From: Polytrichum commune
Lineage: Eukaryota; Streptophyta; Polytrichopsida; Polytrichales; Polytrichaceae
Assembly: GCA_950295325.1 (NCBI GenBank)
Contig: OX485803.1
Span: 10,416,001 to 10,480,000, forward strand
Direction of reading: 5' to 3'
DNA: 64,000 bases
In this document: positions 1 to 64,000 of the stretch, piece after piece
How the letters are laid out: each line of letters starts with the position of its first letter
Numbering within the stretch: position 1 is the first letter of the stretch
The notes under the pieces: model-generated
Databases searched by the model: none
The model's input: only the letters and a program-made list of their open reading frames with translations
Told to the model about the DNA's origin: nothing
Translations under genes and position numbers: made by a program

Positions 1-3000
1 GTATGCTAGTCTCACATTATATGAAGCAAGGTATGTAAATGGAGACGGGTCATTAAGCTGTTGCTAGTTGTGATACCTTGCAGGGTCCATCCGTGATTAT
101 GGACAAACCAACTATTGTTTTTGACATTGTCGCCACTGTTAAACCGAGGAATGTGGGGGGCCGTAACACATACCACCTCACCCATCATTGTGATGGACAT
201 GGGGTCAGGAGTGGAACAACATGGCCTAGGTTTAAGGACATATGTATGTTCCCACAAACTTTGTTCAACATAACATTCATGTTTCCATTATATGGATGTA
301 TCCATGCATAACCATCACATGCATGCTTAGCCATGGGATGGTTGTTTTGGACGACATTTTTCATGTTTTTGAATTTGGATCTAAGAGCTTGATACCACAT
401 TTGGGTGCCCAAATCTTAGCACCATGATCAACTTACGTAAAATCCTAGAGCTTTGGAGGAGTCAATGACAAATACATAGATATTTGTGGGATTTAATGTG
501 GTCGTTAACTTGAACACGAAGTATGCTTGTATTTGATTTGTAACGCCATCATGTGTGCTTAGAAATGCACGTTAGTCCTCGTAGTGCTCAAGAACATTTA
601 CATGCCAGCTGTAAGTGGTTTGGATTTAGTTCACATCAATTCGGAGAAACTTCAGCTTCAATTTCAATGCAAGTTTCAGTTTGAATTTTCCATCATTGTT
701 CACTACGGAACTTCCCATAGCTTCATTTGTCTATCTTGTTGATTGTATTACAATCGATTTTGATTTCGATCAGTACCTCAAATTCCTCATTCCATGACAT
801 CTCAAAATTTACAGGCTCTCGGAAACGTTGTGTACAACACAAATTGTCCAAAATGGATTGGACATGGATGTGTTGGCGCATTAGGTGTTGGAAAAAATCG
901 TGCTCACAATGTCGGTGGAGCCAACAAAGTATTGGGTCTACATGAAGGAGGGGTGGTTGCCACATACAAAAGTGTGGCTTAAGATTTGCCCTATGTGGGC
1001 CAAGACATCAACGCGGCAATTCAGAGTTATCACTCCAATCTCAAGGCTATCGTAAAGCAAACGAAGGGGAAAGCACATGATCACCAAGTGGATTCGATGA
1101 TCTATCAACCGACTGAAGATGCATTTTTCCCAATATTGGTGTCAATCCTTTAGAAAGGCTCATGGGTTTATGGGGAACATGAAACATGGACAAATCACTA
1201 TCAATGCTCTTCTCAAGGCTTGGAACATATTAGACGCATGTGTGAAGTTGAGCACGAATGAAAAAACATAAAGTAGCAGTTGTGAAGTTCAAGAATTGGG
1301 TTGACAACTTAGGGCCTTAGGACAACTTAGGGCTCCTCTTGTACATCTACGTTTTCTTCAAAAATATTAATAGCCTTTTTAGATGTACACACTAGAGAAA
1401 ATTAAAACCTCTCTCTTATGTATACTTTATACGATAATGCCTCAAATAATGCCCCTTCTTACACTCATGTTAGTTTGTACGTGATATGAAGAGCCACCAC
1501 CCTGGAAGGCATTCAAGAGAAAACATAAGTTTTTAGAATTTTAAATATAATGAAAAATAAAAAAATAAAAAATTGAGACATCTAATATTTGAAAGCATGG
1601 GATTACAGCAGGCTAGAGCAGGATATTGTAGCACTTCATTGCAAGCAGATGGCCCAATTCTAGAAAGAAATGAAGATTTAAAGCCGGGACTAACTATGAA
1701 CAAGGAACATTGGTAGAATTATAGAGTTTTGCCATGTTGAAGGTGTATGCCAACATTGACCTAAAGTGCCAGTAGGCCCTAAAGAAAGAATTTTCTGAAT
1801 GATTGCTATGTTGCAAAGACCACAGTGCTCCAAAAGCATATTCGAGGGTAGTAGGCTCCAATACCACAATGATCATGCATTGGGTGGGTGTAGTGGTCTT
1901 GAATGTGTATCGAAAAAATTGCCAACCTTAACAAAAGCTCTCCGGCACCTCAACACTCCAAGAAGCTTGCCCTTTTTTCTCCAACGCGAATGAAGTAGAC
2001 CCATTCAAACTCTTCGTGTACACCCTACTTGCATTGAAAAGAACCTTTGCAATAAATGTGGCGATCCTCACAATTTGTATGCGATGAATGAGGTTAATAA
2101 CAACTGCCCCCCTTTATAGGGCACACATGATGGCGTGGCATATGACATCACGTCATCGGCACCCACATGATGACCTTCCCACACACATGTTACGGAGCAT
2201 GTGCCTTGTGAGATATGTCCCATGGAGTTGATATTATGTTTACGCATTTTCCAAGGGACATGTGTTGGACATCCCATATATGTCCCAAGTTTTATCATTG
2301 ATGATCCTTGGAACATGGAAACTGAGATCATGATCTCAAGAGTTGGGACATGGTTCAACTTGTTATATATTGTTAGACACAATAGCTAACTCATCCTACT
2401 TGGTGTTAGAATCGCAAATGGGCCTTGCCGACTACCACAACTAGTAACAATTGATTTACCATTCAAACCTTGGTTCGTTTAATATGAAAAGATTGGAATG
2501 CAAAGTTCCTCAAATTAAGCTATGACAAGATCACAAAGTTTGCATTCCAACAATCAATTTTTGGTGCAACGATTTACAATGCACCACCCTACTAGCATAT
2601 GAGATCAATAGTTCGGGATTTGGAGTACAAGATTAGGGATGTAGACGATAGATTTCCTCTAGGCTCGCTATCCACAAGCTTTCCACCTCATTCCGTGAAT
2701 GCTTGCAAAACTTTATTGTTGGCATGCATGTGCAGTGATCATGAGCACTTGTACAACATCGGGAGCCAACCCACAAAGTACTTCAAATCTTGGATATAAG
2801 TAGCGGAGCCGTTGCTCTTTACGGTGCAACATCTTGGGAAGCAAGGCTGGGTTTCTGAAGTAACTTATTGCAGTGGGTAGCTTGAGAGACGGGTGGTGAA
2901 GGAGGGAAGGGTCGACCTACATCGTAAGTTACGCCCACGGTACATGGTGCTAAATCCCTTCACTTTTGAGAAGGAGGCTGTTGTTAGATATAATAAAGAT

Positions 3001-5000
3001 TCAAGCGCTCGTCGTTAGCAATCGACAAGGCATTCCAACACACCAACCCGTGTCCTATTCGAATGTTGCATGCAATAGTTACGAGGATTCAAAGTTTTAG
3101 GTAGATGACCTGGAAACGGTTCACGATCAACATGAGAACATGATGTTAAAATGGTGGAAATTCTCAGATGCTGGATGTATTTATGTGTAAGATTCTAGGG
3201 TGTTGGTTCTCACATCATCTATATTACACCTAGAGGTGTACATCCCTATGTCGGCATTTCCAACTCCCTAAGCATTTCTAACTGTTGAATTCGATTGGCA
3301 TTTGTTTCATCCCATTAGCAATTGCAAATCCCAAGGATTGTCGATTGAAGTTTTAGTACTAGAGTTGACAGGCAAAGATTTTAGTGAGAGTGAAAGAAAA
3401 GATTCCCTTTATTTCAAACAATCACATAGACCCTCCCAAGTGCATTCAATATTCAATCTATATTGATGAACTTACATTTCGAGCACATTGTCCAATCTCG
3501 TCGTAACTTATATCTTTTTAAGTGAACATTAATAAACACAAGCCTTACCATGCGCCACTCAAATTTAGGTATCCAATTGAGAGGAGTGACCACACTAAGG
3601 CCCACATACCCCCCACGTACCTCAGATAAGTCAACCTCGCAAAATTGCTATGAACATCATGTCAGAGTTGATGGATTCTGAAATAGTCAATCGATTCTTT
3701 CCGTATTACACTTTTGAGTGGTCAGTAGATTATGATTCGGTACACAGGAACATTCCTTAAAAACATTTTAAAGCAATTTATATAGCTGTCAGGTTCCCAT
3801 CGATTAATTATAGTTTGGAAGCATTGACAAGTGCACAATATTTGCAGAAATCAGTTCAACCACTATCGATGAGCAAAAGGGCTTTGAAGGCAAGAAGATG
3901 AACATGTCCACCCACAATCTGACAGTGATGATGGATGTAACCTATACGAATTCTTTAAAGCTAAGAAACTAATATGAGACGTAGGTAGATTGTACAACTA
4001 ATAAGCTCAAAAGCCTCTTCATTCGATATTCATTTGAGTTCCTAGCATGGTACATAGGCTTTCTAAAATTCTGCATCTTCGAGTTGATTATATCTTTATT
4101 ATGAGAAGCAATTCAACCACCTTTTGTTGATCTCCTTTCGTAGCCAAACCCTCGTCAATTGAGCGCACCATTCACTGAACGTCAATCTCTGCACATTTTC
4201 AATTTAGAGTGTTAATTATTTTACTGAGGGGAATAATCTACCTTCACATGGAAACATTATCTGTGATACCTTATTCTATCTGTAAGTCCCCTATGTAGTG
4301 TATCTAAAAGCCCTACCTAAAAAAGAATCTGAAAAAAAAGGCATTATAGCTCCTCTTTGTATTTAGTCCTAAAAGGAAGAGCATCTGGAATGAAAACTGA
4401 TGCAAATAATTCTGTAATTCCATCACAAAGTTACGAGCTAGGGAGTTATATGGTTGATGTAATTCAATGACGGACACAATCCTCATAAACTATAACGTAG
4501 AAACTGAAACAATACAAGAGAGAAGGGTCCTTACATAATATAGAGTAAACACCTCCAGAGGGCTGAGCATCATTCAATTTCAACAACTGTAAGAACATAT
4601 GCGGTGAAGTTTATATATCAAGTGTTATCAATCCCTTTGATACAAAAATAAACAGAAATAATGACAATGTTTTGTGCAAATGTATTGCTAACAGCAAGTT
4701 GACAGTTTATTATCTCACAGGTCATTCCATACAATATAACCGTGACAGCACGACCTTATCAAGATCCTATTTGCTGAAGTGTCATGTTGACGGGTATTGG
4801 TACTTTAAAATTGATCTCCATTAATTAACAACAAATGGTTTGTAAACTGGCAAACTCAATAGCTCTGATTTTCTAGAGCAATTTGAAGGCTGTGTATGAT
4901 TCACACCCATATAAGAGTGCAAATGATACGGTATTTCTCTTGTGTTTACAGAAGCAAAAATTGTCTAGACTTCTGTGTGTTTCAGTCCATGATATCCTGT
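1..5000. other. Gene-poor repeat-derived stretch
   Basis: I see no intact gene here. All open frames are short, carry stops within a few dozen codons and lack splice-consistent continuation. The first 400 bases resemble, in fragments, sequence near 28.5-28.7 kb and 29.6 kb, so part of it is a dispersed repeat. A short frame at 983-1153 looks like a decayed protein-coding element and is listed separately. From about 3.5 kb to 5.0 kb I see only AT-rich non-coding DNA leading into the 3' end of the minus-strand gene. Confidence 0.5.
983..1153 (+). pseudogene. Fragment resembling a SWIM zinc-finger/transposase-like protein
   Basis: The frame reads DLPYVGQDINAAIQSYHSNL and continues for 56 codons to a stop. 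Related residues follow in another frame up to about 1290. A 'V-G-Q-D-x-N-A-A-I-Q-x-Y-H' stretch followed by a basic segment is what I recall from plant SWIM zinc-finger proteins derived from MULE-type transposases. The match is from memory and short. The stop and the frame switch show that it is not functional as read. It lies in repeat-rich DNA with no neighbouring gene. Confidence 0.28.
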
Positions 5001-5078
5001 TTCTTACAATTACAAGTACCTCTCTAGTTTGATTGAAACGAGCTCTTACACTCGCAATGAAATCCTGAGTATTTGCCT

Positions 5079-8000
5079 TCAACAGTCCTGCGCACAGTGG
5101 CAGTTTTTGCATCGTTTGCAGGTCCTGCTAAATAGCACATCAGCTAAGCAATTCGCTATATTGCCAAAAAATTAAGACAGTATGTGATGCTTGTTCCAGG
5201 AAGCATGCTCTTCAGGCTTGACTCATTTGAATTTTTTCATTTTAGGATGTTTCCACAACCAGATTTGTGAGTCACAGGACCACAGGTAGTAAACTTTCAG
5301 AGAGAGGAACCCTAATCTGGTTTAAGTAGGACTTCTCAATCTAAATGTCTTAAAATTGGCCATACCAAGACAAATTCAACAAACCCCATGTGCATACGCA
5401 TGTTTCACTCATTTGAACGCAACTTATTGGAAGTTAACCTGATGTTGATGCCAGCTGGGATATTGGAAATATTCTCTTGTTTGAAGTCCGTTAAAATTTC
5501 TCCCTGATACAGTTCATACAAATGCTCTTATCATTTGACGAATAAAGAGTATCATGGAACTTGACCTCCACTTACATTGACTTGCATGAAATTTTTTCCA
5601 AATGTGATTTATACCTTCTCAGAAATGTTCTTTCTGGACATAACATAATATTCAGGACATGGATTTGACTTACATTGACGATTGTCTACACCATTGTCGA
5701 AGGTATTACTTATATCACGAAGAGGATGTTGATCATCCATGTGGATTACACTGTTTGCTACCTGCAAATCATGGCGGAAGCTATCCACTCAGGTACACAG
5801 TGTAGCTAAAAGGTTTGAAGTAGGCGTTGTTAATGATTTCATTTCAGGGGATTGCAATTGTTGGAGAAACATTATCGTATATCGAAAGTTGATAAATGTA
5901 GAAAAGTACCATCACGCTTCCAGATCTATGTAACAGACATTTCTTATTAATGTACATGGCTTCAAACATAGTTCTCTCCTCATCATGCTATGATATTCTT
6001 CAAACCTGAGGAGCCATATGGAACATATGGGGAGACGATGGACTTCGAGATGCACTTTCCAGATGTTGAATTCGTGTTTCTAGGAGAGACAATTTCTCCT
6101 GTCATGCATACCCAAGAAGTCAGGGTTAGTGAAGGTAAAAATTGCAGCTATAGTTGATCAAGGTGAGTCTGATTGCCAGGAATAGATAGTCTTTGCTGTT
6201 AGAGACCTACCTAGCAGCTGGAATAAAAAATTTAAAAAAAAAAAATCACATTACTTTCCAACTTAATCAGTTATTCCTCTAAATTGCAGAACCAGAACTC
6301 TGCTTCTCATTCTGTTAATTGCCAACACTCTTCTGAACAGTCACAATGCAGGAAGAATCCTGTGTGAACCACATCATTGTCATAACGAATCACCAAATTT
6401 AAGTAGTTGTTGCTTCATATGCAATAAAGGTGTCATTCGAGCAAGAGTCATGTCAATATTTAACTCACAACAATTTTTTATTCCAAAAAATTCTCAGCTA
6501 GTAATTATTTTCTACCTCTCAATCTCAAAAAACTAGCCAGAATTCATTGCAACTTCACAACAGGAACAAACAATGTCACAATAAACTATTCCCCTTTTTC
6601 ATGTGAATCCTGGACACACAGAGGACACTATCAATATATACAATGGAAATCAGTGACGAAAGCATTGTGGGGCTGTTATGTGCACCTGCAAAGTCTCTCT
6701 AGTGCGCATTACACCTGCATCCAAGTATTTGAATTTTGTCTCCAACTTATTATCGATTAAATTGAAGGATTTCCCTATTCTGGTATCCAAAGAGTTGAAG
6801 CAGGAATCTATCTTGTTGGCAAGGTCCATCTGCATTTAGAACAGCATAAGAATTCTGCTTCCTTGATACCACAGTTTCTAAGATAGGAGTATATCTTGAG
6901 AAATACAGTCGATTAAAAATGCAACTGAATTATATTTTTGAGTTCTTTTCAACAAGGTGGTGGTAAGATTCATCTGACAACAGATGAGTTGATTTAAAGA
7001 ATACCAACATCAAGAACATAACCAGTGAGACTAATTGTTCTTTTGAGAAGGTTGAATAATGAATGTCGAAGTACAGAGACCTCTATCAGTGTAAGACCTT
7101 ATCAATTCTGGTGAACTTATTAACTACTGAAGTGATACATTGTACATACAATCTTCTGCCACATAGCTGGAGGGCAATCATCTGAAACACTCGGTGAACT
7201 TTGGTTAGGCGGTCCAGCATCCTCATGGGCAATAATAGTTGGAGCTGAAAATGAATGCAGATGAGAGTTGTCATGCTGGCGCACCTGGAACATTAGGTAA
7301 AGCTGATTATTAGCATTTACTGCATGAGGTGGGCCCCTTTCGCACCAGTATTTATTAAAACTCATATTATTTTATATCAGCTACACCATGACGCTTGATT
7401 GAAGATAATCAAGAACAAGATCAAATAAATGCATGTGTGTTGAGTAAGAAAGAATCATGGCTTTTGCCCCGTTTGGCCTGTGTATAATACCTACACTTTT
7501 AAATCATATACCAAAAGTCTTCCATACAGAAAGCTCTCAGCAATTTTCTACGAAAACACAAAGTCATTTAATTTCAATCATTGTAATTTTATTCAGATGG
7601 CTGAAGTGTAAATGTACATTGATCATCATTTTTTGTCGTTGGATTTTATCATTGTGAGATCTTAAAAAAGCGTTCTAGCTTCAAACAGAATCATTTTTCT
7701 TTAAAGCAATGTCTCAAACTATGTCATGGAAAACTCGGTTTTCAGTAGATATTTTAAGAACACTCAAAATCCCACAGGTTGAATCTTAGAATCAGATTGT
7801 ATTAAGCTAGTTGAGGAGTTTGAGTCCATGGCACACTAAAGTTTTAATCAGTCTTAGTTTGGAGAAGCACATTTGATAACACAATCATCTCACGAATATG
7901 TGGAGCTCAGTTACCTACTATAAATACTAACCTCTTGTGATGGAATATGAGGCCCTTCACCCAACTGTACATCTGGAATACTCTCAGGTTTCTGATTATT

Positions 8001-11000
8001 CAACGATTCTTCTTGAGAGCCCTGATTGCCATGATACACCTGCAATATATACATCCAGATCCACTTCAGCGCATTCAAGGGTTCCCTAGGCTATAAAAGT
8101 TTGCAGGTTGAGGAAGTGCCTAAATAGTGTCAGCTTTCGCTGTGTAAGGATATAAGCTGGTCTGCTATTCATTCTGACCCCTTAGAACTCTTTCCTGAAC
8201 AGATTTAATAACAGACAATGAAAACTCTCGTCCCTCGTAAGGATATAACTAGAGCAGGCAACAATTCGAATGAAAGCTAATCCACCACCGAAAACCATAG
8301 TGCTGTAAAATTTCCTCAAGTCCACCAACTCTAAGTTTCTGATCCTGTACAACTTCACTCTAAGTAATGACCACAACGATCTAATGAGTATGATCTAATA
8401 CGATTACTTACATAATTCATGGATATTACTTTTAATGTGTGAAAGGCTCTTCGAAAGGCTCGTTAAAGATGTCAATGATTGTTTTCAAGTAATAGGCAAG
8501 GCCTTCAACGACTTGCGGCCTTACAATACCAGATCAAGCTTCATACAAGTCGCACCAAAATTTAGATTGATGATAAAAATAGGACACGTTGTTTCTACAC
8601 AAATACCTTATTACCTCAAACCACTCGAGAGGAACTTACAGGCTCGGATGGTAGCCTGGCATCGCAATCATTACACAAATCAGGTGAAAACTTCGGCAAG
8701 TCATTAGTAGGTTCACAAACTTCTTGAGGTGCTGATGAGGAAGTGCAGGTCTCCTGGATATGAAAATACACGCACATGCCACACATGTTAAAAGAAGTCT
8801 CGGTAAGTGCAGAAGTCGAAGGTGAAAGTCCTCACAAGCCTTTAAAACCTACAAGCAATTGATGAAACAAGAGAGTGACTATAAGTTCAGAAGCCCCTTT
8901 CGTGGGTCAATTGTTCAAACTTACAGGAATTTTTTTACAATGGATCGCAGGAGACAATTTGGGTGAGACTCCCTCATGACTTTGAACTCGTTCCTGAATC
9001 CTTTGACCAGGAGACTGTGATCGATATTCAGACTCCTTCTGTAAAATTAGAGACATTACACGGCAAAGGAACATCAACAAAGTGAGGCACTTTCGTGTAG
9101 TCATTCAAATCATTTGAATAGACCACTATAACCACTTCTGTATTTCAGCTACGGGGACAAACATAAGGAGATAAGAGAGATACTTGGAACAGCTGTGCAG
9201 CCAGTGTAGCAGTTCTTCTCAGTGAGGAATTTGAGGGCGATGATCCACGAGGATAGCACCAATCTTGAAAAAATTCTCTCGACACTAAAGACGGGTTTAT
9301 GGTCCCCTGGATAAGAAAAATAAATGATCAGTACGGTGGTGAGCAAACGCATTAACGCTGGCACGATGTAGAACGTCCAAGGTGATTGAAAGAAAATGCC
9401 CACTCAGAAAGAAAATGCCTCAATACACAAGAATATATTGGAGAGGAAGCTCAGCAGTGACTTCCTGTCACAAGATCAACTTCAATACTGCTTTTGGATA
9501 CACTTGTTTTATATGATGAGATGGAAACGGAGGTAAATCTGAAGGTTAATTTTTATTCCTCTCAACAAGATAATATGTAAGAAGATGGGACGACAAAATG
9601 CAGCAATGCAGTGTGTTCCAAGTGTAATCTATCTGCTCCTTGATGGTATTCTGCTTCATATTAACAAGAATAATAGATAAGAAGACCTACAGGACCAAAA
9701 CAGGCTGATTTGACTTTTGGAGGCGGGATCCAAGGATTCTCCTTGCACGTGCGACAAATTTCCTTGCATTCGATAGTAGGACTCGTGTCCAGCTGTAAAT
9801 AATATTCAGATGCATCAGAAAAGATACATGAGGGATCAACCAAAAAGCTACGCCATTGTGTAATTCCCAAGTAAGAAAGTCAAGTACAAAGTGTAGTTTC
9901 TGTTACAAGAATCAATAACGGACCTGTACTCACATATCCAGGCGAAAGTGATTGACAGAAAACACCTTGTACTTCACTGTACTGGGAGAAATTCTAGATA
10001 TCACCAAGGGCCATATTGGGATTCAACAGCCCGCACTACCGGAAGGATGAGCCTAAGGAGGAAAAGAAAATGGTCACTAACCTCACACCTTCGATCCATT
10101 TTGGAAGTCAAGTGCCTGTGTCTGCAAATCGATTTGTGAAGATTTCTGCCAAGTGCCTTGGGCTGAGAGCGAGTTCGCTTCTGCATTAACGGCAAAGGTC
10201 AAGAATCAAATTATGTGCACTATCTCAATTGAAGATAAATCAAACAGGAGCATACGTTGTGTGATACAAGCGCAAATTGAACAGGTCGCACAGGTCACAG
10301 GATGACCAAACGTTTTTCATCAGCACCTGAAAAAAAGGATGTAATTTACCATGAAGCCTTCTTAAACCCCTGCAATATTGACCACTATAGTAGCTCCACT
10401 AAGAAATAGTGGCTCTAGGATAAACTTAATGCACAACTCTCTCATGCTTGGTAATTGAGCAGTTTCGCATACTGAAAGGCAGTGGAGTGTTGGTAACCTT
10501 GTCACTTTGGCGGGCAGCCAGAAGCAATTCGTTGTGTTTTCTCTTGCACATCTGTACATTCTCAGGAGGTTTATTAAGTTGCAACAAAGTCTTTCAAGCT
10601 TACAAATAAAATTCTGCAACTCTTGATCAGGTGTACTTCATAATTACTTGAGATTTTTTTTTAAATTATCCTCCACTGTATGTGCAGTTTCTTACACATG
10701 TGCAATCGCAACCAATTGTTAGACTCCAATTAGCAACCGGATTTACTCTTGGTATGTGCATTAGATTCATACAAAGAATGTTGTTTCTGGCTCCAGGCAT
10801 CTAGACTTGAGCATAGAATACTTCAAAAGGTCCTCAGTGACCTTTTTGCTTTGAGTTACTCAAATTTCAACTATGTCCACCGTTGCCTAAGAGGGTATAT
10901 GTTCAATAACTCTTCAACGGAAATGTTTCTCAAGGGAGATATAGGTGGATGAAACTTACATATCCCTGGTACCAACTTATTTGCTAACATAAAACAGACA

Positions 11001-11880
11001 GAGTTAACACGCTTCTTTGCGGTGCCTTCTCACCTGAATAACATCGTGGAGAAAAATAAATTTCTTCTCGGCAAATCCCTTCGCAAAGATCTGCACCGTT
11101 AAAATTTATAATCGTCAGAGCAGCTCCTGCTACTATGGTGCATTCCAACAATATCCCTGTTATTCACATTACTAGTGCCTTCAATGTGTGATGAATAGTT
11201 TGTTTACTTGTAGATACGAATGAGCAAAACTATTCTTGAACCCGTTGTCATTAACTTCAGGAGAGGTATTTTTCTCTTCATTAGTGGTACCTGTGCAACT
11301 GTTAAAGGGCAACGGTAGTCAAACTCCTTCCGAAGCAACTTGATCACGCACTCCACAAACCGCTGGATTATGAACGAGAAGCACACTAATATCAGATTTT
11401 TTGATTGACCTAGACCTGCAGACGACACGGCCACCCAAATGCTACATTCTAATTCTGCCTCTCGAAAGAATAAGATTTCCTCAACGTTTGCATGTGGATT
11501 CGCTTTCCTACCATATATAATGAGAGACATGTAGATCACACACTTCGGAGTACAAGGTTTTCAACTTCGGTATTCTGTTCTGCTGACCATGACTCTTCGA
11601 TGGACACCGCATTAATTCCACAATTTTTCAAGAAGAGAAACAGCTACATTCAAGTGTTCATTTCCTGGACACGCTACCGAACTTGCAATTGTAATCTACA
11701 TGAAATTAAAACTTGAACAGAGTAAGAAGTTTCGTTGCGCACCAAATCACTTTTCGCATGTAATATATAGCCATTGATAGACAGGTAACGCGCTAGATGG
11801 CGAGAGTATCCCAGCAATGCGTAATGAAGCAACGGCAGTATTGCAGCCGGCAGTCCATCTTTGGCTCTGTACTCCAACAT
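5079..11880 (-). CDS. CEP44: CEP44-like centriolar/basal-body protein
   Basis: CEP44 family proteins act at centrioles and basal bodies; the animal protein binds microtubules and is needed for centriole maturation. The family domain is spread over the first exons: LPAAILPLLHYALLGYSRHL, then HAKSDL joined to RFVECVIKLLRKEFDYRC, then IFAKGFAEKKFIFLHDVIQ, then MCKRKHNELL. This order matches the N-terminal domain of animal CEP44. Proposed exons (high to low): 11880-11743, 11362-11291, 11090-11034, 10551-10498, 10326-10246, 10180-10082, 9792-9691, 9306-9184, 9038-8925, 8753-8640, 8039-7932, 7284-7150, 6829-6686, 6098-6006, 5761-5615, 5503-5439, 5124-5079. Every junction except the last is phase 0, giving about 563 aa. 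The middle is polar and low-complexity. Exons at 6829-6686 and 6098-6006 look coiled-coil (EKLSLLETRIQHLE). The Met at 11880 is a guess: the family usually has about 25 more residues upstream, in a frame that meets a stop here, so a 5' exon may be missing. The first four exons are secure; some middle exons are tentative. Confidence 0.8.
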
Positions 11881-12289
11881 CAATAATTGAAGAGCCACTT
11901 TCAGAGATTATGACAGTACAAGAGAATCGACTGAATATCATCAACTGTGGAACTTGTCATCGAAGCGTCAGGGTATAATTGTCGACAAAAACTTGACGCA
12001 AAAGTTTCACTCAAAGGTCCCAACAGGACAACATCGGGACAGCATCCGTCTTGTAAGAGTTCTATAGAGCAATGAAGATGACAGAGTGGCGCGCCACAGC
12101 AAAATTAGAAATAAAATTATAATTCGGAACACTATAATTATACACTTTGTAGTGGCCCTTATCTCCAGCAATGCAACAAGCAAATCATCAAATCGGATGC
12201 ATGGTTATAAGTTAAGATACTCACCCTTGCGTATCCAGGCAGTGCGGATACGAAATAGAGCGGAGCTGCACTCTCATGCGCTCCAAATT

Positions 12290-12960
12290 TCCCCGAACGT
12301 CACCTGTCGCCATTGCCTTCTGGAAAAATCACGGTGCCCCGGCAGTGCGTAACATTACCATCAGCCTGTTCCGCATAATAAAAAAATAAAACGGCCGAAA
12401 TCACGACCTCGATCGTAGCCACCTTCGACTCCCTCACTCCTTCTCACGGAAGTCGCTATTCGCCATTGCCCCTGACAAGTGACGATGCCTCAGCAGTGCG
12501 TAGCCATCGTTCTGTTCTAAATGTTGCTTTGATTGGCACAACGAGCGTCAGCTTATTCCTTAGTCTTCGCCACATTCTTCCGTATTCAAGAAATCCTCGC
12601 ACGTCGCCTGTGGCCATTGCCATCTGGGACAAGATCACAATACCTCAAGCAGTACGTAACACCACCATCATTCTGCTTCACATTGGACGAACGAAGGAAT
12701 TAAGAAAGATCTCAATTTTTGACTTTCTTTCCTCAATCAAGATATCAAACAAGAGAATCGAAAAGCGTCGGACGAAATCACGACTTCTCGATAAAGCAAA
12801 ACATTACCATCGTACTGTTCTGTATTAGTACCTGTGTAAATGACAACAAAAGATCAAAACCTTCACCAAAATCACAATACCTTAGCAGTACGTCGAACTT
12901 ACCATCATTCTGCTTCACATTGGATGAATTAAGGAATTAAAAAAAGATGTCAATCTACGC
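12290..12960. repeat. Degenerate tandem repeat, about 150-bp unit
   Basis: The motif 'cgccattgcc' recurs at about 12310, 12460 and 12612. A second motif like 'ttaccatcattctgcttcac' recurs at about 12340, 12495, 12655, 12795 and 12897. Units also share 'aaatcac(g/a)at...' and 'cagtgcgtaac'. Spacing is about 145-158 bp, then shorter in the last unit. The array lies about 400 bp upstream of the proposed start of the CEP44-like gene, so it could lie in its promoter. Open frames crossing it are by-products of the repeat. Confidence 0.6.
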
Positions 12961-13987
12961 TGCAAAATGGACGCAGAATTGCGGTAGGAACAGTCACAAT
13001 TCAAGAAACATTCTACCTACCTGTCTACCACCGACCTACCACCGTGGCAGACAAGGTGGTAGGTTGTTATGCCACCCATTACCGCCGGGTCTAGCTTTAG
13101 GTACCACAACCCCTTCACGTGATAACGGCTCCCCCTCTGCAAGGCCACATGAGCTACCAAGGGGTGCAATTCCAAAACCCCTCAATCAAGTTAAGCTTAC
13201 TAGGGTTTGGCTACATCTCTCAACCTCGTTAATAGAGTTATCTTCAAGTCTCTTGAAAACCTCATGTTTTGGTAGGGAGTTTCATCCCATTTTCGATCAT
13301 TCATAATGTTTAAGGAGTGTTTGACAAGTGGCATTAGGGTGAAACAAAGGGAAAGCGTTTGACTTTGGCCAGAAGACGGCTACATAAAATTGAGTTTCAT
13401 GGAAAACTTTCAAAGGCTTCTAAAATGGTGCTCTTGAACATTTGACAAAGAGCTTAGTTTCAAAGACCTCCGCTTCAGTTCACCGAAACTAGGGGTTCCT
13501 ACACGACTTGAATGCTCCTTAAACATTATATATTGTCAAATGTGGGATGAACAAAACATAGTTTTTTGAGAGACTTTAAGGAGAACTCAAATGTCTTCAT
13601 CCAATTGTCACTACCTAACTTGGAAGACATATTGGCTCTTGGTTTCATTGGCATGGTAGGCCCATAATCACTCTTTCATCCAAGTGAAGAGCAATTCCCA
13701 AAACTCCCATGAATTTTTTGAGCAACGCAAAGAATTTTTTTATCTATGCCTTTTTATTTATGTTCAAAGTTCATGATTGATGTTGCATGAACAATTTCAA
13801 TATTCTATATATTAACACAACTCATCTTTCTAAGCCCACATCTACTAGGAGACTCAATGTATAGCTCGCAGAGACCCATGTGTCAGAGGTGCTTTGTTGG
13901 AGGGTTGTGGCTGGCTTACGACGTTTCCAATTATCAACTAGGTCTTAGTCTTACAATCCCAAGGAAATCGTGGATGAATTCAATTTG
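12961..13987. other. Non-coding spacer with no recognised feature
   Basis: No splice-consistent coding exon seen. A short inverted motif (ctaccaccg...ggtggtag near 13025-13065) and a segment 'gccgggtctagctttaggtacc' faintly recall the TIR element at 42.2 kb, but the likeness is too short to call a copy. Confidence 0.4.
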
Positions 13988-14367
13988 CTACACTAAATAT
14001 TTATATTTAGTGTCATATGGTATTTTACGTCATTGTGGTATCTTTTCTAGTGACACTTCTTATGGTTATATTTACAAGTAACGTGTCGTTGATTGAAATT
14101 TGGATAAAACTCATGCCAATTATTGGGACAAAGATTGGTATACTCTGTAACATGACATCTATGTAATGAAATATCGTCATGAATGATTGAAATAAAGATC
14201 AAACTTCACTTAGCAGGCAACAGTCATTGCAACATTGCAAATTTATAACACACACAAGAATTTACTAGGAACGAAGAATAATGTTAGTGACATTACAAGG
14301 GCAGTTTACAATTAGTATTGAGCAAGACAAATAGAATCGGTGACACTGAAGGCAATGTTTAGTGTAG
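13988..14367 (-). mobile_element. MITE, 'ctacactaaatat' family, copy A
   Basis: Terminal inverted repeats ctacactaaatat / gtttagtgtag bound a 380-bp non-coding element. The direct triplet TTG flanks both ends (13985-13987 and 14368-14370). Internal sequence such as 'ttacaattagtattgagcaagaca' near the right end is the reverse complement of the internal sequence of the copies at 22.4, 50.1, 59.6 and 60.3 kb, so this copy is inverted relative to them. Superfamily is not certain. Confidence 0.75.
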
Positions 14368-14609
14368 TTGTCATGGAGTGAGAATCTGAAGAGTTCTTTG
14401 TAAAAGCGGGTCAGTTTGCCACCAGACAAGACTGGGACTGTTTCACTAATTGGTAGGTAGTTCGATAAATATAGGCAGGCAAGTCGGTAGGTCAGTTCAG
14501 GGTCCGTAGTAGGTCGGTACAGAACCATGGTGTGTTGCGAGAAGAGAGAGAACTGGAGCTTCACGTGGAAGCACAGCCATGACGGAAGGAGGATTAGGCC
14601 TAATCCTGC

Positions 14610-15230
14610 GCTTGTCTTTATTTCTCCTACTTCTTGGTGCGTTTTGATGTATTTAAATTTGGAAAGGAATATATTCTCATCGATCTTGATGCCATCCTGA
14701 TGTTGAATCGGGGTTGAATCAACAGGGGAGCGACAGTTGGTGTGCTGTTTGACATTGTTGTTTGACATTGTTGCTGGTCATGGCTCTAGGATGAATGTCC
14801 AGCTTCTTTGTCGCTGGATCTTGTACTTCTTGGAGCATCTGATTAGTGTACGGTGAATGAGAAAGAAAAACCGGATCGATTTTGAACCGGTTTGGATGTT
14901 GATTCAACTTTTGAATGGCAATCGGCCTTCTGCTGCTCTTGTCTTTATTAATTCTACTTCTTAATCCGTTTGATGCAGTTGAATTTCTTGATGCCATGTT
15001 GTTGTGGAGTCGCAGTTGAAACAACAGAGGAGTAAAAGTTGGTGTGTTATTTGGATTGTGGTTTGATATAGGTGCCGATCATGTCTCTAGCTCGGATGAA
15101 GGCCCAGCTTCTTTGTCGCTGTTTCTTGTACTTCTTGAAGCATCTAATAAGTGTGCTGTGAATGAGAAGACAAAAAAAATGGTCATTATGACCCGGTTTG
15201 GATGTTGATTCAACTGATAAAGTGGCAATC
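14610..15230. repeat. Tandem duplication, unit about 300 bp
   Basis: Two diverged head-to-tail copies. The first (about 14610-14910) and second (about 14935-15230) share in order 'cttgtctttatt', 'tgatgcca', 'gttggtgtg', 'cagcttctttgtcgctg', 'cttgtacttctt' and 'ggtttggatgttgattcaac'. The duplication overlaps minus-strand frames of 101 and 167 codons that show no family resemblance, and lies upstream of the sugar-transferase-like gene. Confidence 0.65.
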
Positions 15231-15239
15231 GATTAATCG

Positions 15240-16557
15240 GTGTGGTCTTTTGGCTATTTAAAGTGGTCCGAAAAGGTTGCTGGTGAATTTCTGTTGCAGG
15301 TCTGGCTTCTTTACAGCTGCAAACACGGGCTTCGTGGAATATTCTCGAAAGGAATCCTCCGAAAAAAATCTCTCAAGCAGTGAACCCGCGGCGTGTGAAA
15401 CACAAGGAACTCGTAGCGGGACCTGCTGCGGGTCAAGGACTTCATGGCCGAGTTCAATGCAACGCCCGGGGTGGCAACTCTTCTTTCTAGAACAGCTCCT
15501 TATTATTTCCTTCTGATGCATCTAAGAGTTTGTGACTTGTTTTTTGTGAAGAGCCCTTGCAACATGTGTTAAAGACATTGGGAGGAATCCAATTACACCA
15601 TAAGGAAACTTTGAATCCCAGCGCTAGGTTGACTTCTTAAAAGCGGTGACTGCTTATTAGACTGGAGTTGCCACCCGGTGATGCAACGGTTCGGCTCTAT
15701 GAGGAAAACAATTCTTCAAATACCCACCATGGTTCTATGAACTTATTATAAGTTGGTGTGGAGTTGTTGTGTAGGTGTCCATGTCCACTCGAAGAATGGA
15801 AAGCTACCAAGGATGGCGGTCACCAGCGAAGCAAGAGTGCCAGGAAAATTGTGCTTGGACTCAGGGAAGGAAATTATGTCGTTTGTAACACTATACATCT
15901 TACCGGTAGGCAATGGTACGAAGAGCTCCTCTGTTCAACGTTATCATGGAATCGACAAGGCGATGTTTTATAGCAGACAAATGAAGCATGGCAAGCTGCT
16001 TTCTGTCCTCAATATTTTCCTGGAATCTATTCAGGTATATCAATTCATCATGTTTGGGACAGGTATCTGATCCTGTAAGCCTGTCGGCCTGCTCCAATAC
16101 GATATACATGAATGTCAAGGAAATGTACTAGGAGCCAGCCGACTGTCACATCTAGCTGTGTTTACATATGAAATTATTTGCATCATCTTTGGAGTTGCTC
16201 GATTTCGCATATCATTTGAATGATGTTGACTCAAAAGATGTCGAGGTAGGTCGAAGAGAGAGATAGTGAGAGTATGCGATTGATTGAAAAAAAATTGAAC
16301 TGTGGCCGATGATGCTTGGATCAAAGTTTCAGTTCATAAACTTGACAAAAAGTTGTGGGCAATGATGAATTACGGGGCTTATAAGGCTGACATTGTTTTT
16401 AGCCAAAATAGACCACCTCTATATTCACACGGTGCTGACTGCCTTGAACTCCAAATGTACAATTCAACTATTTTCTGTTGTAGTAGAGACTGTCGAAATT
16501 TGAGGCTAAACTTGCACATTCGTCACCATCTGCAAATGAACACATGCACATGTACAG
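15240..16557 (+). other. Probable unresolved 5' part of the sugar-transferase-like gene
   Basis: The segment at 15300-15530 is locally GC-rich and looks exon-like (for example RDLLRVKDFMAEFNATPGV at about 15418), unlike its surroundings. I could not join it in phase to the exon at 16558. At 15980-16034 two adjacent frames read TNEAWQAA and SVLNIFLESIQ. Together these resemble a glycosyltransferase motif broken by a one-base shift, but this may be chance. Transcript evidence would be needed to model the 5' exons. Confidence 0.35.
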
Positions 16558-18088
16558 GTGTCCATGCCAGGCACACAAGTCATTGTGATCAGTGATCCAC
16601 GCTCTATTCCTGCAAATGAGGACCTACCACAACGTATCGTTTGGAGGCCAATAGCTGGAGACTACAGCAGGAGCAACCTCATGATCCAGAGACTGCAGTC
16701 ATATATTGTACTATTGTACATAAGCTTTGCTTTGAAAATGTCAAAAGAGTGCAGTGGCAGATTGCATGGGGTTTAGTGCAAAACGAATAGATTGCTAATA
16801 TCTGTATACTTAGTACTCATTCATCCAAATTCTTACCTGGTGGTGATGCTTCTTAAAAGCATCAAGCAGAAGATGTGGAACTTTTACACTGGAGGCAATC
16901 TTGAAATATAAATGGTTATATTGAAGAACCTGGCACTTCCAATCTGCAACTAGGTAGACACAATGCTTAAAAGTGATTGCCTTCTTCTGCAGGACTTGTT
17001 GGAGAGCATGGTAACAAGTTTCAACACCAGCAACAAGACAATCATGCACGTTGTATTTACTGACTTTGACATGATCGTGGTGGATGACATAGGATGTGTC
17101 TTTGAAGACCATCCTGCCTTTGATGTTGCCCTCACATATAGGAATAACTTCAAGCAGCCTATCAACTCTGGTGTGATAATGGTGCGGGGTACTCTCAGAA
17201 GTCTTTCCAGGTCAGTGAATATGTGCAATGTGCAAGCTGGTCGGTAGTAGATGGTTGTAATGTGTTGGATTTAAAACAATACATGTTAATCATGGAAAAA
17301 CCATGATGTGTACCAAAATCCATAATAATTTGGATCAATATGCTCTGTACAAAGATAGAACTTAGACAAGGAACACCGTACTTACATGCTCAAAATGTGC
17401 GCTGTAGGGGAAAACTGCTGCTGAGGGAAGCATTGAAAGCATACCATACCAAGTTCAGATATGCAGCAGGTCTACTTGGCGACCAACTTGCACTTGCAGA
17501 TGTGGTGAGAGCTGCAGTTGAATCCAGCACCTTTCAAAGAAACACATCTTTCGAGGCCTGGGTGATGACTGCGAGGACTCTATTCTTGCCATGTTCAATT
17601 TTTAACTGGACACCTTCTGAAGGGGCGGGCCAATTCCATGGGATGCCAAATAATGTGCAGGTAAGCATTCTATTTCCTTGGGAAAGTCCTTGAGAAGATC
17701 TGGTCACATGGTTTTATCCTCTTGAAACGTTTTAAGCATTCCTCACCACAATACAGGCCTTTAAAGCTGGCACTGTGGGGATGGGAGACATGCAAGTTGG
17801 GACATAGGTTTTCATGAAACCAAATTTGAAGATGAACATTCTATGCCCGTAGATAAGGTTGTGAAAGTGAGGACACACCCTCTTTAACCTGCTCAATATT
17901 AAGATTTACATACAAGGTTTCCCCAAGTTAATTGCATTTTTGCAATGAAGGTCTTACATTTCAAAGGATCAAGAAAACGCCTCATGGTTGAAGCTTGGAG
18001 CTTGTTCAAGGAGCAGGGCATTATGGACTTCTCCAACATGAAGTGCCTCGTACTTCAGAGTGGCCGTTCAAAATATGAATATCTATAG
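16558..18088 (+). CDS. Nucleotide-diphospho-sugar transferase-like protein (3' exons)
   Basis: Four exons join in phase: 16558-16707, 16993-17210, 17408-17660 and 17951-18088 (TAG), giving 252 residues of C-terminal sequence. Exon 1 reads PGTQVIVISDPRSIP and later IAGDYSRSNLMIQRLQSYI. Exon 2 holds HVVFTDFDMIVVDDIG, a DxD-type metal/nucleotide-sugar site, and INSGVIMVRG. Exon 3 holds FRYAAGLLGDQLALADVV and GAGQFHGMP. Exon 4 starts VLHFKGSRKRLMVEAW. The order D-x-D, 'NSGV', 'GDQLAL', 'H-F-K-G' is that of plant GT-A-fold sugar transferases, usually Golgi-located. The donor sugar cannot be told from sequence. The N-terminus, where a membrane anchor is expected, lies upstream and was not resolved. 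The gene converges on the thioesterase gene, whose stop lies 389 bp away on the other strand. All four exons are intact and bounded by GT and AG. Confidence 0.75.
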
Positions 18089-18477
18089 GAGACAAATACT
18101 GGCTCAGGGGTTTGATCCACTGGTTTAAAGAAAAGCTCCCAAGGATGACATAACTTGGTAAATGCCATCGTGCTTTCGTTGTTCAGCAATCTTGTCAAAA
18201 ACCTACACTTCCATGAAGACCATTGCTTCCCACATGGGATGAACCTACAGTAATGATTGTAATTGGTCCACACAAACGGTGTCTAATCAGATTGCAGCAA
18301 TGAGATACACTTCCAATGCAAAGTCTCCTCAGTTTATCTATCTTGTAGAAGTTCTAAAACTGAACCAGTCACATTTATTAAGGACAGTATTTAGAGATAT
18401 CCTCCACTTTGTATCTTTAAAGAGTGATCTAATAAAAATCACTATACTAAGAAAACTAATGTATTGAAAACCCACCA

Positions 18478-21155
18478 CTAATTTCTTGGATGAGTTAATT
18501 GCCTCCAGACAGTGCGCCCTTTGTTGATTTCTTGACCCTGTTGATTTTTTATCACATGAATAAACTTCTCCTCAGATGGCTTCTCAGTCACACCAATACT
18601 ACTATTGCTGGGCTCCACCTTGGCCATTGAGTCAACAGTGTCACCTTTGCAAACTTCTCTGCGATATTCAAGTGTTATCTTGGACACTTCGTGGTTATCT
18701 CTAAATTCTTGGGGTAAGCTCTGCAATAAACCACAAGCTCACTCTCAGACAAATAGAAGATGTGATTTTGTGCACATGCTGATATGCAAAGATTGCAAAA
18801 GAACCCACTTTTTACAGGTTCTTTCAAACTAGCAATCAGAAGGTCTTGTCAGTTTAAAAGTTCATGGCAATCAGCATCTTTCAATCCAGAAAGCAAGTAT
18901 GAATATCAATCGTGGTAAAGAGAGCACACACCTCCAGTGTCCAGCTTATGTATTTTACATTGTTGACATGCTGATTCATATCAAAATCTCTATCCAGCGG
19001 CTGCACAGGTTTTCACAACTTAATATTAACACCTATTTTTTGAGTTACAAGACACAGAAGTTTCCAGAAAAGAAAAACAAATCAAATAAATAGTAAATAA
19101 ATATAAATGCACCTCAACAGAAGAGTCCTTGCAGAAACATTATGCAGGTGTGAATCAAGGAAGCTAGATGAAAATGAATGACTTGGGAGAATCAATCATC
19201 AGACACTTCTCTGAAGGAGACAATTTACAGAAGAATTTGAACATATGTATTCAAATACTACATTAAATAAATCCAAAGACCGCTGTTAATAAAGGTCGTC
19301 TCAATCAACAGATGGCACGTACATAAAGTCCACATTTATGAAATTCTGCATCCCCGTCAATTTTCGAAATCCTTCCTGAGCTAGCCTCCCTCCTTTCTTC
19401 TGACAAAGCCCACCTGTAACCAGCAGCGCACTAAGTAGATCAGCTACTCCAACTGCAAAACGATGCATAAACCAAATAATGAAAATTCCAAACGCAGTTG
19501 TAAGTTTCTTGCAGATATTCTTGCAGACTAACCCAAGGAAAGAAACACAATGATATTTTCTGAACTTGAACGCTTACATTGGAGGATCTCTAACCCATGG
19601 GGCAAATTCAGCTCTAATATTGTCTGTGATTCGTTGAATAGTCTTTGTATCCATGTGCATGAGAACCCAAGTACTGCAGATAAATCGGAATGTCAATATC
19701 AAACAGCAAGATATTCTAAATAAGTTCTTCACCGATCACTGGGCACAGAACTGCGGTGCAAACAGTAAGGCTAATAGGGAAAGCTACCCAACATGTGCTA
19801 CAGACATTTCTATTTTGGAATGAATGAAAAATGATCATGCAAGAGTTATCCTAGTTCTTGGAATGCTCCAAACATTTATCCGAGCAAGGCACTTATTTAT
19901 GTAGCACTATGCTCAAACGTGCCACTATCTCGAATTGAACACAACAGCAATCTCTCCCCTAGGGTTTACAACGTGAGGCAAATGTTGGTGTGTACAGAAA
20001 CCTGGTTGCAAATGCGATGATCTCGCCGCTATTCACATCTTTCACTGTCCAATCTCTTCTAACGGCGTTTCTTCCCTCGGTGCAAAACCAAGTATCAATT
20101 TCCAAAAGATCTCGCCTGCAAGGCTAGTAATGAGTCAAACAGCCGGCTCACGATTCCCAACAAATACTGGCATCTTCGACAACGTGTAGAAGGCCGGCCT
20201 CGAAGGATCAAGAAAGCTCTTAAGATGGTTGGCATTGCGGAATGCATGGAAAGAAGAGAACTGTCAATGTAGTTGATTTAGAAAAAACACTTTGGATTTC
20301 AAGATTTTACCATGCAGGATAGCGATCTACTTCGATATGCATTCGCGTTGTCACTGTAATAAGCCGCTCATTCATGCCTGGAAAGGCTCCATATCCAATC
20401 TTCAAGACGTGATTGCATGCAGCCTCCTACATGACGGGAACCCAAAATATGCATTACAACATATGCGATTTCACCGGCAGCTCAAGGAGTGAGGGGAAGG
20501 GGGAAAAAGAATGCAAGCGATAGCTAACAAAACAGCCTGATACAATGTAAGCCTGTCCACATGCCACCCGAGCCATCCATGTCACATGCAAATCACCAAA
20601 ATCTTTCCAATTCTTTGATATCAGATTAAAGGTCCATCCACACACTATGTGTGAAGTGTGAACCACCATATTATAGAGTTGCTCAACAATTTGTCTGTAA
20701 AACAACACCTGCAGTAAAGAAGCAAGCATCTCCAAAGAAGTAGTTCCTCGATCTCCCACTTCAGAGAAGCGCACTACAAAGCGCTCCCTGTAAAATGCGT
20801 CTTTCTCTTCCAGCATACCAAAGCCTATATATTCATTAGACGGACTACTTCTTCCACCGAAAGTAGGATAAGCTGGTGGTAGAATGGAGGCACCATTCTG
20901 CGTCTCCTCATTTTGCATCACTTGCACTTCCTCCTTTACTGCCCGCCATCTCCTCTCCCCTCCTCCTCCTCCCCTGCTGCTGCCGATGCTGCTGCTGCTG
21001 CTACTACACTGCACGCTCTTCCATCGCGACAACCCTACCACGCTCATTCCCATAGCCATTTCCCGCCCCCCCGCCCCCACCACCACCAACCCCCCGCTAC
21101 TGCCAACCAGCCCGCACATCGTCGTCCGCTGCACCAATGCGCTCCCTGCCGCCAT
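18478..21155 (-). CDS. Plastid acyl-ACP thioesterase (FAT family)
   Basis: Releases free fatty acid from acyl-ACP in the plastid stroma, ending de novo fatty acid synthesis. Seven exons close in phase: 21155-20709, 20426-20311, 20115-20002, 19673-19578, 19413-19323, 19000-18932 and 18720-18478, giving 391 aa. Residues 1 to about 100 are Ala/Ser/Gly-rich, as in a transit peptide. The first hot-dog domain begins near RERFVVRFSEVGDRGTTSLE and continues with TRMHIEVDRYPAW and DTWFCTEGRNAVRRDW. The second contains the D-x-N-x-H signature in DFDMNQHVNNVKYISW (about D295, N297, H299) and LEYRRE (E333), the catalytic set described for plant FATs. The Cys that usually follows this Glu is Val here, with a Cys one place later. 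The sequence mixes FatA-like and FatB-like features, so I do not assign a subclass. The frame stays open 121 codons upstream of this Met, but that part runs into a MITE. Confidence 0.92.
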
Positions 21156-21460
21156 TGCAATCGAATCGAATCGAATCAAATCGATCCGAGTGGAGCGCCT
21201 CGATGCGAACGGAGACGCGGGGGGCGAATGCGAGGCCCTGCTGGCTAGGGTTTGCTCGCTTGCGGAGTCGCAAGTGAGCCCGTTAAGCTTATTCCGTAGC
21301 GACGACGCGGGCGGGCACAGTTGCGGCAGCCTGCTAGCGGGGTCCTCGCGCGCGCTAGCGAGGGTCTGCGAAGACAAGACAGCTGACAGCGCGCTCTGTC
21401 TTGTCTTCCCTTCCCTTTCCCATGCGCATCGCAGGTTCCAGTGGCAATCGACTTTACTAA

Positions 21461-21957
21461 GGGCCACTTCACACACGAGACTGAGAGCCCGTGACCATGA
21501 CACTTCAAGCACTCTCATTGGTGGAAAAGGCGGAGCCGGTCCAAGCTCGCTTCACACTACGCTTGAGGGACCAAAGGAGTATGTGAATGCAAGATGGATG
21601 TAAAGTCTACATGGATTCCTACGTGGCATCGAATGGATCATGTTTCATGATCACTTGGATTATTTTCAAAAACCATCTCTTGGAGGTAGGCCTACCACAG
21701 AACTAGGAGACCATGGTATTCCAAATGCTCACGACCATTGATTTATTTTATTTAATCATATATGGGACCCACATGAATAAAATTCATTGAAATAGCATTT
21801 GGTTGAGGGCCCGGACACATATGACTTCACACTACACTTGAGGATTTGTGACCACACTACATGATTTTGGAGGTGTCTTGAGACGGCCTTTGGACACTTT
21901 CTTTTGGGCTCCCACAATTTCATGGTCACGGCTCTGGGCTCGTGTGTGAAGTGGTCC
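21461..21957. mobile_element. PIF/Harbinger-type MITE
   Basis: 497-bp element with inverted ends gggccacttcacacacgag / ctcgtgtgtgaagtggtcc and internal 'gtgaccatg' / 'catggtcac'. TAA directly repeated at both edges (21458-21460, 21958-21960) is the 3-bp target duplication typical of PIF/Harbinger. No transposase frame. It sits about 305 bp upstream of the thioesterase ATG. Confidence 0.8.
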
Positions 21958-21960
21958 TAA

Positions 21961-22332
21961 GCGTTGTTCACACGGGGTCCCAAGTCCCAACATGGAGGCA
22001 AAGTCCCAACTTGTGAGCCTCAAGTAAGCACTAAAATATGGTTAGTTATCATTAAAGTCGGATCTTGATTATTTATGCAAAAAATATTTGCAAGACTTGG
22101 GTTGAGAGTTGGGTCTAGCTTTTCGTTCGACCCAAATCGCAACACAAAACTCAAGTCTCATCTCCAAAGAGTGTTGTCATGTAGGGGCATTCATGTCATA
22201 GTTGGGACTTAGGACTTGGGACCCCATCTGAAGTGGTAAGTCCCAACTTCCCTGCTCTCAACAGTCAAGGTTACACGGATTGACCTCAAGCGACTTGGAA
22301 CTTAGGACTTGGGACCATGTGTGAACAAGCCC
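21961..22332. mobile_element. Second TAA-flanked MITE, abutting the first
   Basis: 372-bp element with ends gcgttgttcacacggggtcc and (reverse complement of the right end) gggcttgttcacacatggtc. It is flanked by TAA on both sides (21958-21960, 22333-22335). Its left TAA is the right TAA of the preceding MITE. Its interior ('gagttgggtctagcttt', 'atggaggcaaagtcccaac') matches the element at 39452-39732, so it is a second copy of that family. Confidence 0.78.
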
Positions 22333-22367
22333 TAAGTTACTACTTAGTGTGGTAAGTCGGGAAGTTA

Positions 22368-22737
22368 CTACATTAAATATGATATTTAGTGTCACCAATT
22401 CTAATTGTCTTGCTCAATACTAATTGTAAATTGCGGTGTAGTGTCACCAACACTACATGTTAACCCAACATTATTTGTCACTCCTTGTAAAACATTTGGG
22501 GGTTTACATATTTATAGTGTTGCAATTACTATCACTTTCCAAGCGGTTTTTCATCCATATTTCAATCATCCATGACAATGTTTCATCACAAGTTGGTGCC
22601 AAGAGAAGGCAAGGTTTTGGCCAATGGATGAACTTATCCACCATCCATAACAATATTTGTTCATTTGTTCATAAGAAGTGTCATCTGAAAAGTTACCATA
22701 CGACCCTAAATATCATGTTTAGTATAGTAATTTGGAA
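22368..22737 (+). mobile_element. MITE, 'ctacactaaatat' family, copy B
   Basis: Begins ctacattaaatatgatattt and ends with the inverted counterpart tatcatgtttagtatag. Internal block 'ttgtcttgctcaatactaat' and 'tttcatccatatttcaatca' are shared with the other copies. No coding capacity. Confidence 0.78.
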
Positions 22738-25700
22738 TCCGGTTGTGAATGACGAAGTCCAGATCATGCGTTGTTGCGATTGTTGTTGCATTCGTTTGTT
22801 GTTGTGTTCATTTGTTGTTGTGTTTGTTGTTGCGTTTGTTATTGTGTCATGTGGTGGTGGTGGTCGGTGAGAGGGAATTATTGCATAAGTGCGTAGGTAA
22901 GGTAGACATGCATAATCCGGCTACGTTTCGTAATCAAACACTTCTATTTGAATGGTATGTGATCAGGCGTGGCTCCAAGATTGGATATTAAAAGGACATG
23001 TGTTTGACAAAAGATTGGACTGCGTGTTCAGAATATGATAACCATTGTAAGTTCAATGGTCAACATAATCGTGGAGATCTATATGACCAGTTTCTCAACA
23101 TGAGAGTCTTCACTTTGATACCGAATAAGATATTCATATGGGTTCCAAAAATTATGAGGTGAGTGACTATGGCCTTGATTTGGATTTGCTAACTAGTTTC
23201 TACTAATTGTGCGCTTCGTATCCTAGGAGAAGTGGGCTAGTAGCATGAAAATTTTGTTTCCCAACACTTACTATTGGGGGTGCAATAAAAATTTGCTCCT
23301 ATAGTTTTGTTGTTGGACCACGGGGAGGTCACTCCATTGTCAAGTTGAACACTATGTAGGATTTTTACATGTAAAGTGTTCGCACATGGTTGTTCAACTT
23401 TACAATGGAGTGACCTCCCTGTGTGTTGGACACATATTTAAGTGACAATAGACTAAGTCCAAGTCCATAATTAAAACATGTTGAATTTTATCATAAGATC
23501 CTAAGATGAGATTCTATGGTAAGATCCTCCGATAGAATATGCAAAGTTGATGATAATAACATGATAGTATTTTTATTATATTCTCATTATTCACCATTTA
23601 TTTATATGTATTTAACTTCAAAAAACCAATAAATTGTTTTCCAAGTAATATTTTAACAACATAAATTTCAAGGAATCACTAGTATTCACATATCTTATAT
23701 AAATTTTAGTTTTATCATAAGTGTATTTTAGGATCCTATGATAGAATTGAAGCAACCAAAAAGTACAAATTTTGAGAACATGTCTAAATTTCACTTAAAT
23801 ACAACATTGGTTCTTACTTAATCAACCTTACACTAGTAGAAAAATATGCCCAAAAAATCGCATTCAAAATCAACTACGGTTTTTTTGACCAACATGGTTT
23901 GTAGTCATCAAATGATTACAGATTTAAATTTTTGTTTTGTGATTTGAAATTTAAACAAATCTAGGGCATGTAATATACTATTGGCAAGGTATTTTCAAGA
24001 CCTTTCCAATGGTATATTGCACACTCCAGATTCCTAAAATTTCAAATGATTAACACACCGATTTCTAGAATATGTAATGGTTATATTCATCTACTCCAAC
24101 AATTTTATGATATATTTGTTCTCTTGCAAGTTCTCATATATATTTTTTCATAAAAATATATTTCATATGAGTCACGATATTTGGTACTTCGTTATCAACT
24201 TGCTCAAATACAATGTGGGCGTGTAGGATATTTTGAGAACCTTCTATATACACCCGATGCATATTTGAATAGACCCATCTAGGGATTGTTTGTGCATGTT
24301 CCGCATCCTCCAATCGACCAAGAATACATTCTTCTTTGATGGATGTCAACAAATCTACTATACACTATAGTATTACTTCCATTGAAGTATTTTGGATACC
24401 TTTTGTATGATGAGTCACTCAAATATTAAATTTCCTTCACCATACTTTGACAATATTAGATTCGATGCTTTACCGCTCTCATGACCTTCACTTTCATTGT
24501 CATCACTATATCTATATATATCTTTTGATTTTCAATGTACAAGGATTGTTTCCAATCCACATATAACATAACCATAATATGTACCCAAATACGCAAAATA
24601 TCACATTTTGTGGAATATCAATATTGTGAAGTACTATTTTAAATTAGTGTTTGCACATGTTCCACCGAATAGTCCATTCACATGAGGAACATGCATATAT
24701 AATAAATATATGTGTACTTTTATACCATCTATGAATCATATTTGGGCGTTGGGACTTTACCCACCGTACATTTTATTTGTCATTTGGCTCTTCAATATTC
24801 CCTTGTAGCATGCCACCCACCTTTAATAGTCTTGTTTCCATGATTATTTTCACCACCTTGTTTGGTACAAATTCATATAATTTACTCTTTTACATGTACA
24901 TATAATGGGTACGAGTTAGATTTGGCAACCTCCACATCAAGCATTCCATTATTCTTCCTCGCAAACCACGTGTCTCGAGTTCCAACCAACATTTTAGAGC
25001 ACCATCATATAATTGAATACTTGATTGAGTCTCAAAATTGGCATGCAAAACACGTCGACATCCAATACACCATAACTCTATCATCAATCATAAATATTAT
25101 TTTAAAAATAAATATTTAAAACAAACTTATGTATAATATTTAAGCCATTATATTGGAATGCAAATTTAAGAGTTTTCATATTACACATAGGATTGAACCC
25201 ACTTCACGATGAAACGACATCGAAATCCGTGTGACCGATAACATCAAAGTCATCTCAACTTGACATCCATGCAACATTCTTGTTACGTTCAAATGCAACG
25301 TCAATTTCACTACCGGAATAACTTGGCAAGCTCAAAACAAATCGTCGGATATTCCAAGGTTCCATTTGAAGAAATGAAAACCCTCCCCCCGATTTCTCGA
25401 ATTTGTTGGTTTTACGGAAATAAGGGAATTACATCAAATACATCTCCCAAAGTGACGTCATTTTCGTATTCAAACCAAGTCCAATTGTACTATGGTATAT
25501 GTACGATGCCATCGGTTAAAATCACTCACAACCCGTGGCCCACTCCACATCATCATAGGGTATACCTCATTCTTACAAACGGTGGGCTCCCTTTCAATGT
25601 GTCCACAATCGGTTGCTCCAACTCAAGATGCATTTGAGTACATTGACATATAACAATGGGAGACATTAATGGCATCTTGGTACATTTTTTCTCAAGTAGT

Positions 25701-26974
25701 AGCTAGATAGTAGGTCATAAATTTTCAAAGGGCATCAAGATTCTAAAAAGGAACCTTCAGATTTAAACTATGTAATGTACTAGAACTTGTTCAAATTGAA
25801 ACCCCCCCCCTCCCCCCTATTCTTTATAACTGAGAATTGATTTGTCTTTGAACTAAGTTGCTATGCATGTTGGGCATTGCTCAACTGATTTATTTAGCTA
25901 AACAATAAAGCACTCCTATCGAGCTATGAATGCTTAAGAATATGTCATCCATGGTCCACGCCTCAATGTTCATACCAAAATTTACTAGTCATGCCCATGT
26001 GGTTGCCCGCAACTTGCTTGAACATATGAAACTATGGACGAAATCAACTCTAGCAATGTTAGTAATCCTTCGAGTCATGAACCCTTCTCAGACATTGGGA
26101 ATGTTCCTTGCTCCCATCTCATTGGTTATGCATCACATCTCCTAGTGTGTTACGCATCACAACTCCTAATGTGTTATGCACCATATCTACAAATGTGATT
26201 TGCAACAAAATTAACGGATATGAACTTGTTAGGGCGCACAACTATTTCATACAAATCATGTTTGTAATCGAGTGACCTTCCTCTTCAGGCATGTGATGCC
26301 AAGATTCTATAGCTTGATGCACGCACCCTCTTGTTTTGTGCATGTACTCACATGATCCGTAGGTTGTGTATAAGTATTCTTGATCGCACTCAATTTTATA
26401 ACGTATTGGAAGTTGATGTGGTGTTATGGGATTTTGCTATGTATGATGATTATGTTGATTCACTACAATCTACCATTCATATCAGTGTAGACCCAAGATT
26501 GTTTTGTACCCATTTGATTGGATCATCACTTATGAGTCTTATGAATCTGTAATCGGTTAGTTAATCCAACCGGTTTTATAATGCGTGCTTGTTGAATATA
26601 ATAACATATTGATTTGTTGAATTTTGTGGTAGTAGCACAATTGATCAAGACATGGCGAGAAACATGTTATGGTTTGCGCAAAGCAATTACAATTATCATT
26701 ACATAATAATCAACTTCATGGACATTAAACCCAATTACAAGACAAACAACAAAGATGCTAGATCTAATCCAACTGCCTTACTCTAGCATTCTACATGTGA
26801 TTCCATCCAAGGATGGTCAACAATCTAGTTCTCGAATCTAGTGGCATAGTCATCTTTCTTGTTCAAGGACAAAACATAGTACTCAAAACATGGAAGTAGC
26901 AACTTTGATTATGAGAATATACTTTTAGCTTACCTTTTATCCCTTAAGGAAATTCAAGCAATCAATGGACATTG
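22738..26974. other. AT-rich gene-free DNA
   Basis: Apart from the small hAT-type MITE at 23319-23423 I see no supportable gene. 22946-23045 belongs to a dispersed repeat also present at about 40.0-40.1 kb and 41.17-41.27 kb. The longest frame (25260-25637, 125 codons) has no recognisable domain and sits in sequence without exon-like context. 23830-24060 begins 'acactagtagaaaaa', which recalls CACTA element ends, but I found no partner end. Confidence 0.45.
23319..23423. mobile_element. hAT-type MITE, short copy
   Basis: 105-bp element with inverted ends cacggggaggtcactccatt / aatggagtgacctccctgtg. A perfect 8-bp direct repeat TGTTGGAC lies at both edges (23311-23318, 23424-23431), the target size of hAT elements. 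It shares its ends with the element at 26975-27381. Confidence 0.88.
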
Positions 26975-27381
26975 CACGGGGAGGTCACTTCATTGTCAAG
27001 CTGACACCATGTGCGGACAAAGTTTGCTACCCCTATATTACATGCCATATATAATTTTAAAATTTATGATATTTTCCTACATATACATAACCATTGATAG
27101 TATCTTTTGTATATATTTTTGAAATTTTTAGTCATCTTTAATTTTTAGTAATTGTTTTAGTTCAATTATGTGTCATTCTAGTTAGAAACGGTATGTTTTA
27201 TGAAAAAAACAAATCATCAAATTTAGTTACCACTTTTAACTGTGTCATAGGTACTGTGTATATCTACTCACGAATTTTTTTTGATAATATTTTGACCCAT
27301 TTTGGTGGTGCAACTTACCAAAAGAAGATATTTTTTGGTCGCACGTGGTGTTCAACTTGACAATGGAGTGATCCCCCCGTG
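26975..27381. mobile_element. hAT-type MITE, long copy
   Basis: 407-bp element with ends cacggggaggtcacttcatt / aatggagtgatccccccgtg. A perfect 8-bp direct repeat GGACATTG flanks it (26967-26974, 27382-27389). The middle is AT-rich and non-coding, and unrelated to the 105-bp copy except at the ends. Confidence 0.88.
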
Positions 27382-27799
27382 GGACATTGGCATTGGAAAC
27401 TACATTGTTAACCATGGAACTCCTCAAATACAATAAATTTGATATATTTTAAACAAATTAAACTTCGAGTTGAATGGAAATTGATCTCCTCATTATTTTA
27501 CAAAAAATGAATCACTTGCATTCACGCAATTCAATAGGTACTAAAAACACTTCAATACCAAAATTTGACAATTTAGTAAGGACAAGGAAAAATCAATAGT
27601 AGGAACAATGCAAAAGATGTGGAGCACCAAAGGAGGATAATTTGAGATGTTTCAATATATAAAGAAACTCCAGGAAAATAATGAAATTCTTTACATCCAT
27701 TGTAGAAACAACGAAAAAAAATGTGCATGTGTAGTAAGCCACATATCAAACCACACTTCGTCATAAATGGCATCACTGATACCCTCATCGCCAAAGTGT

Positions 27800-28290
27800 A
27801 GCCCAAGCACAAGAACACCGCAATTGCTCAAACAACAACACTTGTGATCATTAAGAGAACTCTTGCACAACTTCATTGTGAGAAGGCAAACACAAGAACG
27901 CCTCAATTGTTCGAGAACAATGATCATAAACATAACTCCACAAGAAAGTGAACACAAAAATGCCACCACAACTTGAGCAAGAGATCATATTGCCACAAAA
28001 ACATAACCCAAAAACAATGCCTACGATGATGGAAACAATGCTAGCAAAACTCTCTGCAAGAATGTGAGCACAAAATCGCCGCCACAACTTGAGCACAACA
28101 ACATATTATCCAATACGCAACCAAACAACAACGCCTATGACAATGAAAACAACGCTAGCAAAAGTCATTGCAAGAATGTGAGCACAAGAATGTCGCAACA
28201 ACAAGGTCACAACAACGTCGAAACAAAAACAACAACAATATTGTCTCAATTGGTAACCAAAATCTCTCGAAACAAGAGTTCATGATTGCG
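27800..28290. repeat. Tandem repeat, about 117-bp unit
   Basis: The phrase 'gcaagaatgtgagcacaa' recurs near 28057 and 28172. Each unit carries 'gcc(a/g)ccacaacttgagca', 'acaa(t/c)gcctac/t' and 'aacaa(t/c)gctagcaaaa'. At least two clear units and flanking partial ones. The strand is A/C-rich, which produces long spurious frames on both strands. Confidence 0.65.
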
Positions 28291-28927
28291 GACCACCAAA
28301 ACACAACTATAGACTCTGTGGAAGTGCATGAGCACAAACAACGTGCTAAGCCATTAATTACTAACAAAAAAAATGATGCCTCATCAAGAAAACAAATATG
28401 CAAGGAATGTAATGATTCCTTTTAATGATACCAAACCCTCCCCAAACCTAAGCTACCACCCAGGTCCAAAAAACCCTTAAAAAATCAAGCTAGTTGTCAC
28501 ATCAACAATAACATGGCCCACATGCCCCCCCCTGCCCCCCCTACCACCATACACTGCAACCTGGCACTTGGAGGTTGGCACGACATAGAATCTAAACCCT
28601 TGCAATGTCCAATCATGTACAATATCAAACACTACCGTAGGTTCATAGCTGGTTCGACAGAAAACAATTCTAAAAATAGATGCCAAAAACTTTGGAATAT
28701 TATTGGCATTTTTTGCCGAATATGAAATTAATTATTTTTCAAAATTTCCAAAAAGTAAGAAATTTTTACTTCTCACTAAAGTTTTACTTACAGTGGAAGC
28801 ATATGTGAATTTTGAAAGAGAGAAGGTGCTCCTTTTGTAATCAAGCTCACTTACATTAGTCCACAAAGAATATGGGTTAAGAAGTAGCAAGACTCTAGGT
28901 GAGGCTTTTCAAATGTGTTGTACACAA

Positions 28928-29255
28928 ATTTTTGGAGTCCAATTGAGCATAGAAGATGAAGTTTTATAGAATTTTGTCCAACTAACAAAAGTTGAGAAAT
29001 CAATCCTTCTTCCACCTCCAACAAGTTTTGTGTCAAAATAAGTCTTTATGCAAAAGATATGGACAAAACATTGCAGCCGTGTAAAGATCAAAAAATTAAA
29101 ATGCGTTCATAACAGTTTTTCGGAGCTCATTTGTGCATAGAAGATCAACTTTTTTGGAATTTTGTTGGTCTAAGAAAAGTTTAGAAATCAAGTAATCTTT
29201 CACCTCCAACAAATTTTATGTCATTTGAAGACTCTGTGCAAAAGTTATGCGTGTT
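28928..29255. repeat. Diverged direct duplication, offset about 190 bp
   Basis: Two copies share 'gcatagaagat', 'gaattttgt', 'agaaatcaa', 'cacctccaacaa' and 'tgcaaaag(a/t)tatg' in the same order. No coding content seen in either. Confidence 0.5.
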
Positions 29256-29505
29256 ATAAAAATGAAGTCTAACTCGGTGCTTCACCTCAAAGTTTACATA
29301 TCCCATATGCATTGTTGAACACAACTCCACTCTACTTGCATAAAGCACAGAGCATTCTCAACTCTTCACTCACATCTTACTTGTCATTCAATGCAAGAGA
29401 GATGTACAAGATATAAGCTTAAATAGAAGATAGAAAATGAATTTAAGCCGAAAATTTAAAATTGAAAGAGAAAGTTGCCGAAAATATGAATATTCTATTT
29501 TTAGG

Positions 29506-29611
29506 TATCGAACCGACTTTTTGAAATTTAATTAATTATTCGGCTAACATGTATCGAACCGACTTTTTGAAATTTAATTAATTATTCGGCTAACATGTAT
29601 CGAACCAGCTA
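29506..29611. repeat. 46-bp direct repeat, two full units plus a partial
   Basis: 'tatcgaaccgactttttgaa' followed by 'atttaattaattattcggct' and 'aacatg' starts at 29506 and again at 29552. A third start (tatcgaacc) is at 29598. The two full copies are identical over the whole 46 bp, so the duplication is recent. Confidence 0.85.
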
Positions 29612-29746
29612 TGAACCTACGGGTAGTCACGCCATTATTGTATGTAATCAAAATCTACGTGGGTTGTCCTATTGGGCTCACTGTAATGGCGCTCCTAACA
29701 CTCATTACCTAGTAACTTTGACATGTTGTCAATTCCCATGGTTTAA

Positions 29747-30274
29747 GGGCCTGTTTAGACTTGGGGCCAAGGCCATTGTGAACGAAGGCCAATATGTCCC
29801 ATGTGGCATGCAAATTGGCCCCCAAGGCCATTAATAAGAAAGTAACCTAACTCCATTCATTGCTTTCATGTGTAAACCTATTTAGGTGGGGTTGGGGCCA
29901 TTTGGAGGCTGCAATTATGAGAGGGTTATGAGAGGTTCCAATGTACTCATGAACTATTCTATGGATAATGATTAAAGTATAATAAATTTAGAATTTCTCC
30001 CCTCCTATTCAATGCTCAAAGAATAAACTACTACAAGCAAATAAAAGCTCTGACAATGGCCTCAACTAGAGGGAAAGAGTCCACAAGGTTGGGAGCTCTA
30101 TCTTCCAAGGCTTGAGGCCATTGTCATGATGAATAAAATAATTTATATGTTGATTGGCCCCAACTCATGGTGTAAACTTGAAGAGGCGAGTCCCAGCCTC
30201 TTTACCAATGAGAGGAGTGGATTTCTTTCACCCCAACCCATTTTTGAGCCTTGACTCCAAGTCTAAACCCGCCC
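29747..30274. mobile_element. PIF/Harbinger-type MITE upstream of VPS33
   Basis: Starts gggcctgtttagacttgggg and ends with the inverse tccaagtctaaacccgccc. TAA lies at both edges (29744-29746, 30275-30277). This 'GGGCCTGTTTAGA'-like end is typical of plant PIF/Harbinger MITEs. It ends 280 bp before the VPS33 start codon, so it is likely in the promoter or 5' leader. Confidence 0.85.
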
Positions 30275-30554
30275 TAAGAGTTCATGTGACATGTATATCT
30301 AGGTGGCACACACAATTCGCTGAGGTGGAGAATCCACGTCCTCAGTCCTTTGTCGAAGGCAAATGCTCGACTCAATTGTCTCTCTCTCGTTGCGCAAAAC
30401 CCCTGTTGCTTGATACGCTTCACTGTGATCGCTGCGACAACATTTGAAGACAAAGAAGGGCAGATACATAGATCTTTGGCTGAAACCCTAATCGTATTGC
30501 TGGAGCCCTCGCACCACTTGTCTTCGGACGCAGCGAAGACGAGACGCGACAGCC

Positions 30555-33500
30555 ATGGCGCAGCTGCCGAGTCTCGACAACGCTCCGGTCAATCTCACGA
30601 GTCTCAGGTGTGTTATTTTTCCACTTCATGATGGTATTGCATTCTCAAGTGATTTCCATTATCTGATTGATTGCATTTTTTTGATGATTTTGTGGTCAGG
30701 GAGCAGGCGCAGAGGGATTTGGGAGAGGTTCTCGATTCTGTAAGTGATTCATTATCTCAGGCATATGCAACTGTATTGGTTCGTGATCTTGAAGCGATCT
30801 GCTAACTCAAGAGGCTCGTGGATGATCAAGTATCATAAAATTGACATAATAACTGAACTTTGGACGCATTCTCCATTATATCTGAACTCCTGTATTGTGG
30901 TGGCCGTAAATGGTGGTCCCTATTGTGATGAGATGGATCATACTGAGGAAATTGATGCAAATTACATGTTGGATTGTAATCTGGATGTAGAAGAGGATTA
31001 GATACTACATCCTAGAGTTAATCAGGTTTATACAGAGCACTTTGATAGGACACCTCGCGTCAAGCCGAAAATTGCAAACTGCTGCTGTTGTCATCGATTT
31101 CTCAATTATATGCTGTTGAAATAGACTCCCTTTGTTAGTCCAATCAAGACAGGATGTGGTCATGGACAAGTGCTTCAGTATTGTCGAAATCGTTTGCCTA
31201 TTCGAGGCGGCTTCTTGGTATGAAGTTTGGAATGTGTACATTCTGGAAATTGTATTGGAGATATCTAAGTGCATAATGTTTCCATATTCAGATGCGTGGA
31301 AAGAAGGTGCTTGTGCTCGATCCCCAACTCAGTGGGCCACTTGCTCTTATTGCGCAAACATCTTTTCTCAAGGTATTGCCTTTCCACTCCCTTCACTTGT
31401 GTAGACTGCACAAATTATATTTGAGTTACCACCTTTTTCTACTTTTGAGCACTGTTAATGTGTGGCATCATTTCTGATGTTCCTTGCAGGAGCATGGAGT
31501 TGAGAATTTGTATTATGTATCAGCCGATTCTGTACCATCAGAAAGCAAGAATGTAATTTATTTAGTACGGCCTCGCATCCCGCTTATGAGACAAATTGCA
31601 ACTCACATACAACAGGACAATCGTCAACAGTTGCAGAAAAGTTATTCTGTGTTTTTTATGCCTCGACGAACTATCAACTGTGAAAAGGTTCAGTTTGTGA
31701 AATCAATGAAACCCTATTATGCTTCCTATATTTAAGATGTAGTACCTTCTCCACCTCTCCAGGTCTTTGTTCCTCTTTGCATTCATTTCAAGGATGTTAT
31801 TGCAAACAGCAGTTTCTTATTCTTTTTTAGAGGGGGATTTACTGGTCTTGTATTAGAGAGTCTATTCTTTATTCAGTTGCTAGACAATGTTTTAGATTGC
31901 AAACAATGCTGGACCTTTTACTTTCCTACAATTAGTACAAACTTCTTGTTCTAATACTGAATCACAAAGGTTCCACATTTTCTGCGTGCAGCTGGTTATA
32001 TTAACCAGCTATGACTGGTATTTAGCCTCACGTTGAGATAAGAAGTCACTCTGTAATTTGTGGAATTCTAGAAAAGGTTTAGGATGTCTGAAATATTATA
32101 TTTACTTTCTGAGCTGACAGTCATCATCTAGCAGTCCCAGATAATCTGTATATAACAGTGTGGGAAGATGTTCCAGATAAAGTAGTTATTCTAATTTAGT
32201 TTTCACCATGTTGTAATCCTCTAGTGCCAGTCAATATACACATTATTGGAAGTTCTTTAGTAGCAGATTGATCTTTGATAAGCCCAAAGTTATTTTTGAG
32301 GTTGTGTAAACCATGCTTTCCAAGCCCAAGTGGGATAAAGCTGATGCACTACTTGATCTATCGCTCTATCTGAAGTAGGTGCTAGAGGAGGAAGGAGTTA
32401 TTACAAATCTCACCATTGGAGAGTATCCTCTCTACTTCATCCCATTTGATGAAGATGTGCTGTCTCTAGAGCTGGAGCGTTCTTTCAAGGTGCAATCTAC
32501 TTCCTCTGTTTTCTCATTTCCTGTTTCTATGGTTGTTATGGTCCTCCATAGAACTAACCTGAGTGGGCCTAAATTATTTTGCAGGAAATTAAAGTGGATG
32601 GGGATGCAAGTGCTCTGTGGTATGTTGCAAGGGCACTTACCAAGCTTCAGGTACATTATTCCCTCACTACTTCACCAACAAGACAGAGATTCAGAAGGTG
32701 TCTTTAGAAAGTGACATGTGACTATCTTGTCATGATTTGTGGCAGGATATGTATGGTGTCATACCTAACATCAAGGGGAAAGGCAAGACAGCTGAGAAAG
32801 TTGCGGATATTCTTAGCCGAATGCAGCGAGAGCAGCCCCCTCCTCTTCCTGCATCGGTATGTTGGTATACTATGTCCTACCTCAGGCATGTTGTTTTAGC
32901 CTTCTTGCTCAGACTGCTACCCAGATTTCTCTAGTTCCAATTTTCTCACGCCACTATGTTGGTGTTAATATGTGTTCTTCACTAGATTGGTAAGATGCAA
33001 GTAGTTTGCTGTTTGTGAATGAATGGTGTTTGTGAGCTTGTTCGTGACAGAACCCTCCGCTAGCCTGCGGGTGAAGAGACTCTTCATTTACGCTGCCTTC
33101 CTCAAGAAGCAGCGTTTGTATCTATATCTATCCATGTGGCTGGCTCATGATCCTTGTCTTTGTATCATGATGTATAGGCAAGACCTCCTGAGATAGACAC
33201 ACTTATCCTTCTTGACAGACAGGTACTATTGAGTTCTTCATCCCTTTCTGACTTTGGTTACTGTGAAGTCATTGTGATTTTTTTAATTCTGTTGACTGCT
33301 CTTAATATTTTCTAGTGCTCACTGTACTTACCCTGTATCAAAAGGGATTAGACATGTAAGTCATCAAGATTAGAGGAATCAAGTGAAGCAGATCATGACA
33401 GTTCATTTACCTTGAATTATGTTTTTAGCTCTTTTTGGGTTTTCGTGAACTATACAGCAAAGTTATGCTTTCTATAGTTCACATTTTCTTTTTGTGCTGA

Positions 33501-36500
33501 AGCTCAAAAAAATGATGATATGCCAGGTCGACTTGGTAACACCCATGTGCTCACAGCTTACCTACGAGGGCGTGATTGATGAGGTACCATGTCTTTCTTT
33601 CCTGTCTATTTTTCATAGTGTGACTTATTACCAGAGTGTAAGTCATGTGCTATTCATGATTTTTGAACTGCAATTTTTATTTATTTATTTTTAGACATGG
33701 TTTTGCATGTCTAGGTGTTAGGATTTTTGATAGTTCACATATTATTGGAAACTAGGAATATTTGTTTTACATACGTCGTGGTGTTGGACTGTAGTTCTTG
33801 CAAATCAACAATGGAGCAGTGGAGCTTGATCCTGTCATTATGGGAGTTCCACAAGGTAACTCACAGGCCAGCACTAAGAAAGTCAAAGTGCCACTTAACT
33901 CCAGGTATATCAATCCCAGATAAGGAACTGTACATCCTAAAATTAGTTATTAGTTATTAGTTATTATTATTATTATTATTAAATAATTAAATAATAATTT
34001 TGATTTCTTTCTGATATGAATGAGCAGGGCATGGTGTATTGTTTACTTAATTGTTTGAAATTGTGTATGCAGTGACAAATTGTACAGGGAGCTTCGTGAT
34101 CTCAATTTTGGAGTGGTGGGCCAGGTGAGAATGTGGTGGGCTGCTCTTTGGGAGTGCATCGTGCAATGTTGACGTGAACTTTAGCTTAAAAATGTCAACT
34201 TCTCAATTAGTTGTATTCTTGTCAAGTCATTGGTTTCCTCGCTCCTTTTGGAGTTCATCGGAATTTACATCATTGTTTCGATCCAAGTCTCCTCTATTTG
34301 TTGTTATGACTTTCTACTAGTGTCTGAGGTCCCAATTTCTTGCAAGTGAAGAGTTTCTCCCTGTCATTTCTTGTCATTACCTTCAGAACAGAAAGCCAAG
34401 AGTGTCCTGGAATTTGTGATGCTCTAGACCCCTGACATGTCTGGAAGGTGGCAGGTTTTACGGCAAAAAGCTGTGAGCATAAGACAGGACTACTCAGATG
34501 TCACGAGCACAGTAATTCTCTTTCCCTTGGCATTTGTGTTATTTCTTTCTATCTTGCAGAGAGTAGAGTTTGGAAAAGAATGATGAAATAAATCCTAACT
34601 GGATTTTCTCTTTTCTGAACAGCAAAACCAATCTATCTCGGACGTGAAGGACTTCGTCAAGAAGTTAAATGTCCTTCCTGAGATTACGGTAAGCATTGCC
34701 TCTCAAATTCACACCTTCATAGGAATCACCATGTCTTGTGAGCTTGTGATGGTGGCTGCTAGCTCTCTGACCTTAACCAACATATCTCAGGGTAATGCAC
34801 TGACTGCAAGTGCTGGACTCACATAAAATACTTGCTTGTCTACTCTGTACACTATTTTTCTTTCAAATGTTAACATCTTCTTATGGGCTGGACAGAGACA
34901 TGTAAATATAGCACAGCATCTCTCAACCTTCACAACAAAACCATCTTTTCTGAGTAGACTGAGTATTGAGCAAACTCTGGTCGAAGCCCAAAATTATGAT
35001 GGGTATGCTTCTGGACCAACATCACACCTGCCAGTTTTCTATGAATCTACTGTGTGATTATGTATCACAATATCATCGATTTGTTTTGTTGAAATGAAAC
35101 TCATCATAAGTTGATGGCAGGTCATTCACTTATGTAGAAGAGTTGATACATAGGCAAGAACCTCTTGTCAGTGTGCTTCGCCTTCTTGTCTTACTTTCTA
35201 TTACCAACAACGGCCTTCCTAAGAAACACTTCGACTATTTCAGGTGCAATCATATCTCCTCTGCTAAATGCCCACATTTCTGTTTCTTTTTGTGTTCCAA
35301 TTTCAGTACTCTGCAAATAAAACACTCCTGGCGAAGCAATGTTGTTATCCTTGGCATGAAAGAGTATCCCTAAACTTGTTTCTTGGTTAATTTTTTAGTT
35401 GTTGCCAAGTGAGCTTCTTTCCTTCTAATTTTTCCTGGAGGAAAAGAAGAGTTTCTGATGTGTATGCTCTTGAATTGGTGATTAACATGATCTCAGCTAC
35501 GTTATTCTTATTGCAGAAGGGAAGTACTGCATAGCTATGGCTTTGAGCATATGTTTACTCTGAGCAACCTTGAGAAAGCTGGCCTACTGACAAAACAAGT
35601 ATGTTTCAGCAATTCCTGAAAAATAGTTTGTAGGTATATTACCTCCCAAAAGATTGTTAAGTTATATCTGCTTAGGATTGGGTTGTACTGACTCATACCA
35701 GCGACTTTGACTTTTTATACATATGGATTGAATGTTGTATTTTATTACATTGCAGGAGGTAAAGAGTAATTGGCTTGCTATCAAGAAGGGACTCAAGTTA
35801 GTTCCAGAAGAAAGTGATGATGTGAAGTGAGTTCTTACCTTGCATTTCCTAGATCCAGTGTCTGTTCAATATGAAGTTTCAGGTGGCTAGATCTGTTATA
35901 ATTGCAAAGAACATGTTCAAGCAAATAATGTCGTTCAACAATCTTTTATTTCTTCACCAGATTCCTTGGATTGTAAAGAAAGTGTGACCTAAACACAAGG
36001 AAAAGTCTTACACACTTGACCTCTACTGAAGCTCTCTTTGAGATTCCCTTGGCATATTTAGAGTGATGTCTAATAAGAAGAGCAATGCAATGTTTGGTAT
36101 GGAGGTCCTAATCATGTTGGGTGCTGTTGAACAGTCCAAACGACATATCCTATGTTTTCTCAGGATATGCTCCACTCAGTATCCGGGTTGTACAATGTGC
36201 CCTTCGAGGGGAATGGTACGTGACTGATCAACTCAAGATTTATTCATATGATTCTTTGGAGGGTGAGTTAGGTACAAGGTGGACCTCTAAGGCAGTGATA
36301 AAAGCATTGTTCATTGTTATTCCTGCAGGCGACAATCTGAAATGTTAAAATTGCTTCCTGGATCAACATTTGAGAAGTTCGAGAAGAACCAGGTTTTTTA
36401 CACTCAAATTTGTTTGACTGTGGATGCCAACTGAGTGCACATACACTAAGTGAAGGATGCCCTTAAAGGGTGAAAGTGGTGTAGGTTAGATAGTTCTGCA

Positions 36501-37422
36501 CTGCTTTCCACAAACGTACTCCTGCATTTTCCTGGCGATCGAGTTTTAAACTTCTTGGGTGGATGTCTGATCCAGGAAGTAAATGTAGCTAAGCGGGAGA
36601 GCACATCACCTTCTGAAAGGTAAATGTTTGCTACATAATGTTGTGGTTCAAATTTACATTTTACTTGAACCCTGGCTCCACTTCAGTTTCAGGTCTTCTG
36701 CTATAATTCAGCAGCATTCTACTCATTAGTAACTGAAAGTCCTTCGTCTCAGGAACCAAAGTTTCACTACAATCTCAGTCTGAAGAAAGACGTTGGAAGT
36801 CATATGGTAGTGGTCACACCACTATGACAAATTTATGTTTTTAAAGAATATGCGTTATAAAGAAATAGCCATGCAGATGTATTGCATTTATACAACCTCT
36901 AACTAGAGACAACTCACGTTACATATATTAAGCATTGTAGTAGCAAAGGGGAGTTCTTTTTGAAAACACTGGAAACAGAGCAAATATGTATATAGTCTAG
37001 CTTGTTGCTCATTTGTTTATTATGGGTGGAGTGTAAACAGTGGTCCAGGAGGAGATGCCCACCGGCTTGTGGTCCTGGTTCTGTTCATTGGAGGTGTGAC
37101 ATTTGCAGAGATTTCTGCACTTAGATTTCTAGAATCTCAGGTGCGTTCAGACTCTTTCTTGATTTCCATGCACATAGCTTTGGTAGCTCTATAGCGGCGT
37201 TTCGCCACTGAGCTGCCAGGCCTTTTTACTCTTAGTTCAAGCATGTCTAGCTTAAGCAACGCTTGTGTTTTAACACGCATACTACATTGAAATGTGGTTG
37301 CCAACAGAGAATTTGTTTTGTTTCAGGAGGGCATGAAGTATGACTTTATTGTAGCAACAACAAAACTCATCACTGGTTCTAGCTTCCTCAAGAGCCTTGT
37401 TGATGACCCTTCAGCTCCATAA
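30555..37422 (+). CDS. VPS33: VPS33, SM-family subunit of HOPS/CORVET
   Basis: Sec1/Munc18 protein that holds SNAREs for fusion at the vacuole and late endosome within the class C core (with VPS11, VPS16, VPS18). Twenty-two exons join without a phase break: 30555-30607, 30700-30739, 31292-31372, 31490-31687, 32379-32489, 32585-32650, 32746-32856, 33178-33222, 33527-33583, 33795-33904, 34073-34124, 34455-34511, 34623-34688, 34896-35002, 35121-35243, 35517-35598, 35756-35826, 36135-36215, 36329-36392, 36576-36619, 37041-37140, 37327-37422. The product is 604 aa, close to plant VPS33 proteins (about 590-600). Landmarks: [137 protein letters not shown] in gccATGGCG context. The protein is soluble and membrane-associated through partners. 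No truncation or odd residue noticed. Confidence 0.97.
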
Positions 37423-39451
37423 AACAAACTGCACTCAAAACACACGGGTCACAAAGTTTTAGTGTATCCAATGCTGTTGTTTTTGTTCGTGGATGCTAAA
37501 GATTTTTTAGAAGCTGCATTGAATTATTACGTAGTCTTGATTATCTTCTGGAGAATGTAAACTAGCCACTGCAGTTTGTTCTAGTCTTCAGAATGGGTGC
37601 TTTGAAAGCAGGTAATTGTACAGCATTTTGTCTCATCTATGCACATGGTATTCTTATTAAGTGGGTTACTGTATTATCCTCAAGAAAGGTGATAAACAAC
37701 TCAGCTTTGACACTCTCTGGTCCATGTGCGTATTTATGCCTGTTCATATATCAAATTCTATGCATGTGTATTGGATAAAGTGTTTTGTAATAGGAAAGTT
37801 ATTTTCAGTGCACCCCAATATTTAACTGTGTTGCTTTCTATCGTATTCATGGACATTCAAGATAATTCTAGAATGATAAATTCTGAATTTAACATATTTC
37901 TTTGTTACAAGGCAGAGTTTAGTTCACCAGGCCACCTCAATTCATGTGTACACTCCAATCTTTGGGATTTACCTAATCTTGTATTGCGATTTATGTGGAT
38001 GGTTTTCAAGCATCTGAAGTTCTGCTCAACCAGATTCTCATAGCAACTTGCAGTGCATTAGAAGGGGATACTATGTGCTGCACTTTGACAAAATAGTTTT
38101 TCTAAACATTTTGTGTTCAGTAATTATGCGCACAAACAAATATAGCCGATAGTTTGTACATGGTTAGAACTTTGACTTGTAAATGGTTGAGCAGATTAAC
38201 TTGCATGTATTGCCATATATGTTAGATACTCTGGGATTAATAACTAAGGCTTTTGTTTCAAGTTCTCTAATTGCTCGCATGTTTAAACTTTGTGTACATG
38301 TTCCCTTTTGCACCACTGAAAGGGTTAAACTGACAGGGAGCAACAAGCGCAGGGAAGGACACTTGCATGTTGTACTTAACTTACTCATGCTGGACAACAT
38401 TCGAGCGGAATGGGATGGGCCGTCCCAGTCTTGCCATTCTCATTGGTTAGTTCCACACATCACCTGCAGCACATCATTATCCTTGAGAAAAACTAAGAAA
38501 ACTATGTCTAGGGGCTAGCACCCTGGGTACTGAAAAGAATGGCAAGTACATGCAGGAACCAGTAAAACCTAAAATAGGACACTCTGACCAACAATTCTCC
38601 CAATGAGAGGGAATTGTTGCACAAGAATGCACCACTCATACCATGCATTGTATAAACATGCTCCCTATGTTTGTGGGTAATTTGTTTGAAAAGTGACTCA
38701 ATAAATTGGGGGTCTTCGGAACTACTTGTGGTGTCAAAATATCCAAATAAAAGTATCATCCGACCTATCTACTATTTCAGGGCATTTTTTGTTGGATGCA
38801 TGAAGGGTACATTGTATGGAACAATATCCTCTCACTGTTTTCACCTTGACACATGTTATGGACACCACATTTCAGCTTGTGCAATCCAAGTTCAAATGCT
38901 AATGTAGGGAGAGTTAAGTATCCTTGCATATATACTACTGAGACTTAATGCAAAGTGAAGATGTCTAGGTTAACTACACTAACCATGTTATTTTGTGTCG
39001 ATTACTATTTGAAGTTACACAGACATTGACTAAAAGGTGTCTGATGTCCTTTAAAATGTACTTTAAAAGGTCCTTGAAAAGAAGTACATTCTTGCGATGT
39101 GGTAGATACAAAGTGTGTGGCCAATCGATTCCAACAAATAATATTGGTAGTGTGGAAAACCGCTATCAAGTAGGTTTAAGCATGCCCACATTAGGACCAA
39201 CAACATGCCCACAACAGAGGGAGAGTTTCCATCTTGCTAGGAGGTTTTGTCTTGTATATAGTGAAGTAAACATGCGAAGTTGCAAAACATTTTATCTAGT
39301 GAGATTATTGTGAGTAGAACAATTGACCTTATTGATAATAGTAAATTCAAGGACGAGGTGAACTTTCCTTATCAAGGGATACCTCATGTTGCCAAGGATT
39401 AGCCACTAGTCCTAGTGTGGGCATCCTATTAGTTGTCACAACATTTTTTTA
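37423..39451. other. VPS33 3' flank and gene-free spacer
   Basis: The first few hundred bases are probably the VPS33 3' untranslated region. Beyond it frames up to 111 codons occur on both strands but none has a domain or splice-consistent continuation. Confidence 0.4.
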
Positions 39452-39732
39452 AGGGTTGGTTCACATGGGGCCCCAAGTCCAAGTCCTAACATGGAGGCAA
39501 AGTCCCAACTTTTGAGTGTCAAGAACCCATTAAATATGGCTAATTATAAATTAAGTCGGATCTTGATTATATGCAAAAATATTCGCGGGACTTGTGTTGA
39601 GAGTTGGGTCTAGCTTTAGACTTGAACCAACTCTCGACACAAGTCCCAAGCGTCACCTCCAAAAAGTGTTGCCATGTAGGCATCCATGTCATACTTGAGA
39701 CTTAGGACTTGGGACCCCGTGTGAACTGGCCC
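39452..39732. mobile_element. MITE related to the element at 21961-22332
   Basis: 281-bp palindromic element beginning agggttggttcacatggggc and ending with gacttgggaccccgtgtgaa plus 'ctggccc'. TTA is found at both edges (39449-39451, 39733-39735). It shares 'aacatggaggcaaagtccca', 'agtcggatcttgattat' and 'gagttgggtctagcttt' with the 21.96 kb element. Confidence 0.75.
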
Positions 39733-40229
39733 TTAGGTGCTTGAAGGCACGTCGGAAGGCATGTTATGGACATGCAAGTAAGGTAGATGTGTGTTATTCA
39801 AATACTCTCTTCACCCACTTCTCATAGTATATGAAACACGCAATGAGTGCGAGATCATTAGCAAATCCAAATCATGTCTCTAACCATTTGCTTCATAAAT
39901 TTCAAAGCTCGTAGGAATATATGATTCAATATCAAAGTGAACCACTCGTGCTCATTCAGTGGTCATATGAGTCTCCTCAATCATGCCGATTTCAAAGCTC
40001 ATAATGGTTAGCATATTTTGAGCACGTATTGTAGATTCTTTAAAACAGGTGTCTTTTTGGTTTTTGTTCTTAGATCCACACCTAACCACATACCACTCAA
40101 ATATAGGTGTCCAAATTTTTGCTATGTTGGATTTATACACATCCACCTCATAGGGTAGGTTGTAGGTCTTATGTGGTCACTCTTCTTAATCGGAAACCTA
40201 TATTTGAGAGGCATATGGTGCCACTTGAA

Positions 40230-40253
40230 ACACACACACACACACACACACAA
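40230..40253. repeat. (CA)n microsatellite
   Basis: About eleven CA dinucleotides in a row, in a gene-free region. Confidence 0.95.
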
Positions 40254-41639
40254 GTTTTGATGAGATTGGACTATGTGCTCAAGACATAGACTTCGTTGTA
40301 GGTACAGTGATCAACGCAACTGAGAGGGCATTTGTGATCACTCAAAGAGGAAGAGATTATTTACTTTGCTCTCTTATAACTTTTGCATCTCAACTTGGAT
40401 TCGGGAACTTGAAATGAAATATTTTTGTGTATCACAAATTCTAGCTAGATAAGCCAATTCATGATCTGATCCAACTATCATAATTGTTGAACATGGAGTT
40501 AAAAGTGCTCATAATAAGGCCACACACCTTAAGAAAACAACCATCACGAAAACATCTCCTTCGCACTTGCTCCATGTGGTCAAGAAAAACTTTACATTTG
40601 TCATCACAGGATAACTTTTAGATCCCTTGTTTTGTTTTCTTGATGCTAATGAATCAAGTTTCAGTTGGGGACCCAACAAACGCGTTGCCATACATCCCAA
40701 TTTTACGCATATCTTTTGAGTCTTGACCGTTTGCGTCAAAGCCCCAATTCTTTCTTATTTTAGTGTAGGAAGTCAAAAAGGTAAGTTTAAACCTAGGCTG
40801 CCTCAGTTTGCTTTTTGCTCTCATTCCGAGTAGCTAGGAACCCAGTTTTCACTCGGCATGCCCATTCCAAGTTGGAGTCAAAGTTGCAGCTGAGTCTCCA
40901 TGTGCCTCATAGTTTGGGAAAAACCTTTCTAAATATCAAGAGCAATTTGCTTTTGGACTTCCACAGTGGGGATGGAAAATGTCACTAGAAACAAGATTGA
41001 ATTTAGAGGTCTTTACGACACGACCTAATGATGAGAGTCAAGTCCAATCTACCACACCCTATATTAGACATGAATTTTTTTTCCCTCGTGATAGTTCAGA
41101 TAGATTTCCATAAGGTAGTTGTGCCTATTCTGAACATAGCAATAATTTGAACACTTATACTTCAATGGTATGTGGTTAGATGTGAATCTAATAATGACAT
41201 ATATACATATATATATAAGGCACATGTTTAAAAGAGATTGGATTACGTGTTCAAAACATGCGAAGTGTTGAACTTGGCATGGTATTAAAATATTCTATCC
41301 AACAATATGCTTTTTCATTTCATGAGAAAACAATCAATTTTGAGGTAGGTCATTGACTTGGTCAACCCATTCGGTACGTATGTCATGAAAACAACGTGTT
41401 ACATGCTTACCAAGTTATTTTTCAAGTAATCATCGTTGTGGTAAAACGTGGTAAGTATTACAACTTTGGAACCAACATGACTCCATTGCTCACATAGAAG
41501 AAATTCAATACCCCCCAACCCGATGACCTTGACTCCCAAGCATATATCATGAAAAGCCATTCGCGGCGTTCGCATAGACTACAAACAATACTCCATTGGA
41601 ACCTCTAAATCATAACATATGTACCTATGTCAATAGAAA

Positions 41640-44600
41640 GGCTACTTAGACATGGTAAACACATGGCAACATGTAGAAATATCTTTGGCACCCCAAAGAC
41701 TACAACCCAACCCACAACACCCACCTCTTCACCCAACACTACACACACAACCACCTACACAAAACACATCACAAAAACTACCCACAAACTCAAACCAAAG
41801 ATGTCCACTTCATTGACAAACCAATACATATTCCACAAATCCACATATCCACATATCCACATGAACATGATATAATGTAACCCCGACACAAATATAAACA
41901 CCACAACACCAACCCTCCACATTTCTTTCGCCCATAGCACGCCTCCACACATTGACAAGCTCCACCCACCATGAATTTTCTACCACACACATTCAATGGC
42001 TTTGAAACCAATACCAACAACACTACAACTCCTCAATCACCCCAACACTTGACCCCTGCCCCAAAATTTAATAACTAAACTAACATGGCTCACCCAAAGA
42101 TACATATCCAATCTACCCCCCCCCCCCCGCCTCCCTACCAACCCTATTTTACTCAAACAAGCGGCACATAAGGTAGAGGGTGCTAAAACCAACACCCCAT
42201 CCAAAACCAACACACCTATAAACGCCTCCCAATTGCCAACACTCTACAACCTTGAACCGTACCCGGCGGTGTAGGAGTGTCTGGGCCCACGAAGTGACGG
42301 TTTTAGGTACCATAAGTGGTGCCACCTCATAGCGGCCTCAATGACCTTCATGTAGGGTATGTAACGGGCTCCACTCTATCTCGGGTTGGTTCAAGATGGG
42401 ATTAGGGTGGCTTGTCAACGCCTATTCTAGTCATTCTATTCACAACGCCAAGGAGGTAGGCCCACAAAGCACAAAAGGGTCATTTCCCGGGATGCAAAGG
42501 GGATCGGTTCCCGGGATGCAAGGTGATGGTTTTGCAAGCGAACCAAGAGGATCATGGAGGTAGCCGTGTGGCTTTGCATACCATTACTACTTGGGCTTTG
42601 ATGTAGTTTGGGTCTAGTACCCAGCTATGTTGTGTTGGTTCTAGGCAATGAAGGTGGGGGTCCTCATCATATGCGAGGTTGCCATACACATGGCCTATGG
42701 ATTGGTATAAGGAAGCTAGTAGTTTTGACTTTGAATATTCATCAAATATTCAATTGAGACTAAAAATATTTTTTCTTTCTTGATACCTATGTTTAGCCCA
42801 AAGGCTAATATGAATATATATTTTATATATCAACCACATAGCCATATGTATGTGCAATAGCTTAAAGTGTTGGTTTAAGCACCCTCTACCTTACAAACCC
42901 CAAGGCCCTCACCATTCTCATCCTACCACATGAAGATTGGTATAACAAAAGACATCCCTTTATTGGACCCCACCTAGACACCCATGTACTTGCCCACCTC
43001 AATCCACACATGCCATCCCCAAACATGTTTCCCAACACACCAAGCAAGTGCCAAACCCCAAGAAATAATGATTTGTGTATACACAAATTTAGGAGCCACT
43101 CCATCATTCCCATCTTCACTGCAAGATTCAAATATTGCCTTGAAGTTGCATTACACCTAACATACTTACCCATCACACAAAATCCCACCCCACTGGACAC
43201 ACCAAGGTCATCATGTCCAATAAATGGAAACACGATCCCAATCCAAATACCCCACCTACTCCTATATCTTCACAGACAACCTCAACTTTATCTACCTAAT
43301 TCACAACCACCTCCACCAACCCTCCTCCCAACACAACCACCCAGACAAACTACTCATATAAGTTAAATACTTATGACTAGCACAACACACACACCCTTTC
43401 ACATCCAAAAGATCCGGCACACACTCAAGCATACTAGGAAATGAAACCGCCGATAAACTCGGCAAATACAGTGCTTAAAACCCCCTCGAAACGCTACTCC
43501 CCCAACACATACCGCACATACCACCCCTTTTTGGCACTTCAAAATCCTTTTAGAATACCCCCATACTACACCCATCAGACACCTTAAACCCTACATACAA
43601 AAGGAATACACACATTAACTTACGGCCAACACACTCCTTCAATACCCATACGTAGCAAAATGGTCCAACAACCCACTAGTTCACTCTTCCCTTTCCAACT
43701 ACTTCTAGTCATCATCCCAATGCACATATGCCCAAATCACACAAGCCCTCAAACTATGATACGGTCAATACATGGGCAATCGAAGAAAACACACCATTTG
43801 GCCCAGCCAATTCCCTTCTTCCCTTTGCAACCTTTGTTCATTACTCAAAAAACTGACACATGCCTCCACCTACTCTCCATAAGCACAAACACCACCCTCA
43901 ATAACATCCAAATTATTAAACACAACAAAAGTTGTATGGCAAATATACAAACTATTCCTCTCCCATTCCTCAACAACATACACATTTCTAATGAACGTCA
44001 ACACCCACCTCAGAACACCCCCTGAGAACACCACCTCTCCATGGCTATACATGTGCCTCTGCACCACAAGACCATGCCAATGCCTTGTTAGACTCCAACC
44101 TTATCATCACTACCACACTCTAGACCAACCCAAGAATTGCCAAGATCACAATCCCACCCCCGCCACCCAACGGAATTTTTTTTATAGTACCAACCTTTAG
44201 TGGACGCACTAGAAGAGGCTAGATGGTACGTAACACTCACTACCCTGACATCAAACATCCGTGGAGGGATACACATGAACATCATCACCAACCTCTTCGA
44301 GCAATGATACATACCTTCAATGCCCATACACGCATGCATGCAACAAATCCATTTGATAGCTATCAAATACCTCACACGACTCATGCTCAACAAACAAAAA
44401 TTTGAAAACCATTAGTCACTAATACTCCCCACCTAAACATAGACAAACAACAAAATCCCAAGAATGAACTCTACAACATGTTGCCCAAACCCACACAAAC
44501 AACTTAGGTAAAGAGATAGCCAAACTCCCAAGAGTCACCCCTAGGAATCAAACCCAACACAAATTGCAATGAACTGAGACTACAAGCCCTTGTATTACCC

Positions 44601-45180
44601 ACCCTTGAGATGCACAACACTGGCAAACAAAACATATAACCCCCTCAACTGGACCTACAATGCCCATGTCATTTGCCATAGCACTTGTCCCATAACCATG
44701 CTCAATATACCCACTCCAGGTTCACATATGAGCTCACGGCTATGATCAAGATGAAATGTCCCTCATTCACGCTAGCACTAGTGGTTGGTGTCGTCTCTTT
44801 CTCTCTCTCTCTAGTAAGTATTCAAGTATTAGGAAGACAATGCTCAACATGTGCAAATTATCACTCATACATCCCATGCATGTAAACCATCAAAACATTG
44901 AACCCCAAAGAGTGAAAAAAACTCTAGTCTTTGCTATACATTAAAATATCAAGACTTTAACTTGAAGGTCCAACCTCACTTGTGTTGTCTCAAAAACTCC
45001 CACAAACATATACTATGAGGTTAGTGAGAATACAACATGTGTTTACAACCATAATTCACGTACTAATATACCTTATTTGCTATGTCTCCTTGTACATTAT
45101 TCTTCTCTTCAACAACTATAACAACAAGGAAGAGCTTGAGAAGAGCACCGCATTAGAGCAAGGATTAAGGTTAGAGGATA
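41640..45180 (+). mobile_element. Decayed LINE-like element, plus strand, interrupted
   Basis: The plus strand is strikingly rich in A and C and poor in G between about 41.64-42.17 kb and 42.9-45.1 kb, like the coding strand of the LINE seen in reverse at 51.8-57.2 kb. Near 44010-44085 it reads PPENTTSPWLYMCLC followed by T-T-R-P-C-Q-C, homologous to NPQENTVPLWLLPCTC and the R-C-H-C that follows at 60.7 kb, a Cys-rich C-terminal motif. Stops and frame changes are frequent, so it is dead. A 721-bp TIR element (42171-42891) interrupts it and an inverted copy follows at 45313. Confidence 0.55.
42171..42891 (+). mobile_element. TIR element, left copy (721 bp)
   Basis: Begins aggtagagggtgctaaaacc and ends ggtttaagcaccctctacct, imperfect inverted ends of about 20 bp. 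It is flanked by TA on both sides (42169-42170, 42892-42893), fitting a Tc1/mariner-type target. No transposase frame, so non-autonomous. It is almost identical, in inverted orientation, to 45313-46032. Confidence 0.82.
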
Positions 45181-45312
45181 CTTAAGTATGATTAGCCTTC
45201 CCCTCTTTTCATACTTAGATCTTTGCCACATGCCCATCATATTTACCCTAAGTATAATGAAGTTAATCCCATAAAGGGCAACTTGTACAAACATAAGGGT
45301 TTTTTGACATAA

Positions 45313-46032
45313 GGTAGAGGGTGCTTAAACCAACACTTTAAGCTATTGCACATACATATGGCTATGTGGTTGATATATAAAATATATATTCATATTAGCC
45401 TTTGGGCTAAACATAGGTATCAAGAAAGAAAAAATATTTTTAGTCTCAATTGAATATTTGATGAATATTCAAAGTCAAAACTACTAGCTTCCTTATACCA
45501 ATCCATAGGCCATGTGTATGGCAACCTCGCATATGATGAGGACCCCCACCTTCATTGCCTAGAACCAACACAACATAGCTGGGTACTAGACCCAAACTAC
45601 ATCAAAGCCCAAGTAGTAATGGTATGCAAAGCCACACGGCTACCTCCATGATCCTCTTGGTTCGCTTGCAAAACCATCACCTTGCATCCCGGGAACCGAT
45701 CCCCTTTGCATCCCGGGAAATGACCCTTTTGTGCTTTGTGGGCCTACCTCCTTGGCGTTGTGAATAGAATGACTAGAATAGGCATTGACAAGCCACCCTA
45801 ATCCCATCTTGAACCAACCCGAGATAGAGTGGAGCCCGTTACATACCCTACATGAAGGTCATTGAGGCCGCTATGAGGTGGCACCACTTATGGTACCTAA
45901 AACCGTCACTTCGTGGGCCCAGACACTCCTACACCGCCGGGTACGGTTCAAGGTTGTAGAGTGTTGGCAATTGGGAGGCGTTTATAGGTGTGTTGGTTTT
46001 GGATGGGGTGTTGGTTTTAGCACCCTCTACCT
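45313..46032 (-). mobile_element. TIR element, right copy (720 bp, inverted)
   Basis: The reverse complement of this segment follows the left copy base for base over nearly its whole length. I noticed one substitution (gcttgtcaacgcc versus gcttgtcaatgcc) and a single-base length difference. TA flanks both ends (45311-45312, 46033-46034). The low divergence means the two copies are young or kept alike by gene conversion. Confidence 0.85.
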
Positions 46033-46034
46033 TA

Positions 46035-47327
46035 TATCATGGCTTGGTTTGGTAGTTCGTGTGTATGTGTGTATATATAATGCAAAATTTTGAGAACACC
46101 ACTCCAATAATTAACCATGTGGAATCAAGTAGAATTCATGGCATGTCTCAAAGTTTTGGCACAACAATTTTTAAATCTATACTTATATTATGGAGGAGCT
46201 CTTTGGAAGATAAAAATAGTTTGTATCTTAGTAAGACAATATACAGTGAGAGAACTATTTAGAACTTTTTGCAAGGCTTCAACTTCCTCTTGTCAGAGGC
46301 TAGACTCTTCTTCATTGCATTGCAAGGGTGGGTGAGTGGGACATTTCCATAGACTCCTTCAACTTCTTTTTCAACATTCAAACTTGCAACAAAGTACTTG
46401 CTTGCATGGTAAAGTATATTTGTTTTCAAATATTGCTCAATATGTGTATGGTGAGATATCCACAAGTTGTACATTGGACTAAGTTGCTTTGCAAGAATGT
46501 ATACCATACCTAGGGATTCTATTTTTCAATGATATGCAACAATAAGGGTCTGAGTATGTATATCTCATAGCTTGGAAGTTCAAGCAAACACTTTTTTGTT
46601 TCACCACGAATCGTATGTAATATTACCATAACAACTATGAAGTACTAACTTGGGTACAAGTCCCTAGTATCTTCCATCCAACAACATTATATAAAAATTC
46701 TTGAGCATGTTGAAAGTGTGAATGGCCTACCTCAAATGTGTCCAAGCAACCAACCAACAAATATTTGAGGATTGGTCACGTCCAAGAGGTAAACAACATC
46801 AGGACCCACTTGTCATCCATGTCACACACCATGAACATAATTCAAATGCATTGTGGTATTTCAAGCTACTTCACTCATTGAAAGATGAAAAATGAGTGTT
46901 CCGAATTGTTCCTTTGCCATGATTGAGTAACTCCAAGTCAAATACTCATCATGTGATTTACCCTAACTTCTCCCACGTTTAGCATAAATCTACCACCTTG
47001 GTAAGCATGAACAATGTGAGCACCTCCTCTCACTTGTGTGAATGGGAAAAAATAAGGCTCATTTAGGGTTCAAGGTCTATATTGTAGACCTTACCCATGC
47101 TAAGTTCCCATAAACCATGTAATTTAACCATGGTAGTGACGTAAGTTATGTCTATAAGTTTGGTTATTTTACCTATTCGTTTACCATCATAATAGATTTG
47201 TTTCATAGTAAGTGTAATATTTGTCCTTGTGCATGTAGATTTCTAATGAGCTTGAAGTCCTTTTTATTTTAAAAAAGGCTATTGCTACATAGATTAATGT
47301 AAGATTTTTTTTATTAGATGCCAAGGC

Positions 47328-47392
<65 letters not shown>

Positions 47393-48354
47393 ATTGGCAA
47401 ATACAACCTTCAATTTTGGTTTGTACAGAGTGGCTTTGTATTCCGACATGAAGTATTTAATGTCCCCTCCAATTGTGCGCCACATGTCATTCCCACACTA
47501 GTTGAGACACATTTCAATCCCATGTGGATACTACATTCCAACATTAGTAAAGATGAAATAGAGCACCCCTACAATTGACCTCGTACTATTTTATGGTTGT
47601 GTTCAATCACTCTACTTTTCTAGAAAAAAAAGAGGCCTCCATATGCTTTGGGAAATTTTGAGTATACCCAATCATCCTATCATCACGAAAGTGTGTGGTG
47701 TAAATTTTGAACACTTGATTCTCAACTCATGTGAAATCAACATATCTCTCTTGTTGGGTGTGAAGCTTTGGAACAAGTTGTGGTACATTCATAGTGATTT
47801 GGTGATATTAAAAAATGGTTGTCTCATGGCCATTAGGAGCACGATCTCATGAAATATCACAATGACAATTAATTACTTAGAACATGTGGTTGGGTTCAAA
47901 TTAGAGACCATCACTAAGAGGATCTCTCTCTCTCTCTCTATGCCCTTGAACTTTAAAATACAATATGTGCAGGGGATTGTTGAATTGACCACACATTAAT
48001 TAAAACGACCATAATCAATTTGTAAGTTATTGAATAGGTTTGGACTTGTTGTCTAAGTTGGTCAAGTTTATTAATTCTAACACCGAGCTAATACCTTACT
48101 CCTTTTCACGTGTGTGATGAAAAATCAAATGTTGACAAATCATGTGACTGCATGATGTATCTTTGTGGTTGTTTTGAAAAACTACATGAACAATTTGACA
48201 ATTCCCTATATAAATTGAGTGTATCAAATACAATCACAACATATTTTGTGCATCTTATGTATTTGATCTTGTACCTTGTATTTATGTGTCTGATAATTTG
48301 TAATACTATCTTGTATGATGAATTTGTTGGCCCCTGACTCAAGACATACTCTAT
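46035..48354. other. Gene-free DNA with a (GA)n run
   Basis: No supportable gene. Contains the microsatellite at 47331-47389 and short repeat fragments. Frames crossing the GA run encode only Arg-Glu or Ser-Leu repeats. Confidence 0.45.
47331..47389. repeat. (GA)n microsatellite
   Basis: About 29 uninterrupted GA units. Confidence 0.98.
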
Positions 48355-48518
48355 AACACCATATTCGAAATTTTGGGAAAATTCCATGATTTTGGGAAAA
48401 TACAGTTTAGGTTGAGTCGACCTAAAATGTACCCACTGGGTACATTTTAGGTCGACTCCACCTAAACTGTCATCAAATTGGGAGACTGGAAATCTCCCAA
48501 AATTTCGAATATGGTGTT
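48355..48518. mobile_element. Near-perfect 164-bp palindrome (foldback MITE)
   Basis: The arms aacaccatattcgaaatttt and aaaatttcgaatatggtgtt are inverse, and the centre pairs cctaaaatgtacccactggg with its own complement around 48440. CTAT is directly repeated at the two edges (48351-48354, 48519-48522), suggesting insertion. It has no coding capacity and the transcript would form one long hairpin. Confidence 0.75.
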
Positions 48519-49389
48519 CTATGCATTCACTAGCCATAGCAATAACTATCGATCATTGAAGAGACCATATTATGACTAGCAAACATTTGGGATTAGGGTT
48601 AAATAGCTCCATGATCAACACATGTTTCCTAAATCTTTTCTTCAAAGTTTGAGGAAAAAATTTGGGGACATGTTGGTAGTTTCAATTGTTCTCGTAGACT
48701 TTGAGAAGTGTGCAAGCCATTCCGTATTCTAATAACTAGACATACTTTAGTACCTACATGGAATATCCGTTGTTACTCAAGGCAATTCAAAATGGTCACA
48801 TACAAGTGTAACACTGCATCTCACCATTTGCAAGCAAGAATCCGAGGTATTTCATTATAACGATTATTCTAATCTACATGTCTTTATATTCCTTCAAACA
48901 CATACTTACATTGTTCTATCCGTACCAACTAATTAGCTCATATGTGTTTAGTGGTGTTATCATTTTTTTCCCCCTTGCTTGCATATGTTACGATTAGAAT
49001 GGCTTACATATCCACCATAACGTTTGACATGGACACATGTTCAACATTGTATGGTGCCTCTTTGTTTGAGAACCTTTTCGCAACTACAAGTTTGTCTTTT
49101 ATTGAGTCCAACAATCAATATGGGCCATTGAGTCATGAGATTGTAAGCATACACACATTTAATATATTGGCATCCATCATTGATTCATCTTTTCTAGAAC
49201 CAACCCGAAGTCCATCGTCATTGACAATGTTAATTTGTGTACCTTGAAACACTGTGCATGATTTTGCTTTGTTATTATGATGGGCTTCCTTTTCCGAATT
49301 GGATTTTTTCAAGGCAAGGACAATACAACACAACCATGACATGTAACTTAATGCACGTGCTTCAATACCCAATGTTGGTTTTTAACTTA

Positions 49390-49544
49390 TAGCTCACCCA
49401 CACTTATAGGTGCGGGCCACTAGTGAACGGTTCCTACTAGCATGGGCCACTTTTAGAGTTGGTTTAGCTAATGAGAGCCACTGGATGTAACCAATGCTGA
49501 TAGGAACCGTTAAGTGGTGACCCACACCAATAAGTGTGGGTGGG
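49390..49544. mobile_element. Small TIR element
   Basis: Inverted ends tagctcacccacacttatag / taagtgtgggtggg with inner 'gggccact' / 'agtggtgaccc' and 'gaacggttcc' / 'ggaaccgtt'. TTA at both edges (49387-49389, 49545-49547). About 155 bp, non-coding. Confidence 0.7.
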
Positions 49545-49547
49545 TTA

Positions 49548-51760
49548 TTAGATGGGGCTAGGCCATATGGGTCAAATCTTTCAAGAAATGAAGGGCATGG
49601 TTCTCATTTGGGCCTCCGTAATACATTTATGCGTAAAGTCTCTCAAAGAATATTGAATTGAGGGTTCGATCCTTCTTTGAGAGATTTATTTATTTATTTA
49701 AGAGTTTGTTAGCCTATTTTGAAAGTTGAGTGAAACTCCTTGGACCTCCTTATGTTATTCCAAAAACTTTGAAAATGATTCACGATATGAAATAGGGTTT
49801 TCTCATGGGACCCACCGCTCTAAATGTCGAATTGGACTATGCAAAGCTGGTTTGGCCCATGTATCCTAGTATGACAAGCTAGAAATGATGTTCTTAATAG
49901 CCCGACATCACTCTATTAACATGTCAATTTGAGCCTTTACAAGACTTGGGTGACATTATGGATACACTCTCAATCTCATGTTTTAGCGAACTTGACAAGA
50001 GTTTGATCGCATAACTCTAATGCACAATAAAGTTTACAAAGATGTATCAAAACATGAATCTCTCACATGGAATGCATTAGTATTGGTGCATCATACTAGT
50101 AATGCACTACACTAAATATTGTAATGAGTGTCACCAACTCTATTTGTCTTGCTCAATATTGAATGTAAATCACCCATGTAGTGTCACCAACACCAAATGC
50201 ATACCTAACATTATTTGTCATTCCTTGTAAATAAGTAAATAAATAAATAAAATTGGGCATGATGGATTTACAATGTTGCAATTACTGTCACTCACTAAAT
50301 GATTTTTCATCCAAATTTCAATCGTCCATGAAAATATTTTATCGCAACATTGTCAGGATGCATAAAATACCCGACCTTCTTCTAATAGTTGGCATGGATT
50401 TCATCCATATTTCAAATCATCTATGGCAATGCTTGTAAACTTATTCATAAGCCGTATAGTTAGAAAAGTCACCACGGTGACATAATATACCATATGACAC
50501 TAAATACAATACGTAGTTTGTGTGGTCCAATACATTCCACTTTGTAAGAGCCTCCTTGGATTTTTTTCGTCTTTGGAAACCGCTTCACTTACAATACATG
50601 TGAAAGGACTCTAGGGTTACTTAAATTGGCGCATTATTGCTGCACTTAATGCGCAAGGTGGCCTTCGGGCTCCCTTTATGACATCACGAGAATAATCATA
50701 GACTAGCTTACGTGAGTATGGACAAGTGAGGTAAAGTTGGAATCCTCCCATCATCATAAGAAGTTGTGGGCCATGGCTCGAGGCAAGGATCAATGAAATA
50801 ACTTACAAGTTCTAAGTAAGATTTGTGATACCCATGGTGACCTCGCATCATTGAGGCGTTGTGAATGGAGGGTGTGTGGTCGTGGGCATACCACATCCAA
50901 GGCATTCATTCACAGAGCTTCATCTTCCAGTCTACAAAACCGCTCGAGTAGCCCGAAAACAAACTTCTGACAAATGAAGTTTTGGTGGATGAAAAATCAG
51001 TGTTTCCAAGATGAAGGGTTGATGGTTCGTCCCATCGTATGAGAGCATTTGTGTGGGAATATGAAGGTTCCGAGAGGGTTTCCTAAGTTCCCAATGGACT
51101 TCCGTGGAGGTTTTTAAACTCTACTGAAGGAGAAGAAAATCTAAAAGTTGGGGTAGCATAGGAGCCTTTAGATTTGTCAGATCGCAATCAACGGCCAAGA
51201 TCTTCCTAGCCCCCCACCCACATGGGAGGCTTTCACATCGCCTCAGTGACGCGGCCTGGTGACCCCCACCTTCCCACCATACAATCGCACATTATATTGA
51301 TATTTTGTTGGAACCTTCATGTTTCAAACACAAAGGTATCCTTGAACCATCAAACATCTTACTATTATTTCTATATGAAGTGCAGAAGAGAGAAGAAGCT
51401 ACTAATTGGAATGGAGTATGGAAGATAAGGGGGAAAAAAACAAGTTATTTATCCAATATTAGGCACTTTCATCCAAAATAGTGACAGTCTCCATCCAAAC
51501 CAAGGGGATATATAGCTGAATATCCCTTCCCAAACAACTTGTACGGCATTATGGGCGACACATAGCGCCAAAAGAAAATTCCATTGTTCGCAATCATTGA
51601 AGATTATGGTATGATTCAATTTGTGCCAAAAAGGAAGGAAAAAAAAGAAGAAGAAAAAAATTATGGTATGATATTTAGAAAAAAAAGAAAAAAGGAATGT
51701 CAACGTATATTTTAACATTGACTTGCGATATCCGTTCAGTACCTCCTATCCGTGTTCATG
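49548..51760. other. Gene-free spacer containing MITE copy C
   Basis: Apart from the MITE at 50107-50516 nothing coding is supported. A tRNA-like B-box (gggttcgatcc, 49658) lies inside a short inverted repeat without a tRNA fold. Confidence 0.4.
50107..50516 (+). mobile_element. MITE, 'ctacactaaatat' family, copy C
   Basis: Starts ctacactaaatattg, ends atacgtag, and carries the shared interior 'ttgtcttgctcaatatt' and 'atttttcatccaaatttcaa'. It is somewhat longer than the others, with an inserted 'aaataaataaataaa' run near 50232. Confidence 0.75.
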
Positions 51761-51839
51761 TAGACATGGGGTGGGGGGTAGCTTAATACCTATTTCTTAA
51801 TAGGTGGACTAGAGGTAGTATTGTATATTAAGTGTTAGA

Positions 51840-54800
51840 TGCATATTATGTTTAGTGGTTCCTTTAGTGGTCTTGGTGCTTGTTTCTTTTCAAGTTTTCT
51901 TTTGTTTAGGATGATGTGTGGTAGGTATCGTATAGATATCTGATAAAAGTTTCCTATTAAATTTGGGATTTTATTGTGAAGAATCTTGAGATCTATAAGA
52001 ATTTGAGTGGTAGCAGTAATGGAGCCTCTATTCCTTGAAGTGATGATCTTTGGGGGGAGAACCATCCATCCTTGTTGGGTTAGTAAAGGTAGGAGTATGG
52101 GCCAATAGGGTGTTGGCTAGTGCGTTAAATGCCTTGTTATGTCTATTGGTGCAAAGGTTGTTTATGTGTTTTTGTGTTTATTCGTGTAGCATGATAGTAG
52201 ATGGAGGCAATTGTCATTTTCTTGTAATTTGCATAGGTTACAAAGTGGAGAGATGTCTTGTTTAGGGATGTGTTTTTTTGGGAAGTTTCCCAAGTATGAG
52301 CCATAGCGGAATTTCAGTACTTGTGTGATTTGGGCATCCGTGATCCATGATGTATCCCAAAATAGGTTAGACCATTTTAAATGTAGTTCATTGGTGGAAA
52401 GCCATTTTTTTCATTTGATATTGTGTTTGAGGCGTGTGATACAAGCGCACTTTGGTATTCTTTGTGCATGTAATTTTGTAGGCTTTTGAATGATCTATTG
52501 TGTTATTTCAAGGTGAGGAGGTTGGAGGGTCAAAATGGTGTTTCTATAATCTAGGGTTCTAATGTTTTCTTTCTTTTTTGGTTAGTTTGTATGTTTCATC
52601 GCTCCTTATGACATTCATGTGGGCTCTAATTGGAATGTTGTGTGAGGTATTTTGGATGGCATTGATTATGCTTGTGATGAGGAGTTTGTCTGGATGGTTG
52701 TCTAATGTGGTTAATTAGAAGGTACATGTTGTTGAGGCCCTTACCAGACGGACGGCAGGCAATTTCGCCGTGCATGCTAGGAAAACTTGTAGGCTTGCTA
52801 TAGCCACTTCACCCCAATCTCGCTAGAGCCATCACACGGGCGGCAGGAAGTTCCTCATCATTGACGACGACTAGGCACGGAGATTCGGCGAGAGAGGGCG
52901 GGAGAGAGCGGGAGAGGACGGTCTCGGTGGGCCAGGGGGTGGCCACCACCGGATTCCATGGGTTTCCGGTGGGAATCCCCTGGTAGTTCCGATGGCCTAA
53001 ATTCTTGGACACGTCATCATGCCTCCCCTCATAATGCTGCTTGTGTGGTAAGCGGCAAGGTTGCTCGGCCAATCAGGGCCACCGGTTCATGGAAGTTGCC
53101 GGTGGTGTGGCAAGGGCCTCACGCTATATGTCAAGATGAATGTGTCAGTGGTAAGTGACTTTGTGTGTGCTATTGCAATTAGTAATGCATATAATAATGC
53201 TCTTAGGATGTTCGCATAGCCAAGTAGTTTTATGGCCATGTGTATTTTTGTAATGGGTTGTTGAAGACCCCTAATTTTGCAGTGTTTCCTTCCATGTCCA
53301 GGGGTGTAAATGAGATGTTTGTGGAGTATGATTTTTTTTTTTGGGGGGGGGGATCTTTGTGGATGTAATGTGGTGATTTTGGATGGGAAAGGTGTGTGCT
53401 GTGCGGAAGGGGGGGAGGGTGGTGGTGTAGTGTTATGCCATTCTTTAGGGATTGTAGTGGATGGGGTGTGTGTTTGAGTGCACAAAAGTTGAGATGCACG
53501 TTTGGTTGTGTTTTTGTGAGATGATTACTATTGAGGTGAGGAGTGGTTTTTTGGTGTTGTAGTTTGAGGGGAACACGGTTGATTGTGGGTGTTGTACTAT
53601 TAGAGGGGACATCGTGATGATAGGTGTTACATTTGTTGGTTGGAGTGGGTTAAATGCATTTTGTGTCCAATCATCATGGTTTATGATTAGTACGGTGGTG
53701 GAGTTTGGGTCGGTTTGGGCTCCTAGTCTAGCCCATTTTATAGCTTTGGGACATCCTCTATGTTTAGTATATGTGCAAGGCCATGCCCATTCCATTGATT
53801 TGAGCCAAGTATGTTGATCCAAGAGAGCCAAAGACGTTATCTATGTCATGTGGGGAGTGATCTTGAGTGAATTTGGGCATGTGGGTGAGTTCAAACGTGT
53901 TGGTGAGGTTGTCTAGTATATATGAGGGGAGTGTTTGGTGGGTGGGTGGGGTAGTACTTGGGGGTGGTGTGCCAAGGTATTCAATATATCGGTTTATTAT
54001 TATGATTTTTTCCGTGGTGAAGTCTTGGGTTAGTGATGAAAGGATAAAGGTGTTTGTGGTTATATGTGTGGAGTATCGTTCCCATAGCCATGTGAGTCTT
54101 TCAAGTGGGATGAAAGCATAGTAGTTGCCTTTGTGGTCAAGAATTTTTGCAATGGGGAGAGATGGGAGGGATTTGTATCATGGGTTTGTTGGTGATGATG
54201 TACTTGTTTGAGCTACATGCATGAATGCTTATATCTAGATGTGGAATTAGTAAGGTGCACATGACAAGTTATAAATGTTGGTTTAAAGGCCATTATATGG
54301 GTAATGGGGATTCCCATTGGTTGGGTTTAGGTGTTTTGTCTAGTTTGTGTGATGAGGGCGGGAGGGGTGGTAGTTTTAGTTCATGTTGGGTGGGGTTTGG
54401 TCTATAGTACATGGTTGGGGAAAGAGGGCTACAATTTGTAGAAGTGCATTTTTCATTATATAGAATTTGGTATTATATTCTTGTTGGAATTTGTGGAAGG
54501 TTAGAATACGCGTGTTCATGAGACCTTGTATTCGAGGTACTAATGCTAGGTTGAGAGTGGCTAGTATTTTGAGGAATTGTTTTGAGTTAGTTTTTTGGTT
54601 GGGGTGAGAGTGTTGTAGAAGAGGTTTTTGAACAAGTTGTCTTGGAGGAGCCACTTGTTGAGTGGGGAATTTGGTATTACTGAGTTGATGTGTATTTGAA
54701 AGTTTTTTTTAGTATGTGGAGGCTAGGGATCTCACAATGGGGGCTCTACACATGCTTGTGAGTTGAAGTGTGGGAGGTGTTAAGCTCCTCCATATTTGGT

Positions 54801-57210
54801 GACTATGAATTTTGCTAGACCTTGGTACATTTGATTGGTTGGTCCTAGGTCATTAAAGTGTTTGGTTCAATTGTTCGCTAACATGGTGGCATATCTTGGA
54901 GGAGTGAGTGTGTTCCTATGCCGAATGCCTCTCTTAGTAGTTGAGTAAAGATGTTGGGGGTGTTTGTTGTGAGATTGTAGATGTATTTTGTGAGTTTGAT
55001 GAGTAGTGTGTCCATTCTCCTAATGTTTGGAATTGAGAACAAGGTTGCATAGATCCAATACAAGGCTTACCCACTCGACGCCATTAAACTTATAGGCAAC
55101 ATATATTGGGGAGCATCCACGTCCTTCTAGGGAGCCAGATTCACAGCCACTCCTCTAATCCAAATCATACGAGGCAATGTTTCTCATAGGGCAGAAGCCT
55201 TCTTGGCTATGGTGTAGGATTCTATGATGTTCTCCAAATGTGGTGAGTAGGGAGGTTAGCGTGCTTGTGAAGGGTTTGTATATGGTGCAAGCCAATGCAA
55301 TTGGGTTCATAATTGGTGACTATGATGGGGTTGTCTTTCTCGTGTAGTAAGATGGTGCTACTATGTTTCCATTCCTTGGGTATGGCAAATTGGTGGTAGC
55401 ATTGTAGGAAAATAGGAACATCATATCATGAAGGTTGTTGGGTAGGGCTTTTAGGATGTCACTTGGGATTCCATCTGGGCATAGGGCCTTTCGTTTAAGA
55501 AGGTTTTTGAGGCATGTGTTGTATGTGGTTTTGTTCAACATTTGGGTTAAGGTGGCTTGAGGGCTGGTTATTTTTCTAACTTACATCTTTTATTAATTTG
55601 CCATGGATATTGTCTAATTGCTCAAATACATTCAAAGGGATGGTCTACTAGGTTCGAGCATAGAGGGGCTTCACTGTTGATTGATTATGTTTGTGTATTA
55701 TATGTGATGTTGGATGCAATGTCTGGATGTGTGGCTAGATTGCCATTGTTGTGTATAAGACTCTAATTGGGTAGCATGTTGTGGATTGAAGATTTTTGTG
55801 TAATTTTTTGGTAATTTTTCTGATGTTTAATGGTATTTGTATCAATCTTGCAATTTTGTGTGGTTTGGTTGGTGGTAATTTTCTTGGCTTCATGTTTTGC
55901 TTATTTTTCTATTTTTGCTTGTGATATGTTCTATCCATTGTTGGGGTTCATGTGAGTTGTTGGAGTGTAAGGGGGGAGGAGGGGAGGGATGTTGGGAATG
56001 CTTCGTACTTTGGATGCTTGGTTGGGTGTGCCATTGGGGGTGTGTTGGGAGGGCGGTGTCTCTTATAACTTGTTTGATGAGATGGTATGTGTTGAGGTGT
56101 TTATTTCATTGTTTTAATTTGTTGCAAGGTAGGAATTCACCTTGTTGTTTTGTTTGTGGGGTGGGCATTAGGGACTCGGGGGTTGCGAATGTTTGTATGG
56201 CACAATCGCTAATGGAATGTATTTTAAGGTTGATTAATTCTTGTGCTTCAATCCATTCTTTAGGGGGTAAGGTTGTGGTTTCTTGTAGTGAGTTGACAAA
56301 TATGGGTGAAGTTGAGTTCGATGAATTTAGTTAGGAATGCATTTATGTTCATTGATGGTATTGGGTATATGTATTGGGCCATAGAGCCGGTTTGTGTTAC
56401 ATGTGTTCTTCTTACACGGTGATGAAGGGGGGGGGGGGTGACTGGGAAGTGGTCTAAGTTGAGGTTGATGTGTGTGTTTGTTTGACATTGTTGATGGTTG
56501 CAGTCCTTCATGGGGATGTAAAAGTTGTCTACTAGTATTGGGGAATGTGTTGGATACATGTTGATTATTAGTTCAATTGTTGATTGTATGAGGTGTAGGT
56601 CTTCTTCATACGATGGCATGTACATGTGGACGAGGAATATAAGTGTGAGAGGTTTATAATTTGGAGGTATGGGGTTAGTTCTTTGGGGGTTGTCATCTTG
56701 GTGATGTTTCTAGTATAGGCAATTGTTTTATGTATCATTGTAAGGAGGCCTCCTTGGGTGGGGTGATATATAGAATATATGGTCTTCTTAGGCATGTGAT
56801 GGCGTTGGTTGTGTTGTTGTAGATGATTTTGTTTGATGGGAATTGGACATCTTCAAATCACGTGGTTTTGTTTCTTGGCAAATTTGTTTCTTTGATGCAA
56901 ATAATTTATGAGGGGTGCCATTAATGTTGGCACTCTGGTGGAGGTCTTGTAGGTTGGTGCTAATGTGGGCATAGTTCCAAGTGAGGTAAGTGATTGGGGT
57001 ATTTGAAGTGGAGTTTTGTTGGTTGGGGGGGGGGTGTTGATAGGTTGGTGTGTAGTATGTGAGAAGCCTTGTATTGGATCTAATATGTTTAAGGCTTCTT
57101 GGACTTCTTGGAATACTTGGGGTGGGTAAGCTGGGAATTATTGTTGGATTATGTAGGTATGGTGTTGTTTGTGACAATGTTTGAGCCATTTGTTCACACT
57201 TCTCGGAGAG
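51840..57210 (-). mobile_element. Degenerate non-LTR retrotransposon (LINE), minus strand
   Basis: Read on the minus strand from about 57.2 kb. An endonuclease-like part at about 56.8-56.3 kb gives QGGLLTMIHKTIAYTRNITK and MYMPSYEEDLHLIQSTIELI. A reverse-transcriptase part at 55541-55320 gives NTCLKNLLKRKALCPDGIPS, the 'K-A-P-G-P-D-G-I' motif of LINE RTs in altered form. 55063-54878 gives IPNIRRMDTLLIKLTKYI. 53.8-53.4 kb looks like the RNase H/C-terminal part. 52.05-51.85 kb gives ITSRNRGSITATT and NKRKLEKKQ, alignable with the LINE fragment at 61.0-61.15 kb. Stops and shifts throughout show it is inactive. A GC-rich element interrupts it at 52734-53120. The catalytic Asp-Asp pair was not seen intact. 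Confidence 0.75.
52734..53120. mobile_element. GC-rich TIR insertion inside the LINE
   Basis: Ends gaggcccttaccagacgg and (complement of right end) gaggcccttgccacacc are inverse. The inside is far more GC-rich than the LINE on either side. It contains frames of 87 and 66 codons that look fortuitous. No clear target duplication found. Confidence 0.55.
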
Positions 57211-57259
57211 GCTTTGAGAGGGATTTGATTAAAGGGATATGAGGGTTCTCTATTGTGGT

Positions 57260-58746
57260 GAACTTTTGTGGGTTTGAAAGCAAGCTTTTTGGTGGAAGGA
57301 ACTTTGTGAGTTTGAGATGACAATCTTTGTGAATTGCAGTTGCTAACTAAATGAGACAAGTCCGAGTCCGATCCAAGGACAGTGCATGGAAGATTGATGG
57401 AGGGGCTTTGTGAGAATCTCTTGGTGAGACTTTGTGCCTTAAGAAGAAGCATAGCATTGGTGAGATCTTTGTGGAGACAACATAGTGCAAGCCCATGTAG
57501 CCAGGGTTTGGTGGGAGAGCATTGTGAAAGAGAGTGTAGCTTGTGCTTGATGGGAAGACACTTCATAAGAGTTTGAGACTAGAGCTTGATGGAATATTGT
57601 TGAGTGATTTTGCAGATCATGTAGTGTCAGAGTGTAAGGACATAAATATAGTTGAGCAATGATCCATAATATTACCTTCACCCTCGGGTATTGGGTTGAC
57701 TCCATTCTCTCTTATTCCTTCCTCGCTCGACTCCTGATATGTAGTCCGTTCCGTAGGCTACGGTGTGTGGTCCTTGAGCTTTGATCGTTTGTGTCCGAGC
57801 TTGGATCATCAAGCTTCGACCTTGTTCTTGGCCTCCAAGTTGGGTCCTTCTCCCGATCTGGTGCTCTCGCATCACAACTTCAAGCCTCTAGTCTCTCATC
57901 TTCTAAAGCTTGCTCGGAATGGACTAGAACTCCTAAGTAAGTACGATCCTCTAAGTGAAACTACTTTCCTTCCACTCGCGTTTGTTGAAGACAAAGCTTG
58001 TCTTCATGGGACTTCACTCGCATTTGTTGAAGACCGAGCTTGTCTTGAAGAAACCAAGCCAAGGGCACAAATCACAAATCACCTCAAGAGTGATTTCTTT
58101 GAAAGCCCTGGAAACCCGAATGTGCCTTACCGGTGCTTGTTGATCTTGTGCTATAGTCTATAATCACTCCTCTTCTTGTCGTTCTTCCTCGCGATCTCCT
58201 TCATTGATGCATTCACAGCGCTAACGAGCACTGATCCAACACCGATTTCGCTGCACGTCTACCTCATTGAAGGCCGTTGTGTGAGGTGAAACCTCTTGTC
58301 TCACTCTTGTGATCAATTCTGCAGTGATCCATATGATATGTTTTGCTAGATCTACTTTAGATCTCTCTTCAAGGGTTGCTAGTGACTACATCCACTCCTA
58401 TTTTGGTCGATATTCCTCATGATCTCCTTCATTAAAGCATTCACCGCGCTTGCAAGCACCGATCCCGTCCCTACGTCAATGATTTCCGGAACATGCATTC
58501 TTACATTCAGGAAGCAATTATGGAAATGCACCTAGCCATACAAAAAAGAAAAGCAAAAAAGAAAGTCAGAGCCTTTTACCCTCACATGGGATGTCCGTTC
58601 ATTGCCTCCCTCTTATGTCCACACGAGCATGAGAGTGTAGCCATATAATATTATGGTATGGTACTTACAACACTTTCGGAAGGAGCTTGGTTTCTAAAAA
58701 TGACAGATTTGTATATTTCATAACATTACACAACTCCTTTGCTACG
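57260..58746. other. Repeat-containing spacer
   Basis: Two direct copies of 'actcgc(g/a)tttgttgaagac' followed by 'agcttgtctt' at about 57975 and 58017, and two diverged copies of 'atctccttcatt(g/a)a' with 'gcattcac(a/c)gcgct' at about 58195 and 58432. A 132-codon frame at 57765-58163 crosses the first pair. I see no domain in it and would not call it a gene. Confidence 0.45.
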
Positions 58747-58763
58747 TTTCATGGGACCATATA

Positions 58764-59131
58764 GATAGATAGAAACTCCGGTCCCTTTTTAGCAAGGGGC
58801 CGGCGTGAATAAAGTGTCCGTTCGTAATGTCAATGACCCGATGCCCACCGGACAAGGGGACATTGGGGCAATACTACTCTCCCCTTTTGAGGATGGGCAC
58901 TATAGTGACACACTATACTAGTTCCTAGCTAGCCACTAGTGCCTTGAAGATACCGGACATGGTATCCCCCCAAAGGGCTTTGAGGTACCCATACAACAAG
59001 GTCCAAGGACCCCCCACCATAGTTGGGTGGACTAAGGTGGTGAGCACCACACCGGCATGGGGAATAAAACCCACAACCTCCTCATTGGGGGCCATGAGCC
59101 CTAACCACCAAGCCAAGGCCCGTGGTGCCTC
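58764..59131 (-). mobile_element. tRNA-derived SINE
   Basis: On the minus strand the element starts gaggcaccacgggccttggc. It carries an A-box-like TGGCTTGGTGGTTAGGGC and a B-box-like GTGGGTTTTATTCCCC about 40 bases on, the RNA polymerase III promoter layout of tRNA-type SINEs. It ends ggaccggagtttctatctat, a (TATC)n tail. The 17-bp direct repeat TTTCATGGGACCATATA flanks it exactly (58747-58763 and 59132-59148). Its last roughly 125 bp match the 3' end of the LINE fragment at 61541-61664. The reading frames inside are not genes. Confidence 0.92.
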
Positions 59132-59586
59132 TTTCATGGGACCATATATTACACGAGCATAACTCTCCTTTAATTCAGGGGTTCCCAGTTTATGGGGAGC
59201 ACTCATGTTCTAGACTTTGAGCCTTTCAAAAGGCATATGTAAATTATCAAAGATTTTTTTAATTGCAGCACGTCTTTCTTTGGAAATAAACCATCATGTA
59301 GGTACTTAAAAAATTCAATTTTTTTTTTTTATACCACTCGATTAAATAGAAAGGTCAATTGTTATGCGAACATTTTGTTGGTGCTGGTAGGATATGGGTA
59401 TTTGAGGATATTGGTGTTTTGAATGTCATGTGAGATTATATACAAGTCAAGAACCTTCACACTTGGGTAAATCACTCTAGTATGGATATCGTATCAAGGT
59501 AGTATTGATCCAAGTAGTGATTATGGACGATATACAAATCTCTCTCTCTCTCTCTCTTCATACCCACAAGGTAGCAATTTATCTAA

Positions 59587-59965
59587 CTACACTAAATATG
59601 ATATTTAGTGTCACCAATTCTAATTGTCTTGCTCAATACTAATTGCAAACCACGGTGTAGTGTCACCAACACTAAATGTTAACGTAGCATTATTTGTCAT
59701 GCCTTGTAAAATTTTGGGAGATTATAGATTTACAGTAATGCAATTATTGTCACTTACCAAGTGATTTATCATCCAAGTGTCAATCATCCATCACAATAGT
59801 TCATCACAAGTTGTTGACAAGAGAAAGTAGGGTTTTGACCAATGGATGAACTCATTCATCATCCATGACAATATTTGTTCACTTACTCATAAGAAGCATG
59901 GGATCTGAAAAGTTACCATAGTGACATTAAATACCATATGACACTTAATATCATATTTAGTGTAG
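59587..59965 (+). mobile_element. MITE, 'ctacactaaatat' family, copy D
   Basis: Complete 379-bp copy with long perfect ends ctacactaaatatgatattt / tcatatttagtgtag. The best reference copy in this window for the family. Confidence 0.85.
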
Positions 59966-60284
59966 TCTTTCAATTTTGAGATTGGTATACCATTGGTGAT
60001 ATTGTGTATGGATATCATGCATTCACATCTATACCGGTCCAATATCGGTTTATTTCTTTGCGACTGCTTTCAATTAGTTTTGAAAGAAACTTGTGAAACC
60101 AATAATTTGCCAACACATCGTTGCTACAATACTTGTTCTAGAATGTGCTTGTGAGAATAATTCTAAATATCCATAAGAAATCTCTTCACAAGTTTTTTGT
60201 CCTTGGAATAAACATATGCTCAATCAAATGCCCTTCAGAGAGTGCCATGAACTTGTGTGAAACAACAATTAAAAGAAACAAAAA

Positions 60285-61982
60285 CTAGACTAAATATGAT
60301 ATTTAGTGTCACTTATTCCAATTGTCTTGCTCAATACTAATTGTAAGCCGCAGTGTAGTGTCATCGACACTAAATAATGAAATATCCAATAACTTTTGGT
60401 CTAATCCTGCAATTACAGATTCACAAAAAACAAGCCTACTAAAATTCCGTCCTGGACAATACATGGGAAATGCTAGAAAACAACTATTTTTTGGCATAGA
60501 AAGATTTCATCAATAACATGCCCGATTTGCAACTCCTTTGATGCAGACACATGGCTCCATGTACTCCTAAAATGTAATCAACACCACATACATGCCCTTA
60601 GAACCAAAAGACATAACAAAGCGGTATGGGAACTAAGAAAATTAATTTTATCATCACAAAAATCAAGATGCTACACCCTCATGAATGCAGGGACATTTAA
60701 CAACAACCCACAAGAAAATACAGTCCCCCTATGGCTCCTACCTTGTACATGCAGACAACAGAGATGTCACTGCAACGCCATATTCAAACCTTATCTACTA
60801 TGTATTAAAGAACTTCCACACCAAAGTACTCCACCAATAAACCTGGCAGACAATCTCACCATACAATTTATTGAATTCACATACACAAATGACAGATTCT
60901 CACAAGATACAATAAAAAATTAAATTAAAAAGTATCAACCATTAATTAATAACATCATTCACCAAGGATGGAAAGTAAATCCACTTATAGTCATCTCAGC
61001 TGGTGCTAGAGGTACTACGCAGGTCCCATCAATGAAACAACTGGAAACAAATTTTAAATTATCTGAAACTTTTGTCAAACACACATTTAAAGAAACAAGC
61101 ACTATTGCTATACAATATGCCGGATCAATCCTTCTACATAAAAGATGAATAGAAAACAACCAATCAATACCAATAGAATAAAAAGAGGGGGTAGTGGTGA
61201 AGACCACTATCTGTTTTAAACAATTAGCACAGTGTCACCACTTGTCTCAGGAAGATGGGTAGGGGCTGGTTGGTTGGTACAACTTTTCTGCCTATGATAA
61301 ATTCACTAGTAGCACCAAGTCATGGATATTACAATAACGCTCAGATGGACCCAACATGAATCGAACCCGGTCTGTATAATTGTAACACAAACATCCTCCT
61401 CCAACCAACCTAGGAACCATGACTTCGCGACCATCAACATAATAAACTTCGTTTTATACCATTACAAATGATGTAAATACTTGATAATGGCTACTGTGCG
61501 TTACTTTTACTTGTTTCTGGTTACTAAAGTGTTTATTCCCGGAAGGGGAGAGTAGTCTTGTACCAATGTTCCTTTGCCCGGTGGGCACTGGCACATTGTC
61601 AAGACGAACAAACACTTTATTCACGTTGGCCTTGCAAGAGGACCGGAGTTTCTATCTATCTATCTCACCGACACTAAACATTGTCCTAAGAGTATTTCTC
61701 ATTCCTTGTTAACGTATTTGGGCATTATAGATTTACAGGGTTGCAAGTTTTGTCACTTACTAAGTGATTTTTCATTCACATTTCAATCATTCATGACAAT
61801 ATTTCATCACAAAATTGCTAGTATGCAAATTATATCAGTTTGTTTCAATAATTGACATTTGGATGAACTGAAAGTAAGTGGGGATAACAATATAAGTAAA
61901 CTTATTCATACAAAGTGTCACTACATAAATTACCACAATGACATAAAATGCCATATAACACTAAACATCATATTTACGGTAG
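60285..61982 (+). mobile_element. MITE copy E, split by a retrotransposon
   Basis: The left part (60285-60374) runs from the family's 5' end to 'gacactaaa'. The right part (from 61665) resumes at 'tcaccgacactaaa' and reaches the family's 3' end at 61982. The two parts fit together as one MITE with 'tca(t/c)cgacactaaa' duplicated by the insertion of 60375-61664. Confidence 0.82.
60375..61664 (+). mobile_element. 5'-truncated LINE insertion with (TATC)n 3' end
   Basis: A roughly 1.29-kb insertion inside a MITE, flanked by a 14-bp direct repeat with one mismatch (60361-60374, 61665-61678). Coding remnants near 60690-60800 read NPQENTVPLWLLPCTC with a C-x-C...C-x-C pattern. Remnants at about 60955-61160 read QGWKVNPLIVISAGARGTTQ, with an in-frame stop later, so this is the C-terminal end of a LINE protein. 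The 3' untranslated part ends tctatctatctatc. The start has no 5' end features, as expected from aborted reverse transcription. Confidence 0.82.
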
Positions 61983-63233
61983 TTTCATTAAATTGAATCA
62001 TTATAAAACTAAACCGTCATTAGAACCTGGATCTAAGGAAGGTTTTTCCTTGAGCATCAAACCAATGCCTAGTTGAGTATTCAAGACCTATGTATGCCTT
62101 GCAAATGGTGTAGGTTTCATTCCCATGACAAGTACACTAAACAATTATATTATTGTGGGTCACAATAAAGTTTTACAGCCCACACGAATTTTCATAATAA
62201 GAAGTAACGTGGGCAACATTAATTTTCATCCCTCACCAAATTTATAGTAGAGAATTAGCGTGGACCACAATAATTGTTTTCTAAATAATTAGTGTGCTTG
62301 ATAATTTTATTTTGTGCTACTTTTGTCCCTTAACTTATACACAATGTGTTGGTCAAAAGTCTTCATGAAGACTTGGGGGAAGACCTAGGGTCTTGGACTC
62401 AAGTCAATTCCACCTTGACTAAAAAATTAGTGTGGCCCACACTAATTGTTTCCATGCTAATTTTCCACCCACATTAATAGGACTATCCATTGTAGTTACC
62501 CGTAAACTAGTATTTAAGTAATTACATATTTTTTATGAGTCTAGAAAGAAGCAAGTAGTTTTTGAAAATGTGAACACTTGTGTTTCAAGTGTTATCATAT
62601 GTACTTGCCATTTAGTCATTATGTAAGTGGTTCTATATTAAAAGACAGTGGACATGATGTGTGCAAACATTTAACATCATAGTAAAGATATTTTAAACAA
62701 GTGTGCAATGACAATCCAGTCTAAAATCGACCAAATAGTTTGAAATCATCCACACACTAGTTCATGATTTATGGACATTACTACAAAATGTGTAGAGTAT
62801 AACATGGAAAACATGCAATCCTCACTAATTATAATTTGATCTGGGACACATTTACTTTTAAGTAGGGGTGAGTGTAGGTGCCATACAATTGTTTTGTAAC
62901 CTTGTAGGTAAAATGACCAAACATTAGATCTAATGTGTATAAATACATCAAAGAGGAAGTTGCCTTAATGCCTTAATATTCGTTGATGAATAGTGTACCT
63001 CTTAAGGGGCATAACACCCTATATTGCATCACGGCAAGCCGTGATCAATATAGGGCCAACGGGCTCATATTCACGCCGGTATGAATAATACTGGCGTTTT
63101 CTTTTCTTTTCTTTTCTTTCTACCTCTTAAGGGGTGACAGTTGTAACTATGATTCAAAGTTGTCTTCTAACCCCAACACTTTTTTTCTTGGGTTATAAGG
63201 TGTCACATAATAATTTCAACTCTTATTACATTG
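61983..63233. other. Gene-free spacer
   Basis: No supportable gene. Several copies of a short phrase like 'agtgtggcccacactaatt' (62150-62480), and a perfect hairpin at 63018-63055 (ccctatattgcatcacggc paired with gccgtgatcaatataggg). Confidence 0.45.
63018..63055. repeat. Short perfect hairpin
   Basis: Stem of 17-18 bp with a two-base loop and one bulge. No T-tract makes it a terminator, and its role is unknown. Confidence 0.6.
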
Positions 63234-63564
63234 CCCCGGGCTAGATCACATCTTCATTTAGATGGGCCCTGCCCCTCCCATGCCTCCTTCATTGCCCGCA
63301 ACTGTGTGGGAACTCTTCCTCGTTGGGAACCAATGTGACAATACTTGGTCACTTAAGCCATTAAGCTCCTTTGATATGTGAAGGAACTCCATCAATTAAC
63401 TTGGGAACAATAAAAGCTTGAATATTTGTAATTTTGACCTAGCATTGTCACATTAGTTCCCAATGAGGAGGAGTTCCCACACAAGTGTGGGCAGGTCAAC
63501 CGGACAGTGAAGGAGATGTGGGAAGGGCGGGGCCCAGCCGAATGGAGATGTGATCTAGTCCGGG
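63234..63564. mobile_element. Long-TIR palindromic element
   Basis: Ends ccccgggctagatcacatct / gagatgtgatctagtccggg are inverse. Pairing continues inward through 'gggccctgcccctcccat' / 'gggaagggcggggccc' and 'gtgtgggaactcttcctcgt' / 'atgaggaggagttcccacac' to the AT-rich centre near 63400. The arms are about 110 bp each. Non-coding. Confidence 0.75.
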
Positions 63565-63738
63565 CCCATCACATCCATCAACTTTCGTATGGTACCAATA
63601 CACACACCATGGTTGTAACTAAATGGCGCCTTCTTTCATGTCTAAATAACATTGAAATTGCATCTATGTTGGTCTTATGTCTTGCTTGTTCCACGAGCTT
63701 CTGTTGGGCTTATGTACGAGTGCAGCCTATGCCCAAAT

Positions 63739-64000
63739 CTACACTAAATATTGTATGTAGTGTCACCGATTCTATATGTTTTGCTCAATAGTAATTGTAA
63801 ACCGCATGTGTAGTGTCACTAACACGAAATGTAAACCTAACATTATTGTCATTCCTTACTTTAAATAATTGAGCATTAGAGTTTTACAATGTTGGAATTT
63901 ATGTCATTTACTAAGTGATTTTTCATCCCATTTTCAATCATACATGAATATATTTCTCGCATAATTGTTAGGATGCAAAATATACCAAACTTTGTTTCAA
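63739..64000 (+). mobile_element. MITE, 'ctacactaaatat' family, copy F (cut by window end)
   Basis: Starts ctacactaaatattg and follows the family interior ('gctcaatagtaattgtaaac', 'tttttcatcccattttcaat') to the last base of the window. Confidence 0.78.

Follow-up and report, generated by a model that had tools for sequence, protein, structure and literature searches.

LINEs of the L1 type in plants possess an L1-clade reverse transcriptase (RT) and a poly(A) 3' end and have no restriction-like endonuclease (RLE); plant RTE elements have a (TTG)n-type 3' end and encode a short protein with APE-type endonuclease and RT. According to a 2022 review, L1 and RTE are the only LINE superfamilies of land plants (PMC9033089). 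The few SINE-LINE pairs of land plants compiled by Ohshima are likewise RTE- and L1-tailed only, with tobacco TS paired with RTE and maize ZmSINE2/3 with LINE1-1 (PMC3747384). In Chlamydomonas, the SINEs SINEX-1/2/4/5/6_CR are paired with RandI/Dualen LINEs (PMC3747384, Table 1). What defines this group of LINEs is that APE and RLE, hence two endonucleases, occur together (PMC3636483, PMC4640811); RNase H has likewise been described for it. Such LINEs are well known from green algae. No report of Dualen/RandI elements in land plants was found in the literature searched, which lay outside Repbase and most subscription papers.

Here we describe a window, i.e., the whole analysed stretch of 64,000 nucleotides, from the moss Polytrichum commune (contig OX485803.1, positions 10,416,001 to 10,480,000), which contains a SINE and a LINE fragment with a common 3' end. 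The initial annotation had suggested that the two are partners. We consider it very likely that they represent a SINE-LINE partner pair, in which an autonomous moss LINE of Dualen/RandI type is accompanied by a SINE copied via a captured tail. The following elements and boundaries were identified:

58747-58763, no strand: left copy of the SINE target-site duplication (TTTCATGGGACCATATA, exact 17-bp repeat)
58764-59131, minus strand: full-length tRNA-derived SINE, with its (TATC)n 3' end on the left of the plus strand
59132-59148, no strand: right copy of the SINE target-site duplication (TTTCATGGGACCATATA, exact 17-bp repeat)
58764-58909, minus strand: SINE tail derived from a LINE (nt 223-368 of the SINE), 77% identical to the neighbouring LINE tail
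60361-60374, no strand: left copy of the target-site duplication of the LINE fragment (TCATCGACACTAAA)
60375-61664, plus strand: 5'-truncated copy of the partner LINE (ORF2 end, 3' UTR and tail), delimited by full-span relatives of 77-95% identity and target-site duplications
61520-61664, plus strand: conserved structured LINE 3' tail with (TATC)n (alignment, conservation and fold)
61665-61678, no strand: right copy of the target-site duplication of the LINE fragment (TCACCGACACTAAA, 13/14 matching the left copy)

Both elements had been placed exactly to the base, and both are bounded by target-site duplications. SINE nt 223-368 align with positions 61520-61660 of the window at 113 of 146 identical positions (77%, 5 gap positions, E=1e-28); the shared 3' end is thus confirmed, although the stretch, of ~146 bp, is slightly longer than the ~125 bp originally claimed. 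The local score is 122, whereas 500 dinucleotide shuffles never exceeded 25; the match is far above this background, which rules out chance similarity. The 16-mer GGGGAGAGTAGTNTTG inside the tails occurs exactly twice in the window, once per tail (chance expectation 0.07 with two mismatches allowed), and the closest LINE tail found genome-wide is 89.5% identical to that of the SINE. For the 22-nt tail end GGGACCGGAGTTTCTATCTATC there are 848 exact genome copies vs none for the reversed control. Among the first 30 places listed, all on the largest contig, 13 terminate a SINE and 17 a LINE or a truncated tail. Both families terminate in TATC repeats genome-wide, as had been proposed.

The host assembly comprises 408 Mb in seven large contigs, and all genome copy numbers of SINE and LINE given here are lower bounds. 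Besides the repeats, we noted three LEAFY copies and, clustered within 95 kb, at least 14 chlorophyll a/b-binding protein genes that are nearly identical to one another (G000:C5:1751760-1846160). One of the LEAFY copies has its best PDB match in 4bhk, the Physcomitrella protein (202 bits vs 182 for Arabidopsis LEAFY). The residues D312 and C345, which we take to be of the moss type, are present in two of the three copies; the third (L071, G000:C1:40571878) has H and R at those positions, and its other exon match contains a stop. The LEAFY genes point to a moss as host, and a set of seven chromosomes would perhaps suit Polytrichaceae.

Three further features belong to the LINE side of the window:

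60477-61145, plus strand: stop-broken C-terminal remnant of a restriction-like endonuclease (CCHC, RHN, KPY for KPD, and IEF; alignment)
61340-61425, minus strand: tRNA-like block lying antisense within the LINE 3' UTR, with the B box GGTTCGATTC and retained across subfamilies
52012-57021, minus strand: older decayed relative of the LINE, from APE to the C-terminus, by colinear tblastx matches (element of about 51.8-57.2 kb)

The coding remnant of the LINE fragment corresponds to the C-terminal end of ORF2 and was assigned to the RLE region on the basis of the R2 profile, which places the LINE C-termini first. With stops and KPY substituted for KPD, the fragment itself is dead. It has more than 30 genome copies that cover most of its span at 77-95% identity, and the C-terminal protein has 5405 candidate places in the genome. 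The initial annotation had considered the element at 51.8-57.2 kb to be of the same kind: the tblastx matches are colinear over the whole coding region, in agreement with this, but the element belongs to an older family, and no TATC array was found in it by the repeat scan. At 52.6-53.1 kb, this decayed element seems to be interrupted by sequence that differs in character and is richer in G+C. The LINE fragment is surrounded, at 59.59-62.0 kb, by repeats resembling ACTAAATATGATATTTAGTGTCAC; these may be a MITE or some other repeat into which the LINE was inserted.

Long open frames were found among the relatives of the LINE only, and none for the SINE, as anticipated for a partner pair. Two intact copies, L069 and L070, encode ORF2 of 2919 and 2924 codons and belong to subfamilies 63% identical in protein. 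Altogether, Pfam identified an APE-type endonuclease, RT, a PCIF1-like domain and RNase H in the intact LINE. The APE domain (PF03372) was recognised with 7.1e-7 in the best copy and 1.3e-5 in L069, and RNase H (PF00075) with 1.5e-14. L070 gave no Pfam match for APE, though the active-site motifs of APE, as well as those of RT and RNase H, are intact in both copies. Compared with solved structures, the RT profile is closest to the R2 protein (PDB 8gh6, 9nl2, 9nl3, 9dou), with 2.9e-33, followed by L1 with 5e-21.

The C-terminus of the LINE protein deserves separate consideration. Both intact copies contain, in this order, C-x2-C-x9-H-x4-C, RHNK, [KR]PD, FIEF and K..KY, which is the order of motifs in the restriction-like endonuclease of R2, where zinc-knuckle, RHN and KPD likewise follow one another. 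When 2360 ORFs of at least 50 residues were ranked with an R2 RLE profile (R2 C-termini taken from PDB), the top 26 were all LINE C-termini, and a single chance ORF appeared at the bottom of the list. These E-values, 0.009 to 1.7 within this small set, are modest. We weighed whether the LINE could instead be a divergent APE-type element outside Dualen, the zinc-knuckle domain of which is no functional restriction-like endonuclease. Such a reading draws on the weak profile scores, including a profile-profile comparison of the LINE C-terminus with R2 RLE (hhalign probability 11%, though P=0.0028), on the fact that the C-terminal profile by itself retrieved no PDB entry, and on the distance from KPD to the acidic residue, which exceeds that in R2; the co-occurrence of five R2-like motifs in the same order in both intact copies and an RT nearer to R2 than to L1 make it improbable. 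A single-sequence AlphaFold model of the endonuclease remnant in the window reached a pLDDT of 37 and was not used.

We favour a dual-endonuclease (APE and RLE) LINE of predicted Dualen/RandI type, where the class denotes domain content, the RT having been compared with solved structures, and where the RLE is assigned by motifs and weak profiles, outside any Pfam model. An affiliation with plant L1 is ruled out by the RT closer to R2, the TATC tail and the RLE-like C-terminus, and one with plant RTE by the TATC tail and a frame of ~2900 codons with RNase H and RLE-like domain. The initial annotation was right to call the TATC end unusual for a plant L1; the reason is that this LINE does not belong to L1, as its protein combines APE with RLE and has an RT closer to R2. 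R2 differs from the moss LINE in that it has no APE and no RNase H and is target-specific, whereas the insertion sites of the LINE are dispersed.

The original Chlamydomonas Dualen of Kojima and Fujiwara (2005) reportedly carries a cysteine protease. In the LINE, no Pfam peptidase family was found at E up to 0.1, a threshold at which a divergent protease could escape detection. The protease is also absent from the definition of the Dualen/RandI group in PMC3636483 and PMC4640811. With that group, the moss LINE has in common APE and RLE, RT and RNase H. It departs from it in that its constrained coding region opens with a 2A motif, that it has a PCIF1-like domain, that a protease was looked for and not found, and that its host is a land plant.

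In one subfamily, five copies show the putative 2A motif as either GDIETNPGP or GDIEINPGP (LLLLLSGDIETNPGP), and GDIKPNPGP is found at this position in the other. The former fits the StopGo consensus (D/G/C/N)(V/I)ExNPGP (PMC12846837). An excess of third-position changes, indicating coding constraint, starts at the 2A motif and is absent upstream. In two diverged intact copies, ~570-580 codons upstream of it are open (L069:582-2327, L070:601-2340); we do not treat them as coding, because they show no third-position excess and a protein identity of only 21-29%. Most LINE copies have no in-frame ATG close upstream of 2A, and Met follows directly after NPGP. Further upstream, an ORF1-like frame precedes ORF2 (L069:1-669, L070:3-677), with 28% identity between subfamilies and a coiled-coil-like composition; its 5' end lies beyond the stretch examined. 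A match of E=6e-4 links the PCIF1-like domain to human PCIF1 (6irv), but methyltransferase activity is doubtful, as HPPN or HPHN is aligned with the NPPF of PCIF1.

The head of the SINE contains two promoter-like elements:

59105-59115, minus strand: A-box-like pol III promoter element TGGCTTGGTGG, read from the sequence
59061-59071, minus strand: B-box-like pol III promoter element, GGTTTTATTCC in the window copy and GGTTCTATTCC in the 18-copy consensus

Since ARAGORN called no tRNA gene on the SINE, its tRNA origin, claimed by the initial annotation, rests on these two boxes, which are seen in the 18-copy consensus; Rfam and ARAGORN returned nothing for either element. There is no ORF, and the A and B boxes are combined with a LINE-type 3' end and target-site duplications, as is typical of SINEs. 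Out of 1757 candidate places, at least 40 were scored at 98-100% identity to the window copy. In full-length copies, target-site duplications of 11-17 bp lie a constant distance apart (363-366 nt, or about 360-366 nt in round figures), and one copy is shortened to 275 nt. Most of the sampled copies are 97-99% identical, and the SINE is one young family.

LINE copies are flanked by target-site duplications of 11-14 bp and are 5'-truncated at variable lengths of 80-2714 nt. In both families, nearly all duplications start with T and merge into the TATC repeat, which fits one machinery, with target-primed reverse transcription from a UAUC end. As a separate observation, two LINE 3' ends of equal score (L016/L017, G000:C5:321776-325154) lie ~800 bp apart in diverging inverted orientation, perhaps an inverted duplication.

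Could the SINE, with its LINE-derived tail, have been moved by other machinery, such as an L1 or RTE of the same genome? The LINE types examined in the genome were the dual-endonuclease family and its relatives, which leaves this idea some room. However, the 3' end of the SINE is neither poly(A) nor (TTG)n; most sampled copies retain the TATC end and the structured tail, with 97-99% identity, and the SINE duplications are like the LINE ones both in length and in their first base. We regard mobilisation by such another element as very improbable.

Slightly less probable still is a transfer in the opposite direction, by which the LINE acquired the 3' end of an older SINE. The LINE 3' UTR does contain another tRNA-like block, the antisense one listed above, which lies ~290 nt before the LINE end with a perfect B box, occupies the same place in L069 and L030 and may represent either a former SINE or an element with a function; this block is dissimilar to the SINE head. 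Against such a transfer, the shared tail forms the terminus of LINE subfamilies down to 63% protein identity, and the SINE family is a single and young one. Between LINE subfamilies, 50-nt windows of the last ~140 nt are 62-98% identical vs 37-61% in the preceding ~100 nt. The initial annotation had itself raised the idea of an unrelated third repeat inserted independently at both element ends, and this is the least credible of all: stand-alone tails with their own duplications do exist (L042, L052, L061), but their variable 5' ends are those expected from 5' truncation, of which they are the shortest products, in every LINE subfamily examined the tail invariably ends the element exactly, directly beside the target-site duplication, its divergence follows the subfamilies, and no duplication separates it from the body.

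The shared tail was also analysed for RNA structure, with a terminal hairpin in each element:

58775-58806, minus strand: terminal RNA hairpin of the SINE tail (fold and pair counts)
61623-61649, plus strand: terminal RNA hairpin of the LINE tail (fold and pair counts)

Aligned with 22 LINE tails, the SINE tail gives a common predicted fold with a closed multi-stem domain, in which AGUGUCC pairs with GGACACU, followed by a terminal hairpin of CCGGCCC with GGG-A-CCGG and a loop of variable length. Over 38 base pairs, pairing is kept in 98.2% of cells and drops to 43-46% after a one-column slide, and 21 cells with both bases changed were counted vs 6.1 in shuffles. The double changes are the stronger evidence, because the structure came from the same alignment, which biases the slide control towards the structure. 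Fold z-scores of single sequences were -1.6 for the SINE, -4.1 for the window LINE and -3.5 and -2.6 for further sequences. These comparisons support a folded RNA domain with covarying pairs.

The position of the tail, the duplications, the conservation across subfamilies and the covariation are in favour of the partner pair, and suggest the following mechanism. It is very probable that the LINE protein recognises its own RNA by the folded last ~140 nt, an end that would consist of the closed multi-stem domain, the 3'-terminal hairpin and UAUC repeats. It would nick the target DNA and reverse-transcribe from the UAUC end, by target-primed reverse transcription. A tRNA-derived unit, presumably transcribed by pol III, would have acquired this 3' domain and become the SINE, to be copied by the LINE protein in trans; the SINE has copied the LINE tail and hence probably borrows the LINE copying machinery. 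A more far-reaching version is possible and, taken as a whole, rather unlikely: that a dual-endonuclease LINE is still mobile in a land plant, with an added 2A and a PCIF1-like domain of altered motif (cap-adenine methyltransferase fold), with its two endonucleases used for the two strand cuts, and with recognition of a structured 3' domain of ~140 nt that was captured by a SINE.

Among known pairs, the Chlamydomonas SINEX elements resemble the moss SINE in a 3' end matching RandI/Dualen and in short microsatellite-like repeats instead of poly(A). They differ by their green-algal host and by (ATT)n or (CTTT)n where the moss SINE has (TATC)n, and SINEX-1, -2 and -4 are, unlike the moss SINE, of no known promoter origin. 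Tobacco TS and maize ZmSINE2/3 share with the moss pair a tRNA-derived SINE and a structured or specific LINE 3' end, but their partners are of the RTE or L1 clade with other 3' repeats, and the shared end in maize is ~45 nt vs ~146 nt in the moss. As the SINE-LINE principle is known, and Dualen pairing is known from an alga, what looks new, in a comparison made outside Repbase, is that the host is a land plant, that the tail is (TATC)n and that the domain set includes 2A and a PCIF1-like domain.

If true, the partner pair would widen the range of Dualen-type elements, and of the SINEs that parasitise them, from green algae to land plants. The shared RNA domain offers a well-defined system for testing template choice by a protein of this kind, and the LINE also allows one to ask what purpose two endonucleases serve in one protein. 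Should the LINE indeed be still mobile, the moss would provide a natural system, compact in size, in which stringent template recognition could be dissected.
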